64,000 nt of DNA, taken from the NCBI GenBank assembly GCA_030248295.1, contig JASANH010001160.1, positions 62,001 to 126,000 on the forward strand, written 5' to 3'. Source of the stretch: Mesodorylaimus sp. YZB2_4 (Eukaryota; Nematoda; Enoplea; Dorylaimida; Dorylaimidae). Under the pieces are notes generated by a model. That model searched no databases and was not told where the DNA came from. It saw nothing but the letters and a program-made list of their open reading frames with translations. Numbering within the stretch: the stretch's first letter is position 1; each line of letters opens with the position of its first letter. Below are positions 1 through 64,000 of the stretch, one piece after another. Position numbers and translations under genes: made by a program.

Positions 1-509
1 GATACTAGAGCTTAGATTCTAAAATAGGTACCTTGAAAATCTTACTCTACCATCCTTCCTTTCAGCAGGTTCCCGCCTTGGACCTGTTTAAAATCCAATT
101 TTCCTGGAATGTTGAGAGCTATTGCGGTATCTGGGATTTCATTTTTGCCTTTTCCCCTGATGTACCACGTGCAATGAAAAATGCATAATGGGATAGAAGT
201 GTTTTTTGATTCGCTTAAAGTTTCGCCTAAAATTGGCCCTTTATAATGTGGCATGGTATGGTAAATGCGTTTGGTCGCACACATAGCCACGTTCACTGTC
301 ACTTTTGCTTAAACAGTACAATAAAACGACCGACCCATTTTTGTACAGTATAATCTGCTGGACCAGAACCAGAATTGTTGGAGTATGACCATGAAGGTGG
401 TTGAAACCGCGGAAACTTATCAAAATTTAAACTTGTTTACCAAGTCAAAATGGTGTGCTTACAATTTAAAATTTTGAGGTAGAAATTCGACATTTTTCTG
501 TTGTTGCAG

Positions 510-929
510 TCTGTCGAAGAACAAGAGAAGCAGATTGCAACCCGCTATGGTGAAACCATCGAAGCATTCGAAGGCGAAGTCGAGGAACGCATCGCCACGG
601 TGATGTTTTATGTAAGTCATGGCCACGTTTATTTCGTACTTTGGCCTGGGGAGGGGGGGGGGGGGGATGAATTGATAGAGGTTTGATTTCAGTTAACTCG
701 GCCAGCCTCCGGCGGCGCCACTATCTTTCCAGAATTGAATCTGACTTTGTTCCCGACAGCTGGCGATGCTGTATTTTGGCACAATTCGCTAAGGAATGGT
801 TTCCAAGATCCGAACGTTGTCCACGCTGCTTGTCCCGTTTTGGCTGGTTCGAAATGGGTTTTAAATAAATGGATATCGGCTCGTCATCAAGAATTCAATC
901 GTCCATGCACTTTAAATGAGGAAGAATGA
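510..929 (+). CDS. P4HA: Prolyl 4-hydroxylase alpha subunit, C-terminal exons (5' partial)
   Basis: Two exons, 510..611 and 693..929, join in phase 0 and encode 112 residues to a stop. The acceptor at 507-509 (TTGCAG) and donor at 612 (GTAAGT) are good. After the junction the protein reads SGGATIFPELNLTLFP, then HAACPVLAGSKWVLNKW and EFNRPCTL. These are signature stretches of the collagen prolyl 4-hydroxylase alpha catalytic domain. By family knowledge, the His of HAACPV is the distal iron ligand and the Lys of GSKW binds 2-oxoglutarate. The enzyme hydroxylates proline in procollagen-like repeats in the endoplasmic reticulum. The HxD iron motif and all upstream domains would lie on earlier exons; I see none in bases 1-500, so the gene starts outside the window. 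The intron carries a run of about 14 G near 652-666. Confidence 0.9.
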
Positions 930-1751
930 AATGATTTTGCATTTTCAGAAGGAACTAGGGTCAACTTTGGTATTGTTTCGATGATGCGATGTACTGTATA
1001 TGAGCACATTTTATTGAATCAGCAGCGTTTTATTGTATAAATTTTCAGGGTTGTGTTTTCTATTTGATTACTGCTCTGTTGATCTTGGTATTTTTTGGTG
1101 TTCCTTCTCTTTTTAATGCTACAGTTACACTCTAGAAATCGACTTGGCTTTCGTGACATCAGACTCATCAAATTCGGTGAGTGTCGCCATGGCCGCTTCC
1201 CTCGTCATCACAGCGTATTCATGGCGCAGGTGCCACGGTCTACTTTAGAAGATGACTGGCAAGAAATATGCTGCAATTAATTGTCGGGAGTCGGGACTTG
1301 TAAAAGTATAAAGTGAAGCCACAAATAAACTTTGAATATTATTTTGTTTATGGGAGTATATTGTGGGAGTGGGAGCAGATCCGAGTATGTTTGCTCGACG
1401 TGGGGCAGCCATCTTGGTGGGGGTCATTCCTGTTTGACAGATGAAGGAACCGAAGTTTAGGGATGGCCAGCGTGAACACTGTCTAGTCGAGACAATCTTG
1501 TTACTAATCCTAAGAAATCGAAATGTCATCGTTGAGTCAGGCAGCAGGTTTTGTTCTGATGTCCCACTGTGACCACCCGCCTGGTGCCCAAGTCCGTCGC
1601 GCTTCGATGTCACCCACCATAAATGGCTTTTGTGCCATATTTCTTCACACTTCTGTCGGAAATTACACATCCAGCCCGCGCGCCTATTGGAATTTTAAAA
1701 GTCAAGCAACGGCCCGTTTTTGTTGAACGTTTGGGTGCAGCAAGTTAGAAA
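930..1751. other. Intergenic, no supported gene
   Basis: An exon-like stretch lies at about 1125-1179, between CTACAG and GTGAGT, but it cannot be linked to any gene. The minus-strand open frame at 1245-1670 has no recognisable features. Otherwise nothing is seen. Confidence 0.4.
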
Positions 1752-2786
1752 ATGGCTTCATCCGACAAAGTGAACGAAACGTATTCTCCCATTCAATTTG
1801 ACGAATCAGACACCCTGGAGTTCATAAAATATGCTTTCTTTTATATGACAATGACTGCAGATATTTTCAGCGTTCTCTCATCCGCTGTCTCAATCCTTAT
1901 TTTCGCCCATCTTAAAAAACAATCCGCTTTTTATTTACTTCTTTTTGTTCTGGCTTTCACTGAATTCATGTTGGCCTTTTTGGACACGATCGTCTACGCG
2001 TGGCAAATTTCGACCCGCAATGGTTCGCAATGGCCAGGCTTTGGGAAAATCTGGGTCTACGTTCTTCGCCCAGCAAATGTCACTTTTTGCTTGGTCGAAA
2101 TATGGATTGTAGTGCTCATCATAATGGAGAGATGGAGTAGGTATCGAAATGTGTCATGGCCTTGGAAGAAAACTATCCGAAAGATCGCACTAATTTGTAT
2201 CTTTTGTGTCTTATACAGCACAGTTAATTATTTCAAGAAAAGTCTTATTCGTGGAGATGAAACAAAACGTTATTACTATGTTTTGATTTATGAAGGAGTA
2301 ATTTTCCTTCTATTTTGCTTTTTCCTTCCTTTTCCCATCATAATTGGTTTGACTGTGGTCACATTCAGGCGTTACTTGAGCAAATCAAATTCGAGCTTAA
2401 CTAACGGGGAAACAAGCGAGCTTGCCCAGACGAGATTGGCTTTGATTGTATCAGTCTCTTTTGCTATCGGAAATAGTCTGGCTTCCATTGTCTTTTTTCT
2501 TTTTGTTATCGGAGTTTGGCGAGATTTGACCATTTATTACTTTTTATTCGACTTACATTTTTTTCTAGCATCTGTCAATATCATGATGAATGCCGCATAT
2601 TACTTACTTTTGCTACCTGATTATCGACGCGTGCTTGTGCGGATTATCCACGATGTCATTTCGCGCTGTGGATGCAAGTTGATATCTGATGAGCGTGAAA
2701 CCCATTCGGTTCCTAGAATGGAGTATAGTGCATTGATTTCAGGGGCAGGAGATACTGATGGCATATCGGATTGTGTGTCAGCTTAA
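1752..2786 (+). CDS. Divergent seven-transmembrane receptor (orphan GPCR-like), intronless
   Basis: A single 344-residue open frame starts at ATG 1752 and has a polyadenylation signal AATAAA at 2890-2895. I count seven hydrophobic segments, at about residues 27-52, 58-84, 104-126, 142-160, 172-200, 224-250 and 260-286. The end of the third segment reads MERWSRY where rhodopsin-like receptors have DRY. The seventh reads NIMMNAAYY rather than NPxxY. N-glycosylation sequons lie near the N terminus (NET) and in the first outer loop (NGS). The cytoplasmic tail holds the paired cysteines CGC and is serine-rich. The topology is that of a plasma-membrane chemosensory or peptide receptor, but the family and ligand cannot be named. 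A true intronless gene, a retrocopy, or the main exon of a longer gene are all possible. Confidence 0.7.
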   Translation: MASSDKVNETYSPIQFDESDTLEFIKYAFFYMTMTADIFSVLSSAVSILIFAHLKKQSAFYLLLFVLAFTEFMLAFLDTIVYAWQISTRNGSQWPGFGKIWVYVLRPANVTFCLVEIWIVVLIIMERWSRYRNVSWPWKKTIRKIALICIFCVLYSTVNYFKKSLIRGDETKRYYYVLIYEGVIFLLFCFFLPFPIIIGLTVVTFRRYLSKSNSSLTNGETSELAQTRLALIVSVSFAIGNSLASIVFFLFVIGVWRDLTIYYFLFDLHFFLASVNIMMNAAYYLLLLPDYRRVLVRIIHDVISRCGCKLISDERETHSVPRMEYSALISGAGDTDGISDCVSA

Positions 2787-3521
2787 AACTTGCTTTGATT
2801 TCGTAATGCACTGTAGCTCGCAGTAGCTGTAAACATTGTAGCCGTTTTTTCTTCGCGCCTCGACTTGGATAATGTGAGCGATAATTCTGAATAAAGATGG
2901 TTTTTAGTGAACTACTAGAAAATGGCTCGCTCCGCTCGCAATTTTCTATTTGCTCGCTTCTCTCGCAGAAGCTTGTTTAGCGCTTATAATGGGGGCTTAT
3001 ATGCGCGTCACTGCGTCTGCACAATGCAGTGCGTCTTCAAAAAGGGCTCACCAACATCGTAGAGAAAAGCGGGCAAAGTATCGAAAAGATAACAGGCAAA
3101 ATATCTCATAAACATATCGTTCATACCCAATGTCAGCCAATGTTGCCCAGTGTTGCCAATGTCAAAGTCAAAATCGTATGTTTACAAAATCCCGCCAAAG
3201 TCAAAATAAATGTCGAAAAAATTTTTGGCCTCTGTGTCAACGTCATTCCCAAGGGACAGCCTTCAAGATTTCTTAAAACACCCAAGGTCTGTTTTAGGGA
3301 AGCCTACATAGATGCTCGGAACATGGGAAGTCAAAAATTTTGCGAGAAGTCAAAATATTTTGACATTTTGCGCATGCATATTTAAATCCATTAGCCAAGA
3401 CAAAGAGTTTGCGTGGTACGGTTTTTCCTGCCAATATCTTTTTATATCGTTCGGACTCGCTAATCCGAGGTCGTGAATGTCGTTTTCCCCTTTCTGGGTA
3501 GGCCTCTTCCTTCGGCGTTCT
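2787..3521. other. Intergenic, no supported gene
   Basis: The stretch contains the poly(A) signal of the preceding receptor (2890-2895) and A/T-rich sequence. The plus-strand open frame at 3029-3385 is low-complexity and has no recognisable domain. Nothing else is seen. Confidence 0.4.
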
Positions 3522-4526
3522 CATGGGTGAGCGACAACATGGATGAGCGATACCATGAGTGAGCGATACCATAGGTGAGCGACAGTGTATAAGGGATGAC
3601 CCAGGTCAATGTGGCTTAAATGAGCGACACCACGGATGAGCGACAACGAGTATATGACCAACTTAGTTTTTGTGCGCATTATACCTGTATGTACAGTATA
3701 TAAAAAGTCCTTGTGCACCTAAACTTATTTGAATTTCGACATTTTGCTTTATCAGCCCAGATTACTATCAGAATTAATAGACCTTTTCAGCGTGCGCCAA
3801 AAGCTTCTAATTTGAAATTCCCGCTTCGGCTGCTTATAACAAGAAAACAAGGATCCAGCAGATCTGTGCGCGATCTTATGCAAATTTCGGCTGACAGGAG
3901 AAAGCTCAATATTTTTATCAAAAGTTATTGACGATGAAAGCATGAGGAGAAATTGCCTTCACATCTTTAGAAAATGAATTTTCAAATTCCATTTGCCTTC
4001 GATCATCGCAATTATTTATTTTGATCGATAGAACAAACAGATCTGCTCACCAAGTGCCGAATGGTCATAAGCAGCCAAGCTACCGTAATCGCGGAAATTC
4101 AAATTTTTGCTGACGCTGAAAAGGTCTATTCATGTGAACTTAAAAACAACCTATAAAGTGTAGACACTTGTAATGGGACTTTCAGGAGACTGTCAGGGTC
4201 AGATTCATCAGGCGGAAAATGCGACTAAACACTCGAAGGAGGTTTTTTTCAAGAATTCAATGGTGAACAAATTAGTTATCGCCAAAAACATGCGAGAAAA
4301 CGTTTATAACTTTCGCATTCCGTTTCGTGCTCGACCCCAATGATTCCTGATCAGTGCTGACCTTGCATTTAATTAATTCTTTACTTTCCCTGAGACTGTT
4401 GTTTTTCGTAACTCGATCAAAAATTTTTTTAATCTTACGTGCCTGCGCATCATACTCGAATTTCTGTATCCTACTGTAAGTTTTTCTTAGTGAATTGTCG
4501 CTCATCCATGTTGTCGCTCACCCATG
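3522..4526. mobile_element. Palindromic (foldback/MITE-like) element with 29-bp terminal inverted repeats
   Basis: Bases 3522-3550 (beginning CATGGGTGAGCGACAACATG) are repeated exactly, in inverted orientation, at 4498-4526. Inside, a second inverted pair of 17 bp lies at 3776-3792 and 4114-4130 (AATAGACCTTTTCAGCG and its complement). The sequence between those arms also pairs imperfectly, for example around GGCTGCTTATAAC at 3828-3840 against GTCATAAGCAGCC near 4067. The whole kilobase can therefore fold back on itself. I see no transposase frame, so a non-autonomous DNA element is the likely reading. No clear target-site duplication was found. Confidence 0.6.
3528..3655 (+). repeat. 16-bp minisatellite, unit beginning TGAGCGA
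   Basis: Four head-to-tail 16-base units start at 3528, 3544, 3560 and 3576, each beginning TGAGCGA and followed by variants of CAACATGGA. Two more occur near 3621 and 3637 after a short spacer. Two units recur in inverted orientation at the other end of the palindromic element (about 4489-4520). Confidence 0.75.
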
Positions 4527-7500
4527 GTTGAACCCTTCCTTCCTTCCTCCATAAAACGGCTATAAAAGTACTGTATGTACACTGCAGGGAAAGGCCAATG
4601 CATACCCTGAACACCGCAACCCCCCCCCCCCCCCCGTCTTAAACGACCGCGCCCCCTAGCGGTAGCTTTTATTTTATCGATTATGTACTGTAGAGATCCG
4701 ATCAAAATCGAATATAAGATTTATGGCAGTTTTCTAGAGCTCCAAATTGTCTAAAATTTTTGTGCCGGGTTCGAGGGGGGTCGATGCTGAAAATTTCGAG
4801 AAAATCGGCGAAAACCATTTTCCCTTGTTAAAGAAATTATCGATTATCTAACGATCTAACGATGAAAAATCGGGGAAAAATTTAATGCATTCTTTCGAAA
4901 TTCTCGAAATTCTGCATAACTTTCAGGTTGTGATCGCGGGCGGTCGTAACTGTAAATTTTGAGAAAATCGACGAGAACAGTGTTTCCCTGTGTTAAAAAG
5001 AAGTCACGGGCGGACGGACGTTTGGCTTTTAGTATTATAGATATTTAAAAAATTCTAAGCATACCTCTTTGTAAAGCGCTGCGGCTGATGCACTGTTTGT
5101 GTTAGCAAAGCTATCTGAAATTACTGTATACCGTGAAAGAATTTGCACGTTCGATCCACTGTTTATGCGGGAAGTTGTGGGCGTCGCCACGACTTGAGCC
5201 CAAGAGAGAAAATTCCTCGCTGTCGCATCTTTTGACACCGCTTGATCCCCCTGTGATCTTCCTGTCGCGAAAAAATGGGAGCACAATCCACTACGATCCA
5301 GGAAATCCAAAAAAATATCGGAAAAAGAGAAAGTCCTTCGAATACGCTTCGATATATTGTCAATTGTGCATAGCGACCGTGCTGGCTTCAAATGATCTTG
5401 CCAAGTGAGATAGCAAAGCAATTTCATATGATTAGACAATAAATTGCAAGACAAGCAAAATTGATTTAAAAATAGCAATGCTAATTTTAGGTTTCGGTTT
5501 CGCGCCCAATGTTGGATTCGCAGGTACTTATGCAAATCATGTCGTAATTTTGCTTTATTGCTCCATTCAAAATAAATAAGTCAGCGGGAAATAGTTTTGC
5601 CGTCCGGATGATGGAAAATGATGCAGTCTTGCCGGACAGAAAAGGCACCAACGATAAGATGCCGAATTGACGCGCATGCATGCGCTGGCGTTCGTGTTCG
5701 CTTTCCAATCAACTTTTCAACATCAAACCGTTGACCTCCACCTTACACCAGCCTGACCCGTCCCTATTCATTTTTTAAACTCCCCCTTCCACTGAGAGAT
5801 TTGGGGCCCGAAGTTCTTTATCAATGACCAAATAGGAAGAGTCGCATCCATGTACCCGATACCAAACAAAAATACTATCTCCCCCATTACATCGGCACAT
5901 GTCACCATACTTCCGAGCTCACTAAGAAGCATAATACAGCTCAAGATAACCCAGAAAGTTATGAACCGACCACTGTTTTTTGACCTCTTTCATCCTTGTC
6001 GTATTGAAAGTCCAAATAAGTTGACTCTGAGACTAACCAGGAAACACCGCCAGCCGTCAAATTAAACTTTACAGAACCAAGCATTGTCATTTATTTTACT
6101 GCAGTGCAAAAGAAAGCTCTGTTCAAAATATTAACGGCGTCTAGTCAACTGGTCAGCTGTGGTCAGCGCCTAAAGTGCAGCGGATGTTTGAATTTTTGTG
6201 TTGCGAGGAACCCGAGCGATGAAAAAAACAAGCGGCTCTTTCCAAACAGGGTTTCTGAGTTTTAGGCTTCAAGTTACAGCTTACAACGCTCGGGTTCAAG
6301 GTTTTTTCTCAAACAAGCCAAAGACTCCAGAAGAATTTTAAAAATTCCCAGTATTTTGGGCGCTGACCACTAAGAAGTCTATTCAGGCAGTAAAAACGTG
6401 AGAAAGAAAACGTGCGCCAGCAAAGCGAGGGAAAATGAGCATTTATTCTTTCGCCGAAAGGTATTTGTGTTGGTGAGACAAACATGTTCATTAAATTTCA
6501 ATTGTGCCCAACATATTTTCATACCTCGCTTGGATAACGCATAATTTCTCGTTTTGGCCTTTGGACTTTTGTGCGTGTTTGTTGATCCTTGAGTCCAGCT
6601 AAGTAACAGGCTGGCCACGAATAAGCATGATGTTGATACCCGTCCCGCTAAGTGAAAATTCTCCTACACACTCATTGTCAGGTCACCTGCGCATATCTGA
6701 CGTCATTCATTTCACAACTAGCCTATTGCAAAGCTACCCAAAAAATGCTTCTCACAAACCAAAGTGTAGCCACGAGTTTTTAGCGGAGCTCATTAGCTTG
6801 ACAAGCTGTCACTCATTCAGACGGTAGGAGGCCTTGATGACCTCAGCAGACGCCTCATGGGGAGGAGAGAGGTTAACCAGAAACAAAATCTGTGCGGACT
6901 CATCGTCAGGTAGGGTCAGCGCCACCCGGGTCTTCAGCTAGAACCTTTGACATTTCGTAAAAATTCGTCAAGTTCCATGGAAATTAATATTTCCGAAATA
7001 TCTTCCATTATACCATCTTTATGATTTCTAAGTTTAAAAAAGGTTTTTGCAAGCACTCTATTTTTCACCGTTCTAGGTTCTGGATAGGTGTCTTTAGTCA
7101 TTTTCTTTTCTACCCCTAAAAGTGTAAGGCGTTTGCCTAAAGTCTCCAAACAACTGATAAGAAATTAAAATTTTTCCAACGGGATAACATGGGTGAGCAT
7201 TCACTCACGCTGGGGAGGAGAGGGGTACGGGTGAGTAATGCTGAAACTGGGAATCTTTTCTCTTATAGATCAGCAGAGTTTCTGGCTAAGCTCGAATTAG
7301 AGTTACTCGTGTCCTGTCTGTTCAACCTGTCACACTGATCGTAGTCTTCAGAACTTTTTATCTAACCTTTGCCCCCGTGCTTTGGGTGAGGCTCTGTTTT
7401 TAATATACTGCCTTATAATAAGTCTTTTTTTCGCAGAAAGACATCGAAGCTTTTCTGATTTGCGTCATGAAGACAGGAAGGTGCGATAAATGAGCCGACA

Positions 7501-8525
7501 GGGCGTCAAACAGAGCTTCGCAGTTGGGTAGCAATTACTTACACCTCACTGACTGACGCGCGTTCTACATCAAAGAGAAGAGTAAAGTGCAGACTTCAGC
7601 CTACTTTCTGCTCAAAATTAGTGCTTTATTCTAAATCTAAATCATATGAAATTCTTTTAAATATAGTGCTTTGCCCTGCTGAATGCTCAAAATTAACTTT
7701 TACAATCTTCTCTGGCCAGCAATAATCTAAGGGAGCTCTACGAAATTTGATTGACTTCAACTCTCTATTTGACTGTTCGCTCACGTTTCCACCCACCTAA
7801 GCATGGCCTACCATGAACGAACGGTGTTTGTTTTTCATCATTTCGGCATGGTGGATTGACGCGCACCATGCCAACACCCCTTGGGTTATATTGAATTTCT
7901 AAGTTACCATTGATATCGATTTCGAATGACATTTTAGTTTCCTCCATTCACAGAGGCGCGATGAAGAAAGTGCAATGCAATTGTAACTTTGTTTTCACAA
8001 CTTTTCTGATGGCTAAAATTACTGCCAATGACGCAAGCAAGAACTTGCAATTCAAACTTCAGATCGCCCGTGGAAACAGTTAGTGCGAATATGGTACAAG
8101 GCAATTGCCTGTTGATACGGACACCCCTCTTTTATTGGGACCCTTTTCGGTCCCTATACAAGAGTATTTTACACGCAGTACTCGTCACTGCCGTCCTCTG
8201 TGCATCTGTAGCCCACCAGGAAAAGTAGCATTCTGATATTTCCTTCACAGCGGATAAACGAGATCACATGGTTGCCATGGACATAAAACTTTTGACACAA
8301 AGAAAACGTGAAAACTTCCATATTCAGAGCACACATCGACCTATCCCAGGACACATGCACTCGGCTAGGACAGACTGGTGATGGTAAATCTGACAATGAG
8401 TAATCAAACAATAAGCCTTCCTTTGCTCCACCCTGAGCACTCGAATATTATCCGCTGGATAACACGACTGGAATTTCTCAAAATGCACGGCACAAAATCA
8501 CGATCAAACAGGCATACAAGATGAG
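4527..8525. other. Long intergenic stretch without a supported gene
   Basis: A 14-base run of C lies at about 4621-4635. Bases 4720-5045 hold a partly repeated block with two copies of a phrase like GAAAATCG(G/A)CGA(A/G)AAC and end in AGTATTATAGAT, which resembles a decayed dispersed element. The minus-strand open frame at 5035-5535 (166 codons) and the short frames at 6.3-6.8 and 7.8-7.9 kb show no recognisable domain. Confidence 0.35.
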
Positions 8526-9918
8526 TCAGCTTGAGGAATCGGTTTCATATTCAGAGATGAAGTGCTGCCATGTGGCCATGAATTCTAAAAAAGGATAAGC
8601 TTGTTTTGACACTTTACAATACCATAAGATAACTGATATCAATGACGAAGTTATGAGTGTACCTTTAAAAGTGATAACGCCATCCCCATTTTCGTCCATA
8701 GCCTTGAACATTTCAAGAGCTTCCTTTCTCGTCAAAGGCTGTCCCATTTTGGCCATGGTTTGTTGGAGTTCATTAAAATTTATCTTTCCGTCATGATTGA
8801 TATCAAACATCTGCAAGTCAGAAATGAGAATAAGTGCAATTTGCCTCGGGTGCGTGTCCTAACAAGGTGCACTCTTCATAATCAATGTCTAATCTCTGTT
8901 CTCGTTCGCCTCCATCCTCTGCTCGTTCAACCAGAATGAACCCACTAATCTAACGAATACATTGTTTCTCCTTTCTCATCTGCTAAATTATTCAAAGTCA
9001 ATTATTACTGCTCTGTGCCTGTCACTGTTTTGGACACGGCCATGTGGCCACGCTCAATATTTCGCATTGGCCTGGTGCCCACAAGGACCACGTCTAAGTA
9101 ATAAACATCCAAGTCGCTATAGTAATATTGAATATTGCATAGAGTGGTGAAAGAATGTGCAGGAATGAAGGTGTTTTCTATCGCCCTCTCGGTAGCTAAA
9201 TTGTGGCCAAGACATACACACTCTTCAAATTGCCCATATCCGTTAGAGCCGCTCTCGGAAAGATTCATGTCTTGCGGCAGTGTGAATCGATAAGCTCGAA
9301 ATCCTAGCTCCTCATTAGGATAGTTCAAAGGAAAATATAAAAAAAGAGGACGACACGTGATTGCTTTGTGCATTTTCCGCCCGATGTTGTCCACTAACGA
9401 TGGAAACCAACATGATTATAGATCGAATACACCTCCGACTTATTGTTAGCCTAGGCCTGTCGTCCGAGTCGTACGCACCTTAAATGCTAACAAGACGTCT
9501 TCTTCCTCATCTAGCTCGCTTTCTTGCCACACGGCCGTTCTCTCCGTCATGTGAAGAAACTCACCAAAGTCCACCATGCCATCACCTTTAAAAGACAAAA
9601 TAAGCATGCAATGAACGTCGAGGACACGTTTTTACTACTTTGAGGACTTACTATTTTCATCCACGGCAGCTACCATTTTTGTGGTTTGTTCAAGTGTTGA
9701 CTGAAAACCCAGTTCGTTCAACACCTTGTTCAGTTCTTCAGCACTGATTCTTCCATCCTTGTTTTGGTCGACGCACTGGAACACGTCCATGTACAATCTG
9801 GCCTGCTCGTCGGATAAGCCAAACTTGATGGCCTAAAATACTGACAAATGCAAAAGAGATCGTAGTTTGGTCAGACACGGCACTTTACCATTTCGTAAAG
9901 TTTTTCGTCCTTTTCCAT
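8526..9918 (-). CDS. Four-EF-hand calcium-binding protein (calmodulin/troponin C-like)
   Basis: Five minus-strand exons, 9889..9918, 9652..9832, 9479..9585, 8663..8810 and 8526..8584, join in frame to 174 residues. Their phases (0, 1, 0, 1) agree at every junction, and donors and acceptors are GT and AG. Four canonical EF-hand loops are visible: DQNKDGRISAEE, DENSDGMVDFGE, DINHDGKINFNE and DENGDGVITFKE. Each has acidic or polar ligands at positions 1, 3, 5 and Glu at 12. The protein should be a cytosolic calcium sensor. It is longer than calmodulin (148 residues) at both ends and between the two pairs (acidic ESELDEEEDV), which fits troponin C or a calmodulin-like protein. Which one cannot be settled by eye. 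Introns 1 and 2 are short. Intron 3 (8811-9478) is 668 nt and holds an unexplained same-strand open frame. Confidence 0.88.
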
Positions 9919-12717
9919 TTCCGTCCAGAATCAGTGAAAGGGAAAGGCGGCGGTGGCGTTTGAAACAAGACGAGTATCGCTAATCGACTTGGTTAAGCTA
10001 GGCTCTTGTTGAAACGAGAAGTCGGCAGGTGAGCAAACCTGTACGACCGGCCGGACGGTCTCGTAGCGACGGATTTATTGGATACCTGCAGTCGGCCGAA
10101 GCGCCCCCAGACGACGCTAAGATGGACACGCTTATAAAATCTTACTCTTTCTACTCTTGGCTCCTGGTCAATCTAGGCAACCGACCATAATAAGCCACAG
10201 CCAACCACTGTGGTTACCAAGCCAGAGGTTCCTAGTTTATATGCCCGTCGGGCGACGTCATGGGGCCCACATTGACAGGTGATACCTCGTCCCCACGGCA
10301 ATAAAGATCGCTTTGAGTGATAAAATGACTTGCGTGCCTCGAATAGAAAGCGGAAAATGGCCGAGTCAATATTGTCAGAGAAAAAAATTCTTATTTTTAC
10401 GTGCCAACGATCATTTAGTTGAGCGATGCGTGCCCATTTTATTTGCTCTGCTGAACCGAATGGGTGCTTGAAACATGAAACATCATGAACGCGTGCCCCA
10501 GGTGTCCACAGTTGCAGCTTGTGGCGAGAGATTCCATGTGCTCATGACAGCGATAAGGCCAGAATCCAATGGAGCTTGAGCAAAGTATATTCGAAGTGAA
10601 TTAAACATATGTAAGCATTGCAAAATGCATGTTGCAAATCAAGGTTAAGAAGGCGCGAATCGACAAAATGGGCAAATTTATTGAGATCGACATTTTTAAT
10701 TTTAATTGCTTTGTATGCATGTTCATTAATCTGTGAGTAAGACCACCGATAAGTGATCTGTGAGTAGAGTAAATCTGTGAGTGTGAGTGAGAGATCCTCA
10801 AATATTTCCCAGGGAAAAAGATGTTTAGGATTAGGATATGCTCGAGGAAACATCCAGCAAAACTCCAGATGTTTCAGCAGGATATCTGAAAGGCGTGTCT
10901 ATGTAGATCATGATCGCAGTCGCGCCCTCTCCAGCAGAAAGTTACTGTGCCTGTAAAAATATGTTCTAGAGCTTCGTTATTGTTATGAAGTAAATGACAC
11001 ACCCAAGAGAAGTATAAGCTCAAATGTCGAAGACCAGGCATATGGTAAAGCCTTCAAATTTTTTAAGTGATTTACTGTAACTCTTCCGTCATTTCGTTTA
11101 GCTATGGACTTTTGCTGCAGTAACTTTTATGACAGACTGTGCGGTTGAGTCCGCCCACTGGTCTGGTGCAGGTGGTAGCAGTGACCGATGGCATAAAAGT
11201 GCGTGCAAAGAACTCACAAATGAGGTTTTCTTTGCAGCACCCTCACCCTTTCCCACTCATTTGTACACGCAATGGTTTCGGAAAGAGACGATCTCCGTTG
11301 TCGTCCCCCGAGCACTGTAAACCAATTCCCACACCTCAGTTTTTCCCATGGTTTTTCGTTACTTCTCTCAAAAAGCTCGAAATTAGCTATTTGCGGAGGA
11401 GGTGAAGAAACAGCTGTCAGAGTTATGACAATACAAATCCACGTCACAACCAGGCCCACAGTCCCAAAAGTCGTCAAGCTCTTTTCCCTCGGCCTACGCT
11501 TGCAGGTGCAATTCTATTTTCACTGACGCAGTGAAATCCGAAAAAGCTTTTCTCCTTTGAACAATGCCACCCACGAAGAACTACGAGTAAGCAGACGGGC
11601 AGTGATCGATGACGAAAATCGAAATTCTGGGGCGTAATTTCGTGAACGGCCTTCTTGTAGAAAAGAAATAAAAGAAAAGAAAAAAGTAAGCCAAGAGGAC
11701 TGAAGTAAATGGATAGTTCTGGGACCACTGAGCGCTCGTCAAGAACGCAAAATAGCCATTTTCAATTAGGTTTTCAATAATGAATGCGGCGGGCCTCCTT
11801 TTGATTAGGCCCTAGTTTCAATGACGAGGGTTGGCTTGATTGCTTCGTCCTCGTCCCAATGCAATCCGATGCAGATATGCGTGAAAGAAGGAAAACTTAT
11901 TCCTCTCTCCTTCGTTCATACTCATTTCCCTCTCCCCCCCCCGCCCCCCCCCCCCCCCCCCAATTAATCACATTGCAATAACGATTCTGATGCATTGGTC
12001 ATCGCTGCTAAAGTCAAACCCTCGCCATTAAAAGACTGCAAAAACAAAATTTTATTTTTGACTTGTTGTTGGAGTGTGTAGAAAAGAATAAACTTTGGTC
12101 GTGAATCAAGCTACTACAGGGGGGTAATTTTATTTTGGTGCTCAGGGAGGAGTAAGTATGAGAAAATGCACTTTTCATGAGCCCTAGTGGCCTAACAATG
12201 TCTGCAATTTACTCGTATCGCAGCCAACACTCAAAATATTGCGCTTCTGCTAAGACTTCCTTATTTGCTCGTTCAGTACATTCTGGTAAACTTGCTAAAA
12301 ACATATCGATCCTTGGACTAACGACTTAGGAGCTTAGAATTGCATTTTGGAACGATGACGAAACGAAACTACTCTTGCAGGCACGTATGCCACCTCGGGA
12401 GGCGGCTAGTCGACCATCTCACTTCCGCCCATAAAGTCGGCAGAACGGAGGGATTAGTGGAGTCAATCCAATCTGCCAAGGACCTCTATTACATGCCTAT
12501 GTTCACGCCAAGTGTCCACACTTGACGCCCGTATAAGACTACGCTGGCAGTCAACTTGCATCCAGTCTGGATTGAAACGGACAGCGCGCGACCAGAAATA
12601 GAGTATTCCTCTGCTATATATTTGACTACTATGTTGTACTTATTGGCTGGAAAAGTAATGATTCTGATATTATATCGATGACATTGTCAAGTAACGCTGA
12701 TATTTTTGCTTTTACAG
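9919..12717. other. Intergenic or unresolved 5' region
   Basis: The stretch contains a C-rich run at 11933-11960 and several short open frames. A plus-strand frame at 12340-12525 includes cysteine and histidine residues loosely spaced like a zinc finger (CRHVC then DHLTSAH). It might belong to the next gene, but no splice link was found. No other supported gene. Confidence 0.3.
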
Positions 12718-14345
12718 CACGGCTTGCAATTGGGAAAAGACGAGGTTGCGGGCAGCGATTCTGATCAACATCGTCACGATTCGGAAAATAGAACGAGCAG
12801 TTGTCAGCACGGCACACAAGAAGAGGGAAATGCCTCGAAAAAGAAACTTTCTTCAACAAAATCTTGTTCAGCTACGTTGAAGCACAATACAGGTGAGTTG
12901 CAGTGGACGCTCTGGCTTGAAAGGGGCATTCAGATGGTGTGTCTCTCCTGTGTCTCTTCCTTTGACGCGGGACCCTGTGATAAGTAATTCCAGTCGAAAC
13001 TACAATACAAAAAAGGGGGTGGTGCAGCGGTTTGACATTTGTCTGCCTGTGTTGCTTTTGAGCGAGGCTTGACTAGTCGCGGGTTCAGTGGAAGTCCAAG
13101 GAAATCAGTGTTTAGTCCACGATGCCCTCGCGTGGAGGTGCTCCTAGTGGGGACGTCAAAGGGGACATGCCTTAAGAGCTGGTCACCGAACGGCATTGCT
13201 TATCATATCATGACTGCTGGCCGGCTGTTGGCAAAACGGGTTGGAAGTCCTGGGGGGGGAGCTGGGTTGGCGCGGGCCTCAGCCCACCAAAGAATGGACT
13301 TTATGGACATCGTTTATTGAGGCCCCAGTCAGCCGAATTGTGCTGGCATCCCTGGGTGTTCAGGAGATCGATACTCTCCTGCAAGAGGACTCTTCAGACC
13401 ATTTAGTTTGATATTTCCGATTCTCCTGGAACTCCTTGCCCTGGAAGCTTTTATCTCTCATTTCCTGCTGGCCATGCCGACCAGCAGCAGTCAAATCATA
13501 CAAACAGTCGCGTGGGGCCACACGCCAGATTCCCTCTTTATGTTTGCATTTTCAGCAGCTCCGCATGAGGGCATCTTGGACTGATTTCTTTCGACTTTGG
13601 GTGGTTTCTGGATCCAACCGTGTTCTAGCTACTGCCTAATCGTTTGGTTCAGTCTCTCTACTTGATCATCATTCCCTCACAAAAACGATGCTGTATGAGT
13701 CACCCAAAATGAGCTTGCCAGGAAGGAGTTATAACCGTCGGGGTTCGAGCCATGCTACCAAGCTGCTCTGGAGACAAGCCGAGCAACTGAACCACCCCAG
13801 CCGCCACTCGAATAGATATCTTCCCAATCACTCACACGCCACTTTGCATATCTATTTCAGGCAGCCAATTCATTTCCGACCCAAAATGCAAGCACCTGAT
13901 CAAGGAAAGGTCCGAATCCAAAGGTTCACTGTTGCAAAGATCGGTAACTATAGATCAAGAACCCCAGGGGGGTTCAAAGTCGAGCCCTGCCCACCGATCT
14001 ATTGACAAACACGAATCAGAAAATGGAACCCAACAGGTCAGTTCGACGTGAGTACTTATAAGGAGTGCAGTGATCGAGTGGTTTTCAGAACACAACTCGA
14101 CAATCGCCAAAGAAGGAGAAGCTCAAATCGGAATCGAAGGTAAGCTGTGTGCTTGCAAGCCCATCCCAAGCTTGAAGTGGCATGCAAATATTTTCAAGAC
14201 ACTCCACTTAACACTTCGAGCCATCATTCGAGCCCATCCTTTTCAGATGAAACCGTTCCATTCGCAGTCTAGTTCCGAAGATCTCTCAGCCAAGCGAAAA
14301 CGGTGCGCTTATCACCGATCGAGCGCGAGAACAGAGCCAGGGTGA
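12718..14345 (+). CDS. Spliced gene for a charged, low-complexity protein (5' exon not found)
   Basis: Four exons are supported by matching phases: 12718..12892, 13861..14036, 14089..14139 and 14247..14345 (stop TGA). All acceptors are strong (TTTTACAG, TATTTCAG, GGTTTTCAG, CTTTTCAG) and donors include GTGAGT and GTAAGC. The joined product (167 residues visible) is rich in Ser, Lys, Glu, Gln and His and has basic clusters (KKEKLKSESK, AKRKR) that could be nuclear localisation signals. No domain is recognised. The second exon could end earlier, at 13943, also in frame. No start codon was located, so the gene is annotated as 5' partial. The first intron (12893-13860) carries two SINE-like copies. 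The final acceptor is duplicated downstream (see the repeat at 14722). Function unknown. Confidence 0.55.
13016..13290 (+). mobile_element. SINE-like element, family 1 copy (internally shortened)
   Basis: The head GTGGTGCAGCGGTTTGACAT and the tail block GCTTATCATATCATGACTGC plus GGCAAAACGGGTTGG match the full-length copy at 39397-39852. The middle third is missing and the B box is degraded (GGGTTCAGTGG). The copy sits in the first intron of the charged-protein gene. Confidence 0.75.
13440..13812 (-). mobile_element. SINE-like element, diverged family 1 copy
   Basis: On the minus strand the head reads GGCTGGGGTGGTTCAGTTGC and is followed by a B-box-like GGCTCGAACCC. Further along it has a GATGCCCTCATGCGGAG block and a TGACTGCTGCTGGTCGGC block that match the 3' half of family 1 copies. 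It is much more divergent than the other copies. Confidence 0.5.
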
Positions 14346-14721
14346 CTTGGAAAATGAATTCCAGAGGCTAGGAGGACTATTGCAATATTCACTAACTGTC
14401 AGCCTCGCAAATTCACATTTGTCCTATTTCATTGTCTTTAGCTCGTTTGTGTGGTGTTTCTTCTTCCGTTACAATATCTAAAACTGTGAAGTGGCCGCGC
14501 CTGCTGTCAGGAATGTCCGTTTGTTGTCACTTTGGTGATGTACAGATTGTTTGAGAGGACGAACAAGCTTGGGGTAGATCTATTAGATTGTGAAGCCGTG
14601 TGGTTTTGCTATGAAGTTCCTCTGGCTATAGGCTTGTCTGATTATCAGGTGTGCCTCGTTGTACGTATGCAAAGGACGCCTATATTAAGGAGCCAGTTAT
14701 TTGAAAGACGGAAGAGACTTG

Positions 14722-14802
14722 AAGACACTCCACTAAATACTTCGAGCCATCATTCGAGCCCATCCTTTTCAGATGAAACCGTTCCATCCGCAGTCTAGTT
14801 CC
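14722..14802 (+). repeat. 81-bp direct duplicate of the last-exon acceptor region (14196-14276)
   Basis: Bases 14196-14276 and 14722-14802 match along all 81 positions with about four mismatches. The unit spans the 3' end of the last intron, the CTTTTCAG acceptor and the first 30 bases of the last exon. The second copy also stays open for 14 codons before a stop. Confidence 0.85.
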
Positions 14803-15643
14803 ATCCAAGTGTCGTGATCAGTCATGATTTCGCGTTTTATTTATTTATTTGTCTGATATCGGTAAATGTCTCTGACGTGTTGAAATTGCCGTTACAGGAA
14901 ACTCACAAAACGAAATTCGCGCGCTTATTTTTAATATGTCGCTTTACGACAAAGCAACCGGGCATAATAGTATTGATTGACCCGATCACGGACAATTGCC
15001 CCCACGCGCGAAGTTCAATTCTTACAGGCAGGCCCCCTTGCAATTCTCAAATCAGTCGCAGACAGTCACAGGCCAACCACAGGTTAGCGCTTTATTCTAC
15101 TCGATGGTTTTTCTATTCACATTCATCCCCACCGAGTTTATTGACTTTTATCACTGGATATTAATTAAATTGCAATCCATTGCCAATAAATATTTCTTTT
15201 TCCTTTCCTTCAACATAGAATAGATGACCGCTCAACGGCCCGGCTATTATCACCCGCTGCCAGCAGACATATTTTCATGAGCCTGCAGATCCTACGCGGG
15301 GGGGTGGGGGCATTTATCCGACCTACAGTGGCAATCTTCACCTAGCGTCGGAAAAACGTAAATAATCTCTCTCCCCTATCTGAGTTCTGAAGTTTCTAAT
15401 CGATTGATTAACTCGCTTAAAGAAGCCGAAAAATGTAAGTATTGTATGTAGATATGTAATCCTAAGTACCTGCACACAGCGGCCAAATGAGACTATTATC
15501 TGACTAGGTTACTGGGAAGCAGCCTGAGCTTTACAATATTCCATGAAGGCAACGTAGCCCTACAGTAGAAGTTAAGGCTTTCTCTGCATTTTCCGGATGA
15601 TGTGTATCCATGCAGGAATTTCTTTTAGTCACCGTTTTGTACA
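14803..15643. other. Intergenic, upstream of the H3 variant gene
   Basis: No gene is supported. The open frame at 14814-15164 has no recognisable feature. A G-rich tract lies near 15297-15310. Confidence 0.35.
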
Positions 15644-17803
15644 ATGGCTAAAGTGAAACAGACAGCTCGTAAATCTACCGGCACCTTTGCGTCCGGTGGC
15701 AAGAAACTTATGAAGAAATTACAGACAAAGAGAACATCGGGTCGTCAAAAGGCGTCGGCGATCGCAGAACGAGTAAAAACGCCGAAGAAGAAACATCGCC
15801 GTTTCAGACCTGGTATGTGTTTATGGCGGGCTTGATGGGTACTTATTCTGTGGGAGGCATTTTTTAGGTTTTCGACAAAAACTCTAATACCTACTGTATG
15901 TATCGGGTGATTATAAAAAACTTCATTATTTTGAAATCAAATATCTCGATAACTACAGTACTGGACAGAACTCGGAAGTTTTTTATTATCCGCGATATGT
16001 GCGCCAGGGTTCGTATTAGGCTGGAAAACCTGTAAAACCGTGAGAAGTTCGGGTGATCGTGAACTTGTGTGGAAAACTTAAAAAAAGGCTAAGAAATAGG
16101 AATTTTCGAAATAAATGACGGAAAACTGTGGGAGGCTGCATTCGAGATTTAAGATTTCTAATCATTCTCTTTTCTCGAACAAAGAAATCGAGTACATATT
16201 TGGCTAAATGATTATGATTTGTTTTGTCCATGATTTTGTTATGTTAGGTAGCAAATTATTTGAGAGCGTCCTACTATAGATGTGCTAGAAAAGTAGGAAT
16301 CAAATTTCTGTCTGGAAAACCCATACAAATCAGATAAAATCTTTTTTGACTCCTTGCGTGACTTGGTTTTTTTTTGTTCGTTGCGCAGTAAGACGAAATA
16401 GCTTAGACTTCCTCGGTCTGTCCTCCCAAACAGGGCTGTCATGAAGTTTTGCGTGTAACTAGCACCAAAACCAAATTTTGAGGGCGCGCGCTCGATAATT
16501 TAGCGATAGTATCCTAGTGTGGATCTGCACATTCCCATGGATGCCTGCATAATTTAGATTCAGAAGCACCCAATAGGTGTCATCCATGTGCATACTCTGC
16601 GGGGTCGAAATGTCTGCGTTCTTTTTGCGTTATACAGCTGGTTTTAGCGTAGTTCGAAGAGCCTAAGAATATTTTAGTATAGCCATGATATAGGTCAGAG
16701 TTGGTTGAAAAACTGTAAATATCAGGGAGCCTGAAGTAATGTCTAGAAAATTTGGAATAATGGGAATTTCTGCGCCAAAATCAGGGAAAATGGTCCAAAT
16801 TTTGAATCTCCAGTTTTTTTTGAAGCCGCGCTAATTACACTGTACTGTTAATCGGAAAATCACCTGAAAATGCTTTAGTACCATGAAAAATCGGCACTAA
16901 ATTTCCTTTTTAGGCGTTTTAGCCCTGAAAGAAATACGTCAATATCAACGATCGACGGAGTTGTTATTGCGCCGTTTGCCATTTCAACGTTTGGTTCGGG
17001 AGATACTATACGGAATTCCTGGCGGCAAGGACCTGCGAATCCAAGCTTTGGCTTTGGAAGCTTTGCAAGTAAGTCTTAGTTATGTATACGCCTGGATCGA
17101 CCCGATCCCGATCCGACTCAGAAAATACAAGATTGGTGAGGATGACGTCTTTGGCACTGAGTCCTCACCAACCTGCCTGTTTCTTCGCTGTAGCGCTCTA
17201 TCAGACCACTCCAGAGCCACGGGAGAGATAACCAGCGCCTAAAGTGGGATTGAATGCTGATTTGAGGGAAAGAAACGGGGTGGTTTCTCATTATAGTATA
17301 CAACATTTTATCATTTTCTAGCAGAAAAAGCGCGAAGAATTTTAGTTGCCGATCCGGCCGATTCACCCCCTGGATCGGTTCGGCCGGATCGGTGCATGCT
17401 GGTGTATACGATAGCTCAGCATCTGAAACCCAGCTCCTGGCCAGGGGGGCGTCTGAAAATTTTTGTCTAGGGGGTCACGTAGGCGATACCCTCATCCTAG
17501 CTTACCCCCAGTTTCGGATGCTGCAGGTTTTGAAATCTCATGTCTAACATTATGGAATGATGGAATTTTATTTTCAACATCGCTCAACTTGCGTCCTAAT
17601 TTGAAAAATTATTTCCCAATCAGTCATTTCACTTCTTGCAAGACATATCGTGTTTCCTATTTTAGCATGCGACCGAAGCCTACTTGGTGTTAAATTTCGA
17701 GGACGCAAACTTGTGCGCGATTCACGCCAAACGCGTGACGATCATGCCCAAGGATATCCAATTGGCTCGTCGTATTCGAGGCGACGCGTTCCTTGCCAAG
17801 TAA
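15644..17803 (+). CDS. Histone H3 variant, probable centromeric H3 (CenH3/CENP-A-like)
   Basis: Three exons, 15644..15812, 16914..17068 and 17666..17803, join in phases 1 and 0 to give 153 residues (canonical H3 has 135-136). The tail starts [13 protein letters not shown], keeping the H3 lysine-4 and ARKS lysine-9 context. It then departs from H3 and is about 12 residues longer; the lysine-27 ARKS motif is absent. The fold follows with [20 protein letters not shown] and [10 protein letters not shown]. Between REI and ALQ there are 18 residues (with [11 protein letters not shown]) against 16 in H3, so loop 1 is two residues longer, as in CENP-A. The last helix and C terminus ([19 protein letters not shown], then ARRIRG) match H3. 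The product should be a nucleosomal histone in the nucleus. Replication-dependent H3 genes lack introns, so this is a variant gene. Alternative: a non-centromeric divergent H3. Confidence 0.85.
17095..17415 (+). repeat. Dispersed ~300-bp repeat, copy 1 (intron 2 of the H3 variant)
   Basis: Shared ordered blocks with the copy at 62445-62770 include AGATTGGTG, GATGACG, TTTGGCACTG, CAGACCACTC/AAGACCACTC, TTTCTCATTATA and GATCCGGCCGAT. Both copies are on the plus strand and both lie in introns. There is no coding frame, and the 3' part carries short palindromes around CGGCCGGATC. Element class unknown. Confidence 0.7.
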
Positions 17804-18639
17804 GGTGATGAAGGGAAACCGAGAAGGGAGACTGGTGTTGTTCTCGTGAGTCTCGTGTCTGTTTTGTACGTGTGAGCTACTGAACATACAGTGTGGTGTT
17901 GGTGAGGTTTATGGAGTTTTGACCCCAGCCACATGCTGGATAATATTAGCACTGATAATGAGTCTGAAATGTAAGTTTGTTTGGTCAGGCCTGCGTGGTT
18001 TTTGACTGCCGTTGTATGATGTACAGTATCGAAAATGTTTTGACTTATTTAACTCGCACTTTGCTTAAATCCTGTGCGGCAATTGGTAGAATATTTTGTA
18101 TGAAGCGTCTGAAATCGTTTTTTTTTTTAATGGTGTAGGAGCAAGGATGGATGGAGCAGAATATGAGCAAGGTCAAGATGCTGAGACAAATTTTAATTTC
18201 TGGCGGTAAAAGTGAATAAACATTTTAAAATTAGGCTTGATATTGTATATTCAGAAAAAACAGACGGGTTTTATAAGACTCGAGCAAGCCGGCTTAAAAG
18301 AGGCAAAGTGAACCATGTGACTTGTGGTGAAGTTGACCCTGTGGGCCCATACGGGTCCTGATGGACTGGATGTAGAAGAGGTTTATTCGACCCCAAAAAA
18401 TTTTGATCATGTGTTATCGAATTTTGATGCTTTGAAACTGACTGAAAATCGGGCTTTGGCGATATTGATCGTCAAAAATCAATCTTGCGTCCAATAGCGA
18501 ACCCTACATGTCATTCAATGCGGAAATGGGTGCATTTTACAATGCCCCCGTCGGAATTATCTTACTCCCTATGACTGACTTGTAAAATAAAAAACCCGCG
18601 AAATTTGAATTAGGGGAGCATCAAAAACTTAAAGAATAC
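17804..18639. other. Intergenic; possible 3' UTR of the H3 variant
   Basis: An AATAAA lies near 18213 (GTGAATAAACATTTT), about 410 bases after the H3 stop, and could be its poly(A) signal. Nothing else is supported. Confidence 0.35.
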
Positions 18640-19370
18640 TGATTGAGCCGGACCGTCCAACGTTTCCCGAACAAGAATTTTGTCATGGTCTGGGGCGCCA
18701 TATCGCACAATGGGCAACTTCCGCTGGTTTTTGTTGAGCCAGGGACCAAAATCAATGGCCAGTAGTATCGTGAAGAAATTTTGGAGAAGCATCTGATCTC
18801 AGCTATCAACGAATTGTATCCAAATATTGATCGGATCTTTCAGCGGGATTCAGCGCCGTCGCAATCCGCCAATTCCGCACAAAAATGGCTCAAAAACCAC
18901 ACTCCTGGTTTCATCACCAAGGACGGTGGTTCCGGCATTCGTCTGTCGGTATTGCTTGTGAGCGAGTGGCTGGACTCGTCTTGGGTTCGATCCCCGATGG
19001 AGGTCAGTTTGCGAGGTATAAACTGTCGCTGACCTTGCACGCCGGGCCGTGGGTGACTCAGCCGGTCGATCCCCCCCCCCCCCCCCCGAGGTGCTCCCAG
19101 TGGGAAGGCGCAGAGGGACACTGCGGTGTGTGCTGGTTCCCGCACAGCCTTCCTTATAAGTTGTGACGGCTGGCTGGCTGGCTGCGGGCAAGTCGGGTGC
19201 AAGCCAAAAAAAATTTTTTCAAAGGCTCTCATCTGATCATGTACCAATTCGCAGTCACTAAATGCAAAGAGCGAAATTTGCCTGACCAATATATATTTCA
19301 CTTGAAGGCTCCCCTCAAATATGTTTGTGTGGTCTGTTGGAGTTTAGAAAACACTCTGAATGCTAAGCTT
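18640..19370 (+). pseudogene. Mariner-type transposase remnant, interrupted by a SINE-like insertion
   Basis: In one frame from about 18690 the translation gives NFVMVWGAISHNGQLPLVFV, then REEILEKHL, FQRDSAPSQ and KWLKNHTPGFIT. This is the characteristic order of mariner/Tc1 transposases around the second and third catalytic positions (the VMVWGA and QDSAPSH regions). An in-frame TAG stop follows NGQ near 18763. After ITKD (about 18920) the frame runs into a SINE-like copy. The mariner match resumes near 19330 with WSLENTLNAK, the usual W-x-x-LE region downstream of DLNPLDY. The element is dead. Neither end nor terminal repeats could be placed. Confidence 0.75.
18921..19215 (+). mobile_element. 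SINE-like element, family 1 copy inside the mariner remnant
   Basis: The copy begins GGACGGTGGTTCCGGCATTC and has a B box GGGTTCGATCCC near 18984. It includes the family block CTGACCTTGCACGCCGGGCC, a run of about 15 C at 19073-19087, and ends in an A-rich stretch near 19207. It splits mariner coding sequence, so it inserted later. Confidence 0.75.
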
Positions 19371-19394
19371 CGAATACGAATTCCATCTGGTCCG

Positions 19395-19530
19395 GGCCAG
19401 GTATCACCCTTTCGAGTCCGTGTGACTCATGCTTCCCCACGGGTGAGTGTTCGACTCGCCGCCTGGTAAATCATCACCCTCACCCTCGAGTGCGCGTGTT
19501 TATTGATATGAAGACATGAGCAGGAACATG
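19395..19530 (+). mobile_element. SINE-like element, diverged family 2 copy
   Basis: The sequence has a B-box-like GTTCGACTCGCC, then the family 2 block CCCTCGAGTGCGCGTG and a tail of spaced ACATGA units. It is divergent from the two better copies at 19832 and 45881. Confidence 0.4.
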
Positions 19531-19831
19531 AGCCATTGCCCTTTCCGAGTGTTACAGGACATGTTACAAGAATCACTAGCGATCTATGCCTACATGCTCT
19601 CAGAAAAAGTGGGCGTAGACTTTCAAGAATTTTTACGAGTCAGAATGAGTAGGCTACCGCCCGGCCCGCAGGATATTCTCCGTTCAGCGCCTGTTTTCAT
19701 CTGTTTAGCCATTTTTTGTGGTACTTATTTCTTTCCCTCATTTGGCAGGTGAATATGATTAAATGAGATCAGCATCTCATGGTCTCATAAAAGGGGTGTA
19801 AGACTTGTAAGTACCATGGCGAAACTGGTCC

Positions 19832-20012
19832 CTGTCATGTCATGTCATATTTCATCCATAGCCAAGCACCATGCAGCGCACTCGAGGGCTAAGGGACACA
19901 TAATTGACAATCATTTAGTACCGAGGCGGGAGTCGAACCCTTCCCTCTAACGATAAGTGCGCACCCAGCGTGAGAGGCAGACGCCTTAACTCGCCTTGGC
20001 CACGACCCCGGT
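19832..20012 (-). mobile_element. SINE-like element, family 2 (tRNA-Leu/Ser-like head, ATGAC tail)
   Basis: On the minus strand the head reads GGGTCGTGGCCAAGGCGAGT then TTAAGGCGTCTGCCTC, like a class II tRNA. It has an exact B box GGTTCGACTCC at 19929-19939. The body ends in CCCTCGAGTGCG and CTTGG, and the tail is a short tandem of ATGAC. The copy at 45881-46072 shares the same order of blocks. Confidence 0.75.
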
Positions 20013-20688
20013 CCCTGGGCTGAAGATGTGTTGTTTGAAACTTGCAGCTCGTAAAGGGTGGTCGTTGAGATGTGATCAGGATACTTTTCGGTTCACGATC
20101 TGTTTCGGGTGTCTAAAAACCGAATTGGAAAATATGGTCAGATTAGATCGTGTTGGTTTTTATGGCATCTCAGATATTTCTGAAGGCAGATAAAAGGTGC
20201 GAGTAGGGTTTGTTTTCTGGGCACGAATCACTCAACTGCTCGAAAATGTATTTATTTTAAGGCCCCTTTGCTGCGCTCCCTAAATACGTACGTGCCAACT
20301 GGGGGTACCTCTACCAACCTACCAACTTAAGTCTCAGGGAGACTGTCGAGTATTGGCCAGCATGCTAACATTCTGTCCTGAGGTCGTGGAGGATAATAAC
20401 ATGTTCACAAGAACACGCGTCACCTGATCACACTTCACTTCGCAAAAGTGGTTTCTTGGGATTTGAACTACACTTCACAGTTTTTGGGTTGGGTTTGGGG
20501 TGAGATGTGACCCAAATGTCGGCCCTGGTATAGGCTTGAAATCAGTCACATATGGCACACAGATTGTCGTTCGGGCGAGAAACGATATGGGCGACTTGAA
20601 AGTAATGCGTCCGTCTTACTGGAGGGATTGACCGGCGGTGCTTTTGCACCAGGCCAAAAACCCAGAGGGCCAACCAAATCTTCAGGGA
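20013..20688. other. Intergenic, nothing supported
   Basis: Short open frames only. No recognisable domain or repeat beyond the flanking elements. Confidence 0.3.
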
Positions 20689-21127
20689 GCCGCGGTGGCT
20701 TAGTTGGTTGAGGCGTTGGTCCCGCATTGCTTGGGCCAGCAGCCCTGACTGGGATGCCGCAGTTCTGGTCCGGCTGAGAGGACGGCAGCTTAGTAGTCCG
20801 TTCTCAGAGAGGAAACGCTGGCCTTGCACACCTGGCCTTGGGCGACTCACCGGATGCCGTCGAGCACCGGACTCACGGTCAGAACGAATAGAGAATCAAA
20901 AAACTGGTTCTCAAGCATCGGGAGGGTCCTCTCTTCTAGCCTAGTATCATCCTGGGACTCTGGTGCTGGCACAGGATGCCCTCTGTGGAGGTGCTCCTGT
21001 GGACGCAGAGGGAAGCTACCGTGAGAGCTGGTCACCTCACGGCCTCGCTTATCATATCAGGACTGCTGGCCGGCTATAGAAGTCCCTTGGGGAACTGGGG
21101 CGGCACGGGGCCCAGCACAAAAAAATA
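20689..21127 (+). mobile_element. SINE-like element, family 1, near full length
   Basis: The head GCCGCGGTGGCTTAGTTGGT contains an A-box-like TGGCTTAGTTGG. The B-box region is weaker (GTTCTGGTCC). Later blocks include GATGCCCTCTGTGGAGGTGC and GCTTATCATATCAGGACTGC, and the copy ends GGCCCAGCACAAAAAAAT. Its middle section aligns with the interrupted copy at 39144-40056, which defines a subfamily. Confidence 0.85.
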
Positions 21128-22941
21128 ACGTTATTTTAAAAAATGTCTTCCGACCTAGTCCATGGCTGAAACATGACCCTCATAAGTGACGCTCCGAGCT
21201 GTCGGTTCTGTGTGGGACCTGCATTGAGGAAATCGGATCAGCAGACTATTCGGTTTTTCAAACAGCCGATGAGAGACACCGGTTTCCTCTCCTGCCTGGA
21301 CATGGCCTGATGCGGGGTATGTTATCGAAATGGCGGTGTTAATTTGACAACCAAGGCGGTATGGAGGCGAGCCCGAATTGCCCCGTCGCCTTGTGGTTCT
21401 GGGCGCGTGCATTTTTTGCACGTCGTTGGCAGTGACCCGAAAGTGCCTAGATGGGCGAGACAAATGGGTGTGAGGCATGTTTCTGGCGATTCGAGTGGAA
21501 GTTGGATGGGAAGGCAAGGATTGGCTCCTTTTCGCTTTTGGCTTGGAAAGAAGTCACGGCCGTAGGACTCGTCCAAAACGACAATTTGTCTTCGCTTAAC
21601 AGCTCCCCTAAGCCGACTAGAAGGATGGGTGAATCGGAGGCTAGCAGAGAGTGAGGACGATGCTCTGGGAGCAAAGTCACAAATGCTATTGGCTAGTTTA
21701 TCTGGATTATGCTCGGATGCGGCTTTTTGAGAATGTATTTTTCCCTAAATCTATACTCCGGACCTCGGCCAGAAATTGATGCGCCCGCTTGGCCGAACCT
21801 AAGTGGACGTGTAATACATACGGCCACTATAACGCCTACATCGGTGCCGGCCCGGGCCGAGGGGCAAAATTGGCTGGCACCATTGGGAGAAGCCGCTTAA
21901 TTAGCGTTATACGACTTCGAAATAGGGATCACCAATATTTCCTAGCCCGGCCCCCTTCCCACCAGCCCCGTTCTACGTGCCCCTATATATAGCACAAGCC
22001 GTGCGTACTGGCCTGGAGAAAGGGGTCGTTCGGACAAACCCAACCGCTCCTTACCCAGAAGCCGTTTTATGGGCGGAAGTTACTTTCTCGTGTCACAAAT
22101 GCTATTCAGAGCAGCGGGGGAGTCAGTGAAGCGAAATCGGCTGATGCGTGACGTCAATCGGTGCTGGTGCGTTGACGTATTCGGATTGGACATGAAAGAA
22201 TAAGTCCTATATAAGGCTCCCTTTTTGCTAGGTCTTTCCTGGCCCCTCAGTTCTAGCTCGTGCCATCACCACACTTGGCCTAAAATGGTCACGATTCAGG
22301 TCTTTTCTAGATTTTCACGCCTTCGAGTGTTTTCTGGCTGTCAACCAAAGAAAACAATTCCGAATTCCTTACGTCCTCGGCCTTGAAGATACTTTTATTA
22401 GCTTCTTGGCTAGTTGAACTGGCGCCGCACTGCTCGATTGACCCGAGCTGATGGTCTTCTGCATGGTATGATTGGCCTTCGGATCATTCTCTCGCCTGGA
22501 ATTAGTCTCATTTTTTACAAAGCGATTCGATTCGCCGAGTTTTTTCATGTAAGGTGGTGGAAATTTTTTTGAAGTGGATCATAAGTTTTTCTGCTGTTTT
22601 GTCGATTCCCAATCGCAATGCTGATGATTGAAGGATGGGTTTTGTGAGTGTTTCAGCAAGACCTGCTTTGAAGTCTTGTCGCAAGACTCACCCGATCCCT
22701 GCCCAGTATCTGATAAGTTAAAGATGCTTCGCACTGTTTTCTTGTGATGCTCTGACCGACCTTACCCAGCTGTGCTGATTCCTTGCAAATGGTCTTTCTA
22801 TTTTTTAGAAAGGCAGCGAATGGATTTGGTCATAAAATGTGAATATGCTGACGAGTTGCATGTTTGAAAATTGTGACCCGAATCGATCAGACATTAGTTT
22901 GGTACGGCCATATTTACAAATCACCATAGGCCGCCCCGACC
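21128..22941. other. Intergenic and probable upstream region of the K2P gene
   Basis: G/C-rich sequence with overlapping frames on both strands and no recognisable product. TATA-like motifs lie at about 21984 (CTATATATAG) and 22208-22215 (TATATAAG). Either could start a transcript with a non-coding first exon ahead of the channel start at 22942. Confidence 0.3.
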
Positions 22942-25656
22942 ATGAGCATCGGCGAGGAAAGTAGGCGTCGAGTGACGAGGACGCGAGGATTGGTTATACT
23001 GATCAAAAAATTTGTAGCCTTCTTATTCAGTCACGTAGGATTATGCGCTTTGGTCATCGCTTACACCATGCTCGGATCGGTATTATTCCAAGCCATCGAG
23101 GCATCGCACGAACGAAGTATCCACGATTTTGTGCGCGGTAGCAGGCGGAAAGCTGCGGCCGCAATTTGGAAGGCAACCTATAGATATAATGTGCACGTGG
23201 AGAACTGGACAATCGTGGCCAGCAGAGAAGTGGATGAATACAAACAGGTTCTCATGAAAGTCATTCGTAAAGGCTACGATGCAAACGACCAGCAGGATAA
23301 CACTCAATGGACTTTCGCCGGTGCCTTCCTTTACTCGCTCACTGTGGTCACCACAATTGGTAAGGGCCACTTCACTGCCCCTGGACGCTGCCTGTTTGAG
23401 TACTTTTTGGCACGGACGGATTGACGTTGGCGTGCTGGGTGTGCAACCCATGCTGTAGATAGGATAGAGCTTGTGGGCTATCATGGACACTCTTGTGATC
23501 GGAGAGGGATCTGAATGGCCCAGACATGCCTCTATTTCAGTACTCTGACCTGGAAAGTTGGATCTGAAATTGCTTATACAGTAACTCCGGTGAAACACTA
23601 GGTGCCTTTACCAGCTGTCGTGGACTGCCTGCTTGGAAACCCAGTGCTCGATAGACTTTAGACTTTTACCGTATTCATCTCTTGTTTCGTCTCAGCCCCT
23701 TTTGGTCACCACTCGGGCCATTTATCTGTCTCCCCATTAGGTTTCAGTCGCCAATTTTCTCTTCCAACGTTTTCATGCCAGACGATCGGTATGAGATGGG
23801 GTTAGAAAAATACGTGTGAAACAAGTCTTTAGAGAAAAAACTATCCCAGAAAACAAACATTTTCTCCAAGGCTGCCCATCCTTATATTCGAAAACGTAAA
23901 TCTCGTTTGGCTTGTGAACGCTTCCGCCAGGCTAAGTCCTTGCAATGATTGCCACCAGCCGTCTGCCCTTTTTGGACATTCACCAGTGGCAGGCCATCTG
24001 CTATCGGTGACTGATCTCGGCGCGTTCAATGGCCGGACACAAAAAGAGAATTGAGTGCGCGTGTGACTTGAGTCGGGGATCGATACGAAATCTCGACTTA
24101 GCATCAGACGTATATAGCGAATGTATGCCGCACAAGGGGGCTGGTCAAGGATAAACGGCTTTCTAGATTTCCTCGATCGTATGTTTGGGATCGGTTGAAA
24201 AGCTGTTGATGGTAGCGTGAATGAGTGCTATGTTGCATTTGGAGTGGCCCATGCGTGCTAGTACCCACTTTCTTGATCCGAGCCAGAATGGCTTTTGATA
24301 AATTCAGTTTGTCCCCATTTTTTGTTAGTGTCCGTATTTTGAAGCAAGGAGTTTAGGGTTCGCAGAGCTCCATTGCAACCAAACTTGCTGAGCCTTCGAT
24401 CAGTCGCATTGAGAGCACAGGTGACTCATTGCGAGCCAGAGGCCTTTTATTCACAAGGGGTGACTTGGAATTTCTCCTAGTCTGCAGGGACCAGTGACTC
24501 ATCCCTTCCCCATAAAATTATTTTTTCTAAATTGTCTTTTACTTCAGGCTACGGCAACATCGCTTGTCAGACTTATTTCGGCAAAGCAATGACCATAATC
24601 TATGCCATCCTGGGCATACCCCTAATGCTCCTATTCTTAACCAACGTTGGCGACGTATTAGCTAGAGTATTCAAATTTCTTTATCGCAAATCTGTTCGAC
24701 TAAAGCTTCAAATTCAAATCTGGAATAAACGCCGAAAAGCTCGTCAACTGCGTCGCGCCAACAGTGCAGCGGCGGCCAAAACGTTGCAGCAAATGCAACA
24801 GCAACAACATCAACTGCAGCAACAGCAACAGCAACCAACGCCTTCACCACGCTCGCAAACGCACGACAAGAGACATCATCAAAGAAATGCAAATGGAAAA
24901 AGATCAATGCAAAAGATTTCAACCGTCTCGCAACCCACTCCTCATTCGGGCATCGGCAGCAGCAGCAGTCAGAGCAGTAGTCTGCAACTGCTCCAACATC
25001 AACACTTGCAAGAAAGACAGCACAGCGGCAGTGGTAGCAGTGCCAAAATGTCACGTACCAGCCCCCGTACGGCCAATATGCCCAATCATTACCCGCAGCT
25101 GGGTGGACACGGCAGTCAAGAGTCGTTCCCGCTGGCCATCAGTATCCTTCAGCCATCACCGTCTACCCAAGCAGCAACTGCAGCTATTGAGCAACTGGCC
25201 ATGGAACAGATGCGTTTGGAGGCATTGGCTCACAAGTACGAAATGGAGGAGTTCTCGTTACGGGAGTCGACCGAGGACAAGCTGAGCAAGGTGGTCGTCC
25301 CGTTGTGGCTGGTCTTCATGACCATGCTCGGCTACTTGATGGGAGGTGCTCTGCTGTTCACTGTGTGGGAAGGGTGGGGATTCTTCGAGTCCTTCTATTT
25401 CTGCTACGTTTCTCTGGCAACTATTGGATTTGGTGACCTGTTCCCAGGCACGTCACTCAAAGATGCCGGGTCGGCGCAAGAAAAATTGACTATTACTTCC
25501 TTGTATTTGCTATTGGGTATGGCATTGATCGCTATGTGCTTTAATTTGGCCCAAGAAGAAGTAGTGAGCAAGATGACCAGGATAGCCGACAAGCTGGGCA
25601 TTATTAATCACTCGTCATCGGAAGCTGGTGATTCGGTTTGTGAGACCGAATCCTGA
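22942..25656 (+). CDS. Two-pore-domain potassium channel (K2P/TWK type)
   Basis: Exons 22942..23359 and 24548..25656 join in phase 1 to 508 residues. M1 contains VIAYTMLGSVLFQAIE. The extracellular cap has an NWT glycosylation sequon. The first pore reads TVVTTIGYGN, and the intron falls inside the first Gly codon of that filter, a position shared by many K2P genes. M2 is YAILGIPLMLLFLTNVGDVL. M3 includes GYLMGGALLF, the second filter is SLATIGFGDLFPG, and M4 is LYLLLGMALIAMCFNLAQEE. K2P channels carry background potassium current across the plasma membrane. The M2-M3 cytoplasmic loop is about 200 residues with Gln-rich (QQMQQQQHQLQQQQQQ), Ser-rich and His-rich tracts, far longer than usual. 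Which vertebrate class is orthologous is not clear. Confidence 0.93.
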
Positions 25657-26629
25657 TTTCACTTCTCGCGAATCTTTCCCTTTTCACTAGAAATTTTTAA
25701 AATTACTGTGAAGACTATAAATCTTTTGCATATTGTAGTGAAGCTGGTTCGTATAAAAAGGAGACGAGGATAGTGTGTGTTCAGACATTGCTGTTCATGT
25801 ATATTAGGGGTCGTATATTTGATCTGTTAAACTTGAGGAGTATGCGTGGTCAGCGAGAGGAGAAATGGTAACACATGAAACATGTGGGTTCTTAGCCAGC
25901 TTGAACTTGGACCAATGTCGCCAAGACGCATGTCTAACGACCAACACGATTTTCAAAATCACATCTTCATCAATGAATGACTGTGGATATGGAAGTCTAT
26001 AAGAACAAGCCTATGCCATAGGAGCATTTGGTTTTCGAGTACAGAGTAGCGAAGATTTGCCAGAGTTAGGGACCATCTAGGCACTTCCAGGTCACTGTCA
26101 ACGACGTGCAAAAATTCATGCACCCAGAATCACGTGGTGACAAAAAACTTCGCATTCGCCTCTCCCATCTCACCTGTCAAATTAGCACTTGCCACTTGGG
26201 TTTCGTTCCAGCATTTTGATGCCAGACGATTCCTCGAAAATTTCTAGATGGGGTTAGAAAATTGAGACGCCTTAGCTGGTACTGTACATAGTTCATTGAC
26301 AACCCTGTCTGCTTTGACTGCCTCGACCAGTGGTCTGGTAGGGCTTCGCCGTTCGGTGTCCGCGCCTTTACATTGCCTTAATACGAATAGGCAATGCATT
26401 GTGTGTTTACTGCATTGGATGTGGGGTCTCGTCAGATCAGAGCAATATTGGTCTTTTCGCACAGATTATATTGACTTCACAGACAGAGTTTTTTGCAACA
26501 TTTCAGGCTGTGATTATGACGAAGTTTCCTCTGATTATGAAAATGACTACAGTCCATGATCATTTCATTTTTTGGCATTTTGACTGGCATTTTTCATTTT
26601 AAAATTTTTGGACGTAAGCTTCTCTTGCC
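25657..26629. other. Intergenic, nothing supported
   Basis: Short open frames on both strands only. No domain recognised. Confidence 0.3.
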
Positions 26630-27017
26630 TATGGACAGCTAGCGGTCAAACCTAGCATCAAGGCTGTGTGTGGACCAGCACATACGGCAGCTTCCCTCTG
26701 CGAGTCTTTACTAGGGGCATCTCCATACAGGGTCATCCTGGATTGGTGAGCCCCGACTTCCTCGGACGATGGCGGGTGGGGTTTGAACCGTGTCGGTGTT
26801 CGACAGCCAAGACTGTCTCGTTTGGCTTCCGTCTGTCCACTCGAAGCACCTCGACGGTACCGGGTGAGTCACCCGCGGAGTGGAATGCAAGGTCAGCGAA
26901 GGTTTATGGCTCGCAAACCGACTTCCATCTCCGGGGATCGAACCCGGGACGCCAAGCCACTCGCTACCTAGCAACACAGAAGACGAATGCCGAACCGCTG
27001 CACCACCGCGGCCGCCT
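26630..27017 (-). mobile_element. SINE-like element, family 1, near full length
   Basis: The minus-strand head is GCGGCCGCGGTGGTGCAGCG, followed by GTTCGGCATTCGTC and an exact B box GGTTCGATCCC near 26935-26945. The body matches the copies at 39397 and 50530 (CTGACCTTGCA, GGTGACTCACCCGG, the CGAACACCGACA region, CCATCGTCCGAGGAAGTCGG). Confidence 0.85.
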
Positions 27018-27550
27018 CATAGGCGGTATGCTGCCCACTCATTAAGGCACTGGAAGTAGGGCCTATGTAAGCGGGGGCCAACAAGTGTGGAGTCAGCGGC
27101 TGAAATCTTTTTTCAAAGAAACTATCAAACCACTAGCATCCCTTGTTTCTCTTTCTCTTTCCCCAGCGACGCCACCTTCCTCGTGATACCTCCCACAAGC
27201 ATATCGATTGGTACTGTAAGTGCACGCATCATGCAGTCTACATATTCGTCATGTGGTGATACTATACATCAAGTGGAAAGTTTGAAATGAGTTCAATCCG
27301 AAATTTCGAATGGACATTCGCCCAGATCGAATCCGAGCGCCCTGTGCACTAAATCTGTCTTTGCCTGCTCAGAATGTGTTGCACACCCAAAAAGGTTCAG
27401 TACAACAGGAGTATTTGTAAGTACATGCAGAAATACACCAGCACCTAGCATCACACTTGTCACCCTGGAATGCTATATGGGCGGTACTGCTAGGCTGCCC
27501 ATAGATACATCGGTGCAACGCAGACATATCATACCAGTCGTGTCAGTGCA
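27018..27550. other. Intergenic, nothing supported
   Basis: No recognisable feature other than a short pyrimidine-rich stretch near 27140-27165. Confidence 0.3.
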
Positions 27551-28024
27551 TCATGGAACCAGTGATGGTCTGGGCCTCCACGCGGGAAGCTTACTCAAAG
27601 TCAGAAACTTTCGTCTGAACTTCGTACTTTCATCATCATCCTTGCGACTCTCATTCTTGGAATAACTTCTGAGAATACGATACAAATTAAAGTTTAACAA
27701 AGCGATTATCTCCATTATATTTCGATAATAATGCTCCCAATACAAGGATTTTCGAAAATATAATTGTAAAAGTGTATTGACTGCGCCCGTCGACGCTACC
27801 AACAGTGTGTTTAAGACGAATGCATAAGTCTGCCAGTTGGGCTTGGTCTTACAGAAAGAGGCTTCTTCATCGACGCAAGCGCATTGACATAAAATAATGG
27901 CATCACTAATTTTGTTCAAATGTTCGTCGATGGTCGGAGGGATGCATTTTCTCGAGTCTCGTAATTTTTGCAAAGCGTGTAAGCTTTGAGTTAAATTATA
28001 ATACAGGGATTCGTTTTCGCACAT
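27551..28024 (-). CDS. Unassigned open frame, possible membrane protein
   Basis: From ATG 28024 a 157-residue frame is open to the stop at 27551. It has a cysteine-rich part (LCQCACVDEEASFCK), a hydrophobic segment AFVLNTLLVASTGAVNTLLQ, a second moderately hydrophobic segment around NIMEIIALLNFNLYRIL, and a basic tail. The composition looks protein-like rather than random, but no family is recognised, no splice partner was found and the start is uncertain. It could be a terminal exon of a longer minus-strand gene. Treat it as a candidate only. Confidence 0.3.
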   Translation of the reverse strand: MCENESLYYNLTQSLHALQKLRDSRKCIPPTIDEHLNKISDAIILCQCACVDEEASFCKTKPNWQTYAFVLNTLLVASTGAVNTLLQLYFRKSLYWEHYYRNIMEIIALLNFNLYRILRSYSKNESRKDDDESTKFRRKFLTLSKLPAWRPRPSLVP

Positions 28025-28968
28025 TCCACGACGACGACGAGGACAAAGAGTGGGAATTATTGTAAAAGTGGCAGAGTCCTTGTTCAAGTAGAGTGAGCCA
28101 CTTGACCTTTGTAGTGTTCATATGACGCCAAGAAAGCTTTCTAAAAAACTAGACCCTCTAACACTTGGTAGTCAGACAATAAGTCAACTTTACAAGCTTT
28201 TCCTTCGCAAAATTAAAATTTTCTGCAAATATGAGGACTCAGACCAAAGAATGCTGCCCTAATCAATTTTTGTCGAGTGCATCCGGTATCTCGAGATTTG
28301 CCCTCGCAAATGTCAAAGACGACTAGTCCTCCAACAGAATGGGTGAGCCAAAAAAGTGTTGTACAGTAACTTTCTTTTGTAAAAATGAACAATTGACAAA
28401 CCAGCCACTTCCCGTCGGAAACACTTTTTGTACTTGCTGCAAGGAAACGGAGGCAGCTGGATGGGGTGCCAGTGCCAACATTCAACAAGGAGCTTCCTGG
28501 GTTTTCGCGTGGGCCAAAACGTGCGACTTTGACTTTTCGTAGATAATATTTACGATAGACGTGTAGGGGCGTGTTTTCGCAGAGGCGTGCAATGCAAACA
28601 AGGTCAGGCAAAGTTCGAACAATGAAACAGGCAGTTAGCAATAGAGCTAGGCGAGAAATGGCCACCTTCCGGTGTCAATAAAGAAGCACACTTTTGGTAA
28701 CTAAAGTCGATTGCAGTCTTTGTGCCCACCCGATCACGAACTCGTCCAACAATTGCTGTGTTTCTGAAGACCCGCCTCGTCAACAGGCACGTGTAGCTCT
28801 GTTTTGTTCAGCTTGTACAATTAGCCTAGGAATGGCCATTGTGACGTCAGAGATGGTGTTTACGAGTTTGTTACCTTTCGCAAACACGTTCCATGTTGGT
28901 GCGGGTGGACAATGCTGGACACTTGCATGCGTGGCAGACCTTCCTCCGATGTATATGAGTGTACAAAT

Positions 28969-29342
28969 TGGACTTGCCGCATTCTCTCCTAGCACCATAG
29001 AAGGGAACGTTGTACCAGGTCGCGATGAAGAGCGAGTTCAGTGTCAGACCCCACATGTTTGGGAAGGCAGATTGGATCTCTTGGGCGACCTTGAGCTACC
29101 TGACCGCGATCAATGGTTTCTCTGTAGAACGCTGATCCACCCAATCCCTGGCCATTATAAACATCAGCCCAAAAGAGGGCTACCATGCTTAGCTGGGCTG
29201 GCAAGGCGCTGCACACGGCGTGCTAGGCGACGCCTCTGACGAACGATATGGCCCCGCTGTCATCCACAAAAAGCATCTTCGGAGAAACGTTGAATAAAGG
29301 GAACGGGTGTCGAAGGAGGATGGGACGCGAAGTATTCATCGG
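28969..29342 (-). pseudogene. Duplicated fragment of the NIDO-domain region of the gene at 31735-34684
   Basis: Bases 28984-29084 are identical to 34218-34318 for 101 nt. Similarity continues from about 28969 to 29342 (34203-34571 in the gene). The fragment keeps pieces such as SLPAQLSMVALFWADV, SAFYRETIDRG and NSLFIATWYNVPFYG. It carries 12 extra bases near 29085-29101 and the same net change of frame as the intact locus. Nothing upstream or downstream of the NIDO segment is retained. A motif of its 5' flank (GACAATGC.TGGACA with GGCAGACCTTCCTCC) is repeated at 28905 and 29343, so local rearrangement is likely. Confidence 0.85.
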
Positions 29343-30154
29343 TGGACAATGCCTGGACAGTCGCGTAGGGGGCAGACCTTCCTCCAATGTCACCCGCGCG
29401 CATGTCTGTTACGGTACACATTCATGTAATGATATACATATCTACTAATCTGTATAAAGTAGTGTTAGTAAGATAGAACTACCTCGAACTGGTAAAAATA
29501 GCCACAGGTTGGAGCTCTTATCTCTGCTGAAAAGATACTGTAATACTGAAAATTCCGTGACATAGTTTGTAGATAAGAGGTTTATCCATGCTGTAAATGT
29601 CGCCACGATTTTTCGTATGTATACAATGCTGGATTTTTCTTCGACATGGGCAAGACGCCTGGGAATTGTTCTGCTTGCGTCACCATCACATCACGTTCAG
29701 TTTGATCTACCTGCTGTAGCCTAAAATTGCGGTGGAAAACGATCCTAGCCTACTGTACTGGTCTATATTTAGTCTGTGAACGCTCTTCTCCACGTGATGT
29801 GACAAACTCCTTTATTACTGAGCCCTAGACCCCTGATGAAGCTGACAGAACTTGCATCAGAGTATGCAGACATGCAACCCTATCATCGTAACACTGACTA
29901 AGTTTCTGATTTTAAAAACTATTGCTGCCATATTTTTACAACAACAACCAAATCCAGTTTGATTGATGAAGCCGCTTTTAAAATGGTGCATTCCAGTCAT
30001 TTTATTGCTCCATGAGCGAACACTGGCGTGCATAGCTGCAATACGCTCACGTGACTGTACACTATCAGTGATCGCTTTCTGCTGAAATCGTCATGGATTG
30101 GGTGAGAGTGCAGTCTTCATAGCGAGTGCTCGATCTTTTCCCACGCATTCTGGT
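29343..30154. other. Intergenic, upstream of the MATH-BTB gene
   Basis: No gene supported. Several TACTGTA heptamers are present (29536, 29751). The translated region after 30098 lacks an in-frame ATG before 30155. Confidence 0.35.
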
Positions 30155-31326
30155 ATGGCTGGCACGAAGTCGCGCGCCTTCGAAGCAATCTCGTCCATCG
30201 ATTTCACTAAGGGCTTCCGGTTCACGTCGTTCAAATGGCCAGTGGAGACGTTGAGCTATCGCAATCAAAGTCGAAAATTCTCGATTCCGGGCTGCGGCGG
30301 GGCCAAGTGGACATTGGTTGTGACGAAGAAGGAGCACACGACGATCGGTCTGTGCTGCAAGGACTCGCCCGTACTGATACCCATGGCCTTCCGGATCATC
30401 ATCCGCGATGGACAGGGCGAAACGATGATGAACCGATCGTGTTTCTTTACGTTCTGCGGAGGGTCGAGCGGGTGCGGGTTCGCCATCGAAAACTGGGCTG
30501 CCATGGAATTTCGAATTCACCAGCTGAGCCTGCCCCTGAATGCTTTCCTGTTGGTCGACATACCCCACGACAGGACCTTCCTCGGCAAGTTGGTGCAGTG
30601 ATTGGTCCCGCATCCCCCTTGTAAGCCACGCATTTGTTTTCAGGGAAGCCCTACTTCTTGGCCAATTCGGAGGACCCACTGATCTACCAGAGCCGCATGG
30701 AAACGCTGCGATCCCAATTCCGAGCCATCGAAACGCCCGGCCATGATCCGCCGCCCTTCTCCGATTTGGAGGTGCTAGTGGGCAAAAACAGGGATAAGAC
30801 GAGCCAGGGAACGAAGGAGGCCATCAACTGCCATCGCCACGCGTTGTGCTCGCACTCGGTCGTGTTCAGTCAAATGTTGGAGAAGAGCGACTTTGCCGAG
30901 TCCACCCAACGCGTGATCGACGTCTCCGAAGATGTGGATCGGTCGACCATGCTGGCCTTGTTGCGCTACATGTACTGCGGCGAGGTGGGCCGGGAATACG
31001 AACAGTTCAAAGTCGATCTGGACGCCGTATGTCGTTTGCTGAACGTGGCCGAGAAGTACCAAATCTCGTGCGGGCTCAGGGCGTGGTGCGAGTCGAGTAT
31101 GATCGTCGGCTACGACACGGACGAGCAACGTCGACGCCAGTTGGTCGTCGCGGACTTGTTCGACCTGAAGCAGTTGAAGGCCATCTGCATTGCCCAGTTG
31201 TCCAGCGACCTGGAAGTGGTCGAGGAGAAAGCGTACAAGGAGGCGGGTTTGGACGAGATCGTGGTGAAGGAGATGGAAAAGAAGAAAGCAGAGAAGAACG
31301 AGGTTGAACCCATCGAGCTGGCATAG
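30155..31326 (+). CDS. MATH-BTB (SPOP-like) protein
   Basis: Exons 30155..30584 and 30644..31326 join in phase 1 to 370 residues. The only junction that keeps frame uses a GC donor (G|GCAAGT) and the acceptor TTTTCAG, a 59-nt intron. Reading through it instead hits TGA at 30599. Residues 1-160 look like a divergent MATH/TRAF fold (KWTLVVTKKEH, FRIHQLSLPLNAFLLVDIP, FLGKPYF). A BTB domain follows from about 182 (FSDLEVLVG, INCHRHALCSHSVVFSQML, LLRYMYCGEV) and then a helical BACK-like tail. In the family, MATH binds substrate and BTB binds cullin 3 to form a ubiquitin ligase adaptor. The C terminus is Lys/Glu-rich. Its G/C-rich third positions differ from the flanking genes. Confidence 0.88.
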
Positions 31327-31734
31327 ATTTCAAGATAAATCAGATCGGTTTTGTGCATGTGTCCAAGTGGCGACTGGCATGAGACTACTTGAATCTGGGA
31401 TTTCCACTCGTCCTGGTCCAATATGATTGCGAAGTACAGCTGGCAGGGAAACAAGAGAAAGCTGTGTGTACTGGTCAAATTTACACGCACGCTCAAGCTT
31501 ATATCGCGTCACAACGATTAGATCTGCTGGGCTGTTGGAGCTTTGCTTGAGACTTGTACGTACGAGAGAATTTATCGCGGGGAAAAGAAGAGTCATCTTG
31601 CGTGAGTACGAGCTATGCTAGGCTGCCACCGACAACTGCACTTGGGCTTCCTTTAAAGGTGTAATGATGCTGTGTAAGAGGTCTCGACGGCCAGTTGCAT
31701 TATAACACGTACTGCACACATGCGATCGCAAAAT
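31327..31734. other. Intergenic between convergent genes
   Basis: The MATH-BTB gene (+) and the NIDO/VWD gene (-) end tail to tail about 410 bases apart. Nothing else is supported. Confidence 0.3.
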
Positions 31735-34684
31735 TTAGAACAGGCATAGAACAGAGCAAACAAGAAAAGTCAAAAGCCTGGTTGAAGGCACATACACCAT
31801 CCCATTTTTGCATGTGGGTGTTTGAGCACTCCATAGCTTGTCGTCGGTGCAGTGAATGTTCTTTGCTCCTTCTAAGGTATACCCCTCGTAACAACCAAAA
31901 GTGGCAGAAGCCCCAACGAAATAATTGGTTGCATTCACGTACCCATTTTCGGGTAATTTTAGAGTCTGGCACATGGCTACTTCTTGCGTCAAAGTGGTCA
32001 CCGTGGCATTGAACTGCTGCACAGTCTCCAAGGTGCGATTGGCGAAGCTGATGCTCTGAGTCGTTGAGTAATCGTACAAACATTCGAACTGACCATCGCA
32101 CAGTTGCACCGCTAATTCGGGCAGTGATTGCACATTGGGGGTGGCAAAGTTGGGTTGGAAGGAATAGTTCTTGTAGGATCCGTGGTCGCGTCCACTGGGG
32201 TACTTGAAAAGTGACTCTTCCGCAGTCGTTATCCAATCCAAACCGAACTCGTAATGAATTGTTTCCAGGGACGAGTTTAGTGGGACCAAAGTGCCGTTGC
32301 GGGTTTTAAGGTCGTCGACATCGTTGTCGTTATAAAAACCCAGTAAACCTTTTGTAGACCCTTTGTTCCAGGGACTCGCCATGGCCACGAGAAGAAACGA
32401 ATTTTCAAATCTAGTAAACAGGAAACTAAACCCACTAGCGACTGTGATGGTGGCTTCAGTTTGATCCGGGGACACAGTGATAGCTGACTGGTCAGTGTGA
32501 ACTTTGCGCCCTTTTTGTTCTGCTCCAAACTGGATCAGATTTCCGTCCAAAAGAATCGATATACCAGTCGATGGGGCCAGTTGCACTTGAATCACTTCGT
32601 TCTCTTCACGCATGGCGAAAGCTGTGAACACTGAAGCGGGCATGACATCCCCATTTTCTCGAACATACACTTCCATGCGGGCTTGCATATCCAACGAAGT
32701 GCCATCACCTTTGATCATCCAAAATTCACCAACCCCATTGAAAGTGTACGTGGCCAAATCGAAGGTGGTAATGTGAGGATCGCCGTGTCCGCGGGCTGGT
32801 CTAGGCGGCACATACTCGGTTCCGGGATCCGATGGTCGTTTTTCGTAGTATTTACGGCAGTTATCTCGCGTGTTTTTTGAATAAACGCAACAATAGCACC
32901 AAGGAAGAACGTCTTCACTCCAATGTCCCACAACATTTTTCTTGTAGGATGGTGAAAAGCGATCAGCCGTTCCCCCGCCAGGTGGCCCGAGTAGGAGTCG
33001 CCCGTTCTTGTACGTGCACTGCTGCCCAGCGCCGCTCGGACTAGGTGTTCGTTGCCGATAAGAGTAATCAGCTCCAGGGTGGAAAAATGCCAGGGCTGGA
33101 CCGGTATCTGGTTCAAATCGCTCGTCCTGAATGGCTTGTTCCAGGAGGGGAGGACACGGTAAGATATCTGAAGGAACGCCACGATCGCCTTTGTACCAGG
33201 CGTAACACTTTTCGTCTAAGTTTCCAATGGAATTTGGTAAAATGAATTCCAAACCGCAGTACACTCTGCTGGTTGCGCTTTTGATAGCTTTTGTAGCCCC
33301 GTCCTTCAAGGTACGCAGGTCGAGCAGGACCAAAGAGGCAACTTCATGTCCCTGGGTAATAATCCTTGTGTGACCAGTGTTTGGGATGTTCTCAGCAAGT
33401 ACAGCCTTCTCCACCCAGTGTTCCCCATCGAGGTCGTATTCTAGTAGGACCAATTCCAAGTTTTGATAAACGTCAGCATTGTGGTCCCAGTCCCTGGCCA
33501 AGGATGGGGGAGCGATGTCCTGGAAAAGTGTTGGATCCCAAACGAGATCCAAGGTCAGTGTTTCTGCGCCCTTGGTCACATCAGCCTTGATATCCTCTTC
33601 TAACTCGTTCAAGTACAAATACCCGGTATAGACCTCGGATGAGTGGTTCAGTTCCAATTCCAGATCAATCTTTATTCTTCCAAGTGTGTACATGTAAGGG
33701 ACTTGGCAAATGGCTTCTGGATTTTTGTCGGCTATTTGAATAAAGGCGGGAACTTTCATTTGACCTTTCTGATCATGGAAAACGCAAAATGCCGAGAACG
33801 ACTCGTTGAAACAGGGTCCTTTGATGGAAATGGGAACTCGAGAGAACAAAGTCACAAAAGATGGACTAATCTGTAATTGCTCATTTTCGTATGTCCGACT
33901 GTCGCAAGCAGCTGACTCAAAAGTATTGTCAACCCTGAATATCCATTTTCCAGGCGAGCGCACATTGCTGGTTTGCGTGATATTGATAATGTCAGGTGTG
34001 CACGAAGCAGGCACTTCGAAGAAAGTTTTCCCATCGCCCACATCGAAACCAGCTTTTGCTTCAGTCCCATTGAGTCCCCTGCAATTGCCTCCGGAAGCTG
34101 TGCCCGAAGTCCAGGTTATGTTGGAGTAATAGAATATGGCGAAGGAGTGAATGCTATCGCTGGTCAGTATTGCTTGAAATGTGTTTCGGAGTGCGGTCGA
34201 ATCGGACATGCCGCATCCTCTCCTAGCACCATAGAAGGGAACGTTGTACCAGGTCGCGATGAAGAGCGAGTTCAGTGTCAGACCCCACATGTTTGGGAAG
34301 GCAGATTGGATCTCTTGGACGAAGACCGCGATCAATGGTTTCTCTGTAGAACACTGATCCACCCAGTCCCTGGCTATTATCAACATCAGCCCAAAAGGGG
34401 GCTACCATGCTTAGCTGGGCTGGCAAGGAGCCACACACGGGCGTAAACTCGGAGACGCCTCTGACGAACGATATGGCCCCGTTGTTATCCACAAATAGCA
34501 TCTTCTGGGAAACGTTGAACAAAGGGAACGGGTGTCGAAGCTGAATGGGGCCAGCGAAGGAGTCATCAGCGAGTGGGCCTGTCGAATCGCCGGCATCGAT
34601 ACCAAATGGGTACAGGTCCTCTGCGGGAACCTCGCCCAGAGAAAATGGAAGCAACGAGCACAGAAGGAAGAGAATCATAGCCAT
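31735..34684 (-). CDS. NIDO-AMOP-VWD-sushi surface protein (mesh/MUC4-like), intronless, with a frame break
   Basis: The start chosen is ATG 34684 (MAMILFLLCSLLPFSLG, a signal peptide), just below a TATAAAG. The NIDO domain follows: DLYPFGIDAGD, LFVDNNGAISF, MVAPFWADVD, FYRETID. Near 34325-34336 the frame shifts by +1 and continues with VFVQEIQSAFPN and NSLFIATWYNVPFYG. An 865-codon frame then runs through a cysteine-rich AMOP-like part, a VWD domain (HGDPHITTFDLATYTFNGVG), a sushi/CCP module (CQTLKLPENGYV to TPTCKN) and a hydrophobic C terminus suited to a membrane or GPI anchor. Insect mesh of this architecture acts at septate junctions. All of it lies on one exon, unusual for this family. 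The break may mean a pseudogene, retrocopy or unusual expression. Confidence 0.85.
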
Positions 34685-34725
34685 GTCCACGTCGACTTGC
34701 ATACACGTCACATTGTGATAAGGGG

Positions 34726-34732
34726 CTTTATA
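34726..34732 (-). promoter_or_regulatory. TATA box of the NIDO/VWD gene
   Basis: The minus strand reads TTATAAAGCCCC here. A transcript starting about 30 bases downstream would begin close to 34700, so the ATG at 34684 rather than 34702 is the better start. Confidence 0.5.
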
Positions 34733-34784
34733 AGGAACTAAAAGGAGTAGGAGCGCCGTAATGACAAATTAAGTTTTATTGAGT

Positions 34785-34840
34785 TGTTTTTAGCGTTTTT
34801 TTAGCGTTTTTTTAGCCCTTTGTTTTTAGCGTTTTTGTAG
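34785..34840 (+). repeat. Short tandem repeat, unit like TTTTTTTAGCG (about 11 bp)
   Basis: Five irregular units of T-run plus AGC(G) lie head to tail, about 55 bases upstream of the TATA box of the NIDO/VWD gene. Confidence 0.7.
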
Positions 34841-36753
<1,913 letters not shown>

Positions 36754-36984
36754 GCGAACACTGCATAGTCAACACATAAAAGGCTTTCATAATTGTTTGT
36801 TGATTTTGCAATTTCGTAGAGAATGATGGTGCTCAAATTGTTTACTTGAGGAAAATCTGGGGTAAAAATATTTAAAAACAACTTATATCACATCACCTCA
36901 AAATTTGTCCGCTATTTTTAAATGCAGCGAGAAACATATTTTTTCACTAAAAATTTAACTGAATAACTTTGCATTAACAAATTC

Positions 36985-38112
36985 CTAGATCGATTCCTCA
37001 TCGTCGTAGTCATCATTGCCGTTCTCATCTGCTGGATCGCTGATGGCTACGCCCAATGCGTAGGTGGCTGGCCGATATTTCAAGTACAGGCCTGTGGCTG
37101 CTGCTGGCAGTTTATGCATTTTCCAATTATGCCCTTGGATTTCTACTAGCTCCATGAGCAGACCCCTCGTCGGAGGACGCATGTCGGCGTCAATTATCTT
37201 CTGGCGAACGTTTATCATGATACTTTGCATTCGAGATGGCTTACGCCTTTCCAAGTATGGGCCTAAAGTGATATGTAGATCTATGAGGGCAGGGCAGAGT
37301 TGATGCTGCGTAAGGCAGAAATCCATGATCAAAGGGTTCTACTCCCGTCCTGGCTTACTTTGGCACTTACCTAGTAGGAACATCAAATAATGAAATAAGT
37401 TAATTTCGGTTTCTGTAGCCATGGCGTCGATGAGCATATGCAAGTATTCGAACATGGGATCGATGAAGCCAACATAGATGTGATCATCCTCGCCCAGTGT
37501 TGATAGGTGGGGTAGCGGGGTACCCAGTTCCCTTCTACTCTCCCCGTCCGCCCCTGTGCTGCAGCCATCTTGGTGAACATCGTTTTGACTGCGCATTGTC
37601 GATCGACTGGCGCCCAGACTACATCGACTCGTCGAGGCGAAGCTATCCATTTTTTGGATTATGGCTTTTCGTTGTTGACTCTTTTGTCTGTGCAGTAATT
37701 TTTCTTCGCCACCTTCTAGAATGTGGAAACGACGAAAAAACTCGAAAGCGAAATGAGCGCTGTTACAAAATAGAGTCCTCGAAATTTTACGCAATTGAGC
37801 TCGATCTCTGTAATCATTGACCACATGACCATAGATTAGACTTTGAAATCTGATATCACGAAATCGTAAATCGGATAATTTCTTACAAATTCGAACGGCC
37901 ACTGGAGGAAAATCTTTTTCGCTCAACCATTTTTTTCTCAACGCTTCGGCCAAATCTTTCAAATGTACGGGTGAACTGACCGCTTGCAAAGCGAGCGTAT
38001 AAGCTTGGTCGATCAATGGTTCATCAGCTGCACCCAATTCGGCCAGTCCTCTCAAGAGCAGCTCCAATTTCTCGAATCGATGTTCGTTGGATTGGGTAAG
38101 CTCGTTGGGCAT
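36985..38112 (-). CDS. MIF4G-domain protein (CTIF/MIF4GD/PAIP1 class)
   Basis: Two exons, 37371..38112 and 36985..37280, join in phase 1 (donor GTAAGT, acceptor CTCATAG) to 345 residues. Residues 10-140 and 215-325 show the helical MIF4G pattern, ending in the typical last helices: ITLGPYLERRKPSRM, INVRQKIIDADMRPPTRGLL and LVEIQGHNWK. Between them is a Ser/Arg/Gly-rich linker of about 60 residues. The tail is acidic (ENGNDDYDDEES). MIF4G proteins scaffold translation-initiation or mRNA-processing factors in the cytoplasm. The single short MIF4G module suggests a CTIF, SLIP1/MIF4GD or PAIP1-type protein; I cannot choose between them. The 3' end is 231 bases from the end of the adenylate kinase gene, tail to tail. 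Confidence 0.7.
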
Positions 38113-39143
38113 AATTGATGGATTGTGGCTAAAAGTCCTCAGAAAAGTTAGACTCGCTAGTTACTTCCGACTTCCACTTTTATCTCTGACTAATACCCGT
38201 TTGGTGCTTGGAGCATTACCCGTCTGACATATTCCATTTCCTGCGCTAACGTGTAAATGTGCTCTTTCGACTGAAAAGTGACATCTTTTAGAAACGAGGC
38301 TGCAAGCTAAAAGTTAGTTCGTTTTGAAAAAACTTCTCGCGACGCAAAACCCCAGCCCCAGCTCGCCAACCTGTGCCGCCTAATAAATGACTCCTGAGTG
38401 CTCTAAAACGAGCATTAAGAACAGTCGTGTTTCAAAAGTCAATGACGTCATAAAAGAAAAGAAGTGCAAGAAAAGTGAAATGTGGCGAATCGAAATTGGG
38501 GTTATTTTTGAATATCGCACCTGTCCATTGCTCTAGTAACTGAGGCACGCAGATAATGAGCCATGCGCCTCGTTGGAAAATCGTCTAGAGCCAGGGACAG
38601 AGACTATTTCGTGCAGTGAAGCTGAGTATATGCTATGCTATGCTTTACTGTACCAAAAGACTTATCACTCCACTTATGTAGAAGGCACAGCACAACGGTT
38701 AAAACATAGTAAGGCATCAAAAAGGAGATTTGTCAAGTTCGATTCGTCAGAGTGTAGTTAGATGCGATGTTACAAACAAGCTTGCGATGCCAAGTTTTGG
38801 GCACCTTTTAAGAGTCAGTTCACCCAAAAGTGTCGCATCACGCGCTTGTTACCGCATCGCATCGAACTATACTTTGGGCTTGAGAGGCACTTTTGCAGTT
38901 TACAGCTTAAAAACCAGAATCCAGGGCAAAAAACGATATATTAGCAGAATGTTTCGATCGCATACATATACAAAGATAGTTCAGGAGATTTCAAATGCAT
39001 CTGTCTTCGTTAGAACGAAGTTGTGGCTCCGATGCTGCCACACTTCCAGAATAAAAGTTAAGAGTGCGAGAATTGAAGGGCTGAACAGCAAATGAGAATA
39101 TGCTACAAATTTCTGAGGTAAGTGAGCCATGGAATTTTTATAA
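38113..39143. other. Intergenic, nothing supported
   Basis: Open frames at 38573-39095 overlap each other and show no recognisable domain. Confidence 0.3.
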
Positions 39144-40056
39144 TTTTTGTCGGTTGGGCTCCGCGCCGCCCCAGTTCCCCACGGAACTTCCAACCCGTTT
39201 AGCCTAAAGCTGGCCAGCAGTTTTGATATGATAAGCGAGACCGTGAGGTGACCAGCTCTCACGGCAGCTTCCCTCTGTACGTCTCCAATAGGAGCACCTC
39301 CTCACGAGGGCATCCTGTGCCAGCACCAGCCTTCCAAAAATGATAGTGGGCGAGAAGGGAGGGACCTTACCGACTGGTTTTCAGGAACCAGTTTCCAGCG
39401 GCCGCGGTGGTGCAGCGGTTCGGCATTCGTCTCTCCGTATTGCTTGGGAGCGAGTGGCTGGACTCGTCCCGGTTTCGATCCCCCGCGGTGGAGGTCGGTT
39501 TGCGAACCATAAACCCTCGCTGACCTTGCACGCCAGACCGTGGGTGACTCACCCGGCACCGCCGAGGTGCTCCAAGTGGAGAGACGGAAGCCAAACGAGT
39601 AGACAGTCTCGGCTGTCGAACACCGACAGGGTTTACAGCCCACCCGCCATCGTCCGAGGAAGTCGGTGTCCAGTCCAGGATGCCCTCGCGTGGATGTGCA
39701 GACGAGCAGAGTGACGCTGCCGTGAGAGCTGGTCACCTCACAGCCTCGCTTATCATATTATGACTATGACGGCTATAGGCAAAACGGGTTGAAAGTCCCG
39801 TGGGGAACTGGGGCGGCGCGGGACCCAACCCACAAAAAAATTTGAAAAAAAAGGAACTAGTTTCCTGATTCTCCACTCGTTCGGCGTCCGCCACATCGGC
39901 CGACCAGTGTCAAGGCCAGCGACGGACTTACTACTGCCGTCGAGCCAGTTTCCACTCTAGACGGGCTTACTACTGCCGTCCTCAGTCGGACCTCGTCCTC
40001 CCTCCCGAGGGTTCTGCCCAAGCAATCGCCAACGCCTTAATCAACGCCACCGCGGC
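39144..40056 (-). mobile_element. SINE-like element, family 1, split by a younger copy
   Basis: The 3' half lies at 39144-39396 and the 5' half, with head GAGCCGCGGTGGCGTTGATT, at 39866-40056 (both minus strand). Removing 39397-39865 restores a continuous match to the copy at 20689-21127, including the phrase AACCAGTTT..TGATTCTC. ATGGAAT occurs on both outer flanks (39129-39135 and 40064-40070) and may be its target-site duplication. Confidence 0.9.
39397..39852 (+). mobile_element. SINE-like element, family 1, full-length and youngest copy (456 bp)
   Basis: The copy begins AGCGGCCGCGGTGGTGCAGC, has A-box-like GTGGTGCAGCGG and B-box GGTTTCGATCCC near 39471, and ends in an A-rich tail. It is flanked by a 13-bp duplication, GGAACCAGTTTCC (39384-39396) and GGAACTAGTTTCC (39853-39865), with one mismatch. 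It sits inside the older minus-strand copy. The family has no protein-coding capacity and must be mobilised by another element. Confidence 0.92.
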
Positions 40057-40070
40057 TCTTATTATGGAAT

Positions 40071-43000
40071 GAAAAAAGTTAATTTGGCTAGATGTAACTC
40101 AAGTAGGGTCATGGAGGGAGGGGGAGCAGTAGGAGTTTCTGTATGAGCTTTTTTAAAAGCAATGAGAAATACATGTTTTGAAAAAAATTCAAATTAAAGT
40201 GTTTAAAAAAATTTGCATGTACTGACCCGTATCAAATTACCCCTTTTCGCCCCATAAGGGCCTTGCCATGCATGCTGCGGTGTTCTCTGAAAATTCACCT
40301 GCACTTATTCGTCCCGCCTGGTTGCTGAACAATTATTGCACCCTTCCGCTTACATACGGGTGGTTTCCCCTGTCACTACGCCACTTCCTCAATAGAAGTT
40401 GCAAGACGGTTTGAAGAAGCCTCCGCAGAGGACTGGCAGGCAAGTCGACAAGGTTGAGTGCCCAGAGCTACACACAAGACAAGCTGGCCAAAAAGTCCTA
40501 GCCAAAGATGAGGCAGACGGCTGCACTGAAAATAAACTTCCATCTTCCATTTTACAGCTATGTAGATTCGCGCGTCCAAAGTTTAAAAATACTGCCCCTC
40601 CCGGTCGTTTAAATATATATTTCAGCTTCCACGTTCAGAAACATATAAAACAATAATTTTCTTGGAACAAGCATTATTTGCGTGTGCCTATTGCGCGATA
40701 TTCATCCACTCGCCGTTGTGAAAGGAACTAACGACGGGAGGCTTCTTTGCTCCGCCCCAGTTGAATAGCCCCCCCCCAAACTAAATCGAAAGGACAAGCC
40801 ATACTTTAATAAGCCGCAGGCCCACGTGATGTTACAGTGCGTATAGTCTTATAAGTCTGTGATTGTGATTGGAATGGAGTGATGCTATCGGTACAGTAAA
40901 CCCTCTCTTGTTACAGAAGTCATAAGATTTTAAAAGGGTCCTGTGAAGCAATCTTATTTCGTTAGCTTCTAGTCTACCTGTCTGGCCTGTTTAATGCCTG
41001 TCTGCTTGCCTGGTGCCGTGCTGTCTCCTGAGTGAGTGGGTGTTCGTTCTGTGTTCAGCCCGAACGGTGGCCGGCAAAAACTCCATGACTTCCGTTTGTC
41101 TAGGAGAAGCCTCAAACGGCTTCCTATAGTCCCAGCCGGGATGCAAAGGAGGGGCTTACAGAATTCAAAAATTTTATACTTGCATGCTCCTGCGCAAAAT
41201 ACCCGTACCTACCTACCGGTACATAGGGATTACCTCTGTACTGGCGTAGGCCCTAATAATAGGCAACTTTGTTACAGGTTGAAAAAGAGGAGGGGTTGAA
41301 AAAAGTGGGTGTTAAAAACGTACCTTGCAGTATGTAGGCCCATGCGTTTCGCATAACAGTTACCACCCTCAAATTATGGTAGTGAGAAGGTTACAGGATT
41401 TCAAAAGAGGTTGTAAGTGAGGACTCGATACAAAATCTCATTTGTCCTATTCTCATTTTAAGAAACGTCACTCTAAGAAAAAAGCGGTCATTCGCAGCAG
41501 TCATGAGGAACTGTTGCACATTTGAGAAACAAACGCGTAGGCACAGAGCAGTGGACCTGCAAAACGTGTCTCTGTCAAACCTTTGTGAAAAATGTGCTTC
41601 ACACTTCATCAGTTCACAAGATAGCATGGCCTAGGCCAGGCCTTCGATTTGGTCTAAATGTACTGTATGTGTACCCTCTGTGGTGTCTCCTCGAATGAGA
41701 AGTCCGACTCTCAAATACTGTACGTCCCACTGGGTTTTATACTCGTACAGGTTGCAGCGTATTAGGATGTTGTCACGCTTAAAAAACGTGATTCCCCTTT
41801 TTGGCTAGCGTCAGCATGCTTTTCAAGTGTACCTATTGAAGGACTACACCATGGTGCGGGCTGGTAAACGGCCAATTCGGTAAGTTTTTCTATCAGATGC
41901 GTATCGTAACAAACAAGGGTCCCTGAAATATGTTCCACCCACGAATGAGTCCCTGGTTTCTGGACAGGGTTGAGTTGTGTGCCACGCGCTCGAGTGCATT
42001 TCAGCGATGCTTGGCGATAGTGTGAAGGACTTGACAAAGTTTGCAAAAATAATCCCCTCTCCCAGTCTTCTTCGGAAAATAAGATCCCATCAAAGCCATT
42101 ATGGGTCATCAAACGGGAGGCGTCGTCAATACGACGCATGAATGCAATCTAATTTCATTATAGAAATAAATTATTTCATTCAATCATCAGTTCGCTCATT
42201 CACGGACTCGCTGCATCAAAGAAAGTCCCACGTGGACTTTCCCTTACGAGTATATTCTCCCAAGTGCTCACAGATCAATTTTGCGTACCAGATCCATATG
42301 AATGCTAATCACAGCGGGCACTGATGGCAGATCTACGTACAGTGCATACATAAAGCGGGGTCTGAAAAAACTGGATGCCTTGCTGACCATCAAATTGCCC
42401 GGATTTGAAAACGCTTTGTTAAACGAGAGTGTCATGATCACTATTTGGCACCTACATGTTTATGATGATAGTGTCCAGTGTTTTTAATGCAGGCTCTCCG
42501 ATCATGAATAAAAACTCATTTTTGTACGTTATAGCGCGCACCCACTGTGCTCCCGGCCCGTTTGCTTCATGCACCAAACTCCCGATTCCGCCGAGGGTAT
42601 GTTACGAGTAGTGACTGGCAAGCTCTCGAACACCTGGCATGTGACTAACTGCTAGTAGCAAGTACCGATGTTGTAGGAGATGCACCTGCCAAGAATACAT
42701 CTTGTGCGTAGTTGCCACTGACTGGATAGGTTTGCCCGATGACGGCATCCTGTTAGCTGACGCAATGTACGACGTCCACTTAGGAGCTATGGTATAATTT
42801 AGTGACTCAATTAAGACATAGCAAGTACTCAACATATAAGGAATCCTTCCTGCCAGTGCGAAGGTGCCAAGACGACATCCCTTCAGGTGATCGCCTGACG
42901 ACGTGTCACGTTGCCGTCCGACGTGACCGCGTGTCGAGAAGAGCAATCTCGAGGCCAACCGCACTAGACGAGAATTATATTACGGTTCTTCCATACATCA

Positions 43001-45011
43001 CACCGGTCGCCTGCTCTGGCCGTAGCCCTGGCGAGCAAGCTTTACACTAACGCACGCTACACTATATGATATCTATGCGGGAGATACGAACTCTACCGTG
43101 ACAGACGCTCAGCACTTGAGCTTGAATGAGACATCAACAAAAGGCACAGCTGCACTGTTTCATTGGGTGCACTAGCGGCTGGAATGACCAAAAATTCCTC
43201 GCTTAGCTTGTCAGGTGTGGTCAGGTGTGTCAATCATTTCGTGTAACATGTGCCCCTTCACCCTCGAATGCGCATAAGCGTTTGGTGATGCGGTAAAACA
43301 TGAACATGAACATAAACGCACTTATTGTTAATCGCACGTTGGCAACGTGCCCGTATAAGGTTAGATGAGGTGCATTTAAAATGTGCGCATCTACATTCCC
43401 TGATGATGGGTTAGTACTTTTCGCGCACAAAAAGACACAAATTGCTGTCTTTTTGCTCAACAGGCTTCAAGTAGGAGTTCAGGTGCTTTCAGTCACTGGA
43501 GCCGTTGAGCATGTCGGTGAGACTTGAGGTTGTGCGGCAGCTAGGACAGCGAACTGCCTACGTACAGAGGTATATCGATTAAACTTGCATGTTAGTTAAA
43601 TGGAGCAGTTTTAAGGACGGCTATCACTTAATAGCATAAGAGGTATATCGCTGGTCTCCATTGGGAGCGCCATTTCGCGCCCGGACATCCTCGTCTTGCC
43701 TTCGCCTGATCTGATAAGTGCGCACATTCAGTTCAAAGCCTTATAAGGGCGTGTCGGCAGTGTGCGAAATGACCTCGCCTAATCTGCACAAAAATTTCAC
43801 TTCTGCGGTCGTTTAGCAAGAACGAATAGGAGTTGATAAACTTATTCTTAGGCCGTGCGATCTGATATAGCCCTGATAAATACCTTGCATGGGAGACAGA
43901 AAATTGACTTACGAGGCAATGCAGTTGTGCAATTGACCAAGCAAGAGGGCACTTGCTTGGTGATATGCATGAAAACTGTCAAAATCAGGTGTCGCTCGCA
44001 GACGTATCTTCGTAGGGCATTTGAGGCACGATCTTTGACAGTGCTTGTTTTAAGTAGTTACAGTAGGCGTCATCTAAAGAGTAGAACAGTTAATACTGTA
44101 GAAATTCAATATTACTTACCAGAAATGTATGCAAGGCGCTTGCGTCAGCCGATGGATTGGATTTGGACAGTTTTCATCATTCGTGTGCCATTAGATCTGA
44201 TTAAATTTGTGTGGTTTTCGCTTTTGCCGAAAGACAACTTAAAATTTTTATCGAGCAATAATATTATTATTTGCTTCTGACGCACGTTACGACCTTTTCA
44301 ACGACAATCTATGCATTTTAACCTTTTCAGCGAATGACGAATACGAGTAATGGTTATGTCGTATGTGACAGAAGCTTTATCAGTTTTTGTTGCTTTGCCA
44401 AGCCCTGCCTCCGTACCATCTCCTGGCTGGTGCCAGCCCAAAAAGCTATCATTAGCATGTTTAGTTCCTTATCACATGTCCACGTTGTACCCGAATCGAG
44501 ATCGTCCTCATTTCCTGGCCGAACCAAAATGGGCTTGCCTGATGGGCGTGACTAATAATACAGTTTGGTTTAAAGTCGCACCCTGAATAAGCCTTCTAGA
44601 AAAGACGAACTGGTCAAAGTATCTACGCGTTTATTACTTGGTGTTTGCACTCTGACGTCGTGAGTTAAAACGGGGTACAAAAATGGGCGACAAAAGTATT
44701 GTCGTTTCCGGGATGGGTATGAATGTGGAGGCAGGAGTCCGCCTTGTCATCACACGACAGACACGAAAAGCCGTGTCATGTCCGTGGCACCGAACGAAGA
44801 GAGCCCCTCGTAATTTGTTGTAGCCGCCCATCTTCTCTTGAGCCGAGGACACGATTAGGTTCAGCTACGAATACGTTATGGCGTCTGAACCGAAACACCT
44901 ACGCGAGTCATCTCGATCATTTTAGCGGTGCAGGCGGGGGATATGGAACTCCCATTTGACCGGCGCTTACGTACGTTGTTCATACCTGCTCCCGCTGGGG
45001 ACAGGTCAGTA
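40071..45011. other. Long intergenic stretch without a supported gene
   Basis: Several TACTGTA/TACAGTA heptamers are present. The longest frames are minus 41762-42139 (ATG start, 125 codons), plus 43855-44280 (no ATG start) and overlapping plus frames at 44334-44586. None has a recognisable domain, signal peptide or splice partner. A diverged family 2 SINE fragment lies near 43215-43325. Confidence 0.3.
43215..43325 (+). mobile_element. SINE-like element, 3' fragment of family 2 (weak)
   Basis: CACCCTCGAATGCGC is followed by GGTGATGCGG and a tail of ACATGA units, the same order as the other family 2 copies. No head or B box is visible. Confidence 0.3.
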
Positions 45012-45018
45012 TATAAAG
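45012..45018 (+). promoter_or_regulatory. TATA box
   Basis: TATAAAG lies 74 bases before the ATG of the small secreted gene, in the context CAGTATATAAAGGCAG. A start site near 45042 would give a 5' UTR of about 50 bases. Confidence 0.6.
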
Positions 45019-45091
45019 GCAGTCAGAGCCCCGACTTGACATTCAGGTGATTGGACGGCTGCCCAAAGGTTCGAGACAAGTACAGGGGAAA

Positions 45092-45472
45092 ATGTCATCA
45101 ACTTTTGCTTTTATCGCAGTCGTAGTTTTAAATGCTGCCATCAAGGCAACGGCCGTTGAAGAATCGACTCCAAGCGGCCCCAAGGCCTGCTCTTTTGCTA
45201 TGACCGAAACCCGTGAGAATCCTGGCCGCTGCGTGCTGTTGGCTGGTGGTAAAACGGCATGCGTGTCGGAACAGCCGCCGGTCATGGATCCAACCAGCAG
45301 CCAATGTCTAAACGCTCACGATGCCGGGGCTGGACAACGGATCAGTTGCACGATAAAGGAATTGAATTCGAAACAGATTCCCGGCGTCTGCAAACGTATC
45401 GGGCTCGGGTTGATGGTGTGCGAGTCCTTGGACGGAGAAATGATGGACCCGTTCAATATCGGCTGCCAATAG
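45092..45472 (+). CDS. Small secreted protein with two identical-spacing four-cysteine modules
   Basis: A single-exon frame of 126 residues has a signal peptide (FAFIAVVVLNAAIKATA). The mature part has exactly eight cysteines, at 33, 47, 57, 72 and 86, 100, 110, 125. The two halves share the spacing C-x13-C-x9-C-x14-C and also share an MDP before the last cysteine (VMDPTSSQC and MMDPFNIGC). An internal duplication of a disulfide-bonded module is the natural reading. I recognise no family. The ATG at 45092 is chosen because it begins the signal peptide and lies below a TATA box; the in-frame codons before it would abolish the signal. It is probably a secreted factor, but its role is unknown. 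Confidence 0.75.
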   Translation: MSSTFAFIAVVVLNAAIKATAVEESTPSGPKACSFAMTETRENPGRCVLLAGGKTACVSEQPPVMDPTSSQCLNAHDAGAGQRISCTIKELNSKQIPGVCKRIGLGLMVCESLDGEMMDPFNIGCQ

Positions 45473-45880
45473 AGGGAAACGAAAAAGATAGACCAGTGAT
45501 ACGAATCCCATATCCATTTCTTAGATTTCTCTTCCTTCAGCACTACTGGATGTCGTGACCCATACTATATATACTGTAGGCTAAGCAAGTCGCAGTCCTC
45601 TTTGTCGCGACTACGCGCCTAACTCGCCGTTTCTTTTTAACATGTTGTACTGTATCATGGTGGTGAGACGCTCCAATATGATCGGTAGTGTTCCGAATTA
45701 TTTTATCATTGTGTGCACCTTTAGATTGTCATGATATCGTCTTTTCGCACCTTATTTAAAGACAAAATGTGTTTCTTGATTGGCATCTAGTGTCTTCATT
45801 GTTTTGATCGCTGGGACGCGAGCACACGACCACAGTCATGGCTGAATTCCATGCGGACTGGGGAGATGAGCCTGGATTCC
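45473..45880. other. Intergenic, nothing supported
   Basis: Only two TACTGTA heptamers (45572, 45647). No gene. Confidence 0.3.
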
Positions 45881-46072
45881 GGGGTCGTGGCCTAGCAGGT
45901 AGCTCTCACGCTCTCACGCTCTCACGCCTCTCACGCTGGGTGCGCCTTACAGGGGAGCGTTCGACACTCGCCTCGGTGCAAGATGATTGTCAACTATGTG
46001 TTCCTTAGCCCTCGAGTGCGATTCTTGGTGCTTGGGTTTAAATAAAGTACTATGGCATATGACATGACATGG
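45881..46072 (+). mobile_element. SINE-like element, family 2
   Basis: Head GGGGTCGTGGCC, then an expanded CTCTCACG tandem (45901-45937), GCTGGGTGCGCC, a B-box-like GTTCGACACTCGCC, CCCTCGAGTGCG, CTTGGTGCTTGG and a tail with ATGACATGACATGG. The block order is the same as in the minus-strand copy at 19832-20012. Confidence 0.75.
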
Positions 46073-48958
46073 ATTGAGCTTTTGTCTAGGTCACATAGAG
46101 TATATTCGATTGATGGATGTAAGGGCGATCGCTTCACACTTTACGCTGCTTATCACGATAAGAAAACAAAAATTTTAACCCACCCCGACAAACGCTGAAC
46201 GGGCTGTCGAACACCTCAAGTCCTGGTCATTGATCGCATCAGCGCCAATGTTATATTCAAACTTGTCTGGAGGGAAGGCCAGCGTCTTAATTAATCTTAT
46301 TCGCGCGTTCACATTGCGGGCCCACGACCTTGAGGTCAGCGGTGATTACCATGAGCACACACAGAATAGGACAGTAATGGTGACCCAGCAGTTCAGTCCC
46401 ATTTGTGCAATCGAGACATATGCTGGCTCGTCAGCACAGACTACGGCATCATTTTAGCCCTGTGACACCCAATTAATCTTCATTTCTCAGACATATTAAT
46501 AATCAAGAGGATCAGCGAGTTTTAATCGCGTCTCACCTGAGCAAGGGCTCTGAAACCTGAACCTATTCCTACTCGAACAGCCGTCATTGATCATCCCTTG
46601 AGTATGATTAGACTAGTGCACCAGCCAGTCTTTTTTTTTGTTTTTGTCAAGCGGCATACATTTGAGTATGGAATTTTCAAAAATGAACGCAGCCTGATGC
46701 GAAGAAAATGTAGTTTTTGTTTCTAAGGGCATTTTGTTGGCTTGAAGCTCCCTCTGATTGGTCTCTAATCCCTGCCGGTAAAGTTTATTTGTTCACTTGC
46801 TCTCTTCCTATTCAATCAAAGACGTTTTATCCGTGCGCCTGATGATCGAAGGCACCTTGAATCGAGAATAGAAAAGAGCCAGAGCGAAAACCTGCAAATT
46901 AAGAGTACTGTAGGCTCAAAGCTAGACTGTCGGGAAGGACTGTGGGCCATATCGTTACTAAGGCTATATTAAAAGTGGCAGGATTCTTTCGTGCAATGAT
47001 TTGATTTTGTCAAGGTAAGATGAATTGGGAAAAATATTTAATGCAGCGCTATCCATATTTTGACTAACCAGGGAAATTAGATTGCTACTTTGCCATTATT
47101 ATAAAGCCAGAGACGTCCTTACGGTTGATGGTACGATTTCAATCCTTTAGTGACACTCAACCTGCCCTGATTCCCAGGTCGATAGGATTTTTATTTTCGA
47201 AAACATCCTATATATAATTTCAGATGGCAGCCCGCGTGAACTTATAAACTCCGTAGACCGTGTAGGGGGTCGGGGTTTGGTGCTTTAGAACCGCCCATGC
47301 TCTGAAATCGTCAGCCTAGCGAATTCGATTCAAACATGCTTCATTCACCAGGGACGTCAACGAGCATTCTATATACAGTATGGCACGTCAGGCATGTGGG
47401 GATGTCCCATGGTCACGGGGTCATTTTAACTGTTATGAATAGTAGATGGTGCACCGATCTGTAAGAGACCAAAGAGTCTAGTTCTAACAAAATATGCAGG
47501 AATAGGCCCCAAAGACTGCTGGAATAACATTTATTGTAGGATCTGACAATGAGACTCATTGCAGTATGTGAAGCCTCGACTCGACTAATGACCCAACTCT
47601 ATTTAGTTCTTGACAAGTGCGCTCAGTAAAAGTGTTCTGAGAACTCATAATGCAACCCACATTCATCAATATCTGGCATGGTGCAAGACAGAAATTAGGT
47701 ACCTACCATGTTATGAATTTGTTGGCTCCTCACAAACAAGCCCAAAGTTGGGGAAAATATGGGATATACGGGATATAAGCCCTCACTCATATCTAGCTCC
47801 CTATTTTCAGCGCCATTTCCCAAGACGTGAAGAAAATTATTTCTGTTGTTTGGATTCAAAGACTTGTTGCTTGTTGCTCGTTCAGAGGGTAATTTTTACC
47901 AAAATTCCCATCCGGAGGACAAGGTAAAATTTCTCTGGAATCTTTGGTTTCCGATGCAGATTGAATTGACTGGGCCCCCACATTCGCCAAAATAGCACTG
48001 AAGCGCGTCGAAGTTTTTTGTCTTCCGCCCCTGGCTTCGTGCCTTGTATAGCTGGTTAGAGTCACTGCCATGCTTTGATATCCTAAATTTCCCAAACGAT
48101 GATATCCTAAATTTCCCAAAAAAATTTCCCCACTGAATAACGAGCGTAAATATGCAAGTTCAAAGACCAGAAGACAAAACACTTAAAAAATTTCATCAGT
48201 AAAAATGGGTTTGAACTTTGTCAAAGAAGGAGTTGCGACTTCATAAGGATTCTAAATTCCAGGGACAATAGAGTTTAAAAACTTTGATTGAACACGAGCT
48301 TATTAGCAACGGATATCAATTTATGACGTCACTGTATTGTGCGTGTTGAGTGGCGAAAATCGAAGTCAACTTATGGCAAAATCTTGAAATAGCCGGGTAC
48401 GCAGGTAATTGGTGATATAATTTAAAACTGAACCAATTTGAACCAATTAAGCCAATGAGCAACTGAGAGTCTTTCACAGCAGCCTTCATGCCAGGAAACT
48501 ATATCCAGGGCGACCCTGGCCTCTTGCCACCTGCACTATTGGTAGACGGCGAATCATCATCACTGAAGCCACTTCTAGCGGGGCTTCTAAAGCATACAGT
48601 ATAGGTACCAATCGTGCCTATCGGGTTCACATTTCTCTAGAGGAAGCGACCACATCCAGCGGTCTCTGAGGAGTTGGATTTACTGAATCCGCTATTACTG
48701 TGCCGCCAGGCGAGCTGAGTTTTGTTACGTGACAGTTTCTATGAGCTGGCTCTACCATTTTGCAACCAGCGCGACAGTCATTTTTATCTTCTGACCAAAA
48801 TTTGCATTGCCTCTCTTTGCCTCTGCTATCCCCACAAATTATCTTTACATGCACGGCAGGTTTGTATGGTGTATGTAAAGACTTTCTCTGATCGTGAGGC
48901 TGCGTTTCTTCGTTATACAGATCTCATCGTCAGTTCTCTCACCCGCATCACCTTCGCT
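46073..48958. other. Intergenic, nothing supported
   Basis: A direct repeat of about 20 bases (GATATCCTAAATTTCCCAAA) occurs twice at 48077-48119. Open frames at 46230, 47610 and 47856 show no recognisable domain. Confidence 0.3.
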
Positions 48959-50089
48959 ATGGACAACGCATCTAACAGCAGCTCAACTTGCCTCGTGTCA
49001 CCAGCTTATGCTCAAGCCAATAAAGACGCCTATTTTTTCGTTTTCTTCATCCTGACACCCATTTACTTTGTCATCGCATTCACCGGCCATGTCTCGTGCT
49101 TGATCGGCTTCGTCCGACGAGCCAAGACCGAACCAGCCTACGCCTATCAGATTTACGTAACTGCAGCAAAAACATTAGAGATCGTGTGTTTTACAATTTT
49201 TGTCGTTTCCTATAAATGGTTTTCGGGGATCGAGAATCCAGGCTCGCTATGGTACGAGAAGAACTACGCGCTCATGTGGTACGCCGCCCACGCCTCAACC
49301 CCCATTTCAAACTCGTGCATCAGCACTTCCCTCTTTCTGGCCGTTGCCATGGCTGCCGACCGACTGTTCGCCATGTGGAAGCCGTTCATCTACAGGAATC
49401 TCAATGCCAGGAGATACCACATCCTAACCGTGTCATTATGCTTTCTCCTGGGCTGGACCACCAGCATCTTCGACTGGTTTCGTTACAAGCTGGTGTGGAC
49501 GGGTGACATCTACAAGGCCCAAGTCAACGCAGCTTATGTAGGCGGCCCCTTGAGCATAACGCTGGCCAATATTCGGAACGTACTGAGAGCGGGGGCTGTG
49601 CTGGCTCTGGTCATCTGCAACGTTGTGCTGATCAGACTTTTCAGTAAACACGCCAAAGTTAGCCCAATGTCCAGATCACAACCGTCAGGTCTCACGATTA
49701 GTGCGGCGAGTTATATTGAGGGAGGAGTGGAAAAGAGACAGGCGAAAAGGAAATCTTCAGAGAGGAATTTATTGATTATTGTTGTTGCACAATCGATTTT
49801 GACGGCAATCACGATATTTCTGTTCGTAACCTACTATATTCTTTCTTATGCCACTCCTGCATTCATATTCTGCTCTGGCGTCATGTTCGCTTCTGTCATG
49901 GATGGCATGTTGGAAATGTCGGATATGACCATTTTCGCAGTTGTGGTCATAGTCGACAAGAAAATCAGGGTGGCCATATTAGAAACTGTCTTTTCAAACA
50001 GGATGGATTTAGCGAAAAAAATTAAAGGAAAGCCGGTTCAGGATACAGCGGTGCCGAGTAAGAAAATTGCGTTGCCTCGAGTGAATTAA
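48959..50089 (+). CDS. Rhodopsin-like seven-transmembrane receptor, intronless
   Basis: From ATG 48959 the frame encodes 376 residues. The N terminus is short and glycosylatable (NAS, NSS). Seven hydrophobic segments are clear, beginning with FFILTPIYFVIAFTGHVSCL. The third ends AMAADRLFAMWKPF, a DRL in place of DRY. The sixth is NLLIIVVAQSILTAITIFLF. The seventh lacks NPxxY. The third inner loop is basic (KRQAKRKSSER). An AATAAA lies at 50207-50212. The frame is open upstream to 48722, but ATG 48959 is preferred because it gives a compact receptor N terminus. It resembles the peptide-receptor branch of class A in general layout. The ligand is unknown and no orthologue is claimed. Confidence 0.75.
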   Translation: MDNASNSSSTCLVSPAYAQANKDAYFFVFFILTPIYFVIAFTGHVSCLIGFVRRAKTEPAYAYQIYVTAAKTLEIVCFTIFVVSYKWFSGIENPGSLWYEKNYALMWYAAHASTPISNSCISTSLFLAVAMAADRLFAMWKPFIYRNLNARRYHILTVSLCFLLGWTTSIFDWFRYKLVWTGDIYKAQVNAAYVGGPLSITLANIRNVLRAGAVLALVICNVVLIRLFSKHAKVSPMSRSQPSGLTISAASYIEGGVEKRQAKRKSSERNLLIIVVAQSILTAITIFLFVTYYILSYATPAFIFCSGVMFASVMDGMLEMSDMTIFAVVVIVDKKIRVAILETVFSNRMDLAKKIKGKPVQDTAVPSKKIALPRVN

Positions 50090-50529
50090 CTGACGATGAG
50101 AGCGACCAAATGCATGTTGGTTTCTTAGGGCTATGCTGAAGCAGTGGGTAGCATTTTGCACCTGTGCATGTGTTCAACCATTTGTGTGTAAATAGCTTCA
50201 TGAACTAATAAATTTTTATAATTCCGTGGAGTTTTCGCCGCTCTAAACGTGGCTGGTAAAGTAGAGATTGGGGCGACTTTTAGACACGTTGCAGCAATTC
50301 CTCAACTTACTCTCACTCGTCAACAGCACAATGTGTAGTGACATTTGTGGCGATAACTTGGCTCGATTCCCGATTTCGTACATCAGCTCCTCTTTCCTGA
50401 TCTTCACAAACGCAACCGCGTCTACTGTATGTACAGTTTATGCGAAAATCGAAGGGATGGCGAGAAAGAGAAGAGACAGGCCGAAATGCATTTCCGTGTA
50501 TGCGTTTTACAGGATTCAATCTTTTTGTC
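50090..50529. other. 3' UTR and intergenic
   Basis: The poly(A) signal of the receptor is at 50207-50212. Nothing else is supported. Confidence 0.35.
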
Positions 50530-50893
50530 TACATATAGCTAGCAGTCGAACCTTATAAGCAAGGTGTACTAGCGTTCCCCCTGCGTGTCTCCATTGTGAG
50601 CACCCCCACGCTAGGGCATCCTGAGCTGGACATCGACTTCCTCGGACAATGGCGGGTGGGCTTTGAACCCTGTCGGTGTTCGACAGCCGAGACTGTCTAC
50701 ACGTTTGGCTTCTGTCTCTTCAGTCGGAGCACCTCATGGCAGGCCGTGTTCCTCACCCACTGCATGGCGTGCAAGGTCAGCGAGGGTTTATGGTTCGCAA
50801 ACCGACCTCCGTCACTAGGGATTGAACCCTGGACGAGCCAACCGCACGCTACCAAGCAACACGGGTTGACGAATGCCGAGCCGCTGTACCTGT
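50530..50893 (-). mobile_element. SINE-like element, family 1, near full length
   Basis: The minus-strand copy shares with 26630-27017 and 39397-39852 the CATTCGTCAACCCGTGTTGC region, the CAAACCTCGCTGACCTTGCA order, the CGAACACCGACAGGGTTCAA region and CCATTGTCCGAGGAAGTCG. The very 5' end is degraded. Confidence 0.8.
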
Positions 50894-52813
50894 ACCTGTG
50901 CGAGTTCTAAAAAGTCGTATCGAGCTGACCGTATGAATGTTATCAACGAAAGGCAGTGTCTTTTTTTTCTTGGATGTCATTTGTTCTCGATATGGTCGGA
51001 TTTTCTCCCTTGGGTTACAGCCACAGAGGGGATTGAAGCCAAGTACAGTAGTTAGGCTATGACCAGGGTTGGAAAGGATCAGAGCATCCAGAGCGTCATG
51101 GCAGAGGATGGAGTATGCACAGTACATATGTATATTTGTACCTGTACCTTTGTTGTATCTGTACATTTGTGTACACATGTACAGATATTGAGATGTTGTA
51201 GCCAAATAACGAACGAGACACCTCTGCCGGTACGGTATATTGTGACGAAACAAGGATGCCAGACGAGCCCTATGACTGCGGGCCGTGTCCATAGGTTAAC
51301 TGTTGCTACGCTGATCAAAGACCGAAGACAGGTATGTACTGTACATACTGTACCCTGTGCGGGGGTGTCGCGTTTGCTCGCACTCGAGCGATTGTCATTG
51401 TTTTACGGTATTTGATTTTTTGATTTCTATGTTCATAGGTGCTTTCTGCAGAAAGTTTTAGTTGCGCATACTTTCCAGACTTCTTTTTTGCATCAAATTC
51501 TTGCTGTTTTCTAAATCCAGAAAGCCATGATGACTTGTGGGCGGTCTTTTGAGCCCGCTCGATTTAAGTTCACAGCCGGAATGATTGGCCATGCTATCGT
51601 TAGATATTTGCAACTTTAATGAAATTCCTCGACTTCTCGCGACTGCAAAATGTACAGCAGAAGAAAAGTTCTCATTTTCAATTTGTTCTATTGAGCATTT
51701 TCTTGTATGCCACATACGGAGGAGGCTTGATGCCGTATCAGTTTTTTCCTCGGACTCCTCTTATCGTTAGTGGTTGAAAGACCTCTGGGCAATGCATATT
51801 TGCTGCTTGTGAAATCGATGGGCATGTACTCAAGTTTCTCAGGGACCACCTTGGCCGAAATTCTGGCATACGGAGTTTTGATAAGCCGTGGTTTTCTGTA
51901 CGCCTCCAACAGACTTCTTAGAAACCAGTAATAAGCACAACATCAATTTCACAATCAGTCCAGTCACATGGACATATATTTCCACCGCAGCGTATTCATA
52001 TTTTAGGCTAGCACATTTTTTAAAAATGCTTCACAATGTAAAAATACCTAAACGACTCGGGCACCCTTGAAATTTTCCTGCGAAGAGTTCCCACTCAAGG
52101 GCAGCCTTTGAACTATAGAAAGTAAATCCTGGCAGCACCTGTTATTGTCAAAGCTGACCGAAGTCGAGGTGCCCAATTCTATTCCAACCGATATCACTAC
52201 TTTTTTCGTGGATTGCCTACTCTCTTTGCGACGCTGTGACAATTTTTCAATGTTATTAAACTAGTAAGATTTCTGTCATGCACCTGTGCGTGCTAAGCAA
52301 TCCTGATGATCTCAAACTCGTAAATTCTCGTTTATTTTCATCCTGCCCTATTGTGTCGGCAGAAAAAATGGAGTACATAATTTTTTTATGATCGCCATTA
52401 ACACACAAATCCAGTTGCGTTCAAGTCCCGTTATCCTCATTGGCCATGCACAATGTGAAGATGGGCGAAGTTTCTAAATAGGCCCTTGCTGACAAACACG
52501 CATTTAAACTTACAGTTCATGTACGCATTGACTCGCCCACGACAGCCTTTTATGTCGTACTTTGCGAATCGTTTCTTATCGAGTCGTTCGAGAAACCGGC
52601 CACAAGTCCGTGGGCCAACCACCACCTAGTCTGTTTCCTTTTTCAGGACATTTACGACTGGTGCAAGAAATTCTTTCTATCTCTCTCTCTCTCCATGTGA
52701 CTACCCCGCCTAAACGCCTCTGCATAACTCATCCGCATCGTACCGCTTCCATTTTTGTCTCCTGTTTACTGCGTGAAGACGTATCCACTAGACCTTGTGC
52801 ACCGCGTACAAAA
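50894..52813. other. Intergenic, nothing supported
   Basis: Bases 51110-51190 are a GTACA-rich microsatellite-like patch (repeated GTACATATG, TGTACCTGTACC, TGTACACATGTACA). Bases 51328-51350 hold two TACTGTA heptamers. A CT tract lies at 52678-52695. No gene recognised. Confidence 0.35.
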
Positions 52814-54436
52814 ATGAGATTATTATTATCGATTGTCATTTCTTGCCTGATTTGTTTCTCATCTGCCCAGATCAATAATAATACTGAAGAAGAACCGACC
52901 CCCTCCTGGGGCTGCTCGATCAATAATGGCTCGATCATAGTTCCAGTCAACACCACAGTCGCCGATGACACGTGGTGGTACCTGTGCACTGGCTCGTCGT
53001 GGCTAGCTCAAGGGTGTGTGGTCAATGGGCAGAGGTACAATGTGGGCGAAACGTTCTTCGGTTATTTGAACGAATTCTACGGACGATGCGAGGCTTTAGG
53101 GGGCAAATACATTCGGGCCACTGTCCTGGGCTGTATCGACGTGAATAACAACACAGTGGACCCTGGCCACACCTACATCGCCGATCCGTTGTTTTGGGCC
53201 AATTGCACTTCCGCCGAACAACAAGTGCACACACCTGATTTGGGAAACGTCACCCTGGACGTGAGTGTCTCGATCTCGTGCCCATTTTGCCTTGTTTTTT
53301 GAAGGTCCAAAATAGTAGACCAAAAACCTGTTGCCTAGAGAAAGGTATAAATGACCAACTGACAGATGCCCCCAACTCCAGCTGACCGAATGGTGCCGGC
53401 AGAAGCTCTGTTACAGACGGGGGGCATAGGGTCAGGGGCGTGCGGTGGCGGGCAAACCTGTTCGGATGTGTTCCGCCGACCGTTGACTGATAGAGTAGGA
53501 AGGTCGTTAACCTTCAGTGCGTAAGCTCCCGTTCACTTGCCGTTCACGATCAGTCTCTGACTCACGGAGACACCTCTGGCGATGAGGGGTGCCCGATAAA
53601 GACCTGCAGGCCCCACGTCTCACGTTGTTATAGATTATCGGCCGAAAGATCATTGGCTGCAATGATGGATCAGATGATGTTATTCCAGACGAAGGTACAT
53701 TCGTCCAAGTCAGCCACGACGGTCCGCTCTTGGCAGGTATACCCCGCACCATCTACCGGCAACCCGCCACAATAGTCTCTTCTCTAGGCATCGGCCTCGT
53801 CTGCAAAATCCAAGGCTCATTCCCGCAGGTTCAACCCCAAGTGTGCGTTGTGGCCAACAACAGCGACACAGACGAGGCTTATATTGGACTGGCCGATCAT
53901 TGCTTCGGCAAGTTGCACAAGTTCGTGTTCTACTGCACGATCACTGGAGAAGAGGACGCGGCAAACAGCACAGTCGTGTATGGCTGGGAGATCGGATGGA
54001 ACATTTCCACGGACAGTGTAAGTGACTAAGTGAACCATACGGGCCCATTCGACCTTACGGTTAGTCCTAGCAGGGCCAGTGGCGGGTAACTCATACCCAA
54101 CATAATCCTGGCGGACAACCTCTTCGCTATTATAATTCGCCAGTCTTCCCTTTTCGATTTCAGTTTCTTTCGACTCTAAAATCAGAGGGATTCCGCGACT
54201 GTATCGCCAACCCGAGTGAACCACCGCAGCAAGGAAATGTATCCGTGACCACTTTGCCCAGTGGCAGAAGGAAACGTGACAGCCGAGCCGTGGCAGTGGA
54301 TAAACTGGAGGATGATGGAGTGATTATACAGTCCAGAGAGAGACGTTCAATCACCTTCAATTCCAACGCCGAACTACTGGCTCACAGCAAATTTACTTTA
54401 TTGAATAAAAACGAGGGGATCACTTTGAAAGATTGA
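52814..54436 (+). CDS. Secreted glycoprotein with three C-x23-C modules and two furin-type sites
   Basis: Exons 52814..53260, 53634..54017 and 54164..54436 join in phase 0 to 367 residues. The signal peptide is MRLLLSIVISCLICFSSAQ. The next 100 residues hold three modules, each opened by Gly-Cys and each with exactly 23 residues to the next Cys: C34-C58, C68-C92 and C107-C131. Each carries aromatics just before the closing Cys (TWWYLC, EFYGRC, LFWANC). Several N-glycosylation sequons (NGS, NTT, NNT, NCT, NVT) support secretion. The last exon contains RRKR (about 312-315) and RERR (about 335-338), candidate furin sites. A poly(A) signal lies at 54658-54663. I recognise no named family. An extracellular-matrix or cuticle protein, or a pro-protein releasing a peptide, are both possible. 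Confidence 0.75.
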
Positions 54437-55277
54437 AACTGAACCTGACTCGTCGATGATAGACTTTTGTGCGTGCGTGCCATGTGTGCTGTTAGCTGTC
54501 ATATTTATGAAACATTGGTAAGGTGCTGTCTTGAGGAAACAACTTTTCATCATCGAAACTCGTTTTGCTTGGTTTTTAGGGTCCATTGTGAGGATCTGAC
54601 TTGGTGGATATTATGTATAGAGAGTGCATTCCAAACATGGTAGGTATGTGACTTACAAATAAAATAGCAACTGGTAGCTGGTTTATGATACAATCCCAAG
54701 ACATTCAAAGCAAAACGGTGGCTATTGTGGGCGGGACCAGTTTTAGTGCACATACTTTAGCATGTGGAAAGGAACTGTGTGCACTGGCTATCTTTCATTT
54801 CCCGTTTGACACTAATTTTTTCACACTCTTTCTTTCGTAAATTCTATCCATTTGCAGAACACATGCAGGTTCGACCTAGTTTTTCTAATGGCCTAGTTCC
54901 CGGAAGCGAGGTCAGTATGAGCTCAGAGATTTGTCTTGTACATCCTTCATGTGTGCACGACTGGTCCGAAATTTCAAAATCGTAAAAACATGACTTAACA
55001 TGTGTGATTGTCGTTCGCCTGGTTAAGTGAAAGCTAATGTAGGGGTACGTGTGTACTCCCTGAAGTACTGTACTTGCTCAGCACTGCATAGTGAGACTTA
55101 CCGACAATAAGAAGTGATTCAGTACCATGGCAGTAAGAGGGCAGACAGGCATCACCTTATAACGTTTTATTTGTTCTGCCCGCGGATAAGCTGACATCAT
55201 CGTGAACGCAAACTCCTCAATGAAACTGAAGTTCTGACTTTTTTCACTGCCGACAATAAACGGTTTTCTCAGAGTTC
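54437..55277. other. Intergenic between convergent genes
   Basis: Contains the poly(A) signals of the secreted glycoprotein (54658-54663, plus) and of the CAP gene (55166-55171, minus). Nothing else is supported. Confidence 0.4.
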
Positions 55278-56794
55278 CTAAGCTGCCGCTGAAACAAGAC
55301 AAGTTGAAAGAATTCTGCGAGAGGACTGATATGCACGCTGTGCACTCACCACACAGGCCTTCGGAATCAGCTGATTCCCCAGGGTAGGCACTGCTGCACT
55401 CGCTGCCCATCTCGCCAGAAATAAATGGTGGTGGCATGATGAGGGTCCCGTCTTCTTGAAATGTCTTCATATTCCCGCCAGGTCCATAGTTGCATGCCAA
55501 GTAGTACCAGCCATTGACGCCCGTGCAGTCGGCCACACCGCAACCGATTTCGGCCGAACTAGCCCACACCACCTGAGGACGATAAGCGTAGCTCTACGAT
55601 GTGCTTCTTGAGCAAGGCTGACTTACCTGAGTGTAGTGACCGCACACTTTGTTCGGTTGGCATGCCCAGGAGTTGAAATCATAGTTATTCCTTTCCGACA
55701 TCCAGCTAGTCACTGCTTTTTGAACGGGTGGCTTGGCGCTGTTTTTGTACAAGTTCTCTCCAACATAGCTAAAGCCAGGAATGCTCTTGCGCTCGGCCGA
55801 ACTAGAATGGCTAGCGCATCGTGATGCAACTTTTTCGGCGAAGGCTTGCAAGGTCGGATTCCATTTCTGGAAAGAATCTAGGTAGGTAGATCTGGCAGTC
55901 GAAACGATCTGAGAAAGCGACATTTTCTCTTGGTCAGGACTATATTTGAGAGGATACTCGAGGGGTGCTTCTCATTTCAACCTGGCGCAACTATCTCTTT
56001 ACAGTTTTGTTAACTGCCCACATTAGCAGCGCCCCGTGTAGACGGCCAGCTGTCGAACCTTCTACAGCAAGACCATGCGGAGACCGTCCACACGGCAGCT
56101 TCCTCCTCAGTCTCCACTTGGAGCATCACATGCGGGCATCCTGGTCTGGAAAAAGGCTTCCTTAGCAGACATTGGTAGGTGAACTCTGAACCGTGCCTGA
56201 GACTACTTATCTTCTCCTTTGGCTTTTGTAGTACTGTAGGTAGGTGTGTTTGGCCTGTGGAGACGGTTGTGTATGTGGTTGCCTTAACTGGCCGCCCTAT
56301 GCATGGAGCAGAGCAGTATGTGGTTGCCTTGACTGGCCGCCACATACAGTGTATCAGTTGCCTTCGTTGGCCGCTCGATACGCTAAACCAGGCGAGGCTG
56401 AAACCCGTCGGGGTGATGTCTCAGGTACCTACCGAACGACTAGGAGGCCTGAGACTACTCGCTCCCCGCGGTATCTTCTCCGATATAGGGCTATCCCGCC
56501 TATTACACATTTATCTCTCCAAACGCACCACCTCGATGGTACTTTATGAGACCCAAGTCCAAGACTGCCAGGGCACCCAGGCGCCCTGCCGAGCAGTACA
56601 CTAAACCCAACTGCCCCTCTTCCAGCACAACTTACGATTCTTTGCATGTTGGTGGCCGACTCAGCTTTGCGATTGTCGTTGTGGGCGTTGACGAGGGTTT
56701 CTTTCTCTTCTTCGCTCAGGGGGATCACTTGCTGAGCGTGGACGAAGCAGACGACCGCTGACAAGGCTATGCAAAAACGGATAATCAGGGCCAT
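55278..56794 (-). CDS. CAP/SCP-domain secreted protein (antigen 5/PR-1 family)
   Basis: Minus-strand exons 56636..56794, 55627..55908, 55350..55572 and 55278..55288 join in phases 0, 0, 1 to 224 residues. A signal peptide (MALIIRFCIALSAVVCFVHA) is followed by HNDNR, the GENLY motif, the joined motif GHYTQVVWASS and CNYGPGGN, the CAP signatures. His and Glu of the CAP cavity are present. The splice between HYTQ and VVW confirms exons 2 and 3. The last coding exon is 11 bases and adds only Ala-Ala-Ala and the stop; an AATAAA lies 107 bases beyond. CAP proteins are secreted, disulfide-bonded, and bind sterols or other ligands in some lineages. There is no C-terminal cysteine-rich extension. Intron 1 (55909-56635) contains a SINE fragment and a short tandem repeat. 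Confidence 0.92.
56044..56200 (-). mobile_element. SINE-like element, 3' fragment of family 1 (in CAP intron 1)
   Basis: The minus strand matches the 3' part of the copies at 26630 and 50530: the TCGAAC...ACGGCAGCTTCC block, TCTCCACTTGGAGCA, GCGGGCATCCTGG and GTGAACTCTGAACCG. No tRNA-like head is left. Confidence 0.55.
56271..56374 (+). repeat. Imperfect tandem repeat, about 40-46 bp unit, three copies
   Basis: The phrase GTATGTGGTTGCCTTAACTG with GCCGCC starts at 56271, recurs at 56317 with one change, and again in shorter form near 56351. It lies within intron 1 of the CAP gene. Confidence 0.7.
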
Positions 56795-57876
56795 ACTGAC
56801 GACTTCTTGCACTCGATCAGCTTTTTCTAATTTTCTCGACTTGCCTTTAGGATTTAGTGCTGGTGATGGACTGCTTGGTCGTGTTTTAAAGCAGCGCTTT
56901 TCAATAGCTATCCTATTCTGGAGTGTGGTTTCGCGCGAACTTTCAACAATGGCTAGGTTTCAAATGATTGTTTAATTTCCCTATATTTGGTGCAGATTGC
57001 TTCTTTTAGGCTCATCTTGAACAATAAGAGATACCAGAAGCTCTCTTTGACGAAAGATATCATTCGTGAGTCCAGCTGGAACTGGCGGATAAAGCGAGAT
57101 CGTATGCTATTGGGCTCCCAATGTAAACAAACCCTGCCTGAATGACCGTCGTGCAAACTCAACGCGTCATTCATTATGCATAATTTTGCTCTTCTGCGCT
57201 CCTTGTGCAAAGCTACATCTTGCTGCTGTTAACGGGACTGTACAGTAAGCCGGGGCATAGTTTGTCCAATTCAATCACGTCTTCAGTTCGTCCAGGGCAT
57301 CCTCTGCCAGCACGCATCCTGTGTTGATAACGGGCAAGAAAAGGGTGTGCTTCCAGACTGGTTTTCTAGAACTACTTTCCTTATTATCCACGTTTGACAT
57401 GTCTTTCGACGGGTACTGGGTGAGTCGACCTGGAGCCATGCACTTCCAATGCGCCATTTGGCAACCAGATTTGAACTACGGTCAAACCTGTCTTGGCTGC
57501 TGGCCCAAGCAATACAGCCAACCCCTCAGCTAGTAACTGATCTTTTTCGAATCTTGCTATCCCATCTGAATCTTGTACAGGGCGACACGAAGATCCAGTT
57601 CAGCGGCATTCAGTGCTTCCAGACGGCCCCATACACCACAGAAGCGTCTTTCAACAGAAACGCCCACTGATATACCACTAAGGTATACCACAACGCGCTA
57701 AAACCCTTTACTCTGGGCTCATCGACCCATCTGCACACGGAAACCTGGCATAGCCCATAAATCACACGAAATTAAGGTGCTTATGTACAAGTAAGAAAAA
57801 ACCGAACCATTTGAAAAAAAGAAATTGTCTTGAAAAATAAACACCCAATTGAACACACTGTATGTGACGAGCCCAC
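56795..57876. other. Intergenic between CAP and anillin genes
   Basis: Contains a diverged family 1 SINE copy. No gene supported. Confidence 0.4.
57285..57540 (-). mobile_element. SINE-like element, diverged family 1 copy
   Basis: On the minus strand a head GGTTGGCTGTATTGCTTGGG with CCAGCAGCC and a B-box-like GTAGTTCAAATC are followed by the subfamily blocks seen at 20689 and 39144 (GGGTGAGTC complement, AACCAGT, GGATGCGTGCTGGCAGAGGA). Confidence 0.6.
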
Positions 57877-60800
57877 TTACTGCGTCGTGTCTGTCCCCCA
57901 CATACGTGCGTGTCGGAGGTACTGATTGATTTTGCTGCACCAAGCCATCTGCTCTTGCTTGGTGTCCGAGGCGAATATAAAGCTAAAAAAGGACCAAGTA
58001 AGGAAGGGCAACAGAATATCGTCAGATATCACTAACAATACAACAAAGTCTTCCTGACCACTCCTATCAATACCTAGAAGACGTGCCTGTACCAATGGGC
58101 ATGGGGGCCCACCTGTCTTGCGATTAGTCAGCAAAACAGTTGTCAAGAGATCTCATGCATTTTTACCCCCACCCCTTGAGCCTCATAGGTTCAGAGTAAA
58201 CAAAGGAATTATCGATGGCAGTTGCCGTTACTACATTAATTATTGGGGCAAGACATTTTCCACCAAACCTTCAAAATTCTCTTAAAAGGCGGGAAAGTTA
58301 CCTCAAACGCAGTTTTCCGCTCCCCTCAGCATCCCGAGCTTCACATAAAATAGTGGAAGCCTACGGTAAGGTTGGGAATAACCTAGCCCCAAGACACGTT
58401 TATAAACACTTGTGCAACTGGAAATTCTACATAATGGCGCCATGACAACTTAAGCTTTAGGGTTCACGTACTGATAGATATAATCTGCTGCATTAGGGTC
58501 CTACCGATCTGCCTACGTTTCAAATTATCAAACTTTTGAAAACCAGCTGATGGGATTTGGAATGACTAGCATTAAAATCATTAGAAAAGGGGAAGCTCGC
58601 TTCTCACCTCATACATACTAGTTTAGACTTAAATCCCCTCATGTATGCACAGCGCATACAAACAGACAGCAGACAAATACGGCTAACAATCGGCTGCCTC
58701 ACCCCGACTCAGTTCGGGCACACCATATGGACAAGGTCGATCCATCCCTTCGCCATTAGTGCCAAAGAGCATTATTTACCTAAAACCGTCACGCGTATTG
58801 AATGAAAATGAATTCGCACGCGCCGTGACTTCCAAGGGAGCTGGGCCCGCGGTTTCCGAAATGCACATCTTCAAATCGACGTCAAAGATAGGTCGCTAAA
58901 AGGTAATTATATACTATACTTAAATCGGGCCGCATTGGGTACGAGTCCAATACCTTATTCTCGCTTTCGTCCTCGGGATATTTCCAAAACTTGATCTGGT
59001 CGCCATCCAATCGACACCAAAATCGATTCCAAGCAGCTGTTCCACCAATTTCTTCGTAACAGTTCTGAAATACACGAGTCATGGTTAAGAAGAGTCGAGG
59101 AATATCATAAGCCAAACATACCAAAAATCCACATTCCGTCTCCACGCCAATATCGTCGGGCACGCAGCGAAGGTCCAATTGCACGCCTCCTTCCACAGGA
59201 AACCCGTACTGAGTCTAAAAATTAAATGTTTAGAAATTCTTGTCACACTGACTTATTTTCGCGTGCGTGGACGAAAGGGAATAGGGTATGGTCAGCTAAA
59301 AATTCAAGGGTCCTCTTGCATGTTTTAATCACCCTACCCAAGAAAACTGATAAAAAAGCAGAAAACCAGCTCGAACTGATATTTCTCGTCAAGAAGTCCT
59401 CTTAAGAATCCCAGACCTTGCCCATACCTAGTATGATTATCTCCCACACTTACGTCATGCAAAGCGAATCGTCGTCGATTTACTGAGTCACGCATAATGG
59501 TCATACGTCCAGCTGATCGAAAAGCTATGTCGGCCACAGCAGCAGGCCCACCAAGACTACTCGCATGCGGTGCTAAAAACTCAAAATCAGTTCTACGAAA
59601 ATATACAGAAGTGGGAAAATCAGAACACTCACCACTGCTATTTCCAAATAACCCCAGCAGAGTTCGCTGTTTCCCTAAAGTTCCAGACTTCGGTCGATCC
59701 AAACCATATTTTTCATTGTGCGTCAATTGTTCCCGAACAGTTTGCTGTAAGAGGAAGACGCAAAAAATTACTTGAAAATTCTGTATTAACAACTAGCTAG
59801 AACTCACCAACACGTATAGCTCCAAAGAAATGGCAAAATCCGGCGGCAAACGCTTGAACTGAAAATAATTAGTGAACGTCACTTCGCCAGTTTGCATCGC
59901 TTCATCGCTGCTAATCATGTGCGTCACGTGGAAAGTGTCGCGGTATTTCAAAATGCAAATGAAATAGAATAACTCGTCCATCAGAGCTAAAACAAGGCTT
60001 AAGTTACAAAATAGAAGCTACGACAGTATCAGAAAACACTTACGACGAAACTGCGCCATTTGATCAAAGAATCCTCGCTGCAACGGCACTGTAATCTGAT
60101 TTATCGTGCAAGTGCCCAGTGGTGGCGATGGATAGAATGGCAATCGATTGCGGTAGCAATCGTCCAAACGATTGCGCTCCTCAATGAGGCATCGACGGTG
60201 CTCAGCTGAAAAACGAATCAGGACTTGACCAAAGGGGCCCTGGAAATCCAGTCTAGTTACTGCATTACGTGCCTTCTTGCTTTATCTGGACTCACTGTAA
60301 ATAAAGCCCGAAAAAGGTGCACATGGGGTGGGGACCTTGCATGCAACATAACTACAATTTAAAAAGTTAGGGCCCCCTCACCCCGTGGTTTGTTTATAAT
60401 AACAGACTTAAAATTTTTGAGTTTATTTTTTTATTAGTAATGATCCAATAACTTACTCGCAACCAAAAGATTTTTTTGAGCCTCCACCTCTTCGATCGAT
60501 GCACGAAATTCGTTTCTTTCCTTGCAAACATTCAGCGCTCGACTCAGCTGCGATATGTGCGTCTGTTTTTCTTCGATTTTGGCTCGCAACGATTGCACCT
60601 TTTGTTCATATTCTGCCGCGGTCATCTTCTTGGCCTTGTCGCCATCGTTGCGACCGTGGCGTTGCTCGTTGAACCCGCTCGATGCTGGTGTGGTGGGAGG
60701 GATCACGACCACAGACGGTGGACGCACGCTGGTTTGTACGCGTTGTTGTTTCTTCCGATATTGACTGACGGTGTAGACCAACGAGACGGCACCAGCCGTC

Positions 60801-63800
60801 GGTTTCTCCGGCTCCACAAACGCATGACCGATGGCCTTCGGAGGTGACTTTGTAGCTTCGCTAGCACTGGCAATCATCTCATCGAAATAATCGCTGAGGG
60901 CAGACGAGTTGTGGCTGCTTGCTTCAGTCATTGGCGACATGGCGGCTGGAGACAACGCTTGGGAAATCACCACCGCTTCAGCGGAAAGCTTTTCTGGTGT
61001 ATTTTCTTCTTTCGGAGTCGTCGAGCGCGTAAAATCGACTGCTGGGTTATCCGGTTTTGAGGGTATTTGCAGCGGCGCTGGAGCTATAGCGGACGGCAAC
61101 GGCAATTGCAACTGCCTAGACGGAGGTTGCACCTTGATAGCTGGACGCTGAGGCGGAGCAGCACAAGCCATACGAGCTGCAGCCGATGTCAATGCGTCAT
61201 TCTCGGACTACAAGAACGAGAAATCTGTGTCGAACAAAAAAATAAAACCCTGGCGGATAGACTTACCATTGAATCATCCGGATTAACTGGCACGCCAGAA
61301 CGTGCCGCCTTTTCGAATCGGCATCGCAATTTGTTCACATCCTGACGAGGACGCGTATCGACGCCACTCGTGACCATCCTCTTCGACGACGAGTTGGAAG
61401 CCGCAGTACTCGCGGCTGCTGAAGAAGCTGGAGTGACAGATCCACCAGCTTGACGCTCGCGACTGGTCGACGTCACGACGAGCTTCCCAATTGACCTTGG
61501 CGCTGGACTCTTCTCGGCCATGGAAGTTTGTATTTGGTTTTCCCACAAGCCAGCCATCGCAGAAACTTTTCCAGGCGTCGTAGCTGGTTTTTGAATTTGG
61601 TTGCCGAAAGACGGACTTGACGCCGAAGCACCAGCACGATCGGTAACCAATAGATTCGCCAGACCCCCTAGTTTCTTTGGTTGACCTTGCCCCACCGTCG
61701 TTTGCGGTGCTACAGTTGCCGTTGCTATCTTTTTCGGTAACGAGTCCGACGATGTTTTTTGCATGGGCGGTGGAGCCGGGACGTTTCCATTCTTCAGCGA
61801 CGTAGCAAAATATGCCGTTCCTGGCAACGGGAGCGGAGCAGGTATGACACTGTCCACCGTTCTGGCAGTTGACTCGCCTTGATCATGGGCCGCGACCGTT
61901 TCGTTGCCATCGTTCTCATCAACGCGACGATAGAAGGATTCGATACCACTGTCAGCAACTGGACGATTCTCGACCTTGGAAGGCGTCAATTGAACAGTAC
62001 GATTCGAGGTGCGAGTCAAAACTGGCGACTGAGTTCCAAGAGCTGTGACAGACGTACCCCAACGATTTGGCGATTGGTCTTGACGGCGAGTCGAGAATGT
62101 AACGTGTTTATGATGACGTGTTTCCACTTCAAAATTATCCAAGTTCGCTGCTAATTCGGCGAAACGACTTTTACAACTGTCGGTCGCTCTGCTAAACGTT
62201 GATGACGTTGCGCTTGAAGCTGGCGATGGTGCATCCGAAGCCGTTTCAGTGACTTGGTAATCAATCCCTTTGGCCATTGCTTCTAGCTCATCCAATGGAT
62301 AAAATGTGCGTGGTGGCTTCGATGGCGTCACTTCGATCGATTCGCTCGCGGCAGCTGTTTCCTTGAATGATGATTTCTTGGAAGGCGTATCTGAAATCCA
62401 GCAAAATATTAATTCATGGTACACACTGGAGGTACCATGGCAGCATCGACCGATCCGCTACAAAAATGAAAGATTGGTGGTGATGACGCGTTTGGCACTG
62501 CGTCCTTCACCATGCCCTCTTTCCTCGCTGTCACTCTGTAAGACCACTCTAAAGGACACAGGAGAGCTAGCTAGTGCCTGCAGCGGGATCTGACACAAAA
62601 ACGGGATTTTCTCATTATAATATGCCACATCATATTACTTCCTAGAAGATACACCACAAAAAATCATTAGTTGCTGATCCGGCCGATCAAACAGTCGGAT
62701 CGGCTCAGCCGAATCGGTAGATGCTGAGCTGGCATATACCTGGGACTGATCGGTTAGCTAAGATATTGTCAACGACATCCCGTACATATTTTACCTCATG
62801 GATTTAGGGAAAGGGAATTTTTGCTTTAACTGTAGGTGTAGTCGTTGCATGTTGTTTGTGAAAACAGTTGCGAGGAATGCAAATTTCACAAAAAATTAAA
62901 AACTTAGTTTGATAAGAAACCTGATCGGCATATCAAACGAGCAATTTCAGTGAACTGTGACAATAACACACAAGGATCGCCATCACCAGTGTTGATTGCG
63001 CACCACTGGCAAAGGCTGATATGAGGCTGGCTTTACCCTCATATCAGCCTTATTCCGGACTAAAAGCCTAAGCCTACTATCAGTAAGCTAACCTATGTTG
63101 GGGACCAAACAGCAAAAGTGCCCGAAGCTCCCTTTTTTTCTAGGTTTTCCAACCTAGTAGGAGCACTGATCATTGGCTGAAATCTATACCTATGCACCAC
63201 AGATGAAACTAGTTTTGGCAACTGCCTAGTCCAATGTCCACCGATACCAGAATCGTTTAAGAGCTGCATTACTAACCCGTCTTTTGTTCCCCTTTCACAA
63301 AGTAGTGAAACGAGGCCCAGAACCTAGAATGTATCAGAGAAGGAACCATGATGTCAGCAACACATGCTTACCAGTTTTTTCCTTATCTTTGGCAGGGTCG
63401 TTTTCGTCATTTTCGTTTGCGCCCATCGACTTTCGTTTCTTAAAATTGGTGCTGTCGCTAGCAGCCGACGATGTCGAATTGGGCGTGCTGTCTTCCAAAC
63501 TTGACATAGTTGAAATTTTCGACGGCGTTCCAGTGGTAACGGATTGCAATTCTTTATCAAGTTGTTCTTGCCGTTGACGAGTTTTTTGCAAGATGTACTA
63601 AAAGGAATAATGTTAGCCAGAGACAGTGACCATAACTTATTTATTTCCATTAAACTGAGACTCGCGCAAAACTTCCATTGCTTCACAAAACAAAGCTCAA
63701 CAAGACCACCCCACGCCACGCTAAGCATAGACCCATCCCAATTTTTCTTTTTGAAAGCCCCGCACATCAAGGACAGAGACGACGCCACCACTCACCTCAG

Positions 63801-63813
63801 TTGTCGGATCCAT
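57877..63813 (-). CDS. ANLN: Anillin, actin-binding contractile-ring scaffold (complete)
   Basis: Twelve minus-strand exons: 63796..63813, 63372..63597, 61267..62390, 60457..61207, 60044..60205, 59808..59986, 59633..59744, 59454..59572, 59122..59214, 58954..59064, 58780..58895 and 57877..57982. They join in frame to 1038 residues. The start MDPTTEYILQKTRQRQEQLD is the anillin N-terminal signature. A long Ser/Thr/Pro/Ala-rich region follows (the usual actin- and myosin-binding part), then a coiled coil at about 650-706 (EQKVQSLRAKIEEKQ), the anillin homology domain at about 710-900, and a C-terminal PH domain at about 905-1035 (GFLNCYEEIGGTAAWNRFWC, IKFWKYPED, ASDTKQEQMAWCSKIN). Anillin links RhoA, septins, F-actin and myosin II at the cleavage furrow. 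The first coding exon is six codons. Seven of the eleven introns are 57-64 nt. Confidence 0.96.
62445..62770 (+). repeat. Dispersed ~300-bp repeat, copy 2 (anillin intron)
   Basis: Colinear with 17095-17415 (shared blocks listed there), including the GTTGCTGATCCGGCCGAT stretch and a following inverted CGGATCGG/CCGAATCGG. It lies in the 981-nt intron between anillin exons 2 and 3 and is antisense to the anillin gene. Confidence 0.7.
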
Positions 63814-64000
63814 TTATAAGTGGGCGTCTCGACTCGATGACGAAGAGATAAAACCAAGAGGTAAAGATTCAAAAACAAGTTTTCAAAACGAGTTGGCTGC
63901 ACGACACGAATTTTGCAAGATCAAAACAAACACAATCAAGCTGGCGTCGTTTTTCGAAAATGGGATTCGATTTGAATATCTCACGATTCGTCGCGCACAT
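63814..64000. other. Upstream region of anillin (5' UTR/promoter side)
   Basis: No coding frame. The anillin start at 63813 lies 187 bases from the window edge. Confidence 0.35.

Follow-up and report, generated by a model that had tools for sequence, protein, structure and literature searches.

The centromeric variants of histone H3 (CenH3, or CENP-A-type) usually carry highly divergent, fast-evolving tails. They are treated as a functional class in the excerpt available of PMC3380720, and the accessible part of PMC4359364 gives as their diagnostics an extended loop 1, divergence of the tail, a phylogenetic grouping of their own and the lack of three residues, Q69, F85 and a Thr numbered 118 in print. 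In human CENP-A, Lys at positions 49 and 53, in place of two Arg that hold the DNA ends, loosens those ends (PMC4365049, in excerpt). From papers available in part, the CenH3 of Oikopleura is intron-bearing with a very divergent tail (PMC3156773), and an HJURP-CENPA-H4 complex has been predicted for a tardigrade (PMC13001451). An H3 tail has been placed artificially on a CENH3 core in Arabidopsis where, according to the available sections of PMC3111537, the GFP-tailswap protein loads normally in mitosis and is depleted from meiotic kinetochores; the untagged tail swap is fertile, and meiosis fails when the protein is GFP-tagged. No animal CenH3 with an H3-like tail appeared among the matches listed in our literature search, the coverage of which lay mostly outside subscription papers.

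The gene described here lies in a window of 64,000 nucleotides, the whole stretch of DNA analysed (G000:C230:62001-126000), from the 145-Mb genome, in 1067 contigs, of the nematode Mesodorylaimus sp. YZB2_4. It runs on the plus strand from an ATG at 15644 to a stop codon ending at 17803, where a previous reading of the letters alone (hereafter, the sequence-only reading) had placed it, and its three exons join into one open frame of 153 amino acids, with two GT-AG introns. Exon 1 (15644-15812) encodes the tail, residues 1-56, plus the first base of the Gly codon in RPG, with the GT donor following CCTG. Intron 1 (15813-16913; 1101 bp, phase 1) thus falls within that Gly, and exon 2 (16914-17068), which contains a match to PF00125 (contig C230, 78910-79068), supplies the N-terminal helix, helix 1, loop 1 and the first part of helix 2. 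Intron 2 (17069-17665; 597 bp, phase 0) follows ALQ, and exon 3 (17666-17803) encodes the remainder of helix 2, loop 2, helix 3, the C-terminal tail and the stop. About 0.4 kb past the stop, an AATAAA on the same strand (18215-18220) is, by motif position only, a candidate polyadenylation signal. Pfam analysis of the product identified a histone domain at residues 27-146 (E 1.6e-39) and no other family over its curated cut-off, CENP-T_C reaching 20 bits against a cut-off of 28.1. Just downstream of the gene, frames at 18643-19032 (+) resemble by eye a Tc1/mariner-type transposase, with no Pfam match above cut-off.

Comparison with an H3.3 of the same genome (C31) showed identity at 68 of the 91 positions of the histone fold, from RPG to RRIRG, plus two extra residues in loop 1. 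The stretch from REI to ALQ is accordingly 18 residues long, whereas the H3 and H3.3 of this genome have 16; where H3.3 has AQDFKT, the variant ends helix 1 and forms its extended loop with LYGIPGGK (codons at 17006-17029, +). The N-terminal helix is changed at 5 of 15 sites (T45V, V46L, R49K, R53Q and K56R), F84 is replaced by Ile, and helix 2 carries S86A, A87L, I89L, G90E, E94H, S96T, G102L, L103N and T107A, the last with its Ala codon at 17705-17707 (+). Among these changes, the motif AAIG at positions 87-90, a chaperone site of H3.3, has become LALE. Conversely, positions 108-132, comprising the end of helix 2, loop 2 and helix 3, are those of H3.3 at every site, and the protein ends in DAFLAK (17783-17800, +) in place of the ERA of H3.

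The density of changes was higher at H3 positions 78-93 (loop 1 with the start of helix 2), with 8 of 16 sites changed, than in the other fold sites (15 of 75; Fisher one-sided p = 0.017). When loop 1 and all of helix 2 were taken together (78-114), the difference was not significant (13/37 versus 10/54, p = 0.06), which removes a significant clustering over the whole CENP-A targeting domain and leaves it for 78-93 alone. The sequence-only reading was thus right about the two additional loop-1 residues, about a clustering of divergence in loop 1 and the first part of helix 2, and about a C-terminal third like that of H3, although it had overlooked the DAFLAK end.

Several of these features are those of known CenH3s. 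Human CENP-A and CID share the two-residue extension of loop 1, which amounts to three residues in Cse4 and is absent from H3.3. F84 and the C-terminus of H3 are replaced in the variant and in all three of these proteins, and R49 is altered in the variant, human CENP-A and Cse4. T107 is Ala, being replaced also in human CENP-A and CID, and Cse4 keeps Thr at 107/108. Position 118 remains Thr in the variant and also in human CENP-A, Cse4 and CID, so we take the printed 118 of the diagnostic list to be a slip for 107/108. The absence of Phe 84/85 given in the available part of PMC4359364 holds for the variant, in which this residue is Ile, and the absence of Gln 68/69 does not, since Q68 is kept where human CENP-A, Cse4 and CID have Ser, Ala and Ser, respectively. 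Further unlike these three proteins, the variant has an unchanged helix 3, a fold largely that of H3 and a nearly intact tail start. R49K and R53Q alter both of the arginines that are Lys in human CENP-A, Gln at 53 lying outside the test in the PMC4365049 excerpt. From the H3.3 proteins of its own genome (C31, C61 and C43), which it resembles in intron positions, fold and tail start, the variant differs by the two loop-1 residues, which take the loop beyond H3 length, by the loss of AAIG (A87L, I89L and G90E), by the lack of a recognisable S31 and by its altered N-terminal helix and C-terminus.

We then compared the positions of the changes with those in human CENP-A, bearing in mind that the tests of site overlap and of residue identity are post hoc, the sequence being already known. 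The sites changed in the variant and in CENP-A overlapped at 16 of 22 (p = 9e-5), and after removal of sites 75-80 and of those variable in H3.Y or yeast H3 the overlap was 6 of 10 (p = 0.013), four of the six carrying the same residue as human CENP-A (R49K, S86A, I89L and T107A). As controls, the sites changed in human H3.Y overlapped those of CENP-A at 9 of 14 (p = 0.02), the sites changed in yeast H3 did so at 6 of 10, which is not significant (p = 0.10), and 8 of the variant's 23 changed sites were also changed in H3.Y (p = 0.01), indicating that part of the overlap with CENP-A is unspecific. H3.Y is known only from primates and is not known as a centromeric histone; it shares with the variant changes at V46, R53, I62, 77-80 and G102, and lacks, unlike the variant, the insertion in loop 1. 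When the variant's own substituted residues were permuted, the four identities with CENP-A compared with 1.6 expected (p = 0.06), which is only suggestive, and the same permutation gave no significant excess of identity with Cse4 (2, p = 0.16) or CID (1, p = 0.76).

A phylogeny of H3-like proteins, proposed together with the original claim of a centromeric role, was run on 11 fold sequences and placed the variant with the H3s (support 92/89), not with six CenH3s, although none of its eight inner branches reached the full-support mark. Likewise, the AU test disfavoured grouping the variant with the six CenH3s (p = 0.007, with a log-likelihood difference of only 1.2) and did not reject placing it beside the H3 and H3.3 of its own genome (p = 0.29). 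The tree is weak, because its 11 sequences are short, five of them did not come from a database record, and CID and HTR12 sit on long branches; as it stands, this small tree lends no support to CENP-A orthology. The closest PDB chains were all H3s, with no CENP-A among the best 60 of 178 matches for the whole protein or the best 60 of 176 for the fold.

The H3-type start of the tail, also noted in the sequence-only reading, was evident on comparison: in codons 1-13 (15644-15682, +), 11 of 13 residues are those of H3, the differences being R2K and T3V, and QTARKSTG is intact. Past residue 13, alignments to PDB chains showed a divergent tail with about five inserted residues, in which the region of K27 is unrecognisable. 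T3 is the haspin site, S10 an Aurora B site, and QTARKS the context of HP1 and K9. The suggestion that this tail might be open to H3-type marks thus finds support only in part: the K9/S10 context is intact, and with R2 and T3 altered to Lys and Val, such marks are more plausible at K9/S10. An H3-like tail start is also a feature of plant CENH3. We take the maize tail beginning MARTKH to be that of CENH3, not of H3; only its first five residues are those of H3, whereas the variant follows H3 through QTARKSTG. In print, in the excerpt of PMC4814585, this maize tail is labelled an H3 tail.

Is this tail start simply a sign of youth? The sequence-only reading had offered, as one option, a recently evolved centromeric H3, and this found no support. 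Against three of the five paralogues (C424, C148 and C31, with C61 and C43 left out), dN over the fold was 0.23 to 0.26 and dS was saturated, at 2.6 to 4.8. In the first 13 codons, 5 to 8 of the 10 matched codons capable of silent change differed silently from each of the five H3/H3.3 genes. Saturated silent sites with conserved amino acids indicate that the gene is old, and, together with the silent differences in the tail codons, they led us to reject a recent duplication. For the same reason, the tail start QTARKSTG looks to have been kept by selection, rather than by recency.

The agreement of the intron positions with those of the H3.3 genes, a point absent from the sequence-only reading, bears on the origin of the gene. 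The position and phase of intron 1 are common to the variant and the three H3.3 genes (C31, C61 and C43); intron 2 lies at the same position in C31, and C61 and C43 leave the frame at the same ALQ. Neither canonical H3 gene has an intron within its open frame. These shared introns indicate common ancestry with an intron-bearing gene of H3.3 type. The 3' ends gave no means of telling replication-coupled genes from replication-independent ones, since a search for the histone stem-loop family at E up to 1 returned none at any of the six loci (canonical, H3.3 and variant), its sole match being a sub-threshold miRNA family.

We examined whether the genome contains another candidate. A PF00125 search scored 29 candidates and returned 19 matches, all of which were read: ten are exons of the two canonical H3 genes, the three H3.3 genes and the variant, and the other nine were assigned by reading to H2A (2), H2A.Z (3), H2B (2), NF-YB (1) and NF-YC (1). 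With the variant as query, 13 matches were obtained, 11 of them in the six H3-type genes and two in short H3 fragments, and all the matches to human CENP-A (10/10) and Drosophila CID (6/6) fell in the same six genes. The variant is the only divergent, non-H3.3-type H3 gene found, in a single copy, as CenH3 genes usually are. No second CenH3, nor any clearer CenH3 orthologue of the kind that would have displaced the variant, was thus found by the PF00125, variant, CENP-A and CID searches, which a very divergent or intron-split gene could escape. The weak histone matches were read as the H2A.Z, H2A, H2B, NF-YB and NF-YC genes, and were discarded as candidates together with the short, isolated H3-like fragments at G000:C410:46179-46256 and G000:C813:1919-2002, which are probably pseudogene remnants. 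Near-identical H2A.Z-like exon stretches occur on two different contigs (G000:C17:921717-921917 and G000:C76:394396-394608).

Searches of the genome for CENP-C and Scm3 gave no match, but they were insensitive and had no working positive control, so that the empty answer does not equal absence. An exon-wise search of the same kind as that for CENP-C did find Ndc80; CENP-C and Scm3 diverge far more than Ndc80. One CENP-C candidate (C36:542142, E 1.5) was rejected, since inspection by eye showed no frame resembling CENP-C and a motif pattern did not match it.

Other loci were recorded along the way. Elsewhere in the window, two frames at 22930-25656 (+) with Ion_trans_2 matches likely encode a two-pore potassium channel into which a Gln-rich segment is inserted, and two overlapping frames at 31735-34768 (-), one of 888 residues, carry NIDO, AMOP, VWD, C8-3_MUC4 and Sushi domains, in an order that we take to resemble insect Mesh. 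A near-complete COX1 (L032, G000:C73:251816-256168) reads in the invertebrate mitochondrial code inside a 460-kb contig, next to an inverted COX1 fragment (G000:C73:251445) and to stretches that by eye resemble an antisense 16S and a nad4 frame; either this is a nuclear copy or mitochondrial DNA was misjoined here. Among the 27 of 78 homeodomain matches listed, at least seven look by eye to be of Hox type (L057, L059, L061, L063, L064, L068 and L069, on C1, C36, C39 and C129). These seven were read as lab-like, Hox3-like (two), Dfd-like (two), ftz/Lox5-like and Abd-B-like, with duplicates on C36 and C1. Such a set is like the reduced Hox complement of tardigrades, but the genes around COX1 are not in an order that fits tardigrades.

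On the best reading, the variant is a CenH3 candidate of long standing and the natural equivalent of the man-made tailswap CENH3, and on present comparisons it is probably the centromeric H3 of this species. Being the only gene of this type found, among the 19 matches to PF00125 and with both CenH3 queries, and having the longer loop 1 with F84 and T107 replaced, it fits the centromeric H3 that the sequence-only reading had proposed; the kept Q68 and the position in the tree with H3 speak against that proposal. Formal membership of the CenH3 class, which is defined functionally by localisation at centromeres and support of the kinetochore, is not established, in view of this Gln, the H3-like start of the tail and the outcome of the tree. 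The likeness to the GFP-tailswap protein lies in a CenH3-type core behind an H3-type tail; that protein, however, is man-made and has an H3 tail, whereas the variant conserves only the first 13 residues and the remaining tail has diverged.

The main rival is a lineage-specific, non-centromeric replacement variant, serving for example in the germline or under stress, that arose from H3.3 and lengthened its loop 1 for some other reason. Such an origin accords with the introns common to the H3.3 genes, a fold identical to H3.3 at 68 of 91 positions with helix 3 unchanged, the tree, the retention of Q68 and of the tail start, and the 8 of 23 changed sites in common with H3.Y. We nevertheless regard it as unlikely: no CenH3 would then have been detected in this genome, R49K, S86A, I89L and T107A are all identical to human CENP-A, and the H3.Y chain lacks a loop-1 insertion, which the three CenH3s verified against PDB chains have.

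A second alternative is a special form of the CenH3 reading, not exclusive of it: a centromeric H3 could have arisen independently from H3.3, replacing a lost CENP-A, with a convergent loop 1. The accessible parts of the literature leave room for it, in that CenH3 loss is reported in Gnathifera (PMC12460157) and some insects (PMC4359364) and CenH3 monophyly is uncertain (PMC3380720), although the last excerpt also calls monophyly the most parsimonious hypothesis. The H3.3 introns and the grouping with H3 both speak for it, but a tree of this size would not tell it from a slowly evolving true orthologue, residue-for-residue matches to human CENP-A occur at several sites, and any new origin must be old, given the saturated silent sites; we consider this course of events improbable. 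Finally, a decaying H3.3 duplicate is disfavoured and very improbable, since the short H3 fragments on C410 and C813 notwithstanding, the variant has an intact frame, canonical splice sites and a fold dN of 0.23 to 0.26 against saturated dS.

If the variant is, as we favour, the centromeric H3, a dedicated chaperone would recognise it by the extended loop 1 and the altered helix 2, which would also keep it off the loading routes of H3.3 and canonical H3. The altered N-terminal helix (R49K, R53Q) may allow looser DNA at the nucleosome ends, and the partly hydrophobic C-terminus may dock an inner-kinetochore protein. The conserved first 13 residues of the tail, unusual in an animal, would permit marks of the K9/S10 type on the centromeric nucleosome itself, with the T3 site lost.

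We put forward more tentatively, as a doubtful proposal, that this animal builds its centromeric nucleosome with a selected H3 tail start, so that the CenH3's own K9 and S10 could be methylated and phosphorylated and HP1-type readers and Aurora-type kinases could act on it directly, while haspin marking would be avoided through the loss of T3; at its boldest, the proposal has the CenH3 re-derived from H3.3 and not orthologous to CENP-A. Were the main reading true, the gene would join, in nature, a CenH3-like core to a tail start conserved from H3, and would offer a ready way to test the function of the tail and to ask whether centromeric nucleosomes can bear ordinary H3 marks. Should it have been re-derived from H3.3, it would also bear on whether a new H3 variant can take over centromere identity.
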